A DNA stretch of 64,000 bases, taken from positions 1 to 64,000 of the forward strand of contig JAFSQL010000011.1 of assembly GCA_017446585.1 (NCBI GenBank). The letters run 5' to 3'. Each line of letters begins with the position of its first letter. Positions within the stretch are counted from its first letter, which is position 1. Both the position numbers and the translations under genes were made by a program. The DNA comes from Paludibacteraceae bacterium (GTDB taxonomy: Bacteria; Bacteroidota; Bacteroidia; Bacteroidales; Paludibacteraceae). The notes below the pieces were generated by a model. The model was not told the DNA's origin, made no database searches, and saw only the letters and a list, made by a program, of their open reading frames with translations. Below, piece after piece: positions 1-64,000 of the stretch.

Positions 1-5
1 AGGAC

Positions 6-114
6 ACAGGCGGCTATGGCGGCGGGGTCACACCTCTTCCCATCCCGAACAGAGAAGTTAAGCCCGCCCGCGCCGATGGTACTGCGCACAGCGGGAGAGT
101 AGGTCGCCGCCACT
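6..114 (+). rRNA. rrf: 5S ribosomal RNA
   Basis: This is the 5S rRNA of the large ribosomal subunit. It is recognised from the conserved core with CCGAACAGAGAAGTTAAG near 46-63, the CGCCGATGGTACTGC segment and the closing GAGAGTAGGTCGCCGCC. The 5' GGCGGC pairs with the 3' GCCGCC to close the molecule. It sits at the window edge and is followed at once by a strong terminator, so it should be the last gene of an rRNA operon whose 16S and 23S lie upstream of base 1. Exact mature ends are approximate. Confidence 0.93.
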
Positions 115-117
115 TAC

Positions 118-158
118 GGGAGCCTTTCCGACACGGTCGGAAGGGCTCCCTTGCTTTT
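118..158 (+). terminator. Rho-independent terminator of the rRNA operon
   Basis: A 15-bp stem (118-132 with 136-150, one G-T pair) with a 3-base loop is followed by TTGCTTTTTAG. It lies directly after the 5S gene and ends the rRNA transcript. Confidence 0.85.
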
Positions 159-185
159 TAGATACAAACCACATCAACCAAGGCT

Positions 186-1565
186 ATGAACAAAGTATTA
201 AAAGTGTTAGCAATCACAGCATTCTCTGCGATATTTGCACTGCAACAAGTATATGCAGCGAAGAAAAACACACAGAAAGACACTTTTCCAGACGGGACAG
301 AGGTTCCTGAATGGTTTCACAAAACGGATGCTGTGAAACTGAATGAATTGGGCAAACAATACAAATTAACAGACTATGGAATTTTCGCTGACGGTAGAGT
401 ACATACAACCGAAATACAGGCTCTCATAAATAAAGCTGCTCAAAATGGCGGAGGTGTAATAGTAGTGCCACAGGGCATATATAAGACTGGTGGTCTCGTA
501 TTCAAGCAAGGAACACACTTGTACATAGAAGACGGAGGTGTCCTTATGGGGTCGGATTTCATCGGCGATTATCCATTGGGCAAGACACGGATAGAAGGAG
601 AGACATGCACCTACTTCGGTGCCCTCATCAACGCTGATGGTCTTGACGGTTTCACTATCTCAGGTAAAGGCATCATCGACGGTAACGGTTTGAAGTATCA
701 TCAGCAATTTCGGTTGCGACGCAAGTGGAATCCGGCTTGTACCAACAAAGACGAGCAACGCCCACGGCTTATTTACATAAGCAACTGCAAAAATGTGCAG
801 ATCGAGAATGTAAAACTCCAGAACTCAGCGTTTTGGACCACCCATATATATAATTCGGAAAATATAAAATTGCTTGGATTGCGCATATATTCACTTGACA
901 AGCCCGACTCGTCGAAGGGACCATCTACCGATGCCATAGACCTTGACGTAGTGAAGAACGTGCTTGTTAAAAACTGCTATATGTCTGTAAATGACGATGC
1001 TGTTGCCATAAAGGGAGGTAAAGGGCCATACGCAGACGCATTCGAAACAAAATATGAAGGAATAGAGATTCCTGCAGAGAACGAAGGTAACGGAATTAAC
1101 ATAAACATAATTATTGAGGATTGTGAATATGGATTCTGCCATGGCTGCTTGACACTCGGATCGGAATCCGTACATAGCCGCAATATCATTCTACGCCGCA
1201 TAAATATCAGTTCAAAGGCTAATAATCTATTATGGTTGAAGATGCGCCCTGATACACCGCAATTATATGAATATATCACTGTTGAAGACATAAAAGGATC
1301 TGTCGAGAACTTCATTCTCATTGCTCCTTGGACACAGTTCTACGATCTCAAGGGACGCAAAGACAATCCAATGTCATTTTCTGACCACATCACAATGCGC
1401 AAGTGCGACGTTGACTGCGATGTGTTTTTCAATGTAAAACAACAGAAAGAGGTTTACTATTTATCAAACTTCATTTTTGAGGACATAACAGCAAGGGCAA
1501 AGGATAAGGAGTTTCATCCTGATATAGTAGAAGGTTTCATCTACAAGAACATCAACTTGAAATAA
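186..1565 (+). CDS. GH28 family glycoside hydrolase (polygalacturonase-like), exported
   Basis: A 459-residue secreted pectinase of family GH28, expected to hydrolyse galacturonosyl linkages in homogalacturonan or rhamnogalacturonan. Residues 1-24 form a signal peptide ending VYA. A parallel beta-helix follows, with the family motifs in order: STDAID near 246, NDDAVAIKGG near 269 (the catalytic Asp pair), an HG motif near 319 and LWLKMRPD near 348. The histidine motif reads CHGC rather than the usual GHG, and the substrate-binding Arg/Lys motif is shifted, so substrate preference may differ from classical polygalacturonases. The gene stands alone just after the rRNA operon; other pectin genes are at 27-31 kb and 38-43 kb. 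Confidence 0.85.
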   Translation: MNKVLKVLAITAFSAIFALQQVYAAKKNTQKDTFPDGTEVPEWFHKTDAVKLNELGKQYKLTDYGIFADGRVHTTEIQALINKAAQNGGGVIVVPQGIYKTGGLVFKQGTHLYIEDGGVLMGSDFIGDYPLGKTRIEGETCTYFGALINADGLDGFTISGKGIIDGNGLKYHQQFRLRRKWNPACTNKDEQRPRLIYISNCKNVQIENVKLQNSAFWTTHIYNSENIKLLGLRIYSLDKPDSSKGPSTDAIDLDVVKNVLVKNCYMSVNDDAVAIKGGKGPYADAFETKYEGIEIPAENEGNGININIIIEDCEYGFCHGCLTLGSESVHSRNIILRRINISSKANNLLWLKMRPDTPQLYEYITVEDIKGSVENFILIAPWTQFYDLKGRKDNPMSFSDHITMRKCDVDCDVFFNVKQQKEVYYLSNFIFEDITARAKDKEFHPDIVEGFIYKNINLK

Positions 1566-1662
1566 CACGGAACAAACCTCTTTTTTCCCGCTCCATAATA
1601 TGCTTGTGAATTCTTAGGTGTTAAAGAGTTCTTTGTGAATTGATTTTATTAATTTATTTTCT

Positions 1663-1670
1663 TATCTTTG
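1663..1670 (+). promoter_or_regulatory. Promoter -7 box of rubredoxin gene
   Basis: TATCTTTG matches the Bacteroidota -7 consensus TAnnTTTG. A TTG at 1640-1642, 20 bases upstream, fits the -33 element. The start codon lies 40 bases downstream. Confidence 0.65.
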
Positions 1671-1709
1671 TTCAGTAAGATTATTTTTTTACCTTAAAAC
1701 CAATTCAAC

Positions 1710-1868
1710 ATGAAAAAGTATGTTTGCAAAACGTGTGGTTATGTTTATGACCCGGAAGTAGGGGATCCTGATAGCGGAATCGCAGCAGGAACTGCATTTG
1801 AAGATATTCCAGAAGATTGGGTTTGTCCGGTTTGTGGGGTTGGTAAAGATGATTTCGAAGCGGAATAA
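1710..1868 (+). CDS. Rubredoxin
   Basis: A 52-residue one-iron electron carrier. Four cysteines in CKTCG (residues 6-10) and CPVCG (39-43) bind the iron, and the Tyr-Val-Tyr-Asp-Pro and Pro-Glu-Asp-Trp segments are typical of the family. It probably passes electrons to the rubrerythrins encoded at 16-17 kb during peroxide reduction; that link is inferred from family knowledge, not from gene order. It has its own promoter and a terminator shared with the convergent nitroreductase gene. The length equals that of a canonical rubredoxin. Confidence 0.96.
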
Positions 1869-1882
1869 ATAAGTTTTTTATA

Positions 1883-1918
1883 AAGAAAGGGCTGTTCGGT
1901 AAAGAACAGCCCTTTCTT
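1883..1918. terminator. Bidirectional terminator between rubredoxin and nitroreductase genes
   Basis: A perfect 15-bp stem (1883-1897 with 1904-1918) with a 6-base loop is flanked by T-rich sequence on the + side and by an A-rich stretch (T-rich on the minus strand) on the other. It can serve both convergent genes. Confidence 0.85.
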
Positions 1919-1942
1919 ATTTTATGGTCGGATTAGTATTTT

Positions 1943-2695
1943 TTATATTTGAAAACCTTGTTCACGAAAGACATCAAGAAGTTCAACGGATATTCTTTCT
2001 GCGTCTTGTTGTGTGTATCGTATGTCAGTAAAAACTTGTGCCAATGTTTCTTTCTTGTTCTCAAGTACGAATTGTTTGTTTTGAGGCAGATTCTCTTTAT
2101 AACGATAGATGCGTTCAATCTCGCTATCAGGATAGTCCTCGTAGATTTCATGGTGACAAATTCCGTCTAAGGGAAGTCTGTCTTCTTGTTGTTTTTCCTT
2201 TTCTTCAGCGGTAGGATAGCCAACGGTTATGGTTGTTATAGGAACGACGTATTTGGGCAATTTCAATGTTTTGATGATGCTGCGTGCGTTGTAGGTGGTC
2301 GTACCAAGATAGCAGATGCCTAAGCCTTCTGATTCGGCTGCTACAGCGAGGTTTTGGGATGCGAGACAAGCGTCAATTATTGCTGACGAAAGGGAGAGGA
2401 GGTTGCCATAGCCAGGTTTAGCGTTTCGCAGGGCGCACCAATGGTTGAATCGGTTGAAATCGACGCAGAATGTAATGACTGCTGGTGCTTCTGTTACCAT
2501 TGGTTGATTGAAGTGGGCAGGGGCGAGTTGTTTCTTTATCTCCTTGTCAAGTGTTACGACTATCGAATAAGTTTGCATGCCGCCCGTATTGGAGGCTCGA
2601 CAAGCTGCCGTGAGTATTCTATTGAGGGTTTGTTCGCTGATAGGGGCGTCCGTGTAGCGACGAATGGTTTTATGGTTGATGAGTTGTTGTAGCAT
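1943..2695 (-). CDS. NfsA/FRP-like nitroreductase family oxidoreductase
   Basis: A 250-residue FMN-dependent NAD(P)H oxidoreductase of the nitroreductase superfamily. The N-terminus has the family's R-R-Y-T start (residues 12-15) and the ASNTGGMQ segment that contacts FMN. A central helix carries SLSSAIIDACLASQN and the GLGICYLGT strand follows. Length and the C-terminal extension fit the NfsA/flavin reductase P group better than the short NfsB type; a second, shorter nitroreductase is at 59.6 kb. Physiological substrates cannot be told from sequence. A TAACTTTG promoter box lies at 2723-2730 on this strand. Confidence 0.85.
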   Translation of the reverse strand: MLQQLINHKTIRRYTDAPISEQTLNRILTAACRASNTGGMQTYSIVVTLDKEIKKQLAPAHFNQPMVTEAPAVITFCVDFNRFNHWCALRNAKPGYGNLLSLSSAIIDACLASQNLAVAAESEGLGICYLGTTTYNARSIIKTLKLPKYVVPITTITVGYPTAEEKEKQQEDRLPLDGICHHEIYEDYPDSEIERIYRYKENLPQNKQFVLENKKETLAQVFTDIRYTQQDAERISVELLDVFREQGFQI

Positions 2696-2722
2696 GTTGC
2701 TATGATATTAAATGTTCGGTTA

Positions 2723-2730
2723 CAAAGTTA
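2723..2730 (-). promoter_or_regulatory. Promoter -7 box of nitroreductase gene
   Basis: TAACTTTG on the minus strand fits TAnnTTTG and lies 27 bases before the start codon. I see no clear -33 element at the usual distance. Confidence 0.5.
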
Positions 2731-2759
2731 AATAAAACATGGTCAAAAACGCAGATGTA

Positions 2760-2802
2760 TAAAAATAAAAAGACATCGTTTCTAATCTTAGAAACGATGT
2801 CT
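2760..2802 (-). terminator. Terminator of the tRNA cluster
   Basis: A near-perfect stem (2771-2784 with 2789-2802) is followed on the minus strand by TTTTTATTTTTAT. It directly follows tRNA-Leu(GAG) and ends the three-tRNA transcript. Confidence 0.88.
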
Positions 2803-2808
2803 GAATCG

Positions 2809-2891
2809 TGCGCAGGATGAGAGTCGAACTCACACAGGATTACTCCCACTACCCCCTCAAAGTAGCGCGTCTACCATTTCGCCACCTGCGC
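2809..2891 (-). tRNA. tRNA-Leu (anticodon GAG)
   Basis: The minus strand folds into a class II tRNA with acceptor GCGCAGG/CCTGCGC, a D-arm GCG...CGC, an anticodon loop TTGAGGG (anticodon GAG, reading CUC and CUU), a long variable arm and the T-loop TTCGACT. CCA is not encoded. It is the last gene of a tRNA trio. Confidence 0.95.
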
Positions 2892-2929
2892 AGGGAAAAG
2901 CCCAAAGCGATGTTGTCGCATTGAATTCG

Positions 2930-3011
2930 TGCCCAAAACAGGACTCGAACCTGCACACCTTGCGGCATACGCACCTGAAACGTACGCGTCTACCAATTCC
3001 GCCATTTGGGC
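2930..3011 (-). tRNA. tRNA-Leu (anticodon CAG)
   Basis: A class II tRNA with acceptor GCCCAAA/TTTGGGC, anticodon loop TTCAGGT (anticodon CAG), a variable arm with stem TGCCGCAAGGTGTGCA and T-loop TTCGAGT. It is the middle gene of the Gly-Leu-Leu cluster. Confidence 0.95.
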
Positions 3012-3074
3012 AATTTGTTGTCAAAGACAAAGGCGGCGGATATTTGCGTTACCACCGCCTTTTTCACTTTTTTG

Positions 3075-3146
3075 AGCGGAAAACGGGATTCGGACCCGCG
3101 ACCCCAACCTTGGCAAGGTTGTGCTCTACCCCTGAGCTACTTCCGC
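3075..3146 (-). tRNA. tRNA-Gly (anticodon GCC)
   Basis: A class I tRNA with acceptor GCGGAAG, D-arm AGCTCAGGGGTAGAGCA, anticodon loop TTGCCAA (anticodon GCC) and T-loop TTCGAATC-like sequence. It is the first gene of the cluster and is preceded by a good promoter at 3199-3228. Confidence 0.95.
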
Positions 3147-3198
3147 AACATTATTTCAAACAACTTGCGAAAACGAGTTTATCGCTGTGTTGCGGGTG

Positions 3199-3228
3199 CA
3201 AAGATACTGCTTTTTGTTTTTCCTGCAA
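3199..3228 (-). promoter_or_regulatory. Promoter of the tRNA-Gly/Leu/Leu cluster
   Basis: On the minus strand a -33 TTG (3226-3228) and a -7 TATCTTTG (3199-3206) are separated by 19 bases, the spacing expected of the main Bacteroidota sigma factor. No other gene lies between it and the tRNA genes. Confidence 0.75.
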
Positions 3229-3295
3229 GCGTTTTTTGCTAAAAAAATGATATATTTTTTCTGTTTTTCGTAAGTGTTTGAAATAGTGTGATAAA

Positions 3296-4588
3296 TTATA
3301 ACCTATCGTCCACGACATCACGTGGAAGGAAGTTTTTTACGTCATAAATGATGGCACCTCCGTCGTGTTGTTTCTTGTAAGGAAGAGAAGCGAACTGTGA
3401 GTGGCTAACTGCTAAAATGATAGCGTTATATTGCTTGCTCATGTCAGGTTCAGCGGTGATTTGAAGTCCATACTCTTGCTTCACTTCTTCAGCATCCGCC
3501 CATGGGTCACAAATGGTTACGTTAGCACCGAAGTCTTCCAATTCCTTATAAATATCCACAACTTTCGTATTTCGGATGTCTGGGCAGTTCTCTTTGAATG
3601 TGATGCCCAATAAGAGAACATTAGCATCTTTGATTCTATCGCCTTGACGAATCATGAGTTTCAGAACTGTGTCGGCAATGTGTTTTGCTATGGCGTTGTT
3701 TACACGTCGTCCTGATGCAATCACTTCAGGTGAATAGCCTGCAGCCTTAGCGCGGTGTATTAGGTAGTAAGGATCAACGCCAATGCAGTGTCCTCCTACC
3801 AAGCCAGGTCTGTATTGTTTGAAATTCCATTTAGAACTTGCCGCATCTATCACATCGTTGGTGTCTATGCCCATGTGAGAGAAAATTAACGCTAATTCAT
3901 TCATGAACGAGATGTTCACGTCACGTTGAGCATTTTCGATGGCTTTGGATGCTTCTGCTACTTTCATGCTGGCGGCACGGAAAGTCGGAACTTCCAAGAT
4001 GGATTGATAAAGTTTGTCAACAAAGTCCGCAATTTCGGGTGTCGAACCGGAAGTGACTTTACGGATTTTTGTTAATGTGTTCACTTTGTCTCCCGGGTTG
4101 ATGCGCTCCGGAGAGTAACCGCAGAAGAAGTCAACGTTGAACTTTAATCCCGATTCCTTTTCAAGTACGGGAACGCAATCTTCTTCTGTACATCCGGGAT
4201 ACACAGTAGATTCATAGATGACAATGTCTCCTTTGTTGAGAGTTTGCCCAACGGTCTTACTTGCTCCTAAAAGTGGGCGAAGGTCTGGATTGTTGTATGT
4301 GTCGATGCCAGTTGGTACGGCAACGATATATACATTTCTGTCTTTTAGTTTATTGGTGTCATTGCTAAAATGCAAGCCGATGACACTATTTTTGCCTCGT
4401 TCAATGGCCTTTTTCAGTTCGTCTGTATTGGTCTCGAGCGTATGGTCTTTGCCTTCGTTCAGTTCTTTAACTCGGGTAGGATTGATGTCGAAACCTAAAA
4501 CGTCATAGTGTTTGCTAAATTCCAAAGCAAGCGGCATTCCGACATATCCGAGTCCTACGACTGCAATTCTAAGATTTTCGTTTTTCAT
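3296..4588 (-). CDS. UDP-N-acetyl-hexosamine dehydrogenase (TviB/WbpA-like nucleotide sugar dehydrogenase)
   Basis: About 430 residues. It oxidises the C6 hydroxyl of a UDP-HexNAc to a uronic acid, giving precursors such as UDP-GalNAcA or UDP-ManNAcA for capsule. The N-terminal Rossmann motif is VVGLGYVGMP near residue 9, the central domain follows, and the catalytic Cys is in GGHCIGVDPYY near residue 266. The C-terminal UDP-binding domain has GITFKENCPDIRNTK. I chose the start at 4588 (Met-Lys-Asn-Glu); another in-frame ATG at 4609 would add seven residues and come within four bases of the wzc stop. It is the last gene of the export operon. Which UDP-sugar is used cannot be decided by eye. 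Confidence 0.87.
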   Translation of the reverse strand: MKNENLRIAVVGLGYVGMPLALEFSKHYDVLGFDINPTRVKELNEGKDHTLETNTDELKKAIERGKNSVIGLHFSNDTNKLKDRNVYIVAVPTGIDTYNNPDLRPLLGASKTVGQTLNKGDIVIYESTVYPGCTEEDCVPVLEKESGLKFNVDFFCGYSPERINPGDKVNTLTKIRKVTSGSTPEIADFVDKLYQSILEVPTFRAASMKVAEASKAIENAQRDVNISFMNELALIFSHMGIDTNDVIDAASSKWNFKQYRPGLVGGHCIGVDPYYLIHRAKAAGYSPEVIASGRRVNNAIAKHIADTVLKLMIRQGDRIKDANVLLLGITFKENCPDIRNTKVVDIYKELEDFGANVTICDPWADAEEVKQEYGLQITAEPDMSKQYNAIILAVSHSQFASLPYKKQHDGGAIIYDVKNFLPRDVVDDRL

Positions 4589-4612
4589 TCCTTGAAAAAT
4601 TAAAGCCAATGA

Positions 4613-7114
4613 TTAATAATATTCTCGTTTGATTTCTTTCAATTTGTTTTTTGTTCGTTTCCACCAATTTTCATTGCTGTTTTCTTCCTCATCTTCTTTG
4701 AAATATTCTTGGGTATAATTGTGATATGTGTCTTTCTTCATGTAGTAGGAACGTCGTCCATATTCGTGATAGTTCGAGTAGGAAATCTTGCGTTGGTCAA
4801 CGTCATTCAAAACAACATATAAGTTGGTGATTTGGTCAGCCCGAAGTTGTTGCAAGACGGACTTGAAGAAGTTCTTGTTTGTCTTTGCGCTTCGTACAAT
4901 GAAGATATTTGCGTCCACGTTGAACATCAGTGCGTAAGCATCCGCTACCAAGCCGACAGGTGAGGTGTCTATGACAATGTGGTCATATTCCTTTTTCAGA
5001 TTCTCCATCAGTTCTGTCAATTTTGGCGTGCGAATCAATTCTCCTGGGTTTGGCGGAACTGTTCCTGCATAAATCATGTCAAAATTGTAATGCTCATCGG
5101 TGATGATTAAGTTACGCCAATCTTCAACTTGACCAATCAAGTAGTTGCTTATTCCGACATTCTTGTCGTTTGGCAACTCCAATCGGTCAATCAATGATGG
5201 TTTACGCAAGTCCATATCAATAAGCAGGGTGCGCCGTTTGGAATGAGCGCAGATTGCGGCAAAGTTGAGAGCGAATGTTGTCTTTCCGTCACCACTTTCG
5301 GTGGATGTTACCAATGTCGTAGTAGGTGATACTCGTTTCGTTATGAACTCAATACGGGTACGTACCACGCGATAACTCTCTGCCAATCCGCTTCGTGGGT
5401 TATTGAGAACTGGTATTTTGCTCTTAGACTGTGTGTGTCGAATGGAACCGAAGTAAGGGTAGAAAGAAGAGAACCTCTCTACATCTCGCTTGTCAATAAT
5501 CTTATTGTTGAGAATGATTTTCAATATGGAAATCAGTAAAGGAATAAGGATTCCGATAGATAAGTAGAATGTCTTGGTGCTGGATTTTTCTCCACTGTTG
5601 GTCATACCGATGACACGGGCGCGTTCAACAATCAGGTTGTCCGCACTGTTAGAGGCCTTTTGTACTTGGCTTTCAGAGCGTTTTTGCAGTAAATAGCTAT
5701 AGTAGTCATCTTGAATCTTAAACTTCCTTTCGTAGTTGCTCATTAAACTCTGCTTGTCTGGCAAGTTTCCTTTTTCGGTGTTGTTCTTTCTCGTTTTTCG
5801 TTCCAATTCTCTTTTTTCAAGGTCAAGAGATTGTTTCATGTTGTTGGTCAACAAGAGAATATTCTGGCGATTCTGTTCCAATTGTCTTTCATAGGTTGAG
5901 TGAAATGGGTTTTTTTCTCCGATTTCCTTTTTCTTCATGACCAAATCGTTGTACTTCGAAACATAGATTGAAAGATTTGCATCCGTGATTCCGATGGATG
6001 TCGGTACGGCAATAACTTCCTCGTCCGTATTGTTGCTCAGTATCTTCAAGAGGTATTGGAAATACTTCTCCTTCATCTCGAACTCATCCATTTTTGATTC
6101 ATAAGAACGCCCCTCGCTGACGATTTGGGAAGTGTAGGAGTTGATGTCGATGATGTCGTTTTGAAGTCGATAGTTCTTCAGATTTCCTTCACTGATTTCA
6201 AGGCTATCGGTAATGGACCCCAACTGGCTGTCAATAAAGTCAATAGTTTTGATTGCCGCTTCGTTTTTTCGGTCCAATGACATTTGAATAAACTCATCAC
6301 ACAGTTGGTTGATGAAGTCAATGTCTTTGGCATAATCTGGACCTTGCATGTTGACCGTAAGCACGGATGAACCTTTCATGACAAAGTCAAAAGACAATCT
6401 CGAAGAGTAGTAGTCAATCAGTTGCTCTGTGTTTTCGAATCGAAAATAGAAATCATAGCCAGGCATGAATTGTTCTGGTTTTATTTCTACTTTTATGGTT
6501 CCGAAAGGGAACATTTGCGAAACACCATATTTGCCTTTTTTGCTTGCTTTGATTTCGTTTTGTGTCCAAGTGACAGTATAGTATGTCCTGTCGCCATCAT
6601 CTTTGATGTGGAACTCTCCGTTGTAAGCTAAAGGAGAAATGCTCTCGTCGATGATGCGAACGGGTTCATAACCATAAATGGAAGTGGTCTTATATCGTCC
6701 TTTTTGGTAGCAATTAACTCTAAAAGGAAGTTTGTTGATGGTCTTTCGAATCAAATCGCGACTTCCGAACATGATGATTTGGTTGTTCACGTTTCGATAA
6801 CTCTGTTGCAAACCAAACCCCTGCATGAGATAGTTATTGCCGATTTTGTTTTCATCAATCATCACCAAGGCGTTCGTGGCATAGTTTGGAATCCAATGTT
6901 TGTTCTTGTAATGCGCCACGACTAAGGCGATGGTGATACCTATGACAAATAAATACCAGAATCGAATGATTTGTCGCAAATAAACGACCAAATCGACCAA
7001 TTGAAACGATGCGCCGCTGTCATTGTCCGTGTATGGTGTTTGTCTTGCGGATTCGTTAGGTGACGATTCGCCATTCAAAGTGGTGTTGGGGTATGTATTA
7101 GATTGATATGCCAT
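4613..7114 (-). CDS. Wzc-type polysaccharide co-polymerase with tyrosine kinase domain
   Basis: An 833-residue inner-membrane protein that controls chain length and export of a surface polysaccharide. Order: cytoplasmic N-terminus, transmembrane helix about 50-68, Wzz domain, a long periplasmic coiled-coil region about 280-490, a second helix about 512-532, then a BY-kinase domain. Its Walker A is ESGDGKTT near 605-612, the A' motif is LLIDMDLRKP and Walker B is HIVIDTSPVG near 713. The tail (about 775-833) holds a cluster of tyrosines, the usual autophosphorylation sites. It overlaps the upstream wza stop by one base (TAATG), so the two are translationally coupled. Confidence 0.93.
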   Translation of the reverse strand: MAYQSNTYPNTTLNGESSPNESARQTPYTDNDSGASFQLVDLVVYLRQIIRFWYLFVIGITIALVVAHYKNKHWIPNYATNALVMIDENKIGNNYLMQGFGLQQSYRNVNNQIIMFGSRDLIRKTINKLPFRVNCYQKGRYKTTSIYGYEPVRIIDESISPLAYNGEFHIKDDGDRTYYTVTWTQNEIKASKKGKYGVSQMFPFGTIKVEIKPEQFMPGYDFYFRFENTEQLIDYYSSRLSFDFVMKGSSVLTVNMQGPDYAKDIDFINQLCDEFIQMSLDRKNEAAIKTIDFIDSQLGSITDSLEISEGNLKNYRLQNDIIDINSYTSQIVSEGRSYESKMDEFEMKEKYFQYLLKILSNNTDEEVIAVPTSIGITDANLSIYVSKYNDLVMKKKEIGEKNPFHSTYERQLEQNRQNILLLTNNMKQSLDLEKRELERKTRKNNTEKGNLPDKQSLMSNYERKFKIQDDYYSYLLQKRSESQVQKASNSADNLIVERARVIGMTNSGEKSSTKTFYLSIGILIPLLISILKIILNNKIIDKRDVERFSSFYPYFGSIRHTQSKSKIPVLNNPRSGLAESYRVVRTRIEFITKRVSPTTTLVTSTESGDGKTTFALNFAAICAHSKRRTLLIDMDLRKPSLIDRLELPNDKNVGISNYLIGQVEDWRNLIITDEHYNFDMIYAGTVPPNPGELIRTPKLTELMENLKKEYDHIVIDTSPVGLVADAYALMFNVDANIFIVRSAKTNKNFFKSVLQQLRADQITNLYVVLNDVDQRKISYSNYHEYGRRSYYMKKDTYHNYTQEYFKEDEEENSNENWWKRTKNKLKEIKREYY

Positions 7115-7887
7115 TACTTGTTCGCATAAGTTGTTACGAGCAACACAAACGACAGGGTTGATGTTACAAAGCCCATGAGCGATGCAAACGTAGTAATTCT
7201 AAAGAATGCGTTACTCGCTTGCGGAATAAAGATGATGTCGTTTGGTTCAATGTAGTAAAATTCAGAATCCAATATGTCCTTGCTTCGTATGTTGAATGAG
7301 ACGATTTTTTCTTTTCCATCTACCCGTCGCAATATCTTGATGCGTTTTCTGTCCGCAAGGGGTGTCAGGTCACCTGCTTGTGCCAACGCTTCAAAAACAT
7401 TCATGTTGTTCTTGTAGATGGAGAATTTTCCTTTTTGGGCTTCCCCAATCACGTAGTAGGACCTATCTGCCATTGCGGTTTTGACAACTAAATCTTCCGC
7501 AACATAGGGTTTGAGCAGTTCTGTCAGGTATTGGTTTGTCTCTCTCAAGGTTTTTCCTGCGACATGCACGTTGGAAACGTAGGGTAAGTCAATTGTCCCG
7601 TCTTGATATATCCTATACGTCAGTTGGTTATTTATGTTTGCTGAGTTTCCCATTCCGTTTGAGAATAAGGAGACGGCATCTGCGTTTGCGCTTCCGAAAG
7701 AGATATTTAATTCGTCATTAGGTTGAAGACGATACTCTTCTAATTGTGCCGGTGCATAGTTTTCTTTCTCGTTTTGAAGGTATCTTGTCGTTTTGTTTGT
7801 CACGCATGATGATGTAATCGTCATGATGCTCGTTACGAGAAGGATTTGAATCGAGACTTGGATAATATGTCTTTTTTTGGCGTTCAA
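7114..7887 (-). CDS. Polysaccharide export lipoprotein (Wza-like), second copy
   Basis: A 257-residue outer-membrane export protein. A lipoprotein signal ends at Cys28 (TSSC). A Poly_export domain follows (YRLQPNDELNISF) and then an SLBB-type region with FYYIEPNDIIFIPQ, ending in a hydrophobic C-terminal segment that may be the membrane-crossing helix of the octameric channel. It is shorter than E. coli Wza (about 380 residues), as is usual in Bacteroidales. It is a clear paralogue of the gene directly upstream (7909-8721). Confidence 0.9.
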   Translation of the reverse strand: MNAKKRHIIQVSIQILLVTSIMTITSSCVTNKTTRYLQNEKENYAPAQLEEYRLQPNDELNISFGSANADAVSLFSNGMGNSANINNQLTYRIYQDGTIDLPYVSNVHVAGKTLRETNQYLTELLKPYVAEDLVVKTAMADRSYYVIGEAQKGKFSIYKNNMNVFEALAQAGDLTPLADRKRIKILRRVDGKEKIVSFNIRSKDILDSEFYYIEPNDIIFIPQASNAFFRITTFASLMGFVTSTLSFVLLVTTYANK

Positions 7888-7908
7888 TTTTCGGAGTCTT
7901 TTTGGGTT

Positions 7909-8721
7909 CTAAAAGCCTTTTGTGGAATAAGTGTAAAGCAAAAATCCGAACGAAAGAGTAGAGGTGATGGCAGACAGTACTTCTGTAAATGACGAGACGG
8001 CAAAGAACTGTCCGGAGAAAGAAGGAACGTAAATGATATCGTTTGGTTGAATATAATAGAATTCGGAATTGATGATGTCCTTGCTTCTCACGTCAAATTC
8101 TCGAACGGTTGTTTTTCCGTCTATTCGTCGAAGGATGCGAATGTGTTTTCGAGAAGCCAAAATAGGCAAGTCTCCGGCAACGGACAATGCCTGAAATATA
8201 TTCATCCTTTTTTCGGAAATAGGAAAGATTCCATTTGAATGTCCGATGATGGCAAAGTAGGCTCCGACAAGTTTGACGGTCACTTCGATATCCGGAATAG
8301 ATGAACTGAGTTTCTCTTTCAGCAAGTCTTGTGTTTCGCGTGTTGTCAGTCCGACAACTTTAATGCTTCCGAGGTGTGGAAAGTCAATGCAACTATCACC
8401 ATAAATCGTGTATGTATATAAATCGGAAGCAAAGTTAGGCATCATGCCGAATTGCGCCATGTTGACACCGTTTGTGTATGGTGTTACGGCTTCTTTGTTC
8501 GTCGAAGAAAGAATGATGGAAAGTTGGTCGGACGGTTGAAGGCGGTATTCGGCAAAAAGTTCAACGGAGTCCATCTCTGTGTAAGTGTTTACTCCTGGTC
8601 TTTTTTGTAAATAGTTCGTCTTCCACGGGGTAACACAGCTACATACGGAGGTGGCTATGAATAGATATATAAGGGTTTTCAGCAGGGTATCCAATTCTAT
8701 GAATCTAAATCTTTTCGTCAT
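7909..8721 (-). CDS. Polysaccharide export lipoprotein (Wza-like), first copy
   Basis: A 270-residue paralogue of the next gene. The lipobox is VCSC with Cys29. YRLQPSDQLSIIL marks the Poly_export domain, FYYIQPNDIIYVPS the distal repeat, and the last 25 residues are hydrophobic. It heads the minus-strand export operon; a TACATTTG promoter box lies at 8754-8761. Two different Wza proteins in tandem could form a mixed channel or serve two polysaccharides. Confidence 0.9.
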   Translation of the reverse strand: MTKRFRFIELDTLLKTLIYLFIATSVCSCVTPWKTNYLQKRPGVNTYTEMDSVELFAEYRLQPSDQLSIILSSTNKEAVTPYTNGVNMAQFGMMPNFASDLYTYTIYGDSCIDFPHLGSIKVVGLTTRETQDLLKEKLSSSIPDIEVTVKLVGAYFAIIGHSNGIFPISEKRMNIFQALSVAGDLPILASRKHIRILRRIDGKTTVREFDVRSKDIINSEFYYIQPNDIIYVPSFSGQFFAVSSFTEVLSAITSTLSFGFLLYTYSTKGF

Positions 8722-8753
8722 GAGGCGAACCGCAGATTTTCATTCAATGATTG

Positions 8754-8761
8754 CAAATGTA
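8754..8761 (-). promoter_or_regulatory. Promoter -7 box of the polysaccharide export operon
   Basis: TACATTTG on the minus strand fits TAnnTTTG and lies 32 bases before the first wza start. The 248-base gap 8722-8969 also holds the divergent rplS promoter; I see no gene in it. Confidence 0.5.
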
Positions 8762-8852
8762 ACACTTTTTTGTCAAAAACGTAGCGATTTATACAAAAAT
8801 TAACCAATGAGGGTGTTTGTGTCTAAAAACAAAATAAAAGAGTGATTTGGAG

Positions 8853-8881
8853 TGTTGTTTCAAAAACTATCCTTATCTTTG
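8853..8881 (+). promoter_or_regulatory. Promoter of rplS
   Basis: TATCTTTG at 8874-8881 is the -7 box, with TGTTG at 8853-8857 as a -33 candidate. The expected transcript has a leader of about 85 bases before rplS. Confidence 0.6.
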
Positions 8882-8969
8882 CACTCCAATTTTTCTTCAG
8901 CCTCTGACAGACAAGCGATAACTGTTCTATGCTGATGAAATTGTTTAATAATCAATAATTTGTCCTAAA

Positions 8970-9335
8970 ATGGATTTTATTAAAATTGCAGAAGCCGCAT
9001 TCGCAGGCGAGAAGAAAGAATTTCCAAAGTTTGGTCCTGGCGACACCATTACCGTGTCATACCGCATCAAGGAAGGAAACAAAGAGCGTGTGCAAAACTA
9101 TCGTGGTGTAGTCATCAAAATCGTTGGTCACCAAGATACGAAGCGTTTCACCGTTCGTAAGATGAGTGATAATGTTGGTGTTGAGCGTATTTTCCCAATG
9201 AACTCGCCATTCATTGACAACATCGAAGTAAACAAGTACGGAAAAGTTCGTCGCGCTAAGTTGTACTACTTGCGTAAGTTGACTGGCAAGGCTGCTCGCA
9301 TCAAGGAGAAAGCCTTCAATCCGAACAAGAAATAA
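8970..9335 (+). CDS. rplS: 50S ribosomal protein L19
   Basis: A 121-residue ribosomal protein bL19, which sits at the 30S-50S interface. The family signature is visible in the F[10 protein letters not shown] segment, the YRGVVIK strand and the [14 protein letters not shown] and RRAKLYYLR segments. The gene is monocistronic: it has its own promoter, a leader of about 85 bases and a terminator just after the stop. Length equals that of other Bacteroidales L19 proteins. Confidence 0.97.
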
Positions 9336-9355
9336 CATCCCTTGAGTTGATGTAC

Positions 9356-9389
9356 GAAAAGGTCGAAGATAAGTCTTCGACCTTTTTTT
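9356..9389 (+). terminator. Terminator of rplS
   Basis: A stem of about 13 bp (GAAAAGGTCGAAGA with TCTTCGACCTTTTT) and a 4-base loop, ending in a run of T. It lies between rplS and the next start codon. Confidence 0.85.
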
Positions 9390-9427
9390 TGCTTTATCTT
9401 TGCGCAACAGGTTTTTGTTTAATCAAA

Positions 9428-10519
9428 ATGAAAAAGTTTTTATCCATTCTGTTTCTGTTGTGTTTTTGTCCTATTCTGACGTTAGCGGAGGGTGTATTGA
9501 ACGATTTGAATTTTGAATATGGTGGCGGTGTGGATTCGTGGATTGACAATACCGAGTTCGGAGGGTGTGAATTTCAGGATGATCAGACGATGGCTTCAAC
9601 TCGATTGATGGCGGAGGTCGGATTGTCCACTTTGGAAGACAAGAACCGTTTGCGACACGCTTTCATGGTGGGTGGTTATGCTTCGTTGAATTGGGGAGAC
9701 GGCGGAAAATTTGAAACAGCAGTTCCGTTGGCTTATTATCGTTTGTCACGCAAGGGACAACGTGAAGGGAATGGTGTTGAGTTTGAAATGGGTGCGTTTA
9801 AGAGAAGTGATCTTCGGCGTTTTCCCCGAATGTTTTTTCAAGACTCTATATTGTTTTATCGTCCCACTGTGGAGGGTTTGATGATTGACCTATCACGAGG
9901 AAATGAGAAAGGTTCTGCCTTTGGATTCCGACAGACTTACTTCACGGCATGGTTGGACTGGACTGGGCATCAAGAGGAAAACCGTCGAGAATCTTTTATG
10001 GCGGCGTGGAGCGGTCGTTATGCTTGGGCAGGTCTGTATGTGTCGTATTATGGTTCCATGATTCATTTTGCCAAGCGCAAAAATCATCCAGAGGATGGTA
10101 TCCGTACCAATTTGCTGACCTATACATCGTTGGGTTATGACTTTGCCGCTCACTTTTCGAAAGTCAAGGAATTGAGTATTGAGGCTGGCTATGTGCAGGG
10201 TGCGGAAGAGAATCGGGAAATAGATAAGTGGTACTGGAATGGTGCTTTTTACGCTCAGGTTGCGGCGGAATATTGGCGTTTTCGGATTTCAAACGCTGTG
10301 TATGCAGGCAAAGGTCAAATGCGTGCATATGGCAACTATGGCAACGCTTTGTATTGGGGTGACCCGGTCTATCGTTCTTCGTTTTATGATCGTATAGATG
10401 CAGGAATTAACTTTGTTGAAACGGAACACGTGCATTTATTCCTTGATACGACTTTTCATTTGTTCAAGGGAGGTGACCTCTATCCGGAGCAGCAACTGCG
10501 TTGCTCTTTCGTTTTTTGA
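9428..10519 (+). CDS. Predicted outer-membrane beta-barrel protein of unknown function
   Basis: A 363-residue exported protein that I do not recognise. The start at 9428 gives a clean signal peptide (MKKFLSILF, hydrophobic core, cleavage after LAEG or near it); an upstream in-frame ATG at 9347 would put the rplS terminator inside the gene. The mature part is rich in Tyr, Trp and Gly in alternating patterns, and the protein ends in Cys-Ser-Phe-Val-Phe with a terminal aromatic residue, as outer-membrane barrels do. Its neighbours do not suggest a role. The stop codon abuts that of the convergent POT transporter with no base between. Confidence 0.7.
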   Translation: MKKFLSILFLLCFCPILTLAEGVLNDLNFEYGGGVDSWIDNTEFGGCEFQDDQTMASTRLMAEVGLSTLEDKNRLRHAFMVGGYASLNWGDGGKFETAVPLAYYRLSRKGQREGNGVEFEMGAFKRSDLRRFPRMFFQDSILFYRPTVEGLMIDLSRGNEKGSAFGFRQTYFTAWLDWTGHQEENRRESFMAAWSGRYAWAGLYVSYYGSMIHFAKRKNHPEDGIRTNLLTYTSLGYDFAAHFSKVKELSIEAGYVQGAEENREIDKWYWNGAFYAQVAAEYWRFRISNAVYAGKGQMRAYGNYGNALYWGDPVYRSSFYDRIDAGINFVETEHVHLFLDTTFHLFKGGDLYPEQQLRCSFVF

Positions 10520-11872
10520 TTAGTCTTGATGCATCATGCGTCGCAACTTGGAACTGAGTGCGAGCAGTGTTACACCGCATAAAATGCAGACGATGGCGAT
10601 AGATGCGAAGATGGTGAGTGGGCCCACTTGTTGAACAGCTGCCGCTATGAACCCTGCAAGGATGTTGGCGACGAAACTGCTCATTAACCAAATGCCCATC
10701 AACAAAGATGCGTATTTGACAGGAGCCAATGTGCTGACCATGCTCAGTCCGATGGGGGAGAGACACAGTTCGCCCAAGGTGTTGAACAAGTAAGTAAGGA
10801 TAATCCATGACATGGACGCTTTTGCCACGAATCCAGAATCTTCGTTTCCGCTCTCAAGAACAGCTCCGACCATGAAAAGGAATCCAACACCAACCAGAAT
10901 CATTCCTAAACTCATTTTGACGGGTATGGAAGGCTCTTTCTTCCTTTGCCCTAACCATTGCCAAAGCATTGAGAAGAGTGGAGCCAATACGACAATGAAG
11001 ATTGGGTTCACGCTCTGAAACCAAGCAGCTGGAATGGTGAATGAGCCAACGGTGCGGTCAACAAATCGGTCCGTAAAGATGTTCAAACTGCTTCCTGCTT
11101 GTTCAAAACTTGCGAAGAAGAAGACGGCAAAGCATGTGACAATAATTATCACCCATGTGCGGTCTCGTTCCACTTGAGTCAAGGCGTCATGAGTTGTGGA
11201 GGTAGGTGTTTCGCTCGGTCTCATGGATTGAACTTGTTCCAATGGTGGCATTGCGTGCGCTTGTATGGATGTTTGCCTGACACCGGCATTTCCGAGTAAG
11301 GGGCGTTGAAGCAATAGGTAAAGGAGCAAACCAATCAGAAGCCCGATTCCAGCAGCCAGAAAACCTATGTTGTAATTGTAATTTTCAGACAACGTGCCAC
11401 AGATGAGCGGAGAAAACAACGCTCCTACGTTGATGCCCATGTAGAAGATGGTGAAAGCGGCGTCACGTCGGTGGTCGTCATGCGAATAGAGTTTGCCGAC
11501 AATGACTGAGATGTTGGGCTTGAAAAATCCGTTTCCTATTGTCAAGAGTGATAGTCCCAACAGGAGCAATCCTCTGTCTTGTCCTGCCGCTAATGAAAAT
11601 TCACCGGCAGCCATCAGCAAGGCACCGATAACAATAGAGTTTCGTTGTCCAAGATAGCGGTCGGCTATCCATCCGCCAATGACTGGCGTGAAATAGACCA
11701 AGCCTGTGAATACGCCATAAATAAGGTTTGCCGTTCGCAGGTCAAACCCCAGACCGCCTTCCAAATATGTTTTGGTAAGATAGAAGATGAGGATGGCGCG
11801 CATTCCGTAATAGGAAAAGCGTTCCCACATCTCGACGGTGAAGAGTAGGTAAAGTCCTTTGGGGTGTCGCAT
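10520..11872 (-). CDS. POT family proton-dependent oligopeptide transporter (MFS)
   Basis: A 450-residue inner-membrane symporter for di- and tripeptides. The PTR2/POT signature ExxERFxYYG is present as EMWERFSYYG near residue 14. GGWIADRYLGQR is the loop 2-3 motif, and FYMGINVGAL and FKPNISV are further family blocks; about 12-14 hydrophobic helices are visible. A hydrophilic stretch near 195-235 separates the two halves. It is the last gene of the DUF1460-rbfA-permease-nadB-POT operon, 14 bases after nadB. Confidence 0.9.
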   Translation of the reverse strand: MRHPKGLYLLFTVEMWERFSYYGMRAILIFYLTKTYLEGGLGFDLRTANLIYGVFTGLVYFTPVIGGWIADRYLGQRNSIVIGALLMAAGEFSLAAGQDRGLLLLGLSLLTIGNGFFKPNISVIVGKLYSHDDHRRDAAFTIFYMGINVGALFSPLICGTLSENYNYNIGFLAAGIGLLIGLLLYLLLQRPLLGNAGVRQTSIQAHAMPPLEQVQSMRPSETPTSTTHDALTQVERDRTWVIIIVTCFAVFFFASFEQAGSSLNIFTDRFVDRTVGSFTIPAAWFQSVNPIFIVVLAPLFSMLWQWLGQRKKEPSIPVKMSLGMILVGVGFLFMVGAVLESGNEDSGFVAKASMSWIILTYLFNTLGELCLSPIGLSMVSTLAPVKYASLLMGIWLMSSFVANILAGFIAAAVQQVGPLTIFASIAIVCILCGVTLLALSSKLRRMMHQD

Positions 11873-11886
11873 TTATCGGACAGCAA

Positions 11887-13473
11887 TCAGAAATTGTTGT
11901 ATAGGTCGTTCTTCTTCGGATAGTCAATGGTGTAGTGTAAACCTCGACTCTCTTTGCGCGCTTGAGCTTGTGTGATAATGAGGTAAGCCACGTTGATGAT
12001 GTTGCGCAATTCGCAAATGTCGCGACTGACGACACTCTTCTTAAAGAGTTCCTCGGTCTCGTCATACAACAGTTTCATTCGACGCAGGGCACGACCTAAA
12101 CGCAGATTGCTACGTACGATGCCGACGTAATTGCTCATGATGTCTTCCACTTCATTTCTGCTTTGCGTGACGAGTACCATTTCTTCGTTGAGTTGAGTTC
12201 CTTTGTCGTCCCAATCAGGAACGGCTTCATTGAATTGGTATTCTTGCAGTCGTTCGACGGAGTGGCGCGCTGCCGCTTGGGCATAAACGATGGCTTCGAT
12301 GAGAGAGTTGGACGCTAAACGATTTGCCCCGTGTAGCCCCGTGCAACTGCATTCGCCTGCTGCGTATAGTCGTTTGATGGTTGACTGAGCATCCGCATCA
12401 ACCGCAATGCCACCACAAAGATAGTGTTGTGCGGGAACGACTGGTATGTAGTCTTTCGTGATGTCAATACCCAGTGATAGACACTTGTTGTAGATGGTCG
12501 GATAGCCGTCACGAGTCTCTTGTGGATCTTTGTGCGTGATGTCTAAATAGACATGAGCCGAACCCGCTAATTTCATTTCGTTGTCAATGGCACGTGCCAC
12601 GATGTCGCGCGGTGCGAGGCTTGCGCGGGAGTCGTATTTCTGCATGAACTCCTTGCCGTTGATGTCACGAAGTACGCCTCCGTAACCTCTGAGGGCTTCG
12701 GTGATGAGAAATGATGGTCGAACGCCAGGATTGTAGAGCACAGTAGGATGAAATTGGACAAACTCCATATCCTTGACAATGGCACGAGCGCGGTGTGCCA
12801 TGGCGATGCCGTCTCCAGTTGCCACGGGTGGGTTGGAAGTGTTCATGTAGACGTTGCCTATGCCTCCTGTGGCAAGGAGCGTGACCTTGCTGAGAAAAGT
12901 CTCTATTGTCCCCGTTTGTTCGTCCAAAATGTAAGCGCCATAGCATTCGATGCCGGGGGTATGATGGGTGACCCACATTCCCAAGTGGTGTTGTGTGATG
13001 ATGTCAATAGCGAAGTGGTGATCGAATACCTCAATGTTCGGGTCACTCTTCACTCGTTTTATCAAACTCTGTTGTATTTCCGCGCCTGTGTTGTCCTTGT
13101 GGTGCAAGATGCGGAACTCGCTATGTCCGCCTTCACGGTGCAGGTCAAACTCGCCTGATGGTTTCTTGTCAAAATCCACGCCCCAACGCAGTAACTCATT
13201 GATTTCGGCAGGAGCGTTTTTGACTACTTTTTCAACGGCAGCCACGTCGCAATGTCCGTCTCCTGCAATCAACGTATCTTGTATGTGTTTCTGAAAATTG
13301 TCCACATCCAAGTCTGTGACCGAGGCGACTCCTCCTTGTGCGTAGTAGGTGTTCGCCTCTTCTAACTCAGTCTTGCAGACGAGTGCCACGGAGCCGTGTT
13401 TAGCTACTTTAAGGGCATAACTCATGCCCGCTATTCCACTTCCGATAACAAGAAAATCAACTTTTCGAGCCAT
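11887..13473 (-). CDS. nadB: L-aspartate oxidase
   Basis: A 528-residue flavoenzyme that oxidises L-aspartate to iminoaspartate, the first step of de novo NAD synthesis; in anaerobes fumarate can replace oxygen as acceptor. The N-terminal FAD motif is VIGSGIAGMSYAL, and YYAQGGVASV, HREGGHS and TGLHGANRLASNSL mark the succinate dehydrogenase/fumarate reductase flavoprotein fold. The C-terminal helical domain starts near 420. nadA and nadC are not in the window. It lies nine bases after the permease gene in the same operon. Confidence 0.95.
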   Translation of the reverse strand: MARKVDFLVIGSGIAGMSYALKVAKHGSVALVCKTELEEANTYYAQGGVASVTDLDVDNFQKHIQDTLIAGDGHCDVAAVEKVVKNAPAEINELLRWGVDFDKKPSGEFDLHREGGHSEFRILHHKDNTGAEIQQSLIKRVKSDPNIEVFDHHFAIDIITQHHLGMWVTHHTPGIECYGAYILDEQTGTIETFLSKVTLLATGGIGNVYMNTSNPPVATGDGIAMAHRARAIVKDMEFVQFHPTVLYNPGVRPSFLITEALRGYGGVLRDINGKEFMQKYDSRASLAPRDIVARAIDNEMKLAGSAHVYLDITHKDPQETRDGYPTIYNKCLSLGIDITKDYIPVVPAQHYLCGGIAVDADAQSTIKRLYAAGECSCTGLHGANRLASNSLIEAIVYAQAAARHSVERLQEYQFNEAVPDWDDKGTQLNEEMVLVTQSRNEVEDIMSNYVGIVRSNLRLGRALRRMKLLYDETEELFKKSVVSRDICELRNIINVAYLIITQAQARKESRGLHYTIDYPKKNDLYNNF

Positions 13474-13482
13474 AACTTTTTA

Positions 13483-14724
13483 TTATGATTGTTGCGCTTG
13501 CTCCAACGAGCGAAGCGAAATTTTTCGGGCAGGTATGTAGGCCGCGACAAATCCCATCAGGCATACGGTCAGTAGCGATAGCACTACATCAGTGAATTGT
13601 AGGCTGACGGGGTAGGCTTCCATGACCGTGAGATCGGCGGAAGGAATCGTGATGAACCCAAATGCTTGTTGCAGCAGGCACAGCGTGCTTCCCAAGAAGA
13701 CTCCAGCCAATGCCCCCGTGAGTGAGATTAGCCATCCCTCAAAGAGGAAAATGCGTCGGGTCAGTTGTTCCGAGGCTCCAAGGTTATGGAGCGTCTTGAT
13801 GTCATCGCTCTTGTCGATGATGAGCATGGACAGGCATCCAATGACATTGGCGACGGCAATCAAAAGGATGAAAGTCAAAATGAGGAAGGTAATCCATTTC
13901 TCAACCTGCATGATGCGGAAGTAGTCCGCTTGTTGTTGCCATCGGTCTTGAACGACGAAGTCATCACCGAGTGTTTCTTGAAGTTGTTGTTTGGTCTTGC
14001 TGATGTTGCTTTGTGATTTGAGACCCACTTCGATTGCCGTGGCAACATCATCGTCATATTCATAGAGTTCACGTGCCAAAGACAAAGGAACAAGGAGCAG
14101 GGAATTATCATATTCCGCTTGTTGCACGGAGAAGAGGGCGCTGATAAAGACGTATTTTTCGTTGAACGAGTTGGCGGGGTTGGCTATGTTGATGTTGCCA
14201 ATTCGTCGCGGAGCGTAGATTTTTAAGCTTTGTGTCAGGTGGGCGACAAAACCAAGTTCTGCTGCAAGCCCCACACCTGCTATTCCATAGTTGAATACAC
14301 CATCTGAAAGCAGAAACTTGTCATTGTAGAGCAAAATGCGCTCCAGATGTGCCATTCGGTTGAAATCCTCGCTTACACCTTTGATATAGCCCGTCGTTTG
14401 CCGTTCCCCAAATCGGAAAAGCACTTGCTCCTCAACTACCGGACACCAGAATGCAACGCTTTCGTTCTCTCTCGCTTTTTCCACGGCTGGGTCGGTGAGG
14501 GATATTGTTTTGCCTCGGGTTGCGGTGATTTTTATTTGTGGGTCGAATTTGCTGTACATAGACTCTACCACATCGCCAAACCCATTATAGACGGAAAGGA
14601 TGCAAATCAAAGCCGCCGTTCCGACCATCACTCCAGCCGCCGTGATGGCTGAAATGAGATTGATGGCTCCCACTCTTTTTTTAGAGAAGAGGTATCGACG
14701 CGCTATGTGCAAGGCGAGTGACAT
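13483..14724 (-). CDS. FtsX/LolE-like ABC transporter permease
   Basis: A 413-residue inner-membrane permease of the lipoprotein-releasing (LolC/E) or MacB type. A first helix lies near 20-45 (INLISAITAAGVMVGTAALICIL), a periplasmic MacB_PCD-like domain follows, and three helices near 275-400 form the FtsX domain. The start RRYLFSKKRVGAINLIS is typical of LolC/E. No ATPase or partner permease is adjacent, so the LolD-like protein must be encoded elsewhere. It is four bases after rbfA in the operon. Confidence 0.85.
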   Translation of the reverse strand: MSLALHIARRYLFSKKRVGAINLISAITAAGVMVGTAALICILSVYNGFGDVVESMYSKFDPQIKITATRGKTISLTDPAVEKARENESVAFWCPVVEEQVLFRFGERQTTGYIKGVSEDFNRMAHLERILLYNDKFLLSDGVFNYGIAGVGLAAELGFVAHLTQSLKIYAPRRIGNINIANPANSFNEKYVFISALFSVQQAEYDNSLLLVPLSLARELYEYDDDVATAIEVGLKSQSNISKTKQQLQETLGDDFVVQDRWQQQADYFRIMQVEKWITFLILTFILLIAVANVIGCLSMLIIDKSDDIKTLHNLGASEQLTRRIFLFEGWLISLTGALAGVFLGSTLCLLQQAFGFITIPSADLTVMEAYPVSLQFTDVVLSLLTVCLMGFVAAYIPARKISLRSLEQAQQS

Positions 14725-14728
14725 GACG

Positions 14729-15064
14729 CTATTTCTTCAGCAATTCGTCAATGTGTTGCATGTAGTCGAGCGTGTCGTCCACATGCCATTTGAGTTGCGG
14801 AATGATGCGCATTTGGTTGTGGACACGTTGTCCCAGTTCGTAGCGAAAGTTCTTCCCGTTCAATTCTATGCCTTCCATCACCTCCTGCGCCTTTTCGCTT
14901 GGAAAGATACTCACGTTGACATGGGCTATGGATAGGTCGGGTGATATGTTTACTTTCGTCACAGAGAGCATTACTCCGTGAATCTTGTTTTGGTACTTGA
15001 GCATTAGTTCGCCCAGTTCCCTTTCGAGCATGCGCTCTATTTTTTCTTGACGTGTCGTTTTCAT
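14729..15064 (-). CDS. rbfA: Ribosome-binding factor A
   Basis: A 111-residue 30S maturation factor that binds near the 5' end of 16S rRNA. It has the KH-like fold: RQEKIERMLERELGELM at the start, VTKVNISPDLSIAHVNVS in the centre and a C-terminal WHVDDTLDYMQHIDELL helix. Its ATG overlaps the stop of the upstream DUF1460 gene (ATGA, four bases), which implies coupled translation. Confidence 0.93.
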   Translation of the reverse strand: MKTTRQEKIERMLERELGELMLKYQNKIHGVMLSVTKVNISPDLSIAHVNVSIFPSEKAQEVMEGIELNGKNFRYELGQRVHNQMRIIPQLKWHVDDTLDYMQHIDELLKK

Positions 15065-16047
15065 TGTTTTGGTCTGATTACTTCTATGCCGGTGAAGTGC
15101 TTCTTGTTGCTCATGTATTGCGTGAGTGAGCGTGATGTGAGTAGCACCTTATGGTTGGAGAGAGAACAGTGCAGGAAGTGAACCGTTCCGTCTGTGCCTC
15201 GTCGGGCGAAGCCGACATGGGCGCAGTCCAACCCTTTCACATCGGTAGTGAAGGCTATGATGTCACCGTCCTGGATTTTTGAAAGGATTTGTGGTGTGAT
15301 GTTATTTCTGAGAATGACATAGCGTTCACTTTGACTCATTCTGCGCTCCACCATCTTCAGTGTATCGATGTCACGTTGCTCGTGTAGGTTCTTGTAAATG
15401 TCCGTGTGGGTTGTCATGTAGTTGATGACTTTGGGCGTGGCGGTTCCACCCAACTCTTGAGTGATGTTGGAGACGAATCCGTTTCGTTCGTTCTCGTAAA
15501 TCCAATCTTCAAGATAGTGCAATCGGGAGGCATAGCCGTCCGTCTTGGCATTTCGATAGCGCAAGGTTCGTAACGTACGAACTAATCGTTCAAAAGTGAA
15601 GTCGCCTGATGATGCCGTGAGGGCAAGGGCAAGTGACTGCTCCATGAACGTTGCGCAATCCATTTCCCTCAAGTTGATGATGAGTTGTTCCGTGTTGTTC
15701 ACTTCAAGTGTGTGTGAGACGTATGGGGTACCGAGAAAAAATTCTCCAGTGTGGATGATGAGGCTATTGAGAGGCAGTGTGTCCCATCGTTGTTCAATCA
15801 CCTTGGAGCGGTAAGCGTAGAAGATGGAAGAGTCACGTGCCGTGGCTTGAAAAGTACCTGTTTCAGGCAACGTCAAAGTGTCGGCTTGAGTACTTTCAAC
15901 CGTTGTCACATTTGTTTTTACACTTGTGTCGGCAGTCGTTCCGTTATCGGCTGCGTTCACGTGAGAACAAGATGCAAATAACAACGTGGTAATGGTTGTT
16001 AATGCGGCAAAAATGAAGAAAAATGTTTTCTGAAAACGAATATCCAT
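15061..16047 (-). CDS. DUF1460 domain lipoprotein (putative N-acetylmuramoyl-L-alanine amidase-like)
   Basis: A 328-residue lipoprotein with the lipobox FASC (Cys27). The DUF1460 domain belongs to the NlpC/P60-like cysteine peptidases; the nucleophile is probably the Cys in REMDCATFMEQ, and DCAHVGFARRG holds the His region. A role in peptidoglycan peptide cleavage or recycling is known for the family but not shown here. It heads the five-gene operon. A TAATTTTG promoter box at 16056-16063 lies only eight bases before the ATG, so the mRNA may have almost no leader. Confidence 0.82.
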   Translation of the reverse strand: MDIRFQKTFFFIFAALTTITTLLFASCSHVNAADNGTTADTSVKTNVTTVESTQADTLTLPETGTFQATARDSSIFYAYRSKVIEQRWDTLPLNSLIIHTGEFFLGTPYVSHTLEVNNTEQLIINLREMDCATFMEQSLALALTASSGDFTFERLVRTLRTLRYRNAKTDGYASRLHYLEDWIYENERNGFVSNITQELGGTATPKVINYMTTHTDIYKNLHEQRDIDTLKMVERRMSQSERYVILRNNITPQILSKIQDGDIIAFTTDVKGLDCAHVGFARRGTDGTVHFLHCSLSNHKVLLTSRSLTQYMSNKKHFTGIEVIRPKQ

Positions 16048-16055
16048 ATTATCCG

Positions 16056-16063
16056 CAAAATTA
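16056..16063 (-). promoter_or_regulatory. Promoter -7 box of the DUF1460-rbfA-nadB operon
   Basis: TAATTTTG on the minus strand matches TAnnTTTG. Only CGGATAAT separates it from the ATG. No clear -33 element is visible. Confidence 0.45.
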
Positions 16064-16121
16064 CGTTTTTTTTGTATTCCTTATCGTACATTTCGAATGT
16101 ATGCAAGGCGTAGAAAACAAT

Positions 16122-16156
16122 AACCGCCGCAAACTTGCAAGGGTTTGCGGCGGTTT
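16122..16156 (-). terminator. Terminator of the rubrerythrin operon
   Basis: A perfect 13-bp stem (16122-16134 with 16143-16155) with an 8-base loop, followed on the minus strand by ATTGTTTTC. It lies just after the rubrerythrin stop. Confidence 0.78.
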
Positions 16157-16174
16157 ACCTATTGTCATGCCAAG

Positions 16175-16717
16175 TTAGTAATTCTCGGCCTTGAGTTCAA
16201 AGAAACTTTGCGGGTGGTCGCAGCAAGGGCAGGTATCAGGTGCTTGCTTACCGACAACTACATGTCCGCAGTTGCGGCAAATCCAAACCTTATCACCGTC
16301 ACGAGAGAAGACGATACCTTGCTCGATGTTTGCGAGCAGTTTGCGGTAGCGTTCTTCGTGCAGACGCTCAATGGCTCCAACCAATCGAAACTTCTCGGCT
16401 ATTTCGGTGAATCCTTCTTCGTCAGCTTCACGTGCCATGCGGTCGTACATGTCAGTCCATTCAAAGTTTTCACCGTTAGCGGCATCTTTAAGATTCGTGA
16501 TGGTGTCCGGAACTTTGCCGTCGTGTAGGTATTTGAACCAGAGTTTGGCGTGTTCCTTTTCATTACCAGCAGTCTCCTCAAAGAGCGCGGCTATTTGTTC
16601 GTAGCCGTCTTTTTTTGCCTTGGAGGCATAGTAAGTGTATTTATTGCGCGCTTGCGATTCGCCAGCAAAGGCTTCTTGCAAGTTCTTTTCGGTTTTTGTT
16701 CCTTTCAGTGATTTCAT
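16175..16717 (-). CDS. rbr: Rubrerythrin (classical order: diiron domain then rubredoxin domain)
   Basis: A 180-residue peroxide-reducing protein. Residues 1-140 form the four-helix diiron domain with glutamate ligands in [20 protein letters not shown] and [11 protein letters not shown]. The C-terminal rubredoxin-like domain has CRNCGH (near 146) and CPCCDH (near 163). It accepts electrons through its iron centre and reduces hydrogen peroxide to water. It lies 24 bases after a second rubrerythrin with the reverse domain order; together they form an oxidative stress operon. Confidence 0.95.
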
Positions 16718-16741
16718 AGAAGTGGTGTTTGTTTCAGGAAG

Positions 16742-17296
16742 TTATTTGTTCTTGAAGTAGCGGTTGTAGAGACCTTCAAATCCTTGACCATGGCGTGCCT
16801 CGTCACGAGCCATCTCGTGAACGGTGTCATGGATGGCATCCAAATTCTGTTTTTTTGCTTCGAGAGCCACGTTGGTCTTGTCTTCGCATGCGCCATGTTC
16901 CGCAAGGATGCGCTTCTCAAGATTTGTCTTCGTGTCCCAAACGACTTCGCCCAGCAATTCAGCATATTTAGCGGCATGTTCCGCTTCTTCCAAGGCATAG
17001 CGTTTGAAAGCTTCCGCAATTTCAGGATAACCTTCACGATCGGCTTGACGGCTCATGGCAAGATACATGCCTACCTCACCGCATTCGCCATTGAAGTGCG
17101 TTTGGAGTGCTTTTTTTATCTCAGGGTCAACATCCTTAGCCACGCCGAGTTTGTGTTCGGAAGCGAATTGCAGGTCGCCTGTTTCCTCTACTTCTTTGAA
17201 TTTCGCTTTAGGTGCTTTGCAGATAGGGCACAGCTCTGGTGCTTCATCCCCCTCATGGACATAACCGCACACGGTACAAATAAATTTCTTTTTCAT
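16742..17296 (-). CDS. Reverse rubrerythrin (rubredoxin domain then diiron domain)
   Basis: A 184-residue protein that starts with a rubredoxin-like domain (CTVCGY at residues 8-13, CPICKAPK at 23-30) and continues with the four-helix diiron domain ([29 protein letters not shown] and [16 protein letters not shown]). This inverted order defines the reverse rubrerythrin group known from anaerobic clostridia and others, which reduces peroxide and oxygen. It is the first gene of the pair, driven by the TATATTTG promoter at 17331-17338. Confidence 0.92.
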
Positions 17297-17330
17297 GTCA
17301 GTTGATGGTTTTATGATTATGGTTTAGCGA

Positions 17331-17338
17331 CAAATATA
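17331..17338 (-). promoter_or_regulatory. Promoter -7 box of the rubrerythrin operon
   Basis: TATATTTG on the minus strand, 34 bases before the reverse rubrerythrin start. It touches the tyrA terminator stem, so the end of one transcript and the start of the next are packed against each other. Confidence 0.6.
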
Positions 17339-17374
17339 ATGTGTTTGCGTCAGAAAATCAAACGCAAACACATT
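17338..17374 (-). terminator. Terminator of the aromatic amino acid operon (after tyrA)
   Basis: A perfect 13-bp stem (17338-17350 with 17362-17374) with an 11-base loop. On the minus strand it is followed by ATATTTGTCG, a weak T tract that doubles as the -7 box of the next operon. Confidence 0.65.
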
Positions 17375-17405
17375 TTGTAATAATCAGAATTGGAAGAAAA
17401 CGGAT

Positions 17406-18179
17406 TTACTCGCAGTTTTTCTTCGCTTGTGAAATGAAAGCGTCAAGGGCTGTTTTGTCCTTTCGTGATATGATTTCCGCCAGTGTGTCCAGATTCTCGC
17501 GCAAGTGTTTGACTTGCTCCGTACTGTATGGGTTAAACAAGACTTCGCTGACAAGGAATGAGTCTTCGGCAAGGAATCCGTGCGCTATGTCCATGTGCTT
17601 CTTGAATGTCGTTCCGGGTGCTTCCTGTTTTTTTATACCCGAGGCGAATGCGAGCGTGGTGGCAAAGGGAACGGCAAGTGAATAGGCCGTGGTTTGGTCA
17701 TGCTCAACAAATGAGTAATCAAAGATGTGAAGATGCAACGACTTGTAGAAATCACGGAAAAACGCCTTGCCCTTGTCATCTCCCTCTTTGATGATAATGG
17801 CGTTCTGACCGGACAGATTGCCGAGATTGGCGAACGTGGGTCCGAACATAGGGTGAGTGGAGGTGAACCGAAATCCCGCTTCGGCATAAAACTCAGGCAG
17901 TCCTGATTTCACGGAGGCGATGTCCGATAAGATGCAGTCGTGGGGCAAGTAGCGCAGTACGTCCTTGAACGCTTGGATGGTGTACTTGATGGTCACGGCG
18001 TTAATGAGGAGTTGTGGGCGAAAGTAACCCACCTCCTCCAATTGCGACATGCGTTGTGTGTTGAATACGAAACGCAATCGTCGCGGGTCTTGGTCGTAGA
18101 GTGCGACCTCGTGATCCATGCAAAGGGCGTCCGCCAAAAAGGTGCCCATCTTGCCAGCTCCTAAAATCAATATACGCAT
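17406..18179 (-). CDS. tyrA: Prephenate dehydrogenase
   Basis: A 257-residue NAD(P)-dependent enzyme that converts prephenate to 4-hydroxyphenylpyruvate, the tyrosine branch. The N-terminal Rossmann motif is ILGAGKMGTFLADAL. SDIASVK and STHPMFGPTF are the family's active-site blocks (His in THPMFGP). The C-terminal helical domain completes it. There is no ACT or chorismate mutase domain, which fits the mutase being fused to the DAHP synthase next door. It is the last gene of the attenuated operon. Confidence 0.93.
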   Translation of the reverse strand: MRILILGAGKMGTFLADALCMDHEVALYDQDPRRLRFVFNTQRMSQLEEVGYFRPQLLINAVTIKYTIQAFKDVLRYLPHDCILSDIASVKSGLPEFYAEAGFRFTSTHPMFGPTFANLGNLSGQNAIIIKEGDDKGKAFFRDFYKSLHLHIFDYSFVEHDQTTAYSLAVPFATTLAFASGIKKQEAPGTTFKKHMDIAHGFLAEDSFLVSEVLFNPYSTEQVKHLRENLDTLAEIISRKDKTALDAFISQAKKNCE

Positions 18180-18199
18180 ACTGATTCTTTTGATAAAAG

Positions 18200-19279
18200 T
18201 TAGTTGCCGTTCATGATTTCCATTTGCAGGCGCACGCTCTCTTCGTGAATGGCCTCGACAAAGGCTTTTGCAAAATTGGAAGAGAGGCCGAGTTGTGCGG
18301 CAATCTTGGCACGGTCGTCAATGATGTCTTGATAACGTTTGGACTGGAGCACGGTGATGGCGTGTTCTTTCTTGTAGATACCAATCTCTTTGCTGATACG
18401 CATGCGTTTGGCGACGATTTCAAACAGTTGCTCGTCGAGTTCGTCAATTTGGTGGCGCAGGTCTTCGAGGTTCTCGGTCGATTGAACCGCCTTGCGAATC
18501 ACCAGACGATTGATTACGTTGTCAATGAGGTTGTCCGGTGTCAGTTGTTGAGAAGCGTCGCTCCAAGCGTCATCAGGGTTGCAGTGGCTTTCGATAATGA
18601 GACCGTCGAACTGGAGGTCCATGGCTTGCTGTGAAAGAGGGAAGATGAGGTCACGTCGTCCGCCGATGTGGCTTGGGTCGCAAATCATAGGGAGGTTAGG
18701 GAATCGGCGTTTGAGTTCGATTGGAATTTGCCATTGTGGCATGTTGCGATAAATCTTCTTGTCAAAAGTCGAGAAACCACGATGGATGATTCCAATGCGT
18801 TTCAGTCCTGCTTGGTTGATGCGTAGCAACGCTCCAATCCAAAGGTCAAGGTCTGGGTTGACAGGGTTTTTGACAAGAACAGGGATGTCAACACCTCTCA
18901 GAGCATCGGCGATGTCTTGGACGGCAAATGGGTTGGCGGTGGTGCGCGCTCCAATCCAAAGAACGTCAATACCGTATTTCAAGGCTTCGTAAACGTGTTG
19001 AGGAGTGGCGACTTCAGTGGCAGTGTACATGCCCGTTTCACGCTTGACACGACGCATCCATTTCAAACCTTCGGTGCCGATGCCTTCGAAAGATCCCGGT
19101 TTTGTGCGCGGCTTCCAGATGCCCGCACGGAAAATCTTCACTCCCTTGGCGGCAAGTTGGGTTGCGGTGTTCATTACTTGCTCTTCGGTTTCGGCAGAGC
19201 ATGGTCCTGCAATCAGGACGGGGCGTTTGTTGTTGTCAACGCCTTCGAGTGTGATGGGTTCAAGTTCTAAATTGTCCAT
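18200..19279 (-). CDS. Bifunctional DAHP synthase / chorismate mutase (type Ib AroA-like fused to AroQ)
   Basis: A 359-residue fusion. Residues 1 to about 260 form a KDOPS-like (type Ib) 3-deoxy-7-phosphoheptulonate synthase, with GPCSAETEEQV, FRAGIWKPRTKPGSFEG and CDPSHIGGRRDL; it joins phosphoenolpyruvate and erythrose-4-phosphate, the entry to the shikimate pathway. Residues about 265-355 form an AroQ helical chorismate mutase (LRHQIDELDEQLFEIVAKRM). In such fusions the mutase domain also serves as the sensor for prephenate feedback; that is family knowledge. It is the third gene of pheA-aminotransferase-aroG/Q-tyrA. Confidence 0.94.
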   Translation of the reverse strand: MDNLELEPITLEGVDNNKRPVLIAGPCSAETEEQVMNTATQLAAKGVKIFRAGIWKPRTKPGSFEGIGTEGLKWMRRVKRETGMYTATEVATPQHVYEALKYGIDVLWIGARTTANPFAVQDIADALRGVDIPVLVKNPVNPDLDLWIGALLRINQAGLKRIGIIHRGFSTFDKKIYRNMPQWQIPIELKRRFPNLPMICDPSHIGGRRDLIFPLSQQAMDLQFDGLIIESHCNPDDAWSDASQQLTPDNLIDNVINRLVIRKAVQSTENLEDLRHQIDELDEQLFEIVAKRMRISKEIGIYKKEHAITVLQSKRYQDIIDDRAKIAAQLGLSSNFAKAFVEAIHEESVRLQMEIMNGN

Positions 19280-19301
19280 GGTTTTTTTATGTTGTTTTTG
19301 T

Positions 19302-20483
19302 TTATTTGTTCAGTTGTTTTATTCGTTGGAGGGCTTCCGCCAATTTATCGTCTTTGGCGCAAAGGGAGACGCGTACATAGCGGTTGCCGTTGGTGCCAAA
19401 GATGAAGCCCGGTGTAATGAACACATCTGCATCATAGAGCACGCGGTCTGCCAATTCGCCCGCATCTGCATAGGTGTCTGGAATTTTGCCCCAAAGGAAC
19501 ATACCTACTTGGTTGGGGTCGAAAGAGCAACCGAGTGTTGTCATGATTTGTTCAGCAAGTGCTCTGCGACGAGCATAAACATTCACGTTGAACTCTTCGT
19601 GCCATTCCTCCGTGTTTTGGGTTAAAGCCACTGCTGCCGCTTTTTGCATAGGGCGGAACATACCGCTGTCCATATTGCTCTTAACCTTAAGAATCCATTG
19701 GATGAATTGTGGTTGAGCGGCAACCATTGCCATACGCCATCCCGGCATATTGTGGCTTTTGGAGAGTGAGTTGAGTTCTATGCAGACATCTTTTGCTCCG
19801 GGTATTTGTAGGATGGAGAGATGTTTGCGATTAAGGATGAAACTATAAGGGTTGTCGTTAATGATTAGAATATTATGACGTTTGCCAAAGTCAACCAATT
19901 GTTGGAACAAATCAAGTGAGGCTGGGGCTCCTGTTGGCATATTTGGATAGTTGACCCACATGAGTTTCACGCCCGAGAGGTCCATTCGTTCCAGAGCGTC
20001 AAAGTCAGGTTGCCATCCATTGGATTCGAGCAGGTCGTAGTTGAGAACTTTCGCTTCCACAAGGTTGGAAACGGCGGCGTAAGTTGGGTAACCTGGGTTA
20101 GGAATGAGCACGCCGTCACCAGGATTGAGGAATGCGAGCGAGATGTGCATCACGCCCTCTTTAGAACCTATGAGAGGTTGTATTTCTGACTTTGGGTCAA
20201 GTGCTACGTCGTAATTCTTCTTGTAGAAGTCAGCAAAGGCTTGTCGCAATTCTGGTATTCCCACATAACTCTGGTAGCCGTGGGCGTCAGCCTTTTTTGC
20301 GTCGTCACAAAGTGCTTGGATGGTAGGGGCGGAAGGCATCATGTCGGGACTCCCGATTCCAAGGGAAATAATGTCTTTGCCTTGTCGGCGCAGAGCGTCA
20401 ATTTCTTTTAATTTCGTGGAGAAATAGTATTCCTTCACGCTCGAGAGCCGTCGTGCTGGCTGTATGTTGATATTGTCATTCAT
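19302..20483 (-). CDS. Class I/II PLP-dependent aminotransferase, probably aromatic
   Basis: A 393-residue fold-type I aminotransferase. Visible blocks are LGIGSPDMMPS, PNPGYPTYAA, NYPNMPTGAPAS, NDNPYSFIL and the PLP-lysine segment SLSKSHNMPGWR. It resembles LL-diaminopimelate aminotransferase-like proteins, but its place between pheA and the DAHP synthase/chorismate mutase argues for transamination of phenylpyruvate and 4-hydroxyphenylpyruvate, the last step to Phe and Tyr. Substrate is inferred from context. Confidence 0.85.
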   Translation of the reverse strand: MNDNINIQPARRLSSVKEYYFSTKLKEIDALRRQGKDIISLGIGSPDMMPSAPTIQALCDDAKKADAHGYQSYVGIPELRQAFADFYKKNYDVALDPKSEIQPLIGSKEGVMHISLAFLNPGDGVLIPNPGYPTYAAVSNLVEAKVLNYDLLESNGWQPDFDALERMDLSGVKLMWVNYPNMPTGAPASLDLFQQLVDFGKRHNILIINDNPYSFILNRKHLSILQIPGAKDVCIELNSLSKSHNMPGWRMAMVAAQPQFIQWILKVKSNMDSGMFRPMQKAAAVALTQNTEEWHEEFNVNVYARRRALAEQIMTTLGCSFDPNQVGMFLWGKIPDTYADAGELADRVLYDADVFITPGFIFGTNGNRYVRVSLCAKDDKLAEALQRIKQLNK

Positions 20484-20507
20484 AGCAAGTGTTGTGTGTT
20501 TCCTGTA

Positions 20508-21344
20508 TTAGTAGAGTTCGCATTGTTTGTATTCTCCGAGAATTTTAAGGTCGCGCGTAAGTGGTTTGATAGCCTCGACCGATTTGCAATATCGATCATA
20601 GTCAGAAAAGGAAACGTCAATATAAAAAAGATATTCCCATTCGCGCCCAATAATAGGAAGGGACTGAATCTTGGTGAGATTGACTCCGTAGAAAGAAATA
20701 ATGGCAAGCACTTGGCTTAGGCTTCCGGGATTGTGTTCGACGGCAAAAACAAGTGACGCTTTGTCTGGGCTTACCGTTGGGGTTTGTTCTTTCTGGTCGG
20801 AATGAGCAAGAATGAGGAACCGCGTGAAGTTGTGCTTGTTGGTTTCGATGCCTTCGGCAAGGATGTCTAAATCGTAGAGATTTGCTGCAAGTGAGCCACA
20901 TATGGCGGCAACTCCGTTCATCTGTTTCTTGGCGATGGTGCGTGCCGCATTGGCGGTATCATCAAATTCAACCACCTTCCAGTTCTTGTGCCCATCTAAA
21001 TATTTTCCGCATTGCATCAGGGCAATGGGGTGGGAGATTACTTCATTGATAGATTCGAGGGTCTCTCCGCGCAAGGCACAAAGATTTTGTTTGATTCGCA
21101 GTTTCTGTTCGCCAATGATGGTGAAACCGGAATCACGAATGAGTTGGTAGTTCTCGAGTAAGGAACCGGCAATCGTGTTTTCGATGGCGACGATGCCAAA
21201 TCGTGATTTGTCCTCAGCCAGACTATCGAAAAGTGCGTGAAAACTCTCGCAGGGTAGGATTTGTATATCCTCATCGTGGAAAAATTCACGTGCTGCCATG
21301 TCGTGGAAGCAGCCTCCGATTCCTTGTATTGCTATTGTTTTCAT
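20508..21344 (-). CDS. pheA: Prephenate dehydratase
   Basis: A 278-residue enzyme converting prephenate to phenylpyruvate. The catalytic domain has IQGIGGCFHDMAAREFF at the start, AIENTIAGSLLENYQLI and, near the end, a TRF block (NFTRFLIL). An ACT domain about 195-270 carries NPGSLSQVLAIISFYGVNLTKIQS for Phe feedback; the usual ESRP motif reads QSLP here, so feedback may be altered. The N-terminal block has GGCF where many homologues have GSFS or GSYS. It is the first gene of the operon and lies directly downstream of the leader peptide attenuator. Confidence 0.92.
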   Translation of the reverse strand: MKTIAIQGIGGCFHDMAAREFFHDEDIQILPCESFHALFDSLAEDKSRFGIVAIENTIAGSLLENYQLIRDSGFTIIGEQKLRIKQNLCALRGETLESINEVISHPIALMQCGKYLDGHKNWKVVEFDDTANAARTIAKKQMNGVAAICGSLAANLYDLDILAEGIETNKHNFTRFLILAHSDQKEQTPTVSPDKASLVFAVEHNPGSLSQVLAIISFYGVNLTKIQSLPIIGREWEYLFYIDVSFSDYDRYCKSVEAIKPLTRDLKILGEYKQCELY

Positions 21345-21352
21345 TTGGTTCT

Positions 21353-21388
21353 AAAAAAATCCCGCTTGAATGAGTTTCAAGCGGGATT
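21353..21388 (-). terminator. Attenuator terminator upstream of pheA (segments 3:4)
   Basis: A perfect 13-bp stem (minus strand: segment 3 at 21388-21376, segment 4 at 21370-21358) with a 5-base loop, followed by seven T (the last two stem bases plus 21357-21353). It lies between the promoter and pheA on the coding strand, so it can only act inside the leader RNA of this operon. Segment 3 can instead pair with segment 2 at 21436-21429. Confidence 0.9.
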
Positions 21389-21423
21389 GAATTGTCGTAT
21401 TGGATAGGTTTGTTACATTCACA

Positions 21424-21474
21424 TTGCGTCCCGCTCTTACTTGGTAAAGTAAAAGTAATAATAGAAAAACGCAA
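21424..21474 (-). promoter_or_regulatory. Protector and antiterminator segments of the phe/tyr attenuator
   Basis: Segment 1 (21474-21466, TTGCGTTTT, inside the Phe codon run) can pair with segment 2 (21432-21424, GGGACGCAA): six Watson-Crick pairs and three G-U. Segment 2 also holds GAGCGGGA (21436-21429), starting right after the leader stop codon. That part can pair with TCCCGCTT of the terminator's 5' arm (seven Watson-Crick pairs and one G-U). These are the 1:2 protector and 2:3 antiterminator of a classical ribosome-mediated attenuator. Confidence 0.82.
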
Positions 21475-21493
21475 AAAGCGAAGTTAACTCCAT
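21437..21493 (-). CDS. Phe/Tyr-rich leader peptide of the aromatic operon (18 residues)
   Basis: An 18-codon reading frame, MELTSLFAFFYYYFYFTK then TAA. Nine of residues 7-16 are Phe (five) or Tyr (four), with a single Ala between. It lies between a TACCTTTG promoter box and a terminator stem upstream of pheA, the textbook place for a leader peptide. Its job would be to make the ribosome stall when charged tRNA-Phe or tRNA-Tyr is scarce. An AGGAGG (21495-21500) precedes the ATG by one base, an unusual feature in a phylum that hardly uses Shine-Dalgarno pairing; the spacing is too short to be ideal. The product itself needs no function. Confidence 0.85.
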   Translation of the reverse strand: MELTSLFAFFYYYFYFTK

Positions 21494-21526
21494 GCCTCCT
21501 ATAATGTCTTAGTGTTAAATCTGCGG

Positions 21527-21534
21527 CAAAGGTA
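21527..21534 (-). promoter_or_regulatory. Promoter -7 box of the aromatic amino acid operon
   Basis: TACCTTTG on the minus strand fits TAnnTTTG. Transcription should start near 21520, giving about 27 bases before the leader peptide ATG. It places leader peptide and attenuator inside the transcript. Confidence 0.62.
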
Positions 21535-21622
21535 ATAAAAAGTTAAATGGTTGGCATTCCAAGGGGATTTTTTTTTGAAAGAAGCCGTAAAACACTGAAG
21601 AAATAAATGTTAAAAGAAACGG

Positions 21623-22678
21623 TCAACTTTTGAGAACTCCTTCAGGAAACTGCATAGTTAGACAGTGAAGAGAACCGTTTTGCCGAATGATGGGAACGCA
21701 GTCAATGGGAATGATGTCTCGTTCTGGAAAGGCGGTCTTCAAGGCTTGAATGGCTCTTTCGTCGCTCTCTGGTTGTTGGTAGGTCGGCAAAAGAATCGCT
21801 TTGTTGATTATGAGAAAATTCGCATAGGTAGCGGGCAAGGGTCTTCCATCTTCGATAATCGGATATGGAGAGGGAAGCGGAATCAGACGATATGGTTTGC
21901 CTTCAGTGGTTCGAAATGAACGTAATTCCTCTTCCATGAGACGAATGTCGAAGTAGTCTTCGTCATCCTCGTCGTTTGGAGGGGCGACATAGGCAATGGT
22001 GTCGGGTGAGCAGAAGCGAGCAAGGGTATCGATGTGTCCGTCGGTATCGTCGCCGTCAATGTTCCCATTGTTGAGCCAGAGGATTCTATGCGCCCCCAAA
22101 AGTTGTTGTAGTTGTTCGTCAATGGCGGAGGCGGAAAGCCACTCGTTTCTGTTCTCGCTGAGAAGACAACTGGATGTGACGAGAATGGTTCCACAGCCGT
22201 CGCTTTCAATGCTTCCGCCTTCAAGTACGAGGTTTTGGGCGTTGACGTATTTCACTCCATGAGCGAAAACTTCACGGTCATGAAATAGTCGTCGGGTGAT
22301 GAGGTTGTCCAAGTCGGACGCGAACTTCATGCCCCAGGCATTGAAGCGAAAGTCTAAAAGAGTGGGCTGACCGTCTAATAGGATGGTGATGGGACCGTGG
22401 TCACGTGCCCAAGTGTCGTTGGATGGCACTTGTGTGACAATCACGTTGTCAAGATTTGTTTGGGGCAAAAGTCGTGCGTAAACGTCGTCGGTGTTAGGGG
22501 CGACAATAAGCACTTTTTCCCTCATGGATATTTCGCAAGCAATGGTAGCAAAAACGGGAAGCACGTCTTGGAGCGTGTCGCACCAATCCGTGCCTTCGTG
22601 AGGCCAAGTGAGCATGACCCCGCTTTGTTGTTCCCATTCCGCTGGTAGTCGGATGGGGAGAGTAGATTCAATCGGCAT
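21623..22678 (-). CDS. aguA: Agmatine deiminase
   Basis: A 351-residue enzyme of the guanidino-group modifying family; it hydrolyses agmatine to N-carbamoylputrescine and ammonia on the plant-type route to putrescine. Family blocks are PAEWEQQSGVMLTWPHEGTDW, NDTWARDHGPI, LEGGSIESDG, GDDTDGHIDTLARF and the C-terminal NGSLHCLTMQFP with the catalytic Cys. Arginine decarboxylase and N-carbamoylputrescine amidase are not in the window. Its ATG overlaps the stop of the upstream 184-residue protein gene by one base. Confidence 0.93.
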   Translation of the reverse strand: MPIESTLPIRLPAEWEQQSGVMLTWPHEGTDWCDTLQDVLPVFATIACEISMREKVLIVAPNTDDVYARLLPQTNLDNVIVTQVPSNDTWARDHGPITILLDGQPTLLDFRFNAWGMKFASDLDNLITRRLFHDREVFAHGVKYVNAQNLVLEGGSIESDGCGTILVTSSCLLSENRNEWLSASAIDEQLQQLLGAHRILWLNNGNIDGDDTDGHIDTLARFCSPDTIAYVAPPNDEDDEDYFDIRLMEEELRSFRTTEGKPYRLIPLPSPYPIIEDGRPLPATYANFLIINKAILLPTYQQPESDERAIQALKTAFPERDIIPIDCVPIIRQNGSLHCLTMQFPEGVLKS

Positions 22679-23232
22679 TATTGTTGTTGAAGGTGAAGAG
22701 CCTTGTCTTGTTCCAATTTCTTGTTGAGTTTCTTGATTTTCTTTTCTTGTTTCTTGATGTCCTTTTCTCTTTTTTTCGCTTCTTCTTTCTTTTTCTTTTC
22801 CGCTATCTTTTTGAGAACTTTGTCGTTATGGTCAACAAATTCGTCTTCAAGAAACTCGGTGAGTTCTTTCATCTCGTTGCCTTCGCCAATGAAGGTTGAC
22901 TTGTCGGAACCCGTGGCAAGAAAGACGTTGACCGTGGTTTTGTCACTACTTTCCTTTTCAGAAGTGGCATAGACATTCATCAAGTTTTTGGAGACACGTT
23001 TCCAGTTGACTGCGGGGGCTTGCAATTTTTTTGCGTTGCCTTTGACTTTCAAGTCTTCTTCCTTGAGCACATCTTTGAGATTTTTCATGACAGTTTTTCT
23101 GTCACCTTTGACCGTGATGGTTGCGCAAGGAAGTTTGTCACCATCCCATTTGGCTTTGTCTATTTTTGCCTTTTGGGCAAAGGAGGAAATGGCGAAGGAG
23201 AAAGCGAGCGAAAGCAAAAGAAATTGTTTCAT
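22678..23232 (-). CDS. Exported protein of unknown function with lysine-rich coiled-coil tail
   Basis: A 184-residue protein I cannot place in a named family. Residues 1-19 form a signal peptide (cleavage after SFAQ or near it). The middle alternates strands with a helix (GDRKTVMKNLKDVLKEEDLKV), and residues about 135-180 are a strongly charged Lys/Glu coiled coil. It looks periplasmic. It is translationally coupled to agmatine deiminase, a link that may only be transcriptional convenience. Its promoter overlaps the divergent one at 23280-23300. Confidence 0.7.
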   Translation of the reverse strand: MKQFLLLSLAFSFAISSFAQKAKIDKAKWDGDKLPCATITVKGDRKTVMKNLKDVLKEEDLKVKGNAKKLQAPAVNWKRVSKNLMNVYATSEKESSDKTTVNVFLATGSDKSTFIGEGNEMKELTEFLEDEFVDHNDKVLKKIAEKKKKEEAKKREKDIKKQEKKIKKLNKKLEQDKALHLQQQ

Positions 23233-23279
23233 GATAGGTTATATTTTTGTGTGTTCAATGCCAAGAAATGTTTTCTTTG

Positions 23280-23300
23280 CAAAATTAAGAAGTATCTTTG
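23280..23300. promoter_or_regulatory. Divergent promoter pair (-7 boxes 23280-23287 minus, 23293-23300 plus)
   Basis: TAATTTTG on the minus strand (for the 184-residue protein and aguA) and TATCTTTG on the plus strand (for the 136-residue protein) lie only five bases apart, so polymerase could not occupy both at once. Confidence 0.55.
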
Positions 23301-23337
23301 ATTTTTAATTTGTCAACATGTTAAAATAGTCGTTATT

Positions 23338-23748
23338 ATGGAAATGGCAGAAAATCAAGAAAAGAAAAAAGGTAAAAGAATTGGTCTGAAGGTTGCTCTC
23401 GTGACGATTCTTGTTCTTGTCGTGGCGTGTGTGGGATTTGGATATTTGAAGTATTATTTCGTCTATAGTGAAGGTGTTGAAGCCGGCACTCTGAATTATA
23501 TCGAAAAGAAGGGATACGTATTCAAGACCTATGAAGGACGTATGATACAGGAGGGTTTCAAAGGCAGGACTGGTAGCACGATAGTCAGCAACGAGTTTAT
23601 CTTTTCAGTAGTGAATGATTCGATTGCGGCGCAACTGATGCGATGCAGTGGAAAGCAAGTGGAGTTGCATTACCAGCGATACAAGGGCACGTTGCCATGG
23701 CGTGGAAATAGCGAGTTTGTTGTCGATGGCGTTCTATCGGTCAAGTAA
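23338..23748 (+). CDS. Small membrane-anchored protein of unknown function
   Basis: A 136-residue protein with one N-terminal transmembrane helix (about residues 17-37) after a Lys-rich cytoplasmic start, and a small C-terminal domain outside. The pattern GYVFKTYEG, a Gln-Leu-Met-Arg-Cys block and LPWRGNSEFVVDGV is one I associate with a conserved Bacteroidales protein of unknown role (sometimes misnamed a dehydrogenase). ATG at 23338 or at 23344 (MAEN) could be the start. It is monocistronic with its own promoter and terminator. Confidence 0.7.
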   Translation: MEMAENQEKKKGKRIGLKVALVTILVLVVACVGFGYLKYYFVYSEGVEAGTLNYIEKKGYVFKTYEGRMIQEGFKGRTGSTIVSNEFIFSVVNDSIAAQLMRCSGKQVELHYQRYKGTLPWRGNSEFVVDGVLSVK

Positions 23749-23768
23749 GAGATAGAGATCGTGGTTCC

Positions 23769-23806
23769 AAAAAAAACGTCGGGATTTTTCCCGACGTTTT
23801 TTTTTT
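23769..23806. terminator. Bidirectional terminator
   Basis: A 14-bp stem built from AAAAAACGTCGGGA and TCCCGACGTTTTTT with a TTTT loop, flanked by A and T runs. It serves the plus-strand gene ending at 23748 and the minus-strand lipoprotein gene ending at 23821. Confidence 0.88.
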
Positions 23807-23820
23807 TCTATTGTCAAATC

Positions 23821-24435
23821 TTAGTTATTATCGTTGGTCTGGATGAAGTCAATCAAGTCGTTGAGACCAATCTTTTCATAAGTGAAGACGGTTTGTGTCA
23901 ATTCTTGGGCACTTGCAAAACCTAAAGAACCGAGTACGGAACCTAAAACGCCGAGAGCGTTGTCCACGTCGGAGTTACCGATTTTGGTCGAACTCATGAT
24001 TTGAATCTGATCGTCTCCCAGATTCCCGACGAGCGTATATGTTTCTTCACCCGTAACGTTTTCGGATTTTGGTGTAAGTACAAGGGTAGAACCAGTTACC
24101 GTATATGTGCCTTTAGAGAGGAACTTGCTCCAAGATGCTTTTTCTGTGTTGGAAGACAATATGGACGTTGCGGCGGAGGCAGCCTCTTGCAAGTCATCCG
24201 TACCTACACGGCAATAGACACCACCAGCAGTTGTTCCTGCGGCGTAGAATGAGAACAGTTTGATGTACTTGGTGTTTTCTGCTGTAACAGGAACGCCTGA
24301 AACCGTGATAGCGGTACATTTATATGCCGCAAGGACCGGGGTGGCAACGTTACCTTCGCTGTCCGTGCAGGATGTGAGAGTAAGGGTTGTCGCCATTAAG
24401 AGCGCGGCAGCAAAAAGAGAAAAGAGTCTTTTCAT
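23821..24435 (-). CDS. Lipoprotein of unknown function
   Basis: A 204-residue lipoprotein (lipobox TLTSC, Cys23) that I do not recognise. The middle is rich in Thr/Ser and beta-strand-like (GTYTVTGSTLVLTPKSENVTGEETYTLVG), like small lipocalin-type surface proteins of Bacteroidales. A Gly/Ala/Ser helix (ALGVLGSVLGSLGFASAQ) precedes the C-terminus. It lies 23 bases after recA on the same strand, with no terminator between, so it is probably co-transcribed with it. Confidence 0.7.
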   Translation of the reverse strand: MKRLFSLFAAALLMATTLTLTSCTDSEGNVATPVLAAYKCTAITVSGVPVTAENTKYIKLFSFYAAGTTAGGVYCRVGTDDLQEAASAATSILSSNTEKASWSKFLSKGTYTVTGSTLVLTPKSENVTGEETYTLVGNLGDDQIQIMSSTKIGNSDVDNALGVLGSVLGSLGFASAQELTQTVFTYEKIGLNDLIDFIQTNDNN

Positions 24436-24458
24436 AATAAAGGGTTGTTGGGTTATTC

Positions 24459-25523
24459 TTATTCTTCTTTGTCAGCGGATTTAACAGATTGCTTGTCGTT
24501 AAGCAAGGTATCTTGAACTTTTCCTGCGAGTTCCTCTTTGAGGTCAGGGTTGTCTTTTAGCAGTTGTTTGACCGCATCACGACCTTGTGCCAATTTGTTG
24601 TCGTTGTAACTGAACCAGGAACCGCTCTTCTTGATGATGCCGTGTTCCACGCCGAGATCAATGATTTCTCCTTCTGTCGAGATTCCTTCACCGAACATGA
24701 TGTCGAACTCCGTGCGACGGAAAGGAGGGGCAACCTTATTTTTTACGATTTTTACGCGAGTTTGGTAGCCTAACACCTTGTCTCCGTCCTTGATGGGGGA
24801 CACTTTGCGGATGTCAATGCGTACGGAAGCGTAGAATTTCAATGCGTTACCACCAGTGGTCGTTTCCGGGTTGCCGAACATCACGCCAATCTTTTCACGC
24901 AATTGGTTGATGAAGATACAAGTAGTATTGGTTTTGGCAATGGTTCCCGTAAGTTTTCGCAACGCTTGTGACATGAGTCTTGCTTGCAGCCCGACTTTGT
25001 TTTCACCCATGTCACCTTCGAGTTCCGCTTTTGGAGTCAATGCTGCCACGGAGTCAATGACAACGAGGTCAACGGCTGATGAGCGGATGAGTTGGTCTGC
25101 GACTTCGAGCGCTTGTTCACCGCTATCGGGTTGTGAGATGAGCAATTCGTCCGTGTTTACGCCCAAGTTGGCTGCATAGAAGCGGTCAAAGGCGTGTTCG
25201 GCATCAATCATGGCAGCGATGCCACCTTGTTTTTGAACTTCGGCAATGGCGTGAATGGCGAGAGTCGTCTTACCAGAGGATTCAGGTCCGAAGATTTCAA
25301 TGACCCTGCCGCGAGGATAGCCTCCGACGCCAAGAGCGACGTTGAGTCCGATGGAACCGGTAGGAATTACGGCAATGTCTTCGACTGCATTGTCGCCCAT
25401 ACGCATGATGGTGCCTTTGCCAAAGTCCTTATCTATTTTAGCCATGGCGAGTTTCAACGCCTCAAGTTTTTCTTTACTTGGCTTCTTTTCTTGTTCGTTT
25501 AAGTTTTCCGTTTCTTTTGACAT
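24459..25523 (-). CDS. recA: Recombinase RecA
   Basis: A 354-residue ATPase that forms filaments on single-stranded DNA for strand exchange and for LexA-type cleavage. Walker A is [13 protein letters not shown], Walker B is [12 protein letters not shown]; the L1/L2 loops ([21 protein letters not shown]) are intact. The start at 25523 (Met-Ser-Lys-Glu) fits homologues; an upstream ATG at 25646 would run through the recA promoter and the tRNA-Glu terminator. No LexA box was identified. Confidence 0.97.
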
Positions 25524-25570
25524 ATTTTGCGTGTTGTTTTTCGTGTGAAAACACGTTGTTGATAGAAACT

Positions 25571-25578
25571 CAAAGATA
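25571..25578 (-). promoter_or_regulatory. Promoter -7 box of recA
   Basis: TATCTTTG on the minus strand, 47 bases before the recA ATG and about 20 bases after the tRNA-Glu terminator stem. Confidence 0.6.
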
Positions 25579-25592
25579 GAGAAAAGTTTCAG

Positions 25593-25632
25593 AAAAAAGA
25601 GCGGTGACTTCAATTTTTTGAAGTCACCGCTC
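25593..25632 (-). terminator. Terminator of tRNA-Glu
   Basis: A perfect 15-bp stem (25599-25613 with 25618-25632), followed on the minus strand by TTTTTTCTG. It lies six bases after the tRNA. Confidence 0.9.
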
Positions 25633-25638
25633 CACTTG

Positions 25639-25711
25639 TAGCGCAACCGGGAGTCGAACCCGGGTTTCAGCCGTGAGAGGGCCGCGTCCTAGGCCACTAG
25701 ACGAATGCGCC
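25639..25711 (-). tRNA. tRNA-Glu (anticodon CTC)
   Basis: The minus strand folds as a class I tRNA with D-arm GTCTAGTGGCCTAGGAC, anticodon loop CTCTCAC (anticodon CTC, reading GAG), and T-arm CCGGG TTCGACT CCCGG. The acceptor pairs GGCGCAT with TTGCGCT: a G-T at 1:72 and a T-T mismatch at 7:66. CCA is not encoded. The -7 box TATCTTTG at 25750-25757 is its promoter. Confidence 0.88.
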
Positions 25712-25749
25712 GTTAGCCTTTGAGGTTAATCCCCTCTTTTTTGTGGGTG

Positions 25750-25757
25750 CAAAGATA
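25750..25757 (-). promoter_or_regulatory. Promoter -7 box of tRNA-Glu
   Basis: TATCTTTG followed by CACCC on the minus strand, 38 bases before the tRNA. The same TATCTTTGCACCC precedes the tRNA-Gly cluster at 3199. Confidence 0.65.
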
Positions 25758-25812
25758 TGGAAAAAGTTGAAACTAAAAAGACTATTTTGTAAATATTTTG
25801 TCAATAATCAAT

Positions 25813-26766
25813 TTATTGACCGTCTAAACGCTCAAAAAAGGTCAGTGTCTGATCCCAATCCTTGAAGTCGGGAGTTCCGAAATAGAGCGGAGTCCCAAGA
25901 AAAATACTTGTTTTGAATTGTCGTTCTTGCATGATAAAATAGTCACCATACAAAAGTTCAGGACGCGGGGTGTGGATGATATGGTTGTGTGCAAGAACAC
26001 CAAGGTCTATTTCGACATTTTCGTCAAAAGCGGCGTCGTTTGGGGTGACGGATGAAATCAAATAGGTGTCGTATCTTTGTGCCAATGATTCGAAAGCATT
26101 GTGCGCATTGCTCTTGAGTCTTCCTTGTTCATCATATATGCAGTGTTCAAGGGCTATGTATAAGATAGGGCGTTGGACGCTCGCAATCTTGTCCTTCATC
26201 TTATTGATGACTGGGAGCAACGTATGGTGAACGATGTGCTCGTTCAGCCTGTGTTCTCCTTCAAAAGGAATGTCATGGCAATAGTGCTTCAAGAAGATTG
26301 GGCGGGTATGGACCAAAGGGTCGTGACGCCCGAAAAGTCCAATGACCATCTCTTGCTCTTCCTCTTTGTCAGCATGTGAGAATGAGTTGGCGAGAACGTC
26401 GGAGAACTCCTTGACATAGGCTTTGTTGACAAGAATGTCACGTACGCCATCTTGGCGCGGTGATAGCATTTCGTGTCGTCCCGCTCCGATGGATTGCATC
26501 AAGGTTTTGTCTATCTCAAAAGCAGGGTTGACCAATATGCGGTGAAAACCATAGAGTTGCTCTGCATACATGCCGCCCATGGAAGACCCGATGATAAGTT
26601 GTGGTTGCTCGTCAATCGTAAAACGCTTTAGAAAAGAAATCGCTTCGTCGGGATGGAGCGGCACATCTGGCGAAAGGATGGTGTCGTCAGGGAGCGCATC
26701 GCGCAGAAGTTTTGCCGTACCGCTTGCGCCGGAAGAGAGAAATCCGTGAATGTAAAGTATCTTCAT
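25813..26766 (-). CDS. YqiA-type alpha/beta esterase fused to a degenerate deoxyribonucleotidase-like HAD domain
   Basis: A 317-residue two-domain protein. Residues 1 to about 190 are a YqiA/YcfP-type alpha/beta hydrolase: YIHGFLSS oxyanion region, nucleophile elbow G-S-S62-M-G, an Asp in GRHDPLV (149) and a His near 172-181. Residues about 200-310 resemble the HAD fold of cytosolic 5'(3')-deoxyribonucleotidases: a strand ILYIALEHCIYDEQG in the place of the DxD motif, GDYFIMQERQF and YFGTPDFKDWDQTL. The catalytic Asp-x-Asp is not kept (ALEHCIYD), so this half may be a binding or regulatory domain. It is divergent from rimM. The esterase call is firmer than the second domain. Confidence 0.75.
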   Translation of the reverse strand: MKILYIHGFLSSGASGTAKLLRDALPDDTILSPDVPLHPDEAISFLKRFTIDEQPQLIIGSSMGGMYAEQLYGFHRILVNPAFEIDKTLMQSIGAGRHEMLSPRQDGVRDILVNKAYVKEFSDVLANSFSHADKEEEQEMVIGLFGRHDPLVHTRPIFLKHYCHDIPFEGEHRLNEHIVHHTLLPVINKMKDKIASVQRPILYIALEHCIYDEQGRLKSNAHNAFESLAQRYDTYLISSVTPNDAAFDENVEIDLGVLAHNHIIHTPRPELLYGDYFIMQERQFKTSIFLGTPLYFGTPDFKDWDQTLTFFERLDGQ

Positions 26767-26795
26767 GTGGGCTGATGTTCAGTCGCAAATGTAGT

Positions 26796-26803
26796 TATAT
26801 TTG
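26796..26803 (+). promoter_or_regulatory. Promoter -7 box of rimM
   Basis: TATATTTG, 34 bases before the rimM ATG; its position inside the longer in-frame extension rules out the upstream ATG at 26712 as start. Confidence 0.6.
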
Positions 26804-26837
26804 TACATCCAAAATATCACAAGATAAGAAAACCATT

Positions 26838-27359
26838 ATGATTGAACGTTTGGACGAAAATTTAGTAGAGGTGGGTTATTTGATAAAGTCGCATGGGCTG
26901 AACGGAGAGATGAATGCCGTCATAGACGCGGTATTGGATTATGATCAATTAGAATGCCTCTTTCTCAAAGTTGGAGGCATTGCTACTCCCTTTTTCGTCG
27001 CGGACTTAAGAGAAACGTCCAGTAGGGGAGTCCTGATTCGGTTTGACGATGTCGTGACACAGGAGCAAATGCGTCCGCTCTTGTCCGCGCGAGTGCTTTA
27101 TGCCCATCGTGAAGATGTTTTGGAAACAGCGGAGAGTGAGGATGAGTATGAACTGATGGGATATGAGTTGCATGATGAAAAATTAGGGACGTTGGGCACG
27201 ATTAGCGGCATAGACGATGCCACTGCGAATGTGTTGTGGCGCGTGGCTCGTTCGAACGGAGATGAAATATTGGTTCCTGTTGCAGAAGATTACGTCGTCG
27301 AGGTGGATGATTCGAAGCGAATCATTACCGTTCTTTTGCCAGAAGGCTTTCCCTTGTAG
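26838..27359 (+). CDS. rimM: Ribosome maturation factor RimM
   Basis: A 173-residue 30S assembly factor that binds uS19. The N-terminal RimM barrel has VEVGYLIKSHGLNGEM (G-x-H-G-L-x-G) and LECLFLKVGG; the PRC-barrel follows (YELMGYELHDEKLGTLGTISGI, then NEILVPVAEDYV-like sequence). The start at 26838 follows the TATATTTG promoter. Its stop is 12 bases from that of the convergent GH43 gene, without a visible terminator. Confidence 0.93.
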   Translation: MIERLDENLVEVGYLIKSHGLNGEMNAVIDAVLDYDQLECLFLKVGGIATPFFVADLRETSSRGVLIRFDDVVTQEQMRPLLSARVLYAHREDVLETAESEDEYELMGYELHDEKLGTLGTISGIDDATANVLWRVARSNGDEILVPVAEDYVVEVDDSKRIITVLLPEGFPL

Positions 27360-27371
27360 TGGAGATTGGCC

Positions 27372-29051
27372 TTATTTTGTGAATCGAATCCAATCGATGG
27401 CTAAACATCCGCCGTCGTTCGTCTTTTGGAATCGACGTGCCACGTAACCGATTTTTGCGCCAATCCAACGTCCTGCCTTTGCGGCAAAGGGGCCTCCTAT
27501 GGGAGTGAAAGTGGTGTTGTCAAGACTATAAAAGAACTGACAATCCTTGCCGTTGGAGAATGACATTCTCAAATAGATAGGGTCTTTTGTGGCAGGAATA
27601 AGTATTTGCTCATTGATTTTTTCTGAAGATCCTTTGCGTGCTTGGGTGCAAGTGACTTGTCGAAGGGCAAAGTTTTTCCCTTGGTTTACTATGTCAATCA
27701 TGGCATAGTCTTCGCCCATGATGACAAAGGAAAAGTGTTCGCCCGTTCGTATGGAGTCGGGGTATAGGTAAACTTTAGTTGTTGCCGTAAAGTTGGGTCC
27801 TGTGAGTTTTTCGGCAAGGATGGTGGGCGAATCCCAAAGGTTTCGTGTGCTATCCGTAAAGACGCTATAAAGTCGAAGAACACCATGGGTCGAGTCCGCA
27901 AAGAAGTAGATAGGGCGAGAGTTTGCGTACCACTGCCATTGGAGTGAAAGTGACGTGGCGTTGAATTCGTCGTCGTCACGAGGAGTTTCGATTGGAAAAC
28001 CTTTCTTTTTCTTTTTTTTGTTTGAAGTAGGCGTGTCAGGCTTTCTAAAGGTCTTGACCGGTTGTCCGCAGCCGTCGAAGTCTTTGTCCTCGCCTATTAC
28101 GGGCCAGTCATTTATCCATCGCATAGGTTGGAGATGGACAATTCGACCGACCGTATAGACGTCTTGGAAATGCAGGAACCAGTCTTCGCCTTGAGGTGTT
28201 GTGACCCATGCTCCTTGGTGCGGACCGTTGACATCGGTGTCGCCTTGGTCCAAAACTCTACGTTCTTCATAGGGTCCCCATGGGCTTTTAGACCGAAGCA
28301 CGGTTTGCCAACCCGTTTTTACTCCTCCGGCAGGAGCGAAGATGTAGTAGTAGCCATTGTGCTTGTAGAACTTAGTACCTTCAATGGTAGGATTGGAAAA
28401 ATGGCCGTCATAGACAATACGACTGTCGCCTGTCTCGGTCAGAGATTCGGAGGCGGAGCAGACAGCGATGACGCTTTTCAGTCCTGAGCGTGAACCTGCA
28501 TAGGCATGGCTAAGGTAGGTGTTGCCGTCATCGTCCCAAAGTGGGCAGCAATCCTCCAATCCCGCTCCTTTGGCTTCTTTCATTAAAACTGGATTGGACC
28601 ATTCGCCTGCAGGGTCGGTAGTTTTCACCATCCAAAGTCCGAAATCCGGGTCACCCCATGTGATATAGAATGTGTCTTTTCTAACTCGGATGGACGGAGC
28701 CCAAACGCCTCTACCATGTTGCGCTTTGGAATAGAATTCGAAAGGTTCTTGTTTGGGTAGGGCATAGTTGATGAGTCGCCAATTGACGAGGTCGTTGCTG
28801 TGCAGGATGGGGAGTCCTGGAATACAATTGAAAGAGGAGGCGGTGAGGTAGTAGTCTTTCCCTTTTCGACATACGTCAGGGTCGCTATAATCGGCATAGA
28901 GGATAGGATTTGTATATGTCCCATCTCCATTGTCCGCTGACCAAACCTTCGACACAAAAGGAGTGTCCTTTGATTTTCGTTTCTTGTCTTTTGCTTCTGC
29001 AGTAAGGGAAAAGAGAAACGCGACGAGCAGGAAAAGTCGGAAAAAGGTCAT
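27372..29051 (-). CDS. GH43 family glycoside hydrolase with C-terminal beta-sandwich
   Basis: A 559-residue exported enzyme, signal peptide about 1-20. The five-bladed GH43 propeller occupies about 45-340: the catalytic base Asp is in NPILYADYSDPDVC, WAPSIRVRKDTFYI and the general acid Glu in NPTIEGTKFYKHNGYYYIF. A Lys-rich linker (TSNKKKKKKGFP) leads to a concanavalin-like domain about 370-555. Family members act on arabinose, xylose or galactose side chains of pectin and xylan; the pectin neighbours suggest rhamnogalacturonan side chains. It is the third gene of GH105-CE12-GH43, 15 bases after CE12. Confidence 0.87.
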   Translation of the reverse strand: MTFFRLFLLVAFLFSLTAEAKDKKRKSKDTPFVSKVWSADNGDGTYTNPILYADYSDPDVCRKGKDYYLTASSFNCIPGLPILHSNDLVNWRLINYALPKQEPFEFYSKAQHGRGVWAPSIRVRKDTFYITWGDPDFGLWMVKTTDPAGEWSNPVLMKEAKGAGLEDCCPLWDDDGNTYLSHAYAGSRSGLKSVIAVCSASESLTETGDSRIVYDGHFSNPTIEGTKFYKHNGYYYIFAPAGGVKTGWQTVLRSKSPWGPYEERRVLDQGDTDVNGPHQGAWVTTPQGEDWFLHFQDVYTVGRIVHLQPMRWINDWPVIGEDKDFDGCGQPVKTFRKPDTPTSNKKKKKKGFPIETPRDDDEFNATSLSLQWQWYANSRPIYFFADSTHGVLRLYSVFTDSTRNLWDSPTILAEKLTGPNFTATTKVYLYPDSIRTGEHFSFVIMGEDYAMIDIVNQGKNFALRQVTCTQARKGSSEKINEQILIPATKDPIYLRMSFSNGKDCQFFYSLDNTTFTPIGGPFAAKAGRWIGAKIGYVARRFQKTNDGGCLAIDWIRFTK

Positions 29052-29066
29052 TGTTTTATTTGGATA

Positions 29067-29930
29067 CTATTGCTTCTGGCCTTTTTCGCCTTCATCAATC
29101 TGGTTGTTTGTCTTGTTAGCAAGTTTGTTGATGCCAGCAACAGGTGTCGTATAGGTCAATGTGACGTTGTCGCTCTTTTTGACATGCTTGAGCAGTTGTT
29201 TCAGTTGCTTGTTGTCTGATTGCTGTTGCAAACCTTCGATAAAAAGATTTGCCATGGCGAGAGCTCCGACGGGTTTCAGATGCGTGTTGTCAATTTTGCC
29301 TTCCGGATGTTTTTGACATTCACCAGGTTTGACGTGCAAGAAGTATTGGCAAGACGCGGAGTCGCCAGCGGCAATGATGAAGTCCATTGACGAGTGTTGC
29401 ATATCAACAAAAATGACATTTTGTTCTTGTGCCACTTGGCGTGCAAGGTTCGGATAGTTTCCGTGTTGGTCAACGAAATTACCACTTTTGTCAAATTTTC
29501 GACGTTCGATGGGCGTGCAGAGAATAGGTATGCCTCCTTTTGCTTTTGTATCGTTCACCATCTTGGTCAGGTTCTGTTTATACTGTTCCGGGGTGGTGTA
29601 GCGATCTGCTTTCTTGACGCTTTGGTCATTGTGTCCAAATTGAATGACAACATAGTCTCCCTTTTGCACATGGCTAAGCAGGAAGTCCCAGCGACCTTCG
29701 GAAATGAAGGTACGCGTGCTGCGTCCGTTGCGGGCGTGGTTCTCGATAACCACGTCGTCGTCGAAATAGGAAGGAAGCACTTGTCCCCAACCTGTTTCGG
29801 GGTATGCGATTTGTTCTTTGTCAGCCATGGTAGAGTCGCCTGCCATAAGAATGCGTACCGGTTTGTTCTTCATGGCTATGAGCGTAGCGATGACTGCGAT
29901 AAAAGATGCGAGGAACAGTGTTTTTTTCAT
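29067..29930 (-). CDS. Rhamnogalacturonan acetylesterase (CE12, SGNH hydrolase)
   Basis: A 287-residue SGNH-fold esterase that removes acetyl groups from the rhamnogalacturonan backbone. Block I holds GDSTMAD (nucleophile Ser), the Gly block is ENHARNGRSTRTF, the Asn block is QFGHNDQS and the His block DNTHLKPVGA. A signal anchor covers about residues 1-20. It is between GH105 and GH43 in a compact operon, which fits deacetylation before final cleavage. Confidence 0.92.
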   Translation of the reverse strand: MKKTLFLASFIAVIATLIAMKNKPVRILMAGDSTMADKEQIAYPETGWGQVLPSYFDDDVVIENHARNGRSTRTFISEGRWDFLLSHVQKGDYVVIQFGHNDQSVKKADRYTTPEQYKQNLTKMVNDTKAKGGIPILCTPIERRKFDKSGNFVDQHGNYPNLARQVAQEQNVIFVDMQHSSMDFIIAAGDSASCQYFLHVKPGECQKHPEGKIDNTHLKPVGALAMANLFIEGLQQQSDNKQLKQLLKHVKKSDNVTLTYTTPVAGINKLANKTNNQIDEGEKGQKQ

Positions 29931-29965
29931 GTCATTTAGATTTTTTTTTGTTGGAGTGGGGGAAT

Positions 29966-31156
29966 TTATTTTGCCAATTCAAGTGCTGCCAAGATGAATG
30001 GACCTACGACTTTAGGGTCATCATTGCGAATGGGTTCGGTGATGTAGTAATCGAAGGTGCCACTGCGATATGGCGTCCCGCCTAAGCCTGCCACGCCACA
30101 CGCCTTGGAAATGGTAATGGTACCATCTGGATTTTTGATGGTGGCGTTGGAGATGAGGCCTTCAAATGAGGTACGTGCCTGATGGGCGTACCACTCGTTG
30201 TTGTTATAGTATTTCATGCGAGCACCTTTCGCTATGGCGTAGATGAACATAGCCGTGCAAGAGGATTCCGTGTAGTTGCCTGTGCTGTCAGGGAGGTTTG
30301 GCACTTGATACCACATCTTGGTGGCAGGGTCACGAACGGCAAGAAGCGCATCGGTAAGACGGTTGAAGTTCTTGATGATTTGCTTGCGAGCAGGGTGGCG
30401 TTTAGGCATGTAATCAAGAACATCTACCATTGCCATCATGTACCAACCGATGGCACGTCCCCAGAAGTTGGGAGAGTGTCCCGTGGTTTTGTCAGCCCAA
30501 GGTTGCTTTCTGTCATCGTTATAGGCGTGATAGTTTAACCCCGTGACCGTGTCGAGTGTCAGTGAATCCGTGAGGATAAATTGAAGGGCTACGTCATCGT
30601 AAAGCTTTTTGTCTTCTTTGAGTTGGTTGATGCAACGAGCGTAGAATGGGTCTGCCATGTAGAGACCATCAAGCCAAACTTGTTCAGGGTAAACTTTCTT
30701 ATGCCAGAAAACACCGTTGGACATGCGCGGGTGGGTGTTCAATTGAGAACGGAGCAGTTTGACGGCTTTAAGATATTTGTCTTTTTTTGTCAGTTCGTAA
30801 TAGTCGAATAGAAATTTGCCTCCATTGACGCGGTCCAGACTGTAGGAGTCAAGCACGTATGTTTTGATAGTTCCGTCTTCGTTCACGAAGAAGTCGGCAA
30901 ACTCATCCACATATCGCAAAAGGGATGTATCGGAAGTGAGTTGATAGGTGGCTAAGATGGCCTGCGCAACCAGTCCTTGTGTGTAGTCCCATTTTGGTTT
31001 TTTTTGGAAATCCGCTTGCCACAAATGCGCATTACGCGTCATTTCACTTTTAGCAATGGTGTGAGCCCAGTTAATGTAATCTTGCTTGTTGCGCGCAAAC
31101 GAAAGGTTTGCGAAAAGAAAGATGGAAAGTAAAGTTAGAAGGTGTATTTTTTTCAT
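29966..31156 (-). CDS. GH105 unsaturated rhamnogalacturonyl hydrolase
   Basis: A 396-residue (alpha/alpha)6-barrel enzyme that removes the unsaturated galacturonate left by pectin or rhamnogalacturonan lyases. Signal peptide 1-21 (ending SFA). The catalytic Asp is in VWLDGLYMADPF near 150, and GRAIGWYMMAMVDVLDYMP is a family block. The gene heads the operon. A promoter box lies at 31193-31200 and a 10-base palindrome GTAACGTTAC overlaps its downstream edge. Confidence 0.92.
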   Translation of the reverse strand: MKKIHLLTLLSIFLFANLSFARNKQDYINWAHTIAKSEMTRNAHLWQADFQKKPKWDYTQGLVAQAILATYQLTSDTSLLRYVDEFADFFVNEDGTIKTYVLDSYSLDRVNGGKFLFDYYELTKKDKYLKAVKLLRSQLNTHPRMSNGVFWHKKVYPEQVWLDGLYMADPFYARCINQLKEDKKLYDDVALQFILTDSLTLDTVTGLNYHAYNDDRKQPWADKTTGHSPNFWGRAIGWYMMAMVDVLDYMPKRHPARKQIIKNFNRLTDALLAVRDPATKMWYQVPNLPDSTGNYTESSCTAMFIYAIAKGARMKYYNNNEWYAHQARTSFEGLISNATIKNPDGTITISKACGVAGLGGTPYRSGTFDYYITEPIRNDDPKVVGPFILAALELAK

Positions 31157-31183
31157 AGTTATTTCGATTAAGGCTACTTGATA

Positions 31184-31200
31184 GTAACGTTACAAAAATA
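31184..31200 (-). promoter_or_regulatory. Promoter and possible operator of the rhamnogalacturonan operon
   Basis: TATTTTTG (31193-31200, minus) is the -7 box. The perfect palindrome GTAACGTTAC (31184-31193) shares a base with it and covers the expected start of transcription. Its central CG and position resemble LacI-family operators; no such regulator is encoded in the window. Confidence 0.45.
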
Positions 31201-31221
31201 GTGCAAAATCGAAAAAACACA

Positions 31222-31260
31222 AATAAAAAAGCCCATCCAAATGAAAATGGATGGGCTTTT
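31222..31260 (-). terminator. Terminator of gapA
   Basis: A perfect 13-bp stem (31227-31239 with 31248-31260), followed on the minus strand by TTTATTTG. It follows the gapA stop by about 20 bases. Confidence 0.9.
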
Positions 31261-31278
31261 GTTTATTAAAGCGTCGGA

Positions 31279-32319
<1,041 letters not shown>

Positions 32320-32355
32320 TTATTAACGTTTAGAATTATTAGAATTTTCCAATTG

Positions 32356-32382
32356 CAAAAATACGAAAAATATGTCGCACAA
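32356..32382 (-). promoter_or_regulatory. Promoter of gapA
   Basis: On the minus strand TTG (32380-32382) and TATTTTTG (32356-32363) are 16 bases apart; the ATG is 45 bases downstream. Confidence 0.6.
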
Positions 32383-32463
32383 CATAATTTTGTGGCATTT
32401 TTTCAGTGTAATGCTGATGGGGCGAAAGTCGCTATGGAAGTAAGGTTTGAGGTCGTAAGGAAA

Positions 32464-32607
32464 TCAAGCGTTGCTCTTTTCCATGGTGATGGGGGCATTT
32501 ATGTTATCGCTTGGATAACCAGCGTTGCCTGGGCATCCACAGCCGGACTTGCATGAAATAAGTGTCAAAGCGAGAGCGGCAATTAAAAGGAGAATAAATG
32601 TCTTCAT
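32464..32607 (-). CDS. 47-residue small lipoprotein of unknown function
   Basis: A short frame starting MKTFILLLIA, with a complete lipoprotein signal ending LISC (Cys19) and a mature part of only 29 residues. The mature start CKSGCGCPGN has three cysteines in seven residues. A TAACTTTG promoter box lies at 32646-32653, 38 bases upstream, which supports expression. No family is recognised. It lies 153 bases upstream of gapA on the same strand. Confidence 0.68.
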   Translation of the reverse strand: MKTFILLLIAALALTLISCKSGCGCPGNAGYPSDNINAPITMEKSNA

Positions 32608-32645
32608 TTGATACTAAATCTCTTGTTGAGTAGAAAAATGACGTG

Positions 32646-32653
32646 CAAAGTTA
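32646..32653 (-). promoter_or_regulatory. Promoter -7 box of the 47-residue lipoprotein gene
   Basis: TAACTTTG on the minus strand, followed by CACG; no clear -33 element. A divergent -7 box for the next plus-strand gene lies at 32718-32725. Confidence 0.5.
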
Positions 32654-32717
32654 TGAAAAACAAAAGAAATTATTCTGTTTTTATTTTAAGTGTGTGAAAA
32701 CGGTGTGTAATTTGGAT

Positions 32718-32725
32718 TATATTTG
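32718..32725 (+). promoter_or_regulatory. Promoter -7 box of the 245-residue lipoprotein gene
   Basis: TATATTTG, 28 bases before the ATG at 32754; it excludes the longer in-frame start at 32643. Confidence 0.58.
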
Positions 32726-32753
32726 TATCATTATTCATAAAAACACGAAGAAA

Positions 32754-33491
32754 ATGAAGGCAAAAGTATTGTTTCTATTGGTATCTGTTGCTGCAGGTAG
32801 CATTTTTGTCACGTCGTGTGGCAAAAAGAGTGACAAAACAGAAGGTTCTATTCAAGAAGTTCAATTGCCCAATGGAGCCGTGACCAAAGGCGGTGATACC
32901 ATTTTGATGGTTGACTTGGGATTGCCAAGCGGTACGAAATGGGCGGATCGAAATGTAGGAGCATGTTGCTCCGCTGATACGGGAAGTTTCTTCGCATGGG
33001 GAGAGACGAGTGAGAAAGAAGACTATAGTTGGGATTCTTATCTTTGCTCTCAAGAACAATGTTGGACAGCGGAAGACACCATTTTTGTCGCGTTGGAAGG
33101 CAGTAAGAACATTGCCGGTACTCAATTTGACGCAGTAACCGCCAATTGGGGAAAAGGCTACAGCATGCCAACAGATGACCAAGTTGAAGAGTTGATGGAC
33201 ACGACCTTTACAACATGGTCTTGGACAAGCGTGGAAGACAAGCGTGGAAATGTGATAAATGGTTACAAGGTGACGGGAAAAGTGAATGGAAACAGCATCT
33301 TTTTGCCAGCCCTTGGATGCCGCAAATTGGGCGAAGTGCTTGACAATGGAGTTGACGGGCATTTGTGGACCGCGCAACGTGATTCGTTTGAGGTGAATCG
33401 TGCAGGTCGTTTGAAATATAGCAACGACGCAATTGCTTTGGGTCATCCGCAGCGTTATTATGGTCGTCCTGTTCGTGCCGTGACAAAATAA
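32754..33491 (+). CDS. Lipoprotein with a Fibrobacter major paralogous (DLGLPSGTKWA) domain
   Basis: A 245-residue lipoprotein (lipobox VTSC, Cys22). The mature part has the recurrent Bacteroidota pattern MVDLGLPSGTKWADRNVGA, FFAWGETSEKEDYSWDSY, MPTDDQVEELMD, LPALGCRK and YYGRPVRAVTK, which resembles the Fib_succ_major (FISUMP) domain of surface proteins. The function of that domain is not established. A promoter precedes it and a terminator follows, so it stands alone. Confidence 0.8.
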   Translation: MKAKVLFLLVSVAAGSIFVTSCGKKSDKTEGSIQEVQLPNGAVTKGGDTILMVDLGLPSGTKWADRNVGACCSADTGSFFAWGETSEKEDYSWDSYLCSQEQCWTAEDTIFVALEGSKNIAGTQFDAVTANWGKGYSMPTDDQVEELMDTTFTTWSWTSVEDKRGNVINGYKVTGKVNGNSIFLPALGCRKLGEVLDNGVDGHLWTAQRDSFEVNRAGRLKYSNDAIALGHPQRYYGRPVRAVTK

Positions 33492-33511
33492 GATTCCTTT
33501 AGATACAACAG

Positions 33512-33549
33512 AAAGATAGACATCGAAGATCGGTGCCTATCTTTTTTTG
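33512..33549 (+). terminator. Terminator of the 245-residue lipoprotein gene
   Basis: An interrupted stem (AAAGATAG with CTATCTTT, then five more pairs after an A-C mismatch), followed by a run of T. Confidence 0.7.
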
Positions 33550-33572
33550 AATTGAATGTTTTTGAAAGAGTA

Positions 33573-34385
33573 TTAGCCTTTCCTTCGGTTGGCTTGGAAG
33601 AGCAAATAGATGCCCCAAAGAATGAAAGGAATGCTCAAGATTTGTCCCATGTTCAGTGTCATGCTTTGTTCAAATGCTTCTTGGTCATTTTTGATAAATT
33701 CGAGCAGGAAGCGTGTCACGAAAACAATGATTAGAAATGTTCCAAAAATTAGTCCGCAATTGGTGTAAGCATGTCGTTTCCAATAAAGGTAGGAGCAAAC
33801 GGCAAGCGTAATGAGACAATAGGTTACTTCGTAGAGTTGGGTAGGGTGGCAAGGAATGGTTTGTCCGTCACGAACAAATATGAATCCCCACGGGAGGTTG
33901 GTCGGAATGCCATATATCTCACTGTTCGTGAGATTCCCGAAGCGGATGCACGCCCCGCAAAAGGCGACGGCAGGCACAAGTCTATCAAAAATCCAAATAA
34001 AGCCTTTCTTGGAAACGAACTGATTGAAGAGTGCCATGGCAATGAGTATGCCACATGCACCGCCATGGCTGCTGAGTCCGCCTTCCCAAATTTTAATAAG
34101 GCTGGATGGGTGTTGCAAATAGGTGTTGACAAGCCCGTTGGGTGTGTTGACCCAGCCATAGAAAAGGCAGTGGCCCAAGCGTGCACCAATGATAGTGCCA
34201 ATAGCCATGTAGATAAAAATCTTGTCCGCCCAATCGTCCGGCAGTTTCTCGTGCCGAAATTCCCTCCGAATGATTTCATAGCCACCGATGAATCCGATAG
34301 CCCACATGAGTCCATACCAATGAACGTGAACTGGTCCTAAGGAAAAAATGATAGGATCAACGTTCCAAACAATAGAAGAAAGCAT
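33573..34385 (-). CDS. lgt: Prolipoprotein diacylglyceryl transferase
   Basis: A 270-residue inner-membrane enzyme that adds diacylglycerol to the lipobox Cys of prelipoproteins, the first step of maturation for the many lipoproteins in this window. Seven hydrophobic helices are visible. The Lgt signature spans GLSSHGGACGI and CGACIRFGNLTNSEIYG; VHWYGLMWAIGF is the N-terminal block. It follows secA by 38 bases on the same strand, so both protein-export genes are probably one transcript. Confidence 0.96.
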   Translation of the reverse strand: MLSSIVWNVDPIIFSLGPVHVHWYGLMWAIGFIGGYEIIRREFRHEKLPDDWADKIFIYMAIGTIIGARLGHCLFYGWVNTPNGLVNTYLQHPSSLIKIWEGGLSSHGGACGILIAMALFNQFVSKKGFIWIFDRLVPAVAFCGACIRFGNLTNSEIYGIPTNLPWGFIFVRDGQTIPCHPTQLYEVTYCLITLAVCSYLYWKRHAYTNCGLIFGTFLIIVFVTRFLLEFIKNDQEAFEQSMTLNMGQILSIPFILWGIYLLFQANRRKG

Positions 34386-34423
34386 GACGAAAGAACTTGG
34401 TTTTGTTATTGTTCAACGGGTTT

Positions 34424-37400
34424 TTAAGCGATGCCTTTGCCGTGACAGTTCTTGTATTTCTTTCCGCTGCCACATGGGCAAGGGTCGTTACGTCCTATTT
34501 TCTTCTCAACGTGTACGGGTTGTTGCTTTTGTTGTGCTCGAGTGTCTTGCGATGAGGCTTGACGTTGTGCGGCAGCGACTTGTGCCGCTTCGTCCTTACG
34601 TTCTTGGTAGTTGTGTCGGTCGGTGCGTTGTTCTGGCATCGCTTGGCGAACTTGTTCTGGGTCAGGCATAGGAATTTGCCCGCGCATAAGGATGGAGAGG
34701 GTGGAGCGATTGACCGTATCAACCATTGTCTTGAAGAGGTTGTAGGACTCTAACTTGTAAATCAACAAAGGATCTTTTTGTTCGTAGGTGGCATTTTGAA
34801 CATTGCTGCGCAATTCGTCCAATGCGCGGAGGTGTTCTTTCCAGTTGTCGTCAATGACATAAAGCAGAATGGTCTTTTCAAATTCTTTGACCACTTCACG
34901 CGCTTGTGTTTCAGCGGCTTTTTTCAGATTGACAGAGATTTGGAACACCCTTTTACCGTCGGTAAAAGGAACAAGGATGTTTTGGTATTGTTGTCCTTTC
35001 TCTTCGAAGACTCTTTGAATGACAGGGTTTGCAACTTCAACGACGTGATCCATGCGACGTTTGAACGATTCGAGCGCGGCATCGTAAAGTCGGTTGGCAA
35101 CTTGACCGGGTTTGAGTGTCTTGAGGTCTTCTTCCGAAAAAGGCAAGTTGATGCAGAGAACTTCAAGTGCTTCTTGGGCAAGTGCTTGGTAGTCATCGCC
35201 ATAAACATCAGCCATGAGAGCTGTGGCGTCGTAGAACATGTTAGCGATGTCCACGCCAATGCGTTCGCCCATGAGGGCGTGGCGTCGGCGTTGGTAGATG
35301 ACGGTACGTTGTTTGTTCATCACGTCATCGTATTCGAGCAGTCGCTTACGTATTCCGAAGTTGTTTTCCTCGACTTTTTTCTGAGCTTTTTCGATAGACT
35401 TGGAAATCCATGGATGGGTAATCATCTCACCCTCCTTAAATCCAAGACGATCCAAGAGACCCGCAATGCGTTCATTGGCAAAGAGGCGCATGAGGTTGTC
35501 TTCGATGGATGCATAGAAAACGGAACTACCCGGGTCACCTTGTCGTCCTGCACGTCCACGAAGTTGTCGGTCAACACGTCGGCTTTCGTGTCGTTCTGTT
35601 CCAATGATGGCGAGACCGCCTTTCTCCTTTATTTCATCGCTAAGTTTGATGTCGGTACCACGTCCTGCCATGTTCGTGGCGATGGTGACCGTTCCTTTCA
35701 TACCAGCCTGTGCCACGATGTCCGCTTCTTTTTGGTGAAGTTTGGCATTGAGCACGTTGTGCTTGATGTGGCGGAGTGTCAGCATTCGGCTAAGCAGTTC
35801 GCTGATTTCGACCGAAGTCGTTCCGACAAGGACTGGTCGCCCCTCGTTGATGAGTCGTTCAACTTCTTCGATTACCGCATTGTATTTCTCTCGTTTGGTC
35901 CGATATATGCGGTCGTCCATGTCAATTCGGGCGATTGGCTTGTTGGTAGGGATGACGACGACATCGAGTTTGTAGATGTTCCAAAACTCACCCGCTTCGG
36001 TCTCTGCCGTACCTGTCATACCGGCAAGTTTGTGGTACATGCGGAAGTAGTTCTGGAGCGTTATAGTCGCGAAGGTTTGGGTTGCCGCTTCGACCTTGAC
36101 ACGCTCTTTTGCCTCGATGGCTTGATGCAGTCCGTCGCTGTATCGTCTGCCATCCATGATACGTCCTGTTTGTTCATCAACAATGAGAACTTTTCCATCA
36201 GAGACGATATATTCCTCGTCTTTATAGAAAAGCGTGTATGCCTTCAGCAGTTGGTTGATGACATGAAGAATTTCCGCCTTGGCACTATATTTCTGCATGA
36301 GGGCATCTTCACGTTCACGTTTTTCGTTGTCAGAAAGGGATGTGTTGGCTTTTATTTCCGCCACTTCGCTACCCACGTCAGGTAGCACGAAGAACTGAGG
36401 GTCATCTTTAGATTTGGACAATTGGTCAATACCTTTGTCCGTGAGTTCAATGGTCTTGTTTTTCTCGTCAATGACAAAATAGAGCGGATCGGTAGCGACA
36501 TGCATGTTCTTGTTGTTCTCCTGCATGAAGAACTCCTCAGTTTTTTGCATACGCTTCTTGACACCTTGTTCGCTAAGGTATTTGATGAGCGGAGTGTTCT
36601 TTGGCAACGCCTTATAGCTTCGGAAGAGTGCGACTTCGCCTTCTTCTTGTTCTTTTTTGTCTTGGCTTGCCATTTTGCGTTTTGCTTCTGTGAGGTAGTT
36701 GGTTGCAAGATTACGTTGCAAGTTCACCAGATTTTCCACGACTGGTCGCAACTCATCAAAGAGTTGATCCGCTTGTTGGCGGCTGACAGGACCGGAGATG
36801 ATGAGAGGTGTGCGAGCGTCGTCAATGAGCACGCTATCCACCTCATCAACGATGGCATAGTTGTGTTTGCGTTGAACAAGGTCAAGCGGGGATGTCGCCA
36901 TGTTGTCACGGAGGTAGTCGAAACCAAACTCGTTGTTCGTTCCGAAGGTGATGTCTGCATTGTAGGCATCACGGCGTTGTTGGCTGTTGGGTTCGTATTT
37001 GTCGATGCAGTCCACGCTGATGCCATGGAACATGTAGAGCGGTCCCATCCATTCGGAGTCACGTTTAGCCAAGTAGTCGTTCACGGTGACCATGTGAACA
37101 CCTTCGCCCGTCAATGCGTTGAGGAATACCGGCAACGTCGCAACCAAGGTCTTACCTTCACCGGTTGCCATCTCGGCAATCTTGCCTTTGTGCAGGACGA
37201 CACCACCGAAGAGTTGGACGTCGTAATGGCACATGTCCCATTTTATTTTATTGCCTCCTGCGGTCCATTCGTTTTTGTAGATGGCCTTGTCGCCTTCAAT
37301 ACGAATGAAATCATTGCTTGGTTTTGCCGCCAAGTTACGATCGAAATCGTTGGCGGTCACGACCGTTTCCTCATTTTGCATGAAACGTCGAGCCGTGTCT

Positions 37401-37750
37401 TTGACAATGGCAAAGACAACAGGCATGATTTCGTCTAATTTCTGGTCGTATTTGTCTTGGATGTCTTTTTCGATTTGGTCAATCTCATTGAAGATTTTTT
37501 CTCTCTTGTCGATTTCCGTTTGTTCGATTTCTTCTTTGAGTTGTTTTATTTTCTCTTTATCGGGAGCGACTAATTCGGCTATCTCTTGTCGAAGGGCGGC
37601 GGATTTCGCTCTCAGTTCGTCGTTGGAAAGACTTTGTATGGCAGGGTATTCCGCTTTAATTAGTTCAACGAAAGGGGTGATCTCCTTCATGTCGCGTTCG
37701 GACTTGCTGCCAAGTATTTTCTTCAATAGAGAAGTGATGTTGAATGCCAT
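34424..37750 (-). CDS. secA: Protein translocase ATPase SecA
   Basis: A 1108-residue motor that pushes preproteins through SecYEG. Walker A is [14 protein letters not shown], Walker [21 protein letters not shown], and [12 protein letters not shown] is motif VI; the C-terminal zinc-binding tail has [14 protein letters not shown]. It is about 200 residues longer than E. coli SecA because of insertions, including a charged one near 340-400; such long forms are usual in Bacteroidota. A TACTTTTG promoter box lies at 37801-37808. It is followed by lgt. Confidence 0.97.
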
Positions 37751-37800
37751 ATTGTGTGTTATGTTGTTTGCAAATTGTCAGTGTATTTTCTTAGAATTTG

Positions 37801-37808
37801 CAAAAGTA
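37801..37808 (-). promoter_or_regulatory. Promoter -7 box of secA
   Basis: TACTTTTG on the minus strand, 50 bases before the secA ATG. Confidence 0.5.
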
Positions 37809-37880
37809 CAAAAAATCTAATGAATAAATTGCGAGGAAAGAAGTTGAAGACGGAGAAAGGCAAAAGTGGGTGAGGGGAAA

Positions 37881-37917
37881 AACGGAGAGACCCCGAAACA
37901 AAAGTTTCAGGGTCTCT
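37881..37917 (-). terminator. Terminator of the pectate lyase gene
   Basis: A 14-bp stem with one mismatch (37886-37899 with 37904-37917) and an AAAA loop, followed on the minus strand by CCGTTTTTCC. It lies 22 bases after the stop. Confidence 0.72.
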
Positions 37918-37938
37918 CTATTATAATTTGAAAATCAA

Positions 37939-40900
37939 TTATTCTACTAAAATCGTCTGCTTTGTTTCTCCGTTGACTTTCACGTAGAACGTGCCTGTGC
38001 CGATGTCGTTGACTTGATAAATTAGTCGTAACGTGTCGGTTGTTGGCGTTCCGTTGTAGATTGTCTTAACGACGGTTCCCAAGGTGTTTTCAATAGTAAT
38101 GACAGTAGGTCCGCTGACAGCGCAAGTGATGTCGTTGATGAGGTCGCAACTCAAGGCAATCACGTCGGCTTTGTTAACGACGACGGTTACCGTTGTTGAT
38201 GTCACTTGGTCAGATGCGTTGGTTGCGGAAACAGAGAGGGTATAAGTTCCGGAAGCCGTAGGTGTACCTGAGATGGTCAGGGTTCTTGCGTTGGTTTGTG
38301 TCGCTGTCATACCAGCTGGAAGAGCGGCGTTGATGGCGGCAACATTGTAGGTGACATCAGCATCTGCCGTCACAGTGGTTGTCGTGGCAGCCTTGTTGAT
38401 GGTGGCAGTTACCGTAGAGGATGGAGAAACAGTGAGTGTTGCCTTGTCAGCGGCGGAAATGGCAATTGTACCAGGGACGGAAGCACTTGTGCCACTGATG
38501 ATCGTCGTCGCAGTTACCGTGTAGTTCGTCGCGTCTAACGTCGCTGAACCCGAAGGAGTACCACTGATGGTGAGTGTCCTCTTGTCTCCGCTAACGGCAA
38601 AGGTGATGCCATCAGGAAGGGTTGAAACGCTCCATGTGCATGCGCTGTCGGAGGTGATGACTACCGGAGTCATTGCCGTTCCACGTTTCACGCTTGCGGA
38701 AGCAGGAGTGCTGAGCACAGGTTTGTTCGGATTAACGGTGAGGACAAGACCCGTGGATGTTCCCGTGAGTGTTTGGTCGTCCGTAGCCGTTGCGGATATG
38801 GTGTAAGAACCGGTTGCGGCAGGAGTCCATACATAAACGAGAGGATTGTCGGAACCAGAGTTAAGCGGAGTCGCTCCATTGAGAATGACAATATTGGTTA
38901 TAGCGGTTCCCGTGGTGAGGATTCCATTTGCTGTTAAAGTGAAGCTGCTACCTAGATTGATGGCAGAGGCATTGGACTTAATCGTGGCAATAGGTGCGGT
39001 TGGAGCACTTGCCGTGATAGTAATGGTTGTTGTTGCCGTTTTGCCTGCCGCATCGGTGAGGATAGCGGTTATGACATGTTCTCCATCGGATGCCGCCGTG
39101 TAGGTGTAAGTTCCTGTTGTCGCATTGATGGTCGTAAGTGTCGTTTCTCCCTCCTTGATTACGATGCTGGAAACAGAACTGTTGTAAGAGGTAGCCGTAG
39201 CGGTGAGGGTGGCGGTCGAGCCAGTCAGTATCGTCTTGTCATCAGCCGTCAGGGTGAGGGCTGGTGTTACAGAACCGACGTTGACGGTAGCGGAATAAAC
39301 GTTAGAAGTTTTGCCTGTGGTCGAACCTGTCACGCTAACGGAAATGGTATGCGTTCCAGCGGCTGTTGGTGTTCCTGAGATGGTTAGGGTCTTGTTGTCA
39401 AGACTTACAGACGCTGTCAAGCCGTCAGGAAGAACACCATAGTTAAATGTTCCCGCTTCGGTAGAGGTAAAGGTAATGTTGGTGATTGCCTCCGTGAGGT
39501 TGATGCTCTGTGAAGCAGGGGTGTGGGTAATCGTTGGGGTAGGGTCGTCTTCCACGGCAATCTCAATGGCAGAGGAAGTCGCCGAGCAGTAAACCGCATC
39601 TGCCGCAATTGTCGCATAGACTGAGTATGTGCCGACTTGGATACCCGTAACGACGTTGTCGGTAATGGTCGCTCCTGTCGTAGTGCTCAAATAGTAGGTG
39701 ATGGTTCCGCTACCACTCTTGGTCGGAGTGATGGTAGAGGAGCCTCCGACCTTGATTGGAGAAGGGGCACTGAGTGAGAGGGTTTGGCTTTTGCAGTTAA
39801 CGGTGATGTTGCTTGTAGCACTACCGTTTCCTGCCGCATTGGTAGCGGTAGCAGTCAACGAATAGGTCTTTTGCAACGCACTCTCGCTTACTGTACCAGA
39901 GATGGTCAATGTCGTTTTGTCGAGGCTTACGGCAGCGGTAAGTCCGGTTGGAAGCGAGGCTGTGAGATCGTTCCAACTTGCAACTGTTCCACCCGTAGCC
40001 GTGAATACGATATTGACAATCGCACTTCCTGCTTCGACTGTTTGTGTCGTTTTGTTGACTGTCACGGACGGACGAGTGAGTACCGTGATGTCAAGAGGTG
40101 TGGCTGTCGCCGCACAGAACTTGGTGTCAGCGGCAATGGTTGCCGTTACCTTGTACGCTCCGTCGGCAGTGGCAGAGAACACACCTTTGTTGGTGACGGA
40201 AGCAGTTGCCGTGGCATTGTCTTCGCCATCGGTCACTCCGTATGTGATGGTTCCAGTACCGCTCTTGGTAGGGGTGATGGTGACGTTGGTGTTCTTTTCA
40301 ACGTTGGTGCTGCTTGCCCCAAGCGTGAGTGTTTGAGGTACGCATGAAACCGTAATAGTGATTTCGGAAGAGGTGGCGGCACAGTAGTTGTCGTCACGTT
40401 CAATATCTGCGGAGATGGTGTAAGTGCCTATCGCCGTAGCCGTGAACACGTTGGCGGTGATGGTCGCATCGGTTGTGGCTGCGCCACCCTTGGTGATGGT
40501 GTAGGTGATGTCGCCCGTGCCGCTCTTGATTGGTGTGATAGTCACGTTTTCATCAACCAATGCCGTTGTCGAGGCTGGATTGAGGGTGAGTGTCTGTGGA
40601 TCACAAAGGTCCAGACATTCTTTGAGGGCATAGAATCCTAATCCCCAGTTACCGTCTTGTGTGCCTAATGTATAGGTGCCCGCAGGAAGGTTGGATGCCA
40701 ATGTCAGTCCTTGCATGTCACTTCCGCTGACAGAGAATGTCGTGTAAGGCGTTCCGTCCTTGAGCAGTTGGATGGTTCGTGTGCTGCTTCCGCTGGAGTT
40801 GATGATACCGTAAAGTGTACCTACATAACCTGTGTTGACAGTGAAAGAAAGAGCGTGCGAGGTGTTGTTCCCGCTTCGTCTTGTGATGTTATAGGTCGTT

Positions 40901-42648
40901 CCGTCAATGGTGATGCTACCAGTCTTGCTGCTGCTGCCATCTTCCGTCACGGTGAGGCGGCTACTATTGGTAATGCCAGCGGCGGTCGCATCCGCTTCGT
41001 AGAAGAACCAAGGATAGACGGTGCACTTGCTTGGTTCAACGACTGTAATCGTTCCAACGACTGCCGTTGATGTTCCCGCATCATTGGTAGCCGTCACAGA
41101 GAGAGGGTAATCTTTGATGGTGGCACCGAGGTCAGCTGTACCAGAAATGGTCAAGGTCGTTGAAGTCGTGGAGTAGGTGATGCCCGTAGGCAGTGGTGAT
41201 GTGAAATTCCACGTGTTGACCGCATGGTCAGCCGTCACGACAATGGAGGTCATTTCTTTTCCTTGCTCTACGGTGACGGTTGAAGGTGAGATGGAGAGAT
41301 TCGCTTTAACAGGGTTTTCGACCGTGATGGTACCTGTCATTGTTTTCTTGTTACCACCAGCATCTGACGCAGTTACCGTATAAGTATAGGTGCCTGCCGT
41401 CGTTGGTGTTCCTGAAATGGTGGCAACGAGACCGCTCTTGGTGAAGGTGACTCCCGCAGGAAGTCCCGTAACGGTGATGTTGTTGGCGTCCCCGCCAGCG
41501 GTGTATTGAATATTGGTAATGGCATGTCCACGGACAACAGTCTGTGCATCGGTGCCCGTAGCGGAAGTCAATACCAAGGTGATGGCGGCGTCGCAAGGAG
41601 AGGATACCTCACCCGTTGTAACGTTAACCAAGAGGGTGGCTCCCGCACCACAAGTCACGTCGGTCACCGCAGTCTTGGCAGCAGTGGCAGAGAGAATCTC
41701 ATACGAACCGAGACTTGCGCTGGCACTCACCGTTGTTGATGTCGGTAACCCGACAGGTGAATAGCAGTCCTTGAATTGAACCTTGTTTGTGCCACCGTAG
41801 GATTTCACGATGGTGGAAGTTTTTATCTTGCTCGAACGGTTGTCAAAGTAGCATCCTTCGCAATAAAGGTTTCCGTTTTCTGGTCCGATGTAATAGTTGG
41901 CGTCCTTTGAGCCCCAATAGTCGTTGATGCACTGAACGAGACAGTTACGGGCACGTGGCATACGCTCGACGCAACCGTCAGCCCACCAGCAGCCGATGAA
42001 ACTAACGTTGTAAGTTCCGTCCGAAGGTTTGTCACTGGAACTTGAACCGATCAAGCCATTGAAACGGTGGTCATCCGTTCCTCCAGAGCCTCCCGCCTTA
42101 GGGGCTTTGTCGTAATGGAATTTAGTCCAAGAGACGGTGATGTTATCCGAACTTGACTTGATGTCGAGGTTGCCGTCCACACCGTCGGAAATGTCGCAGT
42201 GGTCAATCCATACGTTCTTTGCTCCCTGCAAGGTAATGTCGTCTCCTGTCGAGGCGTCGCAGTCGTAGGCACCGGCACCGACCAAGGTCAGGTTGCGGAG
42301 GATGATGTTGCTACCACCACTTAGGTTGAAGATACCCGCACTCTTGTCACGCAATGTTCCAGTCAGGGTCACACCTGGCATAGCAAGTAGGGTATAGTTG
42401 CTACCAGTACCTTTGATGACTGAGGTTACGTTGAAACTCTCGGTGATGATGTAGATGCCATTACCGTTTTTCAGTGCCGTGGCAAGTTGTGATTGGTTGG
42501 TAATGAGCGATACGGATTTTCCCGCACCTCCTGTGACCCCCGAAGCGTAGCCTATTGCGGACTCAAGACAATAGGATTGGGCACTCAGATGGAGTGCGCA
42601 TGAAAGCATAAAGAGGGCTGCGAGGAGTCGTGCCGTTAAGTTTTTCAT
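37939..42648 (-). CDS. Large secreted PL1 pectate lyase with Ig-like modules and T9SS-like C-terminal domain
   Basis: A 1569-residue secreted enzyme. Signal peptide 1-24 (ending LSAQ). Residues about 25-320 are a PL1 beta-helix that cleaves polygalacturonate by elimination: WIDHCDISDG and DGNLDIK near 150-165, DDHRFNGLIG and the catalytic Arg region ERMPRARNC near 228. A carbohydrate-binding-like stretch lies near 540-680. The rest alternates two Ig-like module types: one with the TLTISGT motif (at least six copies) and one with TPTKSGTGTITY (three copies near 683, 768 and 951). The last 70 residues (TIENTLGTVVK, then GTFYVKVNGETKQTILVE) look like a T9SS sorting domain. The start at 42648 gives a clean signal peptide; an upstream ATG at 42696 does not. 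Confidence 0.85.
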   Translation of the reverse strand: MKNLTARLLAALFMLSCALHLSAQSYCLESAIGYASGVTGGAGKSVSLITNQSQLATALKNGNGIYIITESFNVTSVIKGTGSNYTLLAMPGVTLTGTLRDKSAGIFNLSGGSNIILRNLTLVGAGAYDCDASTGDDITLQGAKNVWIDHCDISDGVDGNLDIKSSSDNITVSWTKFHYDKAPKAGGSGGTDDHRFNGLIGSSSSDKPSDGTYNVSFIGCWWADGCVERMPRARNCLVQCINDYWGSKDANYYIGPENGNLYCEGCYFDNRSSKIKTSTIVKSYGGTNKVQFKDCYSPVGLPTSTTVSASASLGSYEILSATAAKTAVTDVTCGAGATLLVNVTTGEVSSPCDAAITLVLTSATGTDAQTVVRGHAITNIQYTAGGDANNITVTGLPAGVTFTKSGLVATISGTPTTAGTYTYTVTASDAGGNKKTMTGTITVENPVKANLSISPSTVTVEQGKEMTSIVVTADHAVNTWNFTSPLPTGITYSTTSTTLTISGTADLGATIKDYPLSVTATNDAGTSTAVVGTITVVEPSKCTVYPWFFYEADATAAGITNSSRLTVTEDGSSSKTGSITIDGTTYNITRRSGNNTSHALSFTVNTGYVGTLYGIINSSGSSTRTIQLLKDGTPYTTFSVSGSDMQGLTLASNLPAGTYTLGTQDGNWGLGFYALKECLDLCDPQTLTLNPASTTALVDENVTITPIKSGTGDITYTITKGGAATTDATITANVFTATAIGTYTISADIERDDNYCAATSSEITITVSCVPQTLTLGASSTNVEKNTNVTITPTKSGTGTITYGVTDGEDNATATASVTNKGVFSATADGAYKVTATIAADTKFCAATATPLDITVLTRPSVTVNKTTQTVEAGSAIVNIVFTATGGTVASWNDLTASLPTGLTAAVSLDKTTLTISGTVSESALQKTYSLTATATNAAGNGSATSNITVNCKSQTLSLSAPSPIKVGGSSTITPTKSGSGTITYYLSTTTGATITDNVVTGIQVGTYSVYATIAADAVYCSATSSAIEIAVEDDPTPTITHTPASQSINLTEAITNITFTSTEAGTFNYGVLPDGLTASVSLDNKTLTISGTPTAAGTHTISVSVTGSTTGKTSNVYSATVNVGSVTPALTLTADDKTILTGSTATLTATATSYNSSVSSIVIKEGETTLTTINATTGTYTYTAASDGEHVITAILTDAAGKTATTTITITASAPTAPIATIKSNASAINLGSSFTLTANGILTTGTAITNIVILNGATPLNSGSDNPLVYVWTPAATGSYTISATATDDQTLTGTSTGLVLTVNPNKPVLSTPASASVKRGTAMTPVVITSDSACTWSVSTLPDGITFAVSGDKRTLTISGTPSGSATLDATNYTVTATTIISGTSASVPGTIAISAADKATLTVSPSSTVTATINKAATTTTVTADADVTYNVAAINAALPAGMTATQTNARTLTISGTPTASGTYTLSVSATNASDQVTSTTVTVVVNKADVIALSCDLINDITCAVSGPTVITIENTLGTVVKTIYNGTPTTDTLRLIYQVNDIGTGTFYVKVNGETKQTILVE

Positions 42649-42790
42649 AGTATAAGGTTGTGTGTGTTTTTGTGTGTTCGCGTATGTGTGAACCAAATAT
42701 CACAACATACGGCACAAAATTCATGTTTTTTTTGATTTGATATACTTTTTTTAGTGTGCATTTTTTTATGTTATTGAACATGTTTTTAAC

Positions 42791-42824
42791 TAAAAAGGGA
42801 GTGTCAAACGACACTCCCTTTTTA
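42791..42824 (-). terminator. Terminator of the DUF3616 gene
   Basis: A perfect 15-bp stem (42791-42805 with 42810-42824), AAAC loop, followed on the minus strand by GTTAAAAACATG. The gap 42649-42850 otherwise holds only the presumed pectate lyase promoter region, with no strong -7 box. Confidence 0.8.
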
Positions 42825-42850
42825 GAGATTATAAATAAGATGTTTGGATT

Positions 42851-44533
42851 TTATTGAGTAACGATGACTTTTACCGTGGCGTTCGATGTCTTGGCAATGT
42901 AGATGCCAGAAGGGACGGTTACAGAACCGACGCCCGAGGTAACAGGCTTTCCATAAAGGTCAAAGATGTTGATGACGGATTTATCGTCGGTCATAATGTT
43001 GTTGCCGAGGATGCGTATCCCAAGTGGGGCGTCTTGAACGGTTTCTGTGTTTTCGGTTACAAATTCTTCAGGGATGACATAGGTGAAGATGTCTTGACGG
43101 AATTTTTTGAATTGGTCGTTGGTGAGCGCTTTTGCTTCGTTGCCGTCACCATAGTAGTCAACGGATCCATTGTCACAAATGATATATATGGTGATGGTGT
43201 TCCCGTCTTGTATTGCCATGAGGGCTTCCGGGTGACCTTCGACACCTCCGTCGGTGGATGGTTGCACGAGGTTGGACAAGTCGATGTCCAACTTAACGAG
43301 GTCGGAACCCACAGAGATAGGGTTAGAACCGCTGTTTTCGGGTGCGCGACCATTCCATAGGTAAACAGAAGGGGAGCCACCACCGGTGTAAAGACCAGCA
43401 ATGATGAGGTAGCCGGCAGTTCCAGCCTTCTCGATAGAGCGGATGCCAAGACTGTTAAAATCAAAAAGAACAGGTTCGCCAAACGTCGGGTTGATGGAAG
43501 ACTTGCCGTTGACATTCAACATTGTTTCAAAGTTCTTCACAGGAGCGAGAATCGCATATTTGCGATTGGAAGAAGTTGGAGTCGTGTTCTTGACAGGCAC
43601 GCAAGGAGCGCGGAAACCGATGAAGGCTTCTTCACCATTCATACGCAAGGAAAGGCCTTCGATATTGAAACCGGCAATGTCTTTAGGAATCATGTTTTTT
43701 TTGGCGGAGTTGGTGAAGTCCCAGCCGTAGGAGTTACCCCAAGAGATGAGAGCGTCACGCATCTTGTCCGTATAACTTTTCACGGTAACGGTTGTTGATG
43801 TTCCTGTGCCACTGATTTCAGTCGCGAAGACACGGTTTCTGTAAGGTTTGAGTTTTCCGCTCTTGTTGTTACCCATAGAGGTAGCCCAATAGATGCGATT
43901 CGGATAGATATGGCTGGCGGAGGCGGCTTCGATGTCAAATTCCTCGCCATTGGTGCCACCCGCTCCTGTCGTGACATCAAAGGTCTTGATTGACGCTCCT
44001 GAACGGTTGCGGTTGTAAAGTCGCAAGAGGTTGGTCTCGTCGTCGGCAATGAGCATGTAGTCTTCGCCCACCTCGGCGGCAGCCGAAGCATCGGCTATCA
44101 AGGTGTGGAACGTGGTGCTATCAGAACGTTCTGAAGCGGCAGACGAGGCAACGTTGACTTTGAACGCGGAGGAGTTGCTGCCATTGAATGCCGTGACGGA
44201 TACTGTCGCATAACCTTTGCCTGTAGCACGAATGATGAGACGATAAATCGTGCCGCTGACGAGGGTGCAAGAGCAATTGCTGTTCGTGACAACAGACGTG
44301 TTGTTTGAAGAAAACGTGAAAGAGGTCGGGGAGTTGGTTACATTGAGGAGTATGCCATCTGTGGCGAGAGGGTCGGTAGGGTCGTTGACGGCAGTTGAAA
44401 CGGCGTAAGGGCTGCTTGTGCCGATTGCTAACAAGGACCCACCTTGGTCACTTGCGAGGGTGATGACTGGAGCTGCCGCATGTGACATGAAGCAGTATAA
44501 CATCGCAAAACCTAAAAGGAAGAAACGTTTCAT
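42851..44533 (-). CDS. DUF3616-like secreted protein with T9SS-like C-terminal domain
   Basis: A 560-residue exported protein, signal peptide about 1-20 (ending SHAAA). An Ig-like region about 22-130 precedes a propeller-like domain. That domain has the DUF3616 pattern: DYMLIADDETNLLRLYNR, GFNIEGLSLRMNGEEAFIGFRAP and GHPEALMAIQDG. The function of DUF3616 is unknown. The tail (VINIFDLYGKPV, then VPSGIYIAKTSNATVKVIV) fits a T9SS type A sorting domain, as in the pectate lyase downstream. It lies 58 bases after the M49 peptidase gene on the same strand. Confidence 0.75.
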   Translation of the reverse strand: MKRFFLLGFAMLYCFMSHAAAPVITLASDQGGSLLAIGTSSPYAVSTAVNDPTDPLATDGILLNVTNSPTSFTFSSNNTSVVTNSNCSCTLVSGTIYRLIIRATGKGYATVSVTAFNGSNSSAFKVNVASSAASERSDSTTFHTLIADASAAAEVGEDYMLIADDETNLLRLYNRNRSGASIKTFDVTTGAGGTNGEEFDIEAASASHIYPNRIYWATSMGNNKSGKLKPYRNRVFATEISGTGTSTTVTVKSYTDKMRDALISWGNSYGWDFTNSAKKNMIPKDIAGFNIEGLSLRMNGEEAFIGFRAPCVPVKNTTPTSSNRKYAILAPVKNFETMLNVNGKSSINPTFGEPVLFDFNSLGIRSIEKAGTAGYLIIAGLYTGGGSPSVYLWNGRAPENSGSNPISVGSDLVKLDIDLSNLVQPSTDGGVEGHPEALMAIQDGNTITIYIICDNGSVDYYGDGNEAKALTNDQFKKFRQDIFTYVIPEEFVTENTETVQDAPLGIRILGNNIMTDDKSVINIFDLYGKPVTSGVGSVTVPSGIYIAKTSNATVKVIVTQ

Positions 44534-44591
44534 GATGTGTTAGATTTAAGATTATTGTTATTGATGTTGTGTTTTTTATAGTGAATAAAAA

Positions 44592-46634
44592 TTATCGAAT
44601 ATATCCATCGTAGCGTAAGTGTTGGTGCGTATAGTCTTCGTCGTAGGAAACAACAACGTCCGTAATCTTGTTATCGTCATCTTTGACGAGCGTGTAAACA
44701 GGATTTACAAACCCTTTGTAAGGAGCGAGATTCAGTCGCTTATAGCGTTGAAGAACTTCGTTGTGAAGCGTTGGGTTGACCTTCACTCCATAGCTCTCAA
44801 CTATGTTTTTGGCGGCGTTAAAGTCGCCCGTGGATCGAATGCGTTGTATTTCCGCTAACAGTTCGCCAAAGAAGGAGCGTAGTTTGACATAATCATTGAT
44901 TTGAACGAATGTCTTGCCATTTTCCTTGATGAGTTGAACCGCAGGATGTTTCTCTTTGCTCGCTTTTTCCAATACCCAGTGGGCAATGAGCGATCGGTTT
45001 CGCATGTGTGCTTCCTCAATATTGTTACCTGGTAGTATGCGCGTGAGTTGTGTCATCAGTCCGTTCATCATATAACTATAGTATTCGGCTTTGTAAGCTT
45101 CGCTGTCAGGTAATAACCCCAACTCAACAATTTTTGGGTCAGCGGTGTAGTAGAGACCGAAGAGATCAGCGCGCGCTTCTTCGATGGTGCTTCCGTAAAC
45201 GCCGAGAGATTCACGACTGACACCAGGAAGGAGCTGTCCTGATCCATGCCCAAGGCATTCGTGCAGGTCGGTATGGAGATTATCTGCCAAATAGCCATAT
45301 TTCTCCGCACGTTGGCGTTCGATGTCGCTCAGCATGAATTCCTCTTTGAATCCATTTCCCTTGGCGGCTTCGCTGTAAGCGAACGTAATGTTTTCGATGG
45401 TGACGGATTTGGATCCGTGCGTTTGTCTGATCCAGTTTGCATTAGGGAGGTTGATCCCAATAGGTGTGGCAGGGTAGCAGTCGCCACCAAGGAATGCCAT
45501 CGTGATGACTTTGGCAGAGACCCCTTTGACTTGTTTTTTCTTGAATCGCGCATCGACAGGAGAATTGTCTTCGAACCATTGCGCATGATCGCTTAAGGTC
45601 TCGGTGCGATGTGTGGCAGCGGTGTCTTTGAAATTGACAATGGATTCCCAAGACGCTTTGATGTCCAGTGGGTCTCCGTATGTCTCAATGAAACCATTGA
45701 CAAAATCAACATGCCCATCCGTTTCTTTGACCCATTGGATGGAGTAATCGTCAAATGTTTTCAGATCGCCTATCTCGTAAAAGCGAATGAGAAGGTCAAT
45801 CACCTTGTTCTGTTGTTCGTTTTCGGAATATTGACGTGCCAAACGCAGATAGTGGACTATGTTTTCTATCTGCTGAGAGTATTTGCCTCCGACTTTCCAT
45901 ATCTCTTCGTTAAGTTGTCCGTCTTGCTTGACTAACCTCGAGTTCAGTCCGTAAGAGAGCGGCTCCGAATCTCCTTCCTTGCGCATGGCGTTGTAGAATT
46001 GTTCCGCTTCGGATTGTGTTACACCGAAGTAATAGTTTTCAGCAGAGGTGAGCAGGAGGTCTTGTCCCTCGGCTTGATTGACGCGTTTGGCATCGACAGA
46101 AGGGTCAAAGATGACAGGAAGGATTTCATCAAGACGCATTTGCGCAGTTTCGTCTTTGTCAAGACGAAGCAAGTGCTCAGGAACGCATCGGAATACGTTG
46201 ATGAACCAATCGCGTTCAAAAAGCGGAGAAAACTTGTCTGTAGCGTAATGGTGGTGGATGCCATTAGAAAACCAGACCCTTTTCAGATAAACTTCCAGAT
46301 TCTTGAATTGCTCTGTCTGTTTCTCCTTGTCAGGAAGGGAGACGTAAATGGCTTCAAGTGTATGAAGGATGTGCAGGTTGTGCCGATTGTTTTGGTCATA
46401 GAGGATGGTGCGTCCTTCTTGTGCAGCAAGAGACAAATAGTAGATGTAAAGTTTTTGTCGAAGGGAAAGCTTTTCAAAACCGGGCACTTGATATCGGAGG
46501 ATTTCGAGGTCGGCAAATCGGTCAACGTGGTAATCAAATTGTTTTTCGTCTTGCATTGATTTATTCTTTGGGTTTGCGAGGGAGGGAGGGAGGGTGGCGG
46601 AGAGGGTAAAAAGAAGTAGAAAGATTTTTTTCAT
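44592..46634 (-). CDS. Dipeptidyl peptidase III-like metallopeptidase (family M49), exported
   Basis: A 680-residue zinc peptidase that releases dipeptides from oligopeptides. The zinc motif HECLGHGSGQLLPG is the M49 HExxxGH pattern, and EEARADLFGLYY supplies the third ligand Glu. Residues 1-20 (MKKIFLLLFTLSATLPPSLA) form a signal peptide, so it works in the periplasm or outside, unlike the cytosolic eukaryotic enzymes. I chose 46634 because the promoter box TATCTTTG at 46644-46651 lies inside the longer frame that starts at 46712. The leader would then be only a few bases long. Confidence 0.9.
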   Translation of the reverse strand: MKKIFLLLFTLSATLPPSLANPKNKSMQDEKQFDYHVDRFADLEILRYQVPGFEKLSLRQKLYIYYLSLAAQEGRTILYDQNNRHNLHILHTLEAIYVSLPDKEKQTEQFKNLEVYLKRVWFSNGIHHHYATDKFSPLFERDWFINVFRCVPEHLLRLDKDETAQMRLDEILPVIFDPSVDAKRVNQAEGQDLLLTSAENYYFGVTQSEAEQFYNAMRKEGDSEPLSYGLNSRLVKQDGQLNEEIWKVGGKYSQQIENIVHYLRLARQYSENEQQNKVIDLLIRFYEIGDLKTFDDYSIQWVKETDGHVDFVNGFIETYGDPLDIKASWESIVNFKDTAATHRTETLSDHAQWFEDNSPVDARFKKKQVKGVSAKVITMAFLGGDCYPATPIGINLPNANWIRQTHGSKSVTIENITFAYSEAAKGNGFKEEFMLSDIERQRAEKYGYLADNLHTDLHECLGHGSGQLLPGVSRESLGVYGSTIEEARADLFGLYYTADPKIVELGLLPDSEAYKAEYYSYMMNGLMTQLTRILPGNNIEEAHMRNRSLIAHWVLEKASKEKHPAVQLIKENGKTFVQINDYVKLRSFFGELLAEIQRIRSTGDFNAAKNIVESYGVKVNPTLHNEVLQRYKRLNLAPYKGFVNPVYTLVKDDDNKITDVVVSYDEDYTHQHLRYDGYIR

Positions 46635-46643
46635 AATTGATAG

Positions 46644-46651
46644 CAAAGATA
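46644..46651 (-). promoter_or_regulatory. Promoter -7 box of the M49 peptidase gene
   Basis: TATCTTTG on the minus strand with nine bases between it and the ATG, so the transcript may start within a few bases of the start codon. Confidence 0.5.
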
Positions 46652-46742
46652 ATGAATTGAGGAATGAGACTGTCACGGAAAAATGATTTATTTTATATAT
46701 TCGCGAAAACAAAAAACCGTTAATAATTATTATTGAAAAGCA

Positions 46743-47459
46743 ATGGGAAGAGCGTTTGAGTATCGCAAAGCGCGTAAATTGAAAAGATGGGGCAATATGG
46801 CCCGTACGTTCACGAAGTTAGGAAAAGAAATCACGATGGCAGTGAAGGCTGGAGGTCCAGACCCAACGGGTAACCCTCGATTGCGCGCCTTGATGCAGAA
46901 CGCAAAGGCGGCAAGCATGCCAAAAGAAAACGTTGAGCGTGCCATCAAGAAGGCGACGGACAAGGATCAGGGCGATTATAAGGAGATTGTTTATGAAGGA
47001 TATGGACCTCACGGAATCGGTATCGTGATAGAAACCGCGACGGACAATAGTAATCGTACGGTAGCAAATATTCGTTCCTACTTCAACAAGTGCGGAGGAA
47101 ACTTGCAAACGAGCGGTTCGCTCTCGTTCTTGTTTGATCATAAATCGGTATTCAAAATCAAGGAAAAAGAGGGAATGGACCTTGAGGAGTTGGAGTTGGA
47201 ACTGATAGATTTGGGAGTAGATGAATTAGACAGGGACGACGATAACAATGTCGTGCTGTATGGTGCTTATGAAAGTTTCAACCAGATTCAAAAATATTTG
47301 GAAGACAACGGCTATGAAATCGTTAGCGCAGAGTTTGAGCGCATTCCAAACGACATGAAAGAACTGAGCGAAGAAGACAGAGCCGGTGTTGAAAAGCTGC
47401 TTGAGAAGTTGGAAGAAGACGAAGACGTGCAGAATGTCTTCCACAATATGGTAGAGTAA
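46743..47459 (+). CDS. YebC/PmpR family protein (TACO1-like)
   Basis: A 238-residue protein of the YebC family, described both as a DNA-binding regulator and as a factor helping ribosomes over polyproline stretches. The family blocks are present: MGRAFEYRKARKLKRWGNMA, FTKLGKEITMAVK, NAKAASMPKENVERAIKKA and EGYGPHGIGIVIETATDN. The acidic C-terminus (GVEKLLEKLEEDEDVQNV) is normal. It precedes an exported protein and a glycosyltransferase on the same strand. Confidence 0.93.
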   Translation: MGRAFEYRKARKLKRWGNMARTFTKLGKEITMAVKAGGPDPTGNPRLRALMQNAKAASMPKENVERAIKKATDKDQGDYKEIVYEGYGPHGIGIVIETATDNSNRTVANIRSYFNKCGGNLQTSGSLSFLFDHKSVFKIKEKEGMDLEELELELIDLGVDELDRDDDNNVVLYGAYESFNQIQKYLEDNGYEIVSAEFERIPNDMKELSEEDRAGVEKLLEKLEEDEDVQNVFHNMVE

Positions 47460-47515
47460 GGATTGCGTAGTGCGCGCCTTTAGCGAATTAGGTCAAACGA
47501 AAAATGTGCATCCTA

Positions 47516-48562
47516 ATGAACAAGAAAATTATTTTGATAGTCTTAGCCCTTGTTGGTATGGTGTTGGAGGTCAACGCCAAGAAGAAAAGCGGCGAAGATG
47601 TTTTTCCTGAAAGCCTTCCGATGAAGAAGGACACTGTTGACACGAATAAAAGTGAAAATCCGAAGGATTTGACACAAGTGTTGGCTACTCCGACAACTAT
47701 GGAAAGGGCAAACATAGTTACTCCGTCGGCACAGCAGGTGAATGACGAGATATTGGCAGGCATAAAGGATTCGTTGATCAGGATGCGCAAAATCAAATTC
47801 TCGCCAGAACTGCTTCGAGAGGAGAAGGAGCTGAAGTTGATGTTTGACAGTCTGTTGCAAAGGGATACACGCAGTGAAGAACGCATTGAGATAAACAATC
47901 GAATATTCGCAAGATTCAGAAATTCATTGCGTTTGCAAGGGTCTTTTTTCTATCCGTTTGACAGTCTTCAGAACATAGGGCGGATTTATAGTGACGATTA
48001 TAACATTCGCGTCTATACTTGGTGCATTGAGTTGGAGGATTTGAGTTATCGTTTTTACGGACTGATTCAAGACTTGAATACGGATAAAGTTTGGGCGTTG
48101 GAACAAAACAGTGCCGTTTACATTCCGCGTGAGACGCAAAAGATAGCCCCACGGCGTTGGTATGGCGCGCTCTATTACAAAGTGATGAACATTAAGAAAG
48201 GAGATGATCCGCAATACATCGTTTTGGGATGGAGCCAACCGAATCCAAGCATGAAAATGAAAATCATAGACGTGTTGGACTTCTCAGATGAAAAACTCTT
48301 GTTGGGCGGTGATGAGACCTTCAAGGGGTATCATGGAAAGGCGGATAGAATCGTGTTCACGTATTGTTCGAATTTGAACATCTCGCTTGTCTATGACGAA
48401 AAGAAGAAGCGTTTCGTCTTTGACCATGTAACGCCGTTGAGTGACGAATATGACAATCCGTTGGGCTGCAACGGTCCGGACATGAGTTACGACCAATTGA
48501 AGAAGAAGGGCAAGCGTTGGGTGTTGAAAAAGGACGTTGACGTTACAAACGATTTCGAGTAA
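47516..48562 (+). CDS. Exported protein of unknown function
   Basis: A 348-residue protein whose function I do not recognise. The start at 47516 gives a signal peptide ([21 protein letters not shown]); an ATG at 47504 adds four residues. The middle (about 105-330) has a compact mixed fold with [43 protein letters not shown] and [18 protein letters not shown], a pattern I associate with conserved Bacteroidales proteins of unknown role. It is two bases upstream of the glycosyltransferase gene, suggesting a shared role in the envelope. Confidence 0.72.
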
Positions 48563-48564
48563 AA

Positions 48565-49854
48565 ATGGCATATCGTACGACAATCGTATCGGAAGACTAC
48601 GTGCTCATACATTTGCGCGGTGAGGGTGCGGAATTGGATTTGACAGCATCCGCCATGGAGCGCATGAAGAATGTCATGAACGACACGAAGTGTGTCTTGC
48701 TCTATTCCGACTGCATGTTGAAAGATGAAGATGTATTGGAGAAGCATCCGTTGATTGATTATCAGAAAGGGAGTTTGCGTGATGATTTTGACTTCGGAGC
48801 GGTTGTGATGGTTCGTAAGGACGCTTATGAACGTGCCAAAGAGAAACAGACTCAAACTTATCAGTATGCAGACTGGTATGATTTGCGATTGAGGTTGAGT
48901 GAGGAAGGCGAGTTCTTTCATTTGCCTGAGGCACTTTATGTCGTGAATAAGACGGATAAGCGAAAGAGCGGGGAGCAACAGTTTGATTATGTGAACCCAC
49001 GAAATAAGGAGGTGCAGTTGGAAATGGAACAGGCGTGTACCGACTATTTGCGAAGGGTTGGCGCAATTGTTCCAGAGTATAGGGCGGAATTGCCAGATGG
49101 TGGGGATGCTTTCCCCGTAGAAATGTCGGTGGTGATTCCTGTCAAAAACCGTGTCAAAACTATTTCAGACGCAATTGAGAGCGTTTTGAAACAGGTGACG
49201 GATTTTGACTTTAATATTCTTGTGGTAGATAACTATTCGACGGACGGGACGAGTGAGGTGATAGAAAAGTACGCCCAAGAGAATAAGGCTGTCATCCATA
49301 TTATTCCAGAAAGAAAGGATTTGGGAATAGGTGGATGTTGGATGCGTGCCGCGGATGATCAACGTTGTGGCAAATGGTGCGCACAATTGGATAGCGACGA
49401 CTTGTATTCAGGCGAGCATGTGTTGCAACTCATACATGACGAGTTGGAACGACAGGCGTGCGGAATGCTGGTTGGAAGTTATACAATCACGGATTTTGAA
49501 CTTAACGAAATGCCTCCGGGACTTATTGACCATAAGGAGTGGACGGAGCAGAACGGAATGAACAATGCGCTTCGAATCAATGGATTGGGAGCACCGAGGA
49601 TATTCAGCACGACCTTGTTAAGAAAGTTGAGACTGCCCAATACGTCGTATGGCGAAGATTACGCCATGGGTTTGCGCATTTCAAGAGAGTGGAAGATTGG
49701 ACGCATATATGAGAGTCTCTACCTCTGCCGTCGATGGGGAGGAAATAGCGACGCCGCATTGAGTCAAGAAAAAATCAATGCGAACAATTATTACAAAGAC
49801 AAGTTGCGCACGATAGAGTTGCTTGCCCGTATCGCAATGAACAAGAGGGGGTAA
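48565..49854 (+). CDS. GT2 family glycosyltransferase with an extra N-terminal half-domain
   Basis: A 429-residue glycosyltransferase. The full GT-A domain lies about 182-400: [38 protein letters not shown] and the metal-binding [12 protein letters not shown], with a late acceptor block [11 protein letters not shown]. The first 150 residues ([12 protein letters not shown], then [21 protein letters not shown] and [15 protein letters not shown]) look like the second half of another GT2 domain without its nucleotide-binding part. No transmembrane segment is seen, so it is probably cytoplasmic. It ends two bases from the convergent thioesterase gene. Confidence 0.83.
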
Positions 49855-49856
49855 GT

Positions 49857-50585
49857 TTATTTGAAATGCAATCTCATACGGCACATGGATTTCCCATCTG
49901 CCAAGTTTTTCATGTCAATGATGTCTCCGTCCTTGCAAAATGCGATTTGCATGTTTGGAAGGATTTCGGCAAGATAGACAATCTCAAGTGATTCGATAAA
50001 GGCACCGGAAAGTAGGTCGGCACTATAGAGGTTGAGCGCATGCTCAACATACTTGATGGAGTTGAAGTGTCGGTTGATGTCAATGTCGCTGTATTGCGGA
50101 ATATATTCCTTGATGGGAGCGGTATCGACGGCAGGAATCTTGAACAATCGTGGCATGACGATGTCTTGTTCAGGTTGCGTGAGAACCTGTAACAGACTAC
50201 CGTTTTGTATGTCCATCAGATTGGTCGGACGGCGCGTTTTGATGTCAATGCCCGCCCAAAAGGAAACCGCCTTGGCGATGATGTTGTCGTCAGCGTCGAA
50301 GCAAGCGAAATTGCGTTGCGTAAAAAAGCGGTCAATGGCACTTACCCACGTAATCAGTTTGATTTTTTCCTCGTTGGCGGGGTAGCGGTTGACGAAAATG
50401 CCAAAGCGACTAAGTACCCATGCAAGATTGCTGCTTGTGATGTCATTGTAGCCAAAGCCATTGGTGTTGGCGTGTTTGGCCGCAATCTTCTGCATCAAGT
50501 CGTAGATATGGGTGATGGACGCCTTGCCAGAATTGTCGCAATGGCTGGGTTCTATCTCGAAATGTGCTTCACCAATCTTTTGCAT
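49857..50585 (-). CDS. Acyl-ACP thioesterase (FatA/FatB-like)
   Basis: A 242-residue double hotdog-fold enzyme that releases fatty acids from acyl carrier protein. The first hotdog has HIYDLMQKIAAKHANTNGFGY, WVLSRFGIFVNRYP and WVSAIDRFFTQRNF; the second has DIDINRHFNSIKYVEHAL, with the Asn and His of the family active site. It follows ilvH in an operon for branched amino acids, which hints at a link with branched fatty acid metabolism; that is inference. Confidence 0.87.
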   Translation of the reverse strand: MQKIGEAHFEIEPSHCDNSGKASITHIYDLMQKIAAKHANTNGFGYNDITSSNLAWVLSRFGIFVNRYPANEEKIKLITWVSAIDRFFTQRNFACFDADDNIIAKAVSFWAGIDIKTRRPTNLMDIQNGSLLQVLTQPEQDIVMPRLFKIPAVDTAPIKEYIPQYSDIDINRHFNSIKYVEHALNLYSADLLSGAFIESLEIVYLAEILPNMQIAFCKDGDIIDMKNLADGKSMCRMRLHFK

Positions 50586-50611
50586 GGGTCAATTCGTGTG
50601 TTGATGGGAAG

Positions 50612-51172
50612 TTATGCGTGTTTGCTTTTACGTTCCCTGATTTTTTCTATCTGTTCGAGCATGTCGCTAAGGCGTTCGACCTTGCTGCGCGTGATGGCAA
50701 CACGTCCGCTTCGAATGAATTGCAGCACACCGATGCTTTGTTGCAGTTCGTCGAAAAGACGTTGTGTCTCGTCGTAGAGACCTGTCTTTTGGAAAACGAC
50801 GCTGTTGTCGGTTATTTCAAGAATGGTGATGTTGTGTTGTCGAATGAGGCTCTCGATGGATCCCAACTTGAGCAGCGCATTGGTGGACACCTTGTAGAGA
50901 GCGATTTCTTGGTAAACAAGTTCGCTGTCGGTGTTGTAATAAGCCTTAAGGATGTCCACACGTTTGTCAATCTGCGCCACAACCTTTTCAATGGTGTCGT
51001 GATCCGTGTAGGTGGTTATGGTAAATTTGTGAATGCCCCGCAAAGCGGAAGGAGACACGCTGAGAGTTTCGATGTTGAGTTGACGTCGGTTGAAAATGAT
51101 AGAAATTTGGTTCAACAGACCCACTCTGTTTTCAGAGAATACGGTAACCGTATATAATGTTCTTTCTTCCAT
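50612..51172 (-). CDS. ilvH: Acetolactate synthase small regulatory subunit
   Basis: A 186-residue regulatory subunit. The N-terminal ACT domain (about 5-80) has YTVTVFSENRVGLLNQISIIFNRR and the C-terminal domain follows. In the holoenzyme it stimulates IlvB and confers valine inhibition. It lies 31 bases after ilvB. Confidence 0.93.
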   Translation of the reverse strand: MEERTLYTVTVFSENRVGLLNQISIIFNRRQLNIETLSVSPSALRGIHKFTITTYTDHDTIEKVVAQIDKRVDILKAYYNTDSELVYQEIALYKVSTNALLKLGSIESLIRQHNITILEITDNSVVFQKTGLYDETQRLFDELQQSIGVLQFIRSGRVAITRSKVERLSDMLEQIEKIRERKSKHA

Positions 51173-51203
51173 ATCGAATAAATAAGCTCAGAGTCGAAAA
51201 AAA

Positions 51204-52910
51204 TTATTTGGAACTTTCTTCCAACAGCACGTTGGTAACGTCGTCACCGGCAGGAGTCATAGGGTAAACCATCACGTCAGGTTCGGTGTTTACGACAAGC
51301 AGGAATGCCTTATCGTCTTTCATCATGTCGGCAATGGCGTCATCGATTTCCTCTCGTTTGTTGACCATCCGATTACGAATACCATAGGCGTCAGCGATGG
51401 TATTGAAGTTAGGGTTGATCATGTCGGTGAACGAGTAGCGACGTTGCCAGAAAAGTTTCTGCCATTGGCGTACCATACCCAACTTATTGTTGTTGAGCAG
51501 TATTATCTTTATTCCAATTTGGCTTTGGAGAATAGTTCCCAATTCCTCAACGGTCATTTGGAAGCCACCATCACCACACACGGCAAAGATGGTTCGGCTT
51601 GGCGCACCTAATTTCGCTCCCATTGCAGCAGGGAGACAGAATCCCATTGTTCCCAATCCGCCAGAAGTGACCAAGGAACGTGTCTTCGTGTATTTGAAAT
51701 AGCGTGCGGCGATGATTTGGTTTTGTCCCACGTCGGTTACGAGCACGGCTTTGTGTCCCGTGGCTTCCGAAATCTTTGCTATGACCTCGCCCATGTGGAT
51801 AGGTCCTTTTGCCTCTTCAACTTCTTTCAGAAGGACTTTGTCGTGTTCTTTCCGTTCGAGTGGTTCAAAGGACTTGATCCAGTCATCGTGTCGTTGTTCA
51901 GTGAGCAAATCCGTGACCATTGGAACGGACTCCTTGATGTTGCCTAAAACACCGAGTGTCACTTTCACATTTTTACCTATTTCGCTTTGATCAATGTCAA
52001 AGTGAATGACTTTGGCTTGTTTTGCATAGGTGGCCAGTTTGCCAGTCACGCGGTCGCTGAATCGCATACCAATGGCAATGAGCACGTCGCACTCGTTGGT
52101 CTTCATGTTAGGACCCAAGTTGCCGTGCATGCCAAGCATTCCCTTGTTGAGCGGGTGTTTGCTTGAGATGGCGGAAAGTCCCATGAGCGTAGTAGCAGCA
52201 GGGATGTTGGCCTTTTCGAGCATTTGTTTCACTTCCTTCTCCGCATTGGCGAGGATGACACCTTGTCCGATGAGGGCAAAAGGCTTCTTGGCGGCATTGA
52301 TGATGTGTGCCGCTTGTTCTATTACTTCCTTATCAATTTCTGGATCCGGAATGTAGGAACGAATGAACTCCGTCTTCTGGTAAGAGAAGTCACAGATGCC
52401 CGTTTGCGCATTCTTGGTCAAGTCAAGCACGACAGGACCAGGTCGTCCACTCTGTGCAATATAGAAAGCGCGTGAGACTGCCCACGGAATATCTTCGGGG
52501 CGACGAATCTGATAACTCCATTTGGTGACCGGTTGGGTGACACCAACAAGGTCGGTTTCTTGGAAAGCGTCACTTCCGAGAGCCGTTGTAGCCACTTGAC
52601 CCGCAATGACGACGATAGGCGTGTTGTCCATCATTGCATCGGCGATGCCAGTGATGGTGTTGGTCGCTCCCGGACCGGAAGTCACAAGAGCCACACCGAC
52701 TTTGCCAGAGACACGCGCATAGCCTTCGGCAGCGTGAGCCGCCGCTTGTTCATGACGAACAAGAATGTGGTTGATGCGGTCGGTATAGTCATAGAGAGCG
52801 TCGTAAACAGGGATGATAGAACCTCCAGGATATCCGAAGATGGTGTCAACCTTTTCTGCCAATAGCGATTCAAACAGGGCGTAACTACCCTTCATCTGTT
52901 TCACTTTCAT
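51204..52910 (-). CDS. ilvB: Acetolactate synthase large subunit
   Basis: A 568-residue thiamine diphosphate enzyme that makes acetolactate or acetohydroxybutyrate, the first common step of Val, Leu and Ile synthesis. The catalytic Glu is in RHEQAAAHAAEGYAR, VTSGPGATNTITGI is typical, and the ThDP/metal motif is GDGGFQMTVEELGT through NNNKLGMV. All three domains are complete. It lies between ilvD (66 bases upstream) and ilvH. Confidence 0.96.
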   Translation of the reverse strand: MKVKQMKGSYALFESLLAEKVDTIFGYPGGSIIPVYDALYDYTDRINHILVRHEQAAAHAAEGYARVSGKVGVALVTSGPGATNTITGIADAMMDNTPIVVIAGQVATTALGSDAFQETDLVGVTQPVTKWSYQIRRPEDIPWAVSRAFYIAQSGRPGPVVLDLTKNAQTGICDFSYQKTEFIRSYIPDPEIDKEVIEQAAHIINAAKKPFALIGQGVILANAEKEVKQMLEKANIPAATTLMGLSAISSKHPLNKGMLGMHGNLGPNMKTNECDVLIAIGMRFSDRVTGKLATYAKQAKVIHFDIDQSEIGKNVKVTLGVLGNIKESVPMVTDLLTEQRHDDWIKSFEPLERKEHDKVLLKEVEEAKGPIHMGEVIAKISEATGHKAVLVTDVGQNQIIAARYFKYTKTRSLVTSGGLGTMGFCLPAAMGAKLGAPSRTIFAVCGDGGFQMTVEELGTILQSQIGIKIILLNNNKLGMVRQWQKLFWQRRYSFTDMINPNFNTIADAYGIRNRMVNKREEIDDAIADMMKDDKAFLLVVNTEPDVMVYPMTPAGDDVTNVLLEESSK

Positions 52911-52976
52911 TTCTTTATTTAGTAAAAACCTTTTTTTGTTTCGATTCGAGACGTTAATGTTGGAGTTGAAAGACGT

Positions 52977-54779
52977 TTAGTCAATGATTCGGACTCCACC
53001 CTTGTCCGCGCTTGACACGCTTTGCGCATAAGCGCGCAGGGCTTTGCTCACGACACGGTTGCGCTTGAGCGGTTGTTGTGGACGAGCGTTGAGTTCCTCG
53101 TCGGAGAGTTTCACGTTGATGGTGCGGTTAGGAATGTCAATGACGATGATGTCTCCGTCTTTGATTTTGCCAATGTTGCCACCAGCGGCAGCCTCCGGAG
53201 AGATGTGTCCGATGGAAAGTCCGGATGTGCCACCAGAGAAACGTCCGTCAGTAATCAAGGCGCATTCCTTGCCGAGGTGCATCGACTTGATGTAGGAGGT
53301 AGGGTAGAGCATCTCCTGCATGCCTGGACCACCTTTAGGCCCTTCGTGCGTGATGACGACGCAGTCACCACTTTGGATTTTGCCTCCGAGAATGCCGTCG
53401 CAAGCGTCTTCTTGGCTATCGAACACCTTGGCAGGACCTTCGAAATGCCAGATGCTTGGATCAACGCCAGCCGTCTTGACAACGCATCCGTCTTGTGCGA
53501 TGTTTCCGAAGAGAATGGCCAAACCACCGTCTTTGGTGTAGGCGTGTTCGATGTCACGGATGCAACCGTTTTGACGGTCGTCGTCCAATGTCTTCCATTG
53601 CGTGTCTTGGCTACCCATGACGGTAGAGAACTTGCCAGCAGGGGCACTATGGTAGATGCGTGAAGCCTCGGCATCGATATTTTCGGTCGTGATGTCGTAT
53701 TTCTTGATGGCGTCGCCAAGCGTCATGCCGTCAACACGAGATACGGACGTGTCCAAAAGATTGCCTTTGTTCAATTCACCGAGAATGCCGAGGATGCCAC
53801 CTGCTCGATTGCATTCTTGAACGCTGTATTTTTGCGTGTTTGGAGCCAATTTGCAAATGCAAGGAACCTTGCGGCTCAGAGCGTCAATGTCTTTCATCGT
53901 GAAGTTGACTCCGGCTTCTTGTGCTACGGCAAGGAGGTGAAGCACGGTGTTGGTGCTGCCACCCATGGCGATGTCAAGCGTCATGGCGTTGAGGAACGCC
54001 TGACGAGTGGCGATGGAGCGCGGAAGAACGCTGTCGTCTCCGTCTTGATAGTATTTCATCGCATTCTTGACGATGAGTCGCGCCGCGTCTTTGAAAAGTT
54101 GGATTCTGTTCTTGTGCGTGGCGAGAATGGTGCCATTACCAGGCAGAGCCAAGCCGATGGCTTCGGTAAGTGAGTTCATGGAGTTGGCGGTGAACATACC
54201 AGAGCAGCAACCACAACCAGGACATGCGCTTTGTTCAATTTGTGCGATGTCTTGGTCGCTGACTTCAGGGTCGGCACCTTTGATCATTGCTGTGATAAGA
54301 TCCGCATTTTCACCATTCCATTTGCCTGCTTCCATAGGTCCACCGCTGCAGAAAACGGCAGGGATGTTGAGTCGCATGGCTGCCATAAGCATGCCAGGTG
54401 TCACCTTATCGCAGTTGGATATGCAAATCATGGCGTCAGCCTTGTGGGCATTGACCATGTATTCAACACTATCAGCAATGATGTCGCGTGAAGGCAAGGA
54501 GTAGAGCATGCCATCGTGTCCCATGGCGATGCCGTCGTCGATGGCGATAGTGTTAAACTCAGCCGCATAGCATCCCATTGCCTCAATTTCCTTCTTAACG
54601 ATTTGTCCCACTTCGTGAAGGTGGGTATGTCCTGGCACAAATTGGGTGAAGGAGTTAACAATAGCAATGATGGGTTTGCCAAACTGTTCACGTTTCATTC
54701 CCGTCGCTACCCAGAGGGCGCGCGCCCCTGCCATACGGCGACCGTCGGTTGTGGCAGCACTACGAAGTGTATGTTTCAT
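52977..54779 (-). CDS. ilvD: Dihydroxy-acid dehydratase
   Basis: A 600-residue iron-sulfur enzyme that converts dihydroxyvalerates to 2-oxo acids in branched-chain synthesis. Cluster-binding cysteines appear in [10 protein letters not shown] and in [28 protein letters not shown] and [20 protein letters not shown] are signature blocks. It follows rfbD by 33 bases with no promoter or terminator visible between, so it seems to ride on the rfb transcript. ilvC and ilvE are not in the window. Confidence 0.96.
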
Positions 54780-54812
54780 ATCTTGATTAAAATAGATGTT
54801 TGAGTTAGAATA

Positions 54813-55679
54813 TTATGCTTCCTTCTGTTGTAACAGACGGACACAACGGGCTAAGGATTCCATCCAATATGGAATTTGGATGTTGTAAGTCTCCTTAATC
54901 TTTGACTTGTCAAGAACGCTGTAGAACGGTCTTGGCGTTTTGTCCATGTAATCTTTAGTCGCAATGGGGAGGACATTGCACGTGGTGATGCCAGAGAGTT
55001 GGTGAATAACTTTGGTGAAGTCATACCAACTGCAAACGCCCTCGTTGCTGAAATGATAGATTCCTTCGACAAATTTGTCCGCATTGATGATGGTCATAAT
55101 GGCGGAAGCAAGGTCGGCGGCATAAGTAGGGTCGCCGATTTGGTCATAGATGACCGAGAGTTGATCCTTTTCCTTGCCGAGGCGAATCATGGTCTTGACG
55201 AAATTGTTGCCAAAAGAGGAATAGAGCCAGGATGTGCGCAAAATCACGAAAGCGCAAGCTGTTTTCTTCAAAGCCTCTTCACCTTCCAATTTTGTGATGC
55301 CATAGACCGTTTGTGGATTGGTCGCTTGGTCTTCGGTGTAGGGGATGTGTCCTGTTCCATCGAAGACATAGTCTGTGGACACGTGAATGAGTTTTGCGTT
55401 GAAAGACTTTGCCGCTTGTCCTAAGTTAGCCACAGCATCACGGTTGATGCGTCGTGCGAATTCAAGATCGTTCTCGGCTTTAGTCACTGCAGTATAGGCT
55501 GCGCAGTTGACGATGAAGTCGGGACGATGGTTTTCAACAAAGGCATTGACAGCGTTGGCATCGCAGATGTCCAGTTCAGCCACGTCGGTGAATATGAAAT
55601 CGTGTCGCGTTTCTGTTTTCGCTATTTCACGAATTTCGTTTCCTAATTGTCCGTTGCTACCGGTAACGAGAATCTTCAT
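54813..55679 (-). CDS. rfbD: dTDP-4-dehydrorhamnose reductase
   Basis: A 288-residue NADPH enzyme for the last step of dTDP-L-rhamnose synthesis. The Rossmann motif is VTGSNGQLGNEIRE, STDYVFDGTGHIPYTE is typical and the YGITKLEGE motif holds the catalytic Tyr and Lys. It lies two bases after rfbC. rfbB, the 4,6-dehydratase, is absent from this cluster and must be elsewhere. Confidence 0.95.
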   Translation of the reverse strand: MKILVTGSNGQLGNEIREIAKTETRHDFIFTDVAELDICDANAVNAFVENHRPDFIVNCAAYTAVTKAENDLEFARRINRDAVANLGQAAKSFNAKLIHVSTDYVFDGTGHIPYTEDQATNPQTVYGITKLEGEEALKKTACAFVILRTSWLYSSFGNNFVKTMIRLGKEKDQLSVIYDQIGDPTYAADLASAIMTIINADKFVEGIYHFSNEGVCSWYDFTKVIHQLSGITTCNVLPIATKDYMDKTPRPFYSVLDKSKIKETYNIQIPYWMESLARCVRLLQQKEA

Positions 55680-55681
55680 GG

Positions 55682-56242
55682 TCAGGAATTGAATACAAAG
55701 TTTGTTTTAGCGTCTTTGAGAAGAGGGTTATGTTCATCCTTTTCGGACTTGATGATTTTATCGGCTGGAAGATGCCAGTCAATGTTGAGAGCTGGGTCGT
55801 CGTAACTGATACCCCCTTCAAGAGAAGGGTCGTAGAAGTTGTCGCACTTGTATGCGAAAATGGCTTCGGGGCTGAGTACGGAGAACCCGTGGGCGAATCC
55901 TTGTGGAATGAGGAATTGAACGCCATTGTCTTCGGTCAGTTCAACGCCATACCATTGTCCAAAGGTAGGAGAGCCAACACGCATGTCAACTGCGACATCG
56001 TAAACCTTGCCAACGACGCAACTGACCAATTTGGTCTGGCTATGCGGATTGAGTTGATAGTGTAAGCCGCGCACGACTCCGAAAGAAGACTTAGAACGGT
56101 TGTCTTGGCAAAAATGGATATTGATGCCGAGACGTTGCATTTCACGTTCATTGTAGGCTTCGGTAAAATAGCCTCGTTTGTCCTTGAAGATTTTCCCTTG
56201 CAGTATAAGCAGGTCGGGAATCGGCGTTTTGATGAGTTCCAT
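55682..56242 (-). CDS. rfbC: dTDP-4-dehydrorhamnose 3,5-epimerase
   Basis: A 186-residue cupin-fold epimerase. DKRGYFTEAYNE, FCQDNRSKSSFGVVRGLHYQ (catalytic His) and PQGFAHGFSVLSPEAIFAYKC (catalytic Tyr) are complete. It is the second gene of rfbACD, ten bases after rfbA and two before rfbD. Confidence 0.96.
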   Translation of the reverse strand: MELIKTPIPDLLILQGKIFKDKRGYFTEAYNEREMQRLGINIHFCQDNRSKSSFGVVRGLHYQLNPHSQTKLVSCVVGKVYDVAVDMRVGSPTFGQWYGVELTEDNGVQFLIPQGFAHGFSVLSPEAIFAYKCDNFYDPSLEGGISYDDPALNIDWHLPADKIIKSEKDEHNPLLKDAKTNFVFNS

Positions 56243-56252
56243 GTGCGAATGA

Positions 56253-57137
56253 TTATTTTGTGGAGTGTTGGTTGTCGTTGGCTATTTTGATTAAGTATTG
56301 ACCATAGCGGTTCTTCTTGAGCGGTTCGGCAAGGAGCAGGAGTTGTTCCTTGTCAATATATCCTTGTCGGTAAGCGATTTCTTCAAGACAAGCCACTTGC
56401 AGTCCTTGTCGGTTCTGGATGGTGGAGATGAAGTTAGCCGCTTCGAGGAGGCTGTCGTGCGTGCCCGTGTCGAGCCATGCCATGCCTCTTCCTAACCTTT
56501 GAAGTTGGAGTCGTCCTTCGTCAAGGTAAAGTTTGTTGAGATCTGTTATTTCAAGTTCACCGCGAGCGGAAGGCTTCAGGCTTTTTGCCTTTGCTACAAC
56601 GTCGTTGCTGTATGCGTAGAGACCGGTGACCGCCCAATTGCTTTTGGGTTGTGCCGGTTTCTCCTCGAGGCTAAGGACTTTGCCTTGGTCGTTAAATTCT
56701 GCCACGCCGTATCGTTCAGGGTCGCTGACGTAGTAGCCGAAGACCATGGCTCCGTCTTGGAGCGCAGCCGCCTTGCGAAGGGTGGAGGAAAAGTCCAAAC
56801 CGTAGAAGATGTTGTCGCCCAAAATCAGGCAGGCACTGTCGTTGCCAATGAATTGCTCACCGATGATGAAAGCTTGTGCCAAGCCATCGGGTGAGGGTTG
56901 GATGGCATAGGATATTTCAAGTCCGAGATGGTGTCCGTCACCGAAAAGGTTCTCGTAGAGGTGAATGTCTTGTGGTGTGGATATGATGAGGATTTCACGC
57001 AAGCCAGCCAGCATGAGTACTGACATTGGGTAGTAAATCATGGGTTTGTCATAGACAGGAACGATTTGCTTAGAAATGCTCCGCGTGATGGGGTAGAGCC
57101 TTGTTCCGCTTCCGCCGGCTAAGATGATACCTTTCAT
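56253..57137 (-). CDS. rfbA: Glucose-1-phosphate thymidylyltransferase
   Basis: A 294-residue nucleotidyltransferase that makes dTDP-glucose, the entry to dTDP-rhamnose. N-terminal [30 protein letters not shown] and the [10 protein letters not shown] and [13 protein letters not shown] blocks are complete. It heads the rfbACD-ilvDBH unit behind a TATCTTTG promoter box at 57163-57170. Confidence 0.96.
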
Positions 57138-57162
57138 AGCTTTTTTATTTTTGTGTTAGCGA

Positions 57163-57170
57163 CAAAGATA
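57163..57170 (-). promoter_or_regulatory. Promoter -7 box of the rfbACD-ilvDBH unit
   Basis: TATCTTTG on the minus strand, 25 bases before rfbA and ten after the DUF4924 stop. No other good promoter is seen before ilvD. Confidence 0.6.
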
Positions 57171-57179
57171 ACGTTTTTT

Positions 57180-57707
57180 TTATTCATTTTCAGACGTTTT
57201 TTGCGCATTGTATTGTCTTGACAAAGAATTGAGCAAATGGACGATGAGGCTCATGGCTTCTTGTGTCTGGTCGGTGATGGGTCGCTTCTGCAAGCGGAGG
57301 AGAAGAACGCCATAGAGGAATTGCAAGCAAACGGCGATGTCGCCCGCATCGGAGTTGTTTTCTTTTTGCCGCAGTTCGGTTATGGACGGGAGACATTTAT
57401 AGTAAAGCGCGGCGTATTTCGTTTGCTGGACATCAATGAGCAGGGCGTGGTGAAGCTCCTCGAGTTCGGAAACACGAATGTTGGCTATTTGCAGATGTCC
57501 CTTGTCCTTGATGCCTTCGGCGAGCATCATGTCAATGATTTCGGAATACCAGAGCCGCAGTTCGGATTGATGTTGTGGCGCGACGGATGTTATCACGGCG
57601 GCATTGACCTTTTCAATGTTGAAATCAAGGGAGCGCAGAAGGTCTTCCGTTTGCCAGAGATAGAGGATATATTCGGTGACAGAAAGGTCTTTGAGTTGGT
57701 AATTCAT
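57180..57707 (-). CDS. DUF4924 family protein
   Basis: A 175-residue, mostly helical protein without signal peptide or membrane segment. The start LKDLSVTEYILYLWQTEDLLRS and the block SELRLWYSEIIDMMLAEGIKDKGHL match my memory of DUF4924, a conserved family of Bacteroidales with no known function. It lies three bases after the S4 protein gene, in the operon pth-S4-DUF4924, so a link with translation is possible but unproven. Confidence 0.72.
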   Translation of the reverse strand: MNYQLKDLSVTEYILYLWQTEDLLRSLDFNIEKVNAAVITSVAPQHQSELRLWYSEIIDMMLAEGIKDKGHLQIANIRVSELEELHHALLIDVQQTKYAALYYKCLPSITELRQKENNSDAGDIAVCLQFLYGVLLLRLQKRPITDQTQEAMSLIVHLLNSLSRQYNAQKTSENE

Positions 57708-57710
57708 GGT

Positions 57711-58199
57711 TCAAAACAGATTGTTGGGGGCAAGTCGGATGTCTTCGTCCAATTCGTCGTCATCATCGTCGTCAAAAAAGTTCTCCAAATCCCAATCGTC
57801 GTCTATATGTTCTTGTGACTCGTGTAGCGATTCTTGCGCGTTTTCGATGTCGCGTCGTTCTTTTTTCGTCGGTCTTCCAAGTCCCTTTTGTCGTCTTCCC
57901 GTTTGGGTGAGGCGTTGCATTTCGATGAGTTCCTTTTGGTCCTTGCTCGTGACGTCGGCGATGAAGGAAGGCACCAGCTTGGCTCCCATGCGGTTGTGGG
58001 CTAAGGCAAGGACTTGGAACGAGAGCGTGATGGGACCTTTGCGCAACTTGATGACATCACCCACCTTGACCGTTCGTGACGGTTTTGCGTTTTGACCAGC
58101 TACTTGCACTTTGTTTTTCTTGCAGTAGTCAGATGCCCTTGCCCTTGTCTTGAACAGTCGAACTGCCCAAAGAAACTTGTCGATGCGAACTTCGTTCAT
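57711..58199 (-). CDS. S4-domain RNA-binding protein (Hsp15-like)
   Basis: A 162-residue cytoplasmic protein. The S4 domain (1 to about 65) has VRIDKFLWAVRLFKTRARASDYCKK and the KVGDVIKLRKG turn, as in heat-shock protein 15, which binds stalled 50S subunits carrying nascent chains. The tail is basic and then very acidic, with a run of Asp near 141-147. Pth lies 12 bases upstream, which fits rescue of stalled translation. Confidence 0.88.
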   Translation of the reverse strand: MNEVRIDKFLWAVRLFKTRARASDYCKKNKVQVAGQNAKPSRTVKVGDVIKLRKGPITLSFQVLALAHNRMGAKLVPSFIADVTSKDQKELIEMQRLTQTGRRQKGLGRPTKKERRDIENAQESLHESQEHIDDDWDLENFFDDDDDDELDEDIRLAPNNLF

Positions 58200-58211
58200 G
58201 AGGAAACAGTG

Positions 58212-58784
58212 TTAGCGTTTGCGTGCCGTGTTGAATGCGTTCATGGCGGGTTGTATGCCTTCGAGCATGTACTTCTCAATGGCTTCTGCCGCCAGCGTGA
58301 GGTGGTCGGGGAGTTCTTGCTGCTGTTCGGCGGAGAAAGCACCAAGCACGTAGTCTATTTGTCGGCCTCGTTCGTAGTCGCTTCCCAGTCCGAAACGCAA
58401 ACGAGCGTATTGTTCCGTTCCGAGCAAATCGCAGATGTTTTTAAGACCATTGTGGCTTCCTGGCGCACCCGAAGGGCGAAGACGGAGCGCTCCGAATGGG
58501 AGGGCGAGGTCGTCAACCGCCACAAGAAGATTGGACAGTTCGATTTTCTCCTTCTGTAACCAGAATTTGACAGCATTGCCAGAGAGGTTCATTAGGGTGT
58601 TGGGTCGCAGCAGTTTAGCCGTCTTGTTTTTCACGCGGATGTCAGCGGTGCTGCCGTAGCGGTTTTCTGTCCATGTGGCGTCGTGCCGATTGGCGAGTGT
58701 CTCGACAATCATGAAACCTGCGTTGTGGCGTGTTCCAACGTAGTCCTGTCCGATGTTGCCCAATCCGACGATTAAGAAATCCAT
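58212..58784 (-). CDS. pth: Peptidyl-tRNA hydrolase
   Basis: A 190-residue enzyme that frees tRNA from peptidyl-tRNA dropped from ribosomes. The start has GLGNIGQDYVGTRHNAGFM with the catalytic His, and the family blocks LMNLSGNAV and DDLALPFGALRLRPSGAPGSHNGLKNI are present. It is first in the operon with the S4 and DUF4924 genes. Confidence 0.96.
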   Translation of the reverse strand: MDFLIVGLGNIGQDYVGTRHNAGFMIVETLANRHDATWTENRYGSTADIRVKNKTAKLLRPNTLMNLSGNAVKFWLQKEKIELSNLLVAVDDLALPFGALRLRPSGAPGSHNGLKNICDLLGTEQYARLRFGLGSDYERGRQIDYVLGAFSAEQQQELPDHLTLAAEAIEKYMLEGIQPAMNAFNTARKR

Positions 58785-58812
58785 TGGTAAAGGTTGTAAG
58801 AGTTAAGGAAAG

Positions 58813-58849
58813 CAACAAGCACCGAAGGAATGCCGCTTCGGTGCTTGTG
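58813..58849 (-). terminator. Terminator-like hairpin between rplY and pth
   Basis: A perfect 12-bp stem (58816-58827 with 58836-58847), 8-base loop. On the minus strand it is followed by TTGCTTTCC, a weak T tract, so it may let some transcription through into pth. Confidence 0.62.
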
Positions 58850-58878
58850 AGATGATGAAAGGGTAAAACCCGTGGATG

Positions 58879-59487
58879 TTATTCCGCAGCGTTTGGAGCC
58901 TCTTCCTTGGCGCTTGATGCAGCGGCTGCAGCGGCTGCAGCGGCTTGGCGGGTAGCCTTGATGGAAGCGACCACGTTGTTAGCGGCGGAAATGAGTTCAA
59001 CGTTGTCGAACTTCAAGTCCTTTACTTTGATAGCTTTGTTGATTCCCAAGTTGGTCACGTCAATGGTGAAGAACTCAGGTATTTTGTCGTACATGCCACG
59101 CGCTTTGAGGTAACGCATTTGTTGGATGAGTTTACCACCGGCCTTGACACCTTCAGCGAGACCTTCAAGACGGGTAGGAACTTCCATGACGATAGGTTTC
59201 TTTTCGTCCACTTCGAGGAAGTCAACGTGGAGAAGAGCGTCACTCACTGGGTGGAATTGCAATTCGCGCAAAACAGCGTCGTGCTTCTCGCCATCAATGT
59301 CAAGAGCGACCACGTAGATGTCAGCCGTGTAGATAAGACGGCGGATGTCGCTGAAGTTAACGCAGAAAGAAACGTTGTCTTTGCCACCGTAGAGGTTGCA
59401 AGGGATGCCGCCATTGCGACGGATTTGCTTTGAGGCTTTCTTGCCCAAGTCAGCACGTTTGGTGCCTTTCAATTCGTAAGTTTTCAT
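58879..59487 (-). CDS. rplY: 50S ribosomal protein L25 (Ctc/TL5 form)
   Basis: A 202-residue bL25 that binds 5S rRNA, in the long form with a C-terminal TL5 domain. The L25 domain (1 to about 95) has KGTKRADLGKKASKQIRRNGGIPCNLYGG, and the beta domain has VEVPTRLEGLAEGVKAGGKL-like sequence. The last 25 residues are a run of Ala then SAKEEAPNAAE, encoded by a 9-base tandem repeat. It is directly upstream of pth, a gene order common in bacteria. A TATCTTTG promoter box lies at 59588-59595. Confidence 0.95.
   Translation of the reverse strand: MKTYELKGTKRADLGKKASKQIRRNGGIPCNLYGGKDNVSFCVNFSDIRRLIYTADIYVVALDIDGEKHDAVLRELQFHPVSDALLHVDFLEVDEKKPIVMEVPTRLEGLAEGVKAGGKLIQQMRYLKARGMYDKIPEFFTIDVTNLGINKAIKVKDLKFDNVELISAANNVVASIKATRQAAAAAAAAASSAKEEAPNAAE
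58916..58949 (-). repeat. 9-base tandem repeat in the rplY alanine tail
   Basis: GCAGCGGCT occurs three times in a row (with a partial copy upstream), coding for the Ala run near the C-terminus of L25. Copy changes would keep frame and alter only the Ala number. Confidence 0.8.
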
Positions 59488-59587
59488 CTAAGATGATGTT
59501 TTTAGTGTTACTCAAATTAGCGTTCAGGTTTTCTTCACGGAATTCCCATCACACCTATCTTTCCTTCCTTTTGGGAGAAAAGCGGCG

Positions 59588-59595
59588 CAAAGATA
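59588..59595 (-). promoter_or_regulatory. Promoter -7 box of rplY
   Basis: TATCTTTG on the minus strand, followed by CGCC. The leader before rplY would be about 95 bases. Confidence 0.6.
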
Positions 59596-59635
59596 GTGCT
59601 TTTATTTGAATTAAGAGTGAAGAATTGAGAGTTTG

Positions 59636-60157
59636 TTAGAGAACGTGCCACTTTTCGTAGGGCAGTTTGTCGATGTCGTAGGGTTTGCGTTCGTCGTCCT
59701 TGTAGCCTATGGCAACGGCGCAGAGAACGGTCGTGTCGGCAGGGAGGTTGAGGATGTCCTTGACACGTTGTTCGGCACTGATGCCATTGACGTCCTGTCG
59801 CAATCGCATTTGAACCCAACAACTGCCCAGGCCTAAGTCGGCGGCGGCGAGTTGCAAAATGATAGCGGCGATGGAGCCGTCTTCGACAAAAGTGTCTGCC
59901 TTGGAGGCATCAAGGGTGACGACGATGGCGAGTGGAGCATCGGCAAGAAGTGAAGCTCCATTGGCTTTTGCCGTTGAAAGGGCGTTGAGTTTGTCCTTGT
60001 CTGTCACGACATAGAAATCCCATTCGTTGGATCGCTTGCCAGCGGGAGACATGAGCGCACAGCGTTTGAGCGTTTCGATTTTGTCTTGCTCGACGGGTTG
60101 GTCTTTGAACTTGCGGCAGCTGCGTCGATTGCGTAATAGTTCGAAAAAAGAAGCCAT
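59636..60157 (-). CDS. NfsB-like nitroreductase family protein
   Basis: A 173-residue FMN-dependent oxidoreductase of the short nitroreductase type. RNRRSCRKFKDQPV near the N-terminus and MSPAGKRSNEWDFYVV bind FMN phosphate, and LQLAAADLGLGSCWVQM is the conserved helix. It is about 80 residues shorter than the protein encoded at 1943-2695. Substrate unknown. It is divergent from the acyltransferase gene. Confidence 0.87.
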   Translation of the reverse strand: MASFFELLRNRRSCRKFKDQPVEQDKIETLKRCALMSPAGKRSNEWDFYVVTDKDKLNALSTAKANGASLLADAPLAIVVTLDASKADTFVEDGSIAAIILQLAAADLGLGSCWVQMRLRQDVNGISAEQRVKDILNLPADTTVLCAVAIGYKDDERKPYDIDKLPYEKWHVL

Positions 60158-60246
60158 GAGGTAATTAAAAATGAAGAATGAAAATGAAAGTTTGTCGCGA
60201 AGGTAAAAAAATGGACAAAGCGTCGGTGAGAAAGTGTAAAACGTTT

Positions 60247-60254
60247 TATCTTTG
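60247..60254 (+). promoter_or_regulatory. Promoter -7 box of the acyltransferase gene
   Basis: TATCTTTG, 43 bases before the ATG at 60298. Its position makes the in-frame ATG at 60178 unlikely as start. Confidence 0.58.
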
Positions 60255-60297
60255 TGTTTGTTTACAAAAGTTCATAGCCTCCCATAAAAGACATTGG

Positions 60298-60885
60298 ATG
60301 GGTATTCGTAAGTCATTGTGTCGTTCGGCTCTGTGGTTGTTGGGTTGGAAAATAGATCCGACAAGAGTTCCCCGAGAGCATCAATGTGTCATAGCCTTGG
60401 CTCCGCACACGAGCAATTGGGATTTCCTTATTGCGCATTTGGGATACTATGCCTTGTACAGTCATGGTAATCCGCGGTTTTTGATGAAGAAGGAGTGGTT
60501 CGTGTTCCCCTTGTCAGTGTTGTTCAGGAAAATGGGAGGAATAGCCGTGGATCGCAGTCGGCACACAAGCAAGACGGATCAGGTGGCGCAGGCTATCGTT
60601 GAGAGTCGTGAGAGAGGGGAGGATTTTCGAATCGCCATAACGCCGGAGGGGACACGCTCGGCGGTGGTGGAGTGGAAGAAAGGCTTTTATTATATAGCCA
60701 AGAAATCGGGTGTTCCGATTCAACTTGCGTATTTGGACTTCAAAACAAAGATGGTGGGCATCACGGAGGAGATGATGCCGACGGAGGACGAAACAAAAGA
60801 CTTGCATTATATCAAGGAATACTACCGGAAGCATGGAGACGGGGCGAAAAAGCCGAAACTCTTCTTGCTACCGAATTGGGATTGA
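60298..60885 (+). CDS. 1-acyl-sn-glycerol-3-phosphate acyltransferase-like protein (PlsC family)
   Basis: A 195-residue acyltransferase of the LPLAT/PlsC superfamily. The catalytic motif NHxxxxD appears as APHTSNWDF (His-x4-Asp). RFLMKKEWFVFPL, the Gly-Gly-Ile-Ala-Val-Asp-Arg block and TPEGTRS (motif III) follow, as in phospholipid-forming acyltransferases. The start at 60298 (MGIRKSLCRSALWLLGW) puts an amphipathic helix first. It is likely co-transcribed with the DUF3298 lipoprotein, rsmG, dedA-aroE and luxS. Confidence 0.87.
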   Translation: MGIRKSLCRSALWLLGWKIDPTRVPREHQCVIALAPHTSNWDFLIAHLGYYALYSHGNPRFLMKKEWFVFPLSVLFRKMGGIAVDRSRHTSKTDQVAQAIVESRERGEDFRIAITPEGTRSAVVEWKKGFYYIAKKSGVPIQLAYLDFKTKMVGITEEMMPTEDETKDLHYIKEYYRKHGDGAKKPKLFLLPNWD

Positions 60886-60902
60886 AACTTTAAGACAACA
60901 AA

Positions 60903-61814
60903 ATGAAAAAGAATAGATTAAAAATCGCTGTGGGAATGGGCGTGGCATTGTCCTTGCTCGTTTCGTGCAGCGGAAAAAAGAGCGTGTCGCTCACGGAAGC
61001 CGTGTTGGAAGATTCGCTGGTGTTGGAAGATTCTCTGATAGGAGAGCCTATGGTGAATCGAGTGAGTTTGCAAATTGTGTTGCCAACGGATGCGGCAACG
61101 GACAGCACGTGTGGCAAGATTGCCGAGGACATTTTGTCGGAGGCCTCTATCGGAGACAGTACCCGAAAGATAGTTGATGCGGACAGCGCGTTGATGTGGC
61201 TTAAGGATTTGTTGTATGACAATGCGAGGGCGGACTTCGCTGACAACGTGAGGACGGCAGGTCGCATTGTCGCTTTGCGTGAGAAAGGGGAGGATGTGAC
61301 CATGCCTCCATTCTTGTCACAAGGAACGGAGACGCAGTTGTCAACTACCGCCTTGCAGAACGATAAAGGCGTGTTGAGCCTCAGATTGTCTGCCTATCAA
61401 TATAGTGGAGGCGCGCATGGCAATCAGATAGTGAAGTTGATGTCGTATGACTTGAAGACTGGCGACCGACTTCTCTTGGAAGACCTATTCGTAGATGGTT
61501 ATGAACCCTTCACGACGGACGTGATTCGTCAGGAGCTGATGGTCACGTATGGATATAAGAGTGAAGAACAGATGTTGATGGACGGTTTTTTCAATATCCA
61601 AGGTCTGAAACCAACACCGAATTTCTGCGTGAAGACGGATACGATCATGTTCCTGTATAATGCGTATGAAATAGCGACCTACTCGAAGGGCGAGGTGGAA
61701 GTTGCCATACCGATGTACAGATTGCGCAGCGTGTTGAAGCCCGAAAGCAGGATAGTGAAGAACATGATGGAAACGAAGGAAGAACCGGAACGCAAAGTGC
61801 AGTTTAAGCCATGA
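60903..61814 (+). CDS. DUF3298/RsiV-like domain lipoprotein
   Basis: A 303-residue lipoprotein (lipobox LLVSC, Cys22). The C-terminal half has the DUF3298 pattern: LSAYQYSGGAHGNQIVKLMSYDL, GDRLLLEDLFVDGYEPF and FLYNAYEIATYSKGEVEVAIP. Related domains bind lysozyme in RsiV or are found in envelope proteins; function here is unknown. Its stop overlaps the rsmG start (ATGA), so translation is coupled. Confidence 0.82.
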   Translation: MKKNRLKIAVGMGVALSLLVSCSGKKSVSLTEAVLEDSLVLEDSLIGEPMVNRVSLQIVLPTDAATDSTCGKIAEDILSEASIGDSTRKIVDADSALMWLKDLLYDNARADFADNVRTAGRIVALREKGEDVTMPPFLSQGTETQLSTTALQNDKGVLSLRLSAYQYSGGAHGNQIVKLMSYDLKTGDRLLLEDLFVDGYEPFTTDVIRQELMVTYGYKSEEQMLMDGFFNIQGLKPTPNFCVKTDTIMFLYNAYEIATYSKGEVEVAIPMYRLRSVLKPESRIVKNMMETKEEPERKVQFKP

Positions 61815-62443
61815 GCAGCGAAGTGATATACGAATATTTTCCGAATCTGACGGAGGAGCAACGGCGGCGTTTTGACGCTTTGCAGGCTCTTTATGAGGAT
61901 TGGAATGCCAAGATAAACGTCATTTCGAGGAAAGACATTGGAAACTTGTATTTGCACCATGTGTTGCATTCGCTTGCCATAGCAAAGGTGATTGAGTTCG
62001 CGGATGACAGCAGCGTGATGGATGTGGGAACGGGCGGTGGCTTTCCTGGCATTCCGCTTGCCATACTATATCCGAAATGTCATTTTCTGCTGGTGGATTC
62101 GATAGGTAAGAAGATCAGGGTGTGTCAGGCGGTGATAGAGGCGTTGGGTTTAGACAATGTGGAGGCAGTTCAGGAACGCGTTGAGGAGGAGAAAAGCACG
62201 TTTGACTTTGTGGTGTCGAGGGCGACGATGCCCATGTCGGATTTGGTGCGGTTGACACGCAAGAACGTGGACAAGAAGCATCTCATCAACCCACTGCCCA
62301 ACGGATGGTTGATGTTGAAGGGCGGGGAGTTGGAACGTGAGATAGGCACCTTCAAGAAATATGCTGAAGTGACGGATGTCAGTGAATTTTTTAAGGACGA
62401 ATATTTTGAAACCAAGAAGGTGGTGTACCTTCCGTTGAGCTAA
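61811..62443 (+). CDS. rsmG: 16S rRNA (guanine-527-N7) methyltransferase
   Basis: A 210-residue SAM-dependent methyltransferase that modifies G527 of 16S rRNA. NVISRKDIGNLYLHHVLHSLA, DVGTGGGFPGIPLAILYP (SAM motif I) and SIGKKIRVCQAVIEALGL, and the SRATMPMSDLVRL block are complete. Its start overlaps the upstream lipoprotein gene by four bases. Confidence 0.96.
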   Translation: MSSEVIYEYFPNLTEEQRRRFDALQALYEDWNAKINVISRKDIGNLYLHHVLHSLAIAKVIEFADDSSVMDVGTGGGFPGIPLAILYPKCHFLLVDSIGKKIRVCQAVIEALGLDNVEAVQERVEEEKSTFDFVVSRATMPMSDLVRLTRKNVDKKHLINPLPNGWLMLKGGELEREIGTFKKYAEVTDVSEFFKDEYFETKKVVYLPLS

Positions 62444-62455
62444 GAATTAAGAGTT

Positions 62456-63829
62456 ATGGAATCGGTAGCATTTATACAATGGTGTTTGGATCACCTGAAT
62501 TATTGGACAGTGACCTTGCTGATGGCGATAGAGAGTTCGTTTATACCCTTTCCGAGCGAGGTAGTGGTTCCGCCTGCCGCTTACAAAGCGTATAGTGGAG
62601 AATTGAGTGTGGTGGGCGTTATCGTGTTCGCCACGATCGGTTCTATCATAGGCGCACTTGTAAACTATGGGCTTGCGTACTTCTTGGGGCGTCCAGTCGT
62701 CTATCGATTCGCTCGTAGCCGATGGGGACACTTGTGCTTGATAGACGAGGAGAAAGTGAAAAAGGCGGAAGGTTTTTTCAATAAACACGGAGCCGTCTCG
62801 ACCTTTGTGGGACGTTTGGTTCCAGCGGTAAGGCAACTCATCTCCATCCCTGCTGGCTTGGCGAAGATGAACTTGGGAAAATTCGTGCTGTACACCGCTC
62901 TTGGTGCCGGATTCTGGAACGCTGTGCTTGTGATGCTCGGTTATGGATTAGCGTCAGTTTATCCTCAGGAGCAGTTGATGGCGCAAGTTGCACTATATAG
63001 CCAAGAGATAGGACTTGTCGTTTTTGCCGCTCTCGCCGTGGCGTTGGTCATCATTGGCTACAGGTTCATCAAGAAGAAAGAAAAACGATTGCAACGATTC
63101 GGACTGATAGGTTATCCTATCACCAAATCGTTCTCGCAGAAGTATTTCAATGAGAAGTTTCAGAGAGAGGGCATTCATGCCTTTTATGACCTGTATCCGC
63201 TTGAGAAGATAGAAGAGTTCAGAGAATTAGTGGCAGAGAATGAGTTTCGAGGATTGAACGTCACCATCCCTTATAAGCAGCAGGTCATTCCTTATCTGAC
63301 AACTCTTGACGAGACCGCCAAGGAGATAGGTGCGGTGAACGTGATTCAGTTTGTTCACCACCGAGGACGTGTGGAGTTGAAAGGGTGGAACACGGATGCC
63401 ATAGGTTTCGAGGAGTCGTTGCGTCCATTGCTGAAGGAGTATCACAAGCAGGCGTTGATATTGGGCACGGGCGGTGCGTCGAAAGCCGTGGCGTATGTGT
63501 TGAAGAAATTGGGCATTGTCTATCGCTTCGTGTCACGCACGCCGAGTGGCGGTCAGTTGGGGTATGACGAATTGACTAAGGAGGTGATGGACCGTCATTT
63601 GTTGATAGTGAACTGTACGCCTGTGGGCATGTATCCAGCGGATGCTTGTCCAGACATCCCTTATGATTTGTTGACGGAACGTCACTTGCTCTATGACTTG
63701 ATTTACAACCCGGAAAAGACTGTATTCCTGTCGAAAGGCGAGGAGCGCGGAGCCACCATCAAGAACGGTGGTGACATGCTGGTGGGTCAGGCAAAGGCGG
63801 CGTGGAAAATATGGAGTCAGAAGAATTGA
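62456..63829 (+). CDS. aroE: DedA-family membrane protein fused to shikimate dehydrogenase
   Basis: A 457-residue fusion. Residues 1 to about 205 are a complete DedA/SNARE-associated domain with helices, IESSFIPFPSEV at 25-36 and GRLVPAVRQLISIPAG at 119-134; DedA proteins are membrane lipid (undecaprenyl phosphate) transporters. A basic linker (KKKEKRLQR, 207-215) leads to a full AroE (about 214-457) which reduces 3-dehydroshikimate with NADPH: SFS 225-227, NVTIPYK with catalytic Lys274, NTD with Asp314, GTGGASKA 337-344 and Gln445. The only in-frame start candidate for a separate AroE is a TTG at 63089. The pathway enzyme would thus be tied to the inner face of the membrane. luxS follows. 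Confidence 0.9.
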   Translation: MESVAFIQWCLDHLNYWTVTLLMAIESSFIPFPSEVVVPPAAYKAYSGELSVVGVIVFATIGSIIGALVNYGLAYFLGRPVVYRFARSRWGHLCLIDEEKVKKAEGFFNKHGAVSTFVGRLVPAVRQLISIPAGLAKMNLGKFVLYTALGAGFWNAVLVMLGYGLASVYPQEQLMAQVALYSQEIGLVVFAALAVALVIIGYRFIKKKEKRLQRFGLIGYPITKSFSQKYFNEKFQREGIHAFYDLYPLEKIEEFRELVAENEFRGLNVTIPYKQQVIPYLTTLDETAKEIGAVNVIQFVHHRGRVELKGWNTDAIGFEESLRPLLKEYHKQALILGTGGASKAVAYVLKKLGIVYRFVSRTPSGGQLGYDELTKEVMDRHLLIVNCTPVGMYPADACPDIPYDLLTERHLLYDLIYNPEKTVFLSKGEERGATIKNGGDMLVGQAKAAWKIWSQKN

Positions 63830-63874
63830 AGCGAGACTTCAAGGGAAAGAACAACAGAACAGAAACAGAAAAAG

Positions 63875-64000
63875 ATGGAAGTAATACAGAGTTTCACGAT
63901 AGATCACACACGCTTGAAACCTGGTATCTACGTTTCAAGAAAAGACAAGGGTTTTACTACCTTCGACCTCCGCATCACGGAACCGAACAAGGAACCCGCT
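63875..64000 (+). CDS. luxS: S-ribosylhomocysteine lyase LuxS (partial, N-terminal 42 residues)
   Basis: The frame runs to the window end. [22 protein letters not shown] with [13 protein letters not shown] fits the start of LuxS, which splits S-ribosylhomocysteine in the methyl cycle and makes the AI-2 precursor. The zinc ligands lie beyond the edge. The gene is 45 bases after dedA-aroE, on the same strand with no terminator. Confidence 0.9.

Follow-up and report, generated by a model that had tools for sequence, protein, structure and literature searches.

How might a Bacteroidota genome adjust a single operon that serves the synthesis of both phenylalanine and tyrosine? This question is raised by the region upstream of pheA in the stretch of DNA analyzed here (hereafter the window), namely 64,000 nucleotides of one contig of a Paludibacteraceae bacterium whose 1.2-Mb assembly is about 52% complete. 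The gene pheA, encoding prephenate dehydratase (20508-21344; PF00800, 2.7e-55), is followed by genes for a class I/II aminotransferase (19302-20483; PF00155, 4.6e-55), a DAHP synthase fused to chorismate mutase (18200-19279; PF00793 and PF01817) and a tyrA-like prephenate dehydrogenase (17406-18179), the last being assigned from its operon position and a PF02153 score of 26.2 bits that just misses the cut-off of 26.5. These genes, like all parts of the leader region described below, lie on the minus strand. Judged by gene content and spacing, the four genes from pheA on appear to constitute a Phe/Tyr operon and are presumably cotranscribed; according to the Pfam assignments, they serve Phe as well as Tyr synthesis. 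The gene upstream of the leader (21623-22678, minus strand) belongs to the Porphyromonas-type peptidyl-arginine deiminase family (PF04371, 4.9e-115).

Reading toward pheA, the region begins with a -7 promoter box of the Bacteroidota TAnnTTTG type, TACCTTTG (21527-21534), and continues with an ORF for an 18-residue leader peptide, MELTSLFAFFYYYFYFTK (21437-21493, with its ATG at 21493 and its TAA ending at 21437), in which residues 7-16 contain nine Phe/Tyr codons (five Phe and four Tyr). A terminator stem of 13 pairs with a 5-nt loop (21388-21358) comes next and runs into a T run, the whole spanning 21388-21353. Four segments can be assigned within this leader: segment 1, the putative protector (21466-21474), recognized by its partner in the minimum free energy (MFE) fold; segment 2, the 5' strand of the antiterminator, AAGTAAGAGCGGGAC (21428-21442), whose core GAGCGGGA (21436-21429) starts straight after the leader stop codon; segment 3, the terminator 5' arm (21376-21388), in which TCCCGCTT (21386-21379) is common to terminator and antiterminator; and segment 4, the terminator 3' arm with the T run (21353-21370). 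The last two are assigned from sequence and fold. As in classic attenuators, a short leader ORF dense in codons of the operon's own amino acids is separated from the first structural gene by an intrinsic terminator. The original prediction, made from the letters of the window, had named the box, the frame with its nine aromatic codons and the terminator before pheA; the box was found exactly there, the frame was correct to the base and the terminator was borne out. Its remark that the codon mix suits an operon making both amino acids agrees with the functions of the four genes.

To survey relatives, pheA upstream regions were gathered at four levels, from genus through family and order to phylum, and supplemented by titled genome records. 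A search that included the genus gave a PheA match in 101 genomes; the upstream regions of 42 of them, selected for score and for spread over genera, were used. The order level contributed 76 of 77 further genomes, with L088 amounting to one base at a contig end and the partial match G301 excluded, and the phylum level contributed 84 new regions from at least 340 matches, chosen by score and family spread among the matches listed. The best 80 of at least 573 matches were taken from the titled genome records. Removal of 11 exact duplicates reduced 223 regions to 212, and the counts of hairpins, duplexes, helices, promoter boxes and codon runs, as well as the codon-by-codon folding series, refer to this set and its subsets. 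A further removal, of 12 regions sharing a 100-mer and two with less than 200 nt upstream, left 256 regions, possibly still related to one another, and the folding counts over 157 loci refer to this stricter set.

A Phe/Tyr leader, defined as a startable small ORF with at least six Phe/Tyr within ten residues, precedes pheA in 199 of 219 Bacteroidia upstream regions after removal of near-duplicates, compared with 4 of 37 regions from other classes of the phylum. Leader-bearing regions account for 5/5 in the genus, 29/33 in the family, 66/75 in the order, 40/42 in the same-class group and 59/64 in the genome_contigs group, whose 64 regions were counted in the class by record titles and closeness. 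The leader is therefore a trait of the class Bacteroidia with a fairly sharp edge in this sample. Among the 20 Bacteroidia regions without it, four (L107 and L115-L117) belong to low-identity PheA matches with E-values of 1e-26 to 1e-38. In the other classes, where 33 of the 37 regions have no such leader, it was observed in L201, L214, L312 and L313. TTT, TTC, TAT and TAC are frequent in T-rich DNA, and T-rich intergenic DNA could yield Phe/Tyr codons by chance before pheA and an ordinary terminator; when all 256 regions were shuffled with dinucleotides preserved, however, only 14 of 1024 shuffles reached the leader score. Together with the difference between Bacteroidia and the other classes, this conservation refutes a chance origin, which we regard as next to impossible.

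The aromatic runs contain on average 4.67 Phe and 3.52 Tyr codons. Of 120 distinct runs, 113 have two or more codons for each of the two amino acids, four have no Tyr and none is without Phe, and sensing of both Phe and Tyr is the most likely function of such a mixture. In some class-level leaders (L282, L287, L293, L304, L305 and others), a Trp codon was also observed in or beside the Phe/Tyr run, possibly as a third aromatic input.

Examination of the region 3' of the leader revealed a terminator-like hairpin in 173 of 191 cases, compared with 4 of 573 mononucleotide shuffles; the other 18 leaders have no detected terminator. In the window, the duplex of segment 2 with the terminator 5' arm reaches -15.8 kcal/mol. 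Across loci, the mean for cognate pairs is -17.8 kcal/mol, compared with -12.3 for non-cognate and -8.9 for shuffled pairs. In 164 of 173 loci, the cognate duplex outdid 90% or more of 30 shuffles; in only 109 of 173 did it outdo 90% of 30 non-cognate arms, a comparison including arms of close relatives and a motif, CCCGC, common to many arms. A contiguous-helix score of at least 7 was obtained for 75% of 159 cognate pairings, compared with 26% when the partner was non-cognate and 6% when it was shuffled.

Covariation was analyzed in 87 of the 157 loci, which come from the genus, family and order only and are related to one another; here, the antiterminator is 82% paired, compared with 70% (maximum 72%) when partners are shuffled, and the corresponding values for the terminator are 91% and 74% (maximum 77%). 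In the same alignment, the antiterminator has 101 double-change cells, compared with 21-35 when it is slid, a comparison in which the true register is favored because the pairs were defined from the window's own sequence. Thus, the antiterminator overlaps the terminator 5' arm, as in classic attenuators, and covaries with it. The original prediction had paired 21436-21429 with this arm, and both the energy of the duplex and the covariation in relatives uphold that assignment.

These results bear on a different role for the small ORF, namely control of pheA through coupled translation or reinitiation (translational attenuation), with a hairpin that is no more than leaky or involved in processing. 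Passages of PMC4833913 describe a peak of leader-gene distances at 11-14 bp in Bacteroidetes and propose reinitiation, and attenuation of transcription would presuppose that transcription and translation are coupled in this organism. The leader stop codon of the window, however, lies 92 nt before pheA, with the 13-bp terminator and its T run in between; a hairpin of this kind follows most leaders and few shuffles, and segment 2 covaries with the terminator arm. We consider translation coupling very unlikely as the explanation, and return to attenuation of transcription.

Across loci, the antiterminator helix starts at a median of 11-12 nt past the final aromatic codon, roughly the distance to a ribosome's edge; in the 119 loci that have a helix score of at least 7, the median is 12 nt and the 5-95% range 8-18 nt. 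The 159 loci contain 114 distinct helix sequences, some of them short and probably spurious. A near-constant position combined with a variable sequence would be expected if the ribosome front edge sets the position of the helix. Relative to segment 2, the leader stop codon is upstream in 19 of 157 loci, overlapping in 68 and downstream in 70.

A sensor other than the ribosome, i.e., an RNA-binding protein, a metabolite riboswitch or a T-box, might also control the terminator, with the aromatic ORF being incidental; the leader region is structured (z -3.82), and sensors of these kinds serve amino-acid operons elsewhere. Nevertheless, no Rfam family, riboswitches and T-boxes included, was found at gathering score in the window leader or in ten relatives, and no riboswitch or T-box was listed for the window at E up to 10. 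The best sub-threshold Rfam match of the window leader is ncr1575 (25.8 bits vs a cut-off of 60), and Trp_leader (RF00513) scores 13.1 bits in the window vs a gathering score of 41. Moreover, the Phe/Tyr run is kept among relatives while the peptide tail and the helix sequences vary, and the antiterminator lies at a ribosome-scale distance from the last Phe/Tyr codon, which argues against such a sensor and makes it extremely improbable.

We also examined whether the position of a ribosome would decide between the two structures. Nascent RNA was folded as far as the loop of the terminator, and the ribosome was given an assumed footprint that extends 12 nt past the A-site codon. In up to 164 loci, the mean upstream pairing of the terminator 5' arm is 0.77-0.80 for stalls 1-10 codons before the last aromatic codon and 0.73 at that codon, and then falls to 0.56, 0.42 and 0.33 at one, two and three codons past it. 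In the stricter set of 157 loci, it decreases from 0.80 for a ribosome stalled two codons before the run end to 0.33 three codons past, whereas spacer shuffles give means of 0.44 and 0.41, i.e., no comparable step. A drop of more than 0.3 occurs in 121 of 157 loci, compared with 35 of 471 single spacer shuffles, the control being counted per single shuffle in view of the fact that averaging three shuffles per locus (1/164) flatters it. For the window, the switch is from 0.63 to 0.02: as long as the stall is no further than the penultimate aromatic codon, upstream pairing stays at 0.58-0.68, whereas a stall at the last one gives 0.01 and a ribosome at the stop codon 0.02. The exact switch codon is approximate, as equilibrium folding ignores kinetics and pausing. 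In this model, a ribosome at the last Phe codon of the window already masks segment 2, so that antitermination would be limited to stalls at the first eight aromatic codons.

With the ribosome at the stop codon, the mean antitermination probability is 0.40, a value that a pure masking model does not fully account for, and the probability is below 0.3 in only 56 of 157 loci. In silico, then, a stalled ribosome frees the antiterminator and a ribosome past the codons masks it, with masking at the stop codon partial on average. Of the E. coli-type geometry that had been proposed for the window, the footprint-dependent switch was reproduced by folding, and so was, for the window itself, the covering of segment 2 at the stop codon.

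Without a ribosome, the window leader folds with an MFE of -44.9 kcal/mol, and none of 200 shuffles folds as well or better. In the MFE fold, 21474-21466 are paired with 21432-21424, and the probability that the 5' arm pairs upstream is only 0.07, i.e., the 1:2 hairpin is strong. This 1:2 pairing, also part of the original prediction, holds for the window but does not appear to be general: the free-state antiterminator probability is below 0.3 in only 22 of 157 loci, the window included, and above 0.6 in 107 of 157, and an E. coli-like protector was not borne out as a general part. According to these models, the common core appears to be whether or not the ribosome masks segment 2, with the protector as an optional extra.

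The regions were further searched for signals of transcription and translation. In 127 of 159 loci, the 120 nt that precede the leader start contain the motif TAnnTTTG, the -7 box consensus of Bacteroidota, compared with 10 loci expected from shuffles, and the box starts at a median of 33 nt before the leader start codon. Within the window, TAnnTTTGC is over-represented (28 vs 8.9 expected). Transcription of the operon probably starts near 21520, and the leader ORF is probably translated. Among 138 leaders started by ATG, with the ATGs picked mechanically, A is found at -3 in 59% and Shine-Dalgarno-like motifs in four. An AGGAGG (21495-21500, minus strand) is located 1 nt before the leader ATG of the window; in other members of the genus, AGGAGG abuts the leader ATG in L004 and L005, and GAGG does so in L003. 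A leader start driven by Shine-Dalgarno pairing was considered and rejected, on account of the AGGAGG of the window being too close to the ATG and of the rarity of such motifs among the 138 leaders.

Taken together, the pheA leader region is very probably a ribosome-mediated attenuator of transcription, with charged tRNA-Phe and tRNA-Tyr as the signals sensed and a predicted response to their scarcity under starvation. The computed support covers its parts, conservation, covariation, spacing and footprint-dependent switch. In the proposed mechanism, transcription would begin near 21520 and a ribosome would start the leader peptide. When Phe- or Tyr-tRNA is scarce, the ribosome would stall within codons 7-16, with its front edge just short of segment 2, whose core begins at 21436. 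Segment 2 would remain exposed and could pair with the 5' arm of the terminator (21386-21379) while the 3' arm is still to be transcribed; with the antiterminator formed, RNA polymerase would continue through pheA and the three genes that follow it. When both tRNAs are plentiful, the ribosome would reach the stop codon and cover segment 2, and the terminator would form. In the naked RNA of the window, unlike most relatives examined, the 1:2 hairpin sequesters segment 2, and an untranslated leader should terminate as well. The attenuator reading of the original prediction is thereby supported in relatives, in which leader, terminator and antiterminator are conserved, the antiterminator is cognate-specific and covarying, and the ribosome-scale spacing and footprint switch are retained; the refuting condition named with that prediction, a lack of conserved leader codons or stems among close relatives, was examined and did not hold.

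Amino-acid attenuation is a textbook mechanism, best known from Proteobacteria, and it requires a ribosome close behind RNA polymerase. The presence of a Phe/Tyr attenuator in most sampled Bacteroidia, mostly with leaders that have no Shine-Dalgarno motif, suggests such coupling there and offers natural reporters for testing it. It is also a likely explanation for the regulation of Phe/Tyr operons in an abundant gut group, with one leader for both end products. A broader view, which in our judgment is evenly balanced between true and false, is that of a class-wide two-amino-acid attenuator in Bacteroidia that is switched by the ribosome alone: with no protector hairpin in most members, leader RNA free of ribosomes would be expected to antiterminate, and termination would depend on a ribosome that reaches segment 2 and masks it in time. 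If so, this switch and the leader starts mostly devoid of Shine-Dalgarno motifs would point to tight coupling of transcription and translation in Bacteroidia, and the his, ilv and trp leaders would belong to a single regulon of like kind.

Leaders were also sought before other amino-acid operons. His-rich leaders (at least four His in eight residues) precede hisG in 11 of 26 relatives (L230-L255), compared with 1 of 520 shuffles, and leaders rich in Ile, Leu and Val (at least seven in eight residues) precede ilvD in 10 of 23 relatives (L256-L278), compared with 0 of 460 shuffles. In the window's genus, all six ilvD regions stayed below the latter threshold, that of the window itself (52989-54725, minus strand) among them. 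For Trp, Rfam contains the family RF01692 (Bacteroid-trp), the 'Bacteroidete tryptophan peptide leader RNA', given as a candidate cis-regulatory motif in passages of PMC2864571. It was found in 5 of 41 relatives, above the cut-off in two, and at gathering score it was absent from the window and, under strict filters, from the half-complete genome G000. Its match in L225 (1521-1577), from a genome of the same bacterial family, contains the leader MNSILTVNKFWWWHLRIS with three consecutive Trp codons and would be a Trp attenuator by its sequence.

A 2010 paper by Lopatovskaya et al. on attenuation across bacteria may list Bacteroidetes cases. Closer to the present locus is a study of Flavobacterium psychrophilum that we take to be that of Guerin et al. 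(2021). This study (PMC9723704) reports 'strong clues' for attenuation by leader peptides upstream of amino-acid operons and, separately, describes a structured pheA 5' element without an Rfam match that is conserved in other genera of Flavobacteriaceae. We infer that this is the same element as the one described here; the passages of PMC9723704 contain neither a mechanism for pheA nor a Phe/Tyr leader sequence, and Bacteroidales do not figure in them. In Bacteroides thetaiotaomicron, long 5' UTRs hold small ORFs reminiscent of attenuation peptides (passages of PMC7366714); the example is the UTR of a hypothetical protein, and 'phenylalanine' has no occurrence in the main text. Passages of PMC8305728, on his genes in Bacteroidota, mention attenuation for enterobacteria only. 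Phenylalanine attenuators in other species are named in a portion of PMC1262725, and a portion of PMC1183508 serves as reference for that of E. coli pheL-pheA. Among the open-access papers listed, with subscription literature mostly outside the scope, we recognized no description of a Phe/Tyr leader for pheA in Bacteroidales. The original remark that this operon is not known to have a described case in the phylum needs qualification, in that attenuation of this kind is already on record there (RF01692 and, from the passages of PMC9723704, clues to leader-peptide attenuation and a structured pheA 5' element in Flavobacteriaceae). The attenuator type is known in the phylum and was partly anticipated in one flavobacterial family; its conservation across a class and its switch geometry are shown here by computation.

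Compared with known systems, Bacteroid-trp shares with the pheA leader the phylum and the type of mechanism, and concerns another amino acid, Trp. The E. coli pheL-pheA attenuator likewise has leader codons for the operon's amino acid, an overlapping antiterminator and terminator, and a segment 2 beside the leader stop codon. In contrast to it, Phe and Tyr codons occur together in the runs described here, Shine-Dalgarno-like motifs are confined to 4 of 138 leaders started by ATG, and among the Rfam matches of the window leader with E up to 10 there is no phenylalanine leader. The window fits the three-state scheme of E. coli, whereas most relatives examined have no protector-like free state, and their naked RNA already favors the antiterminator.
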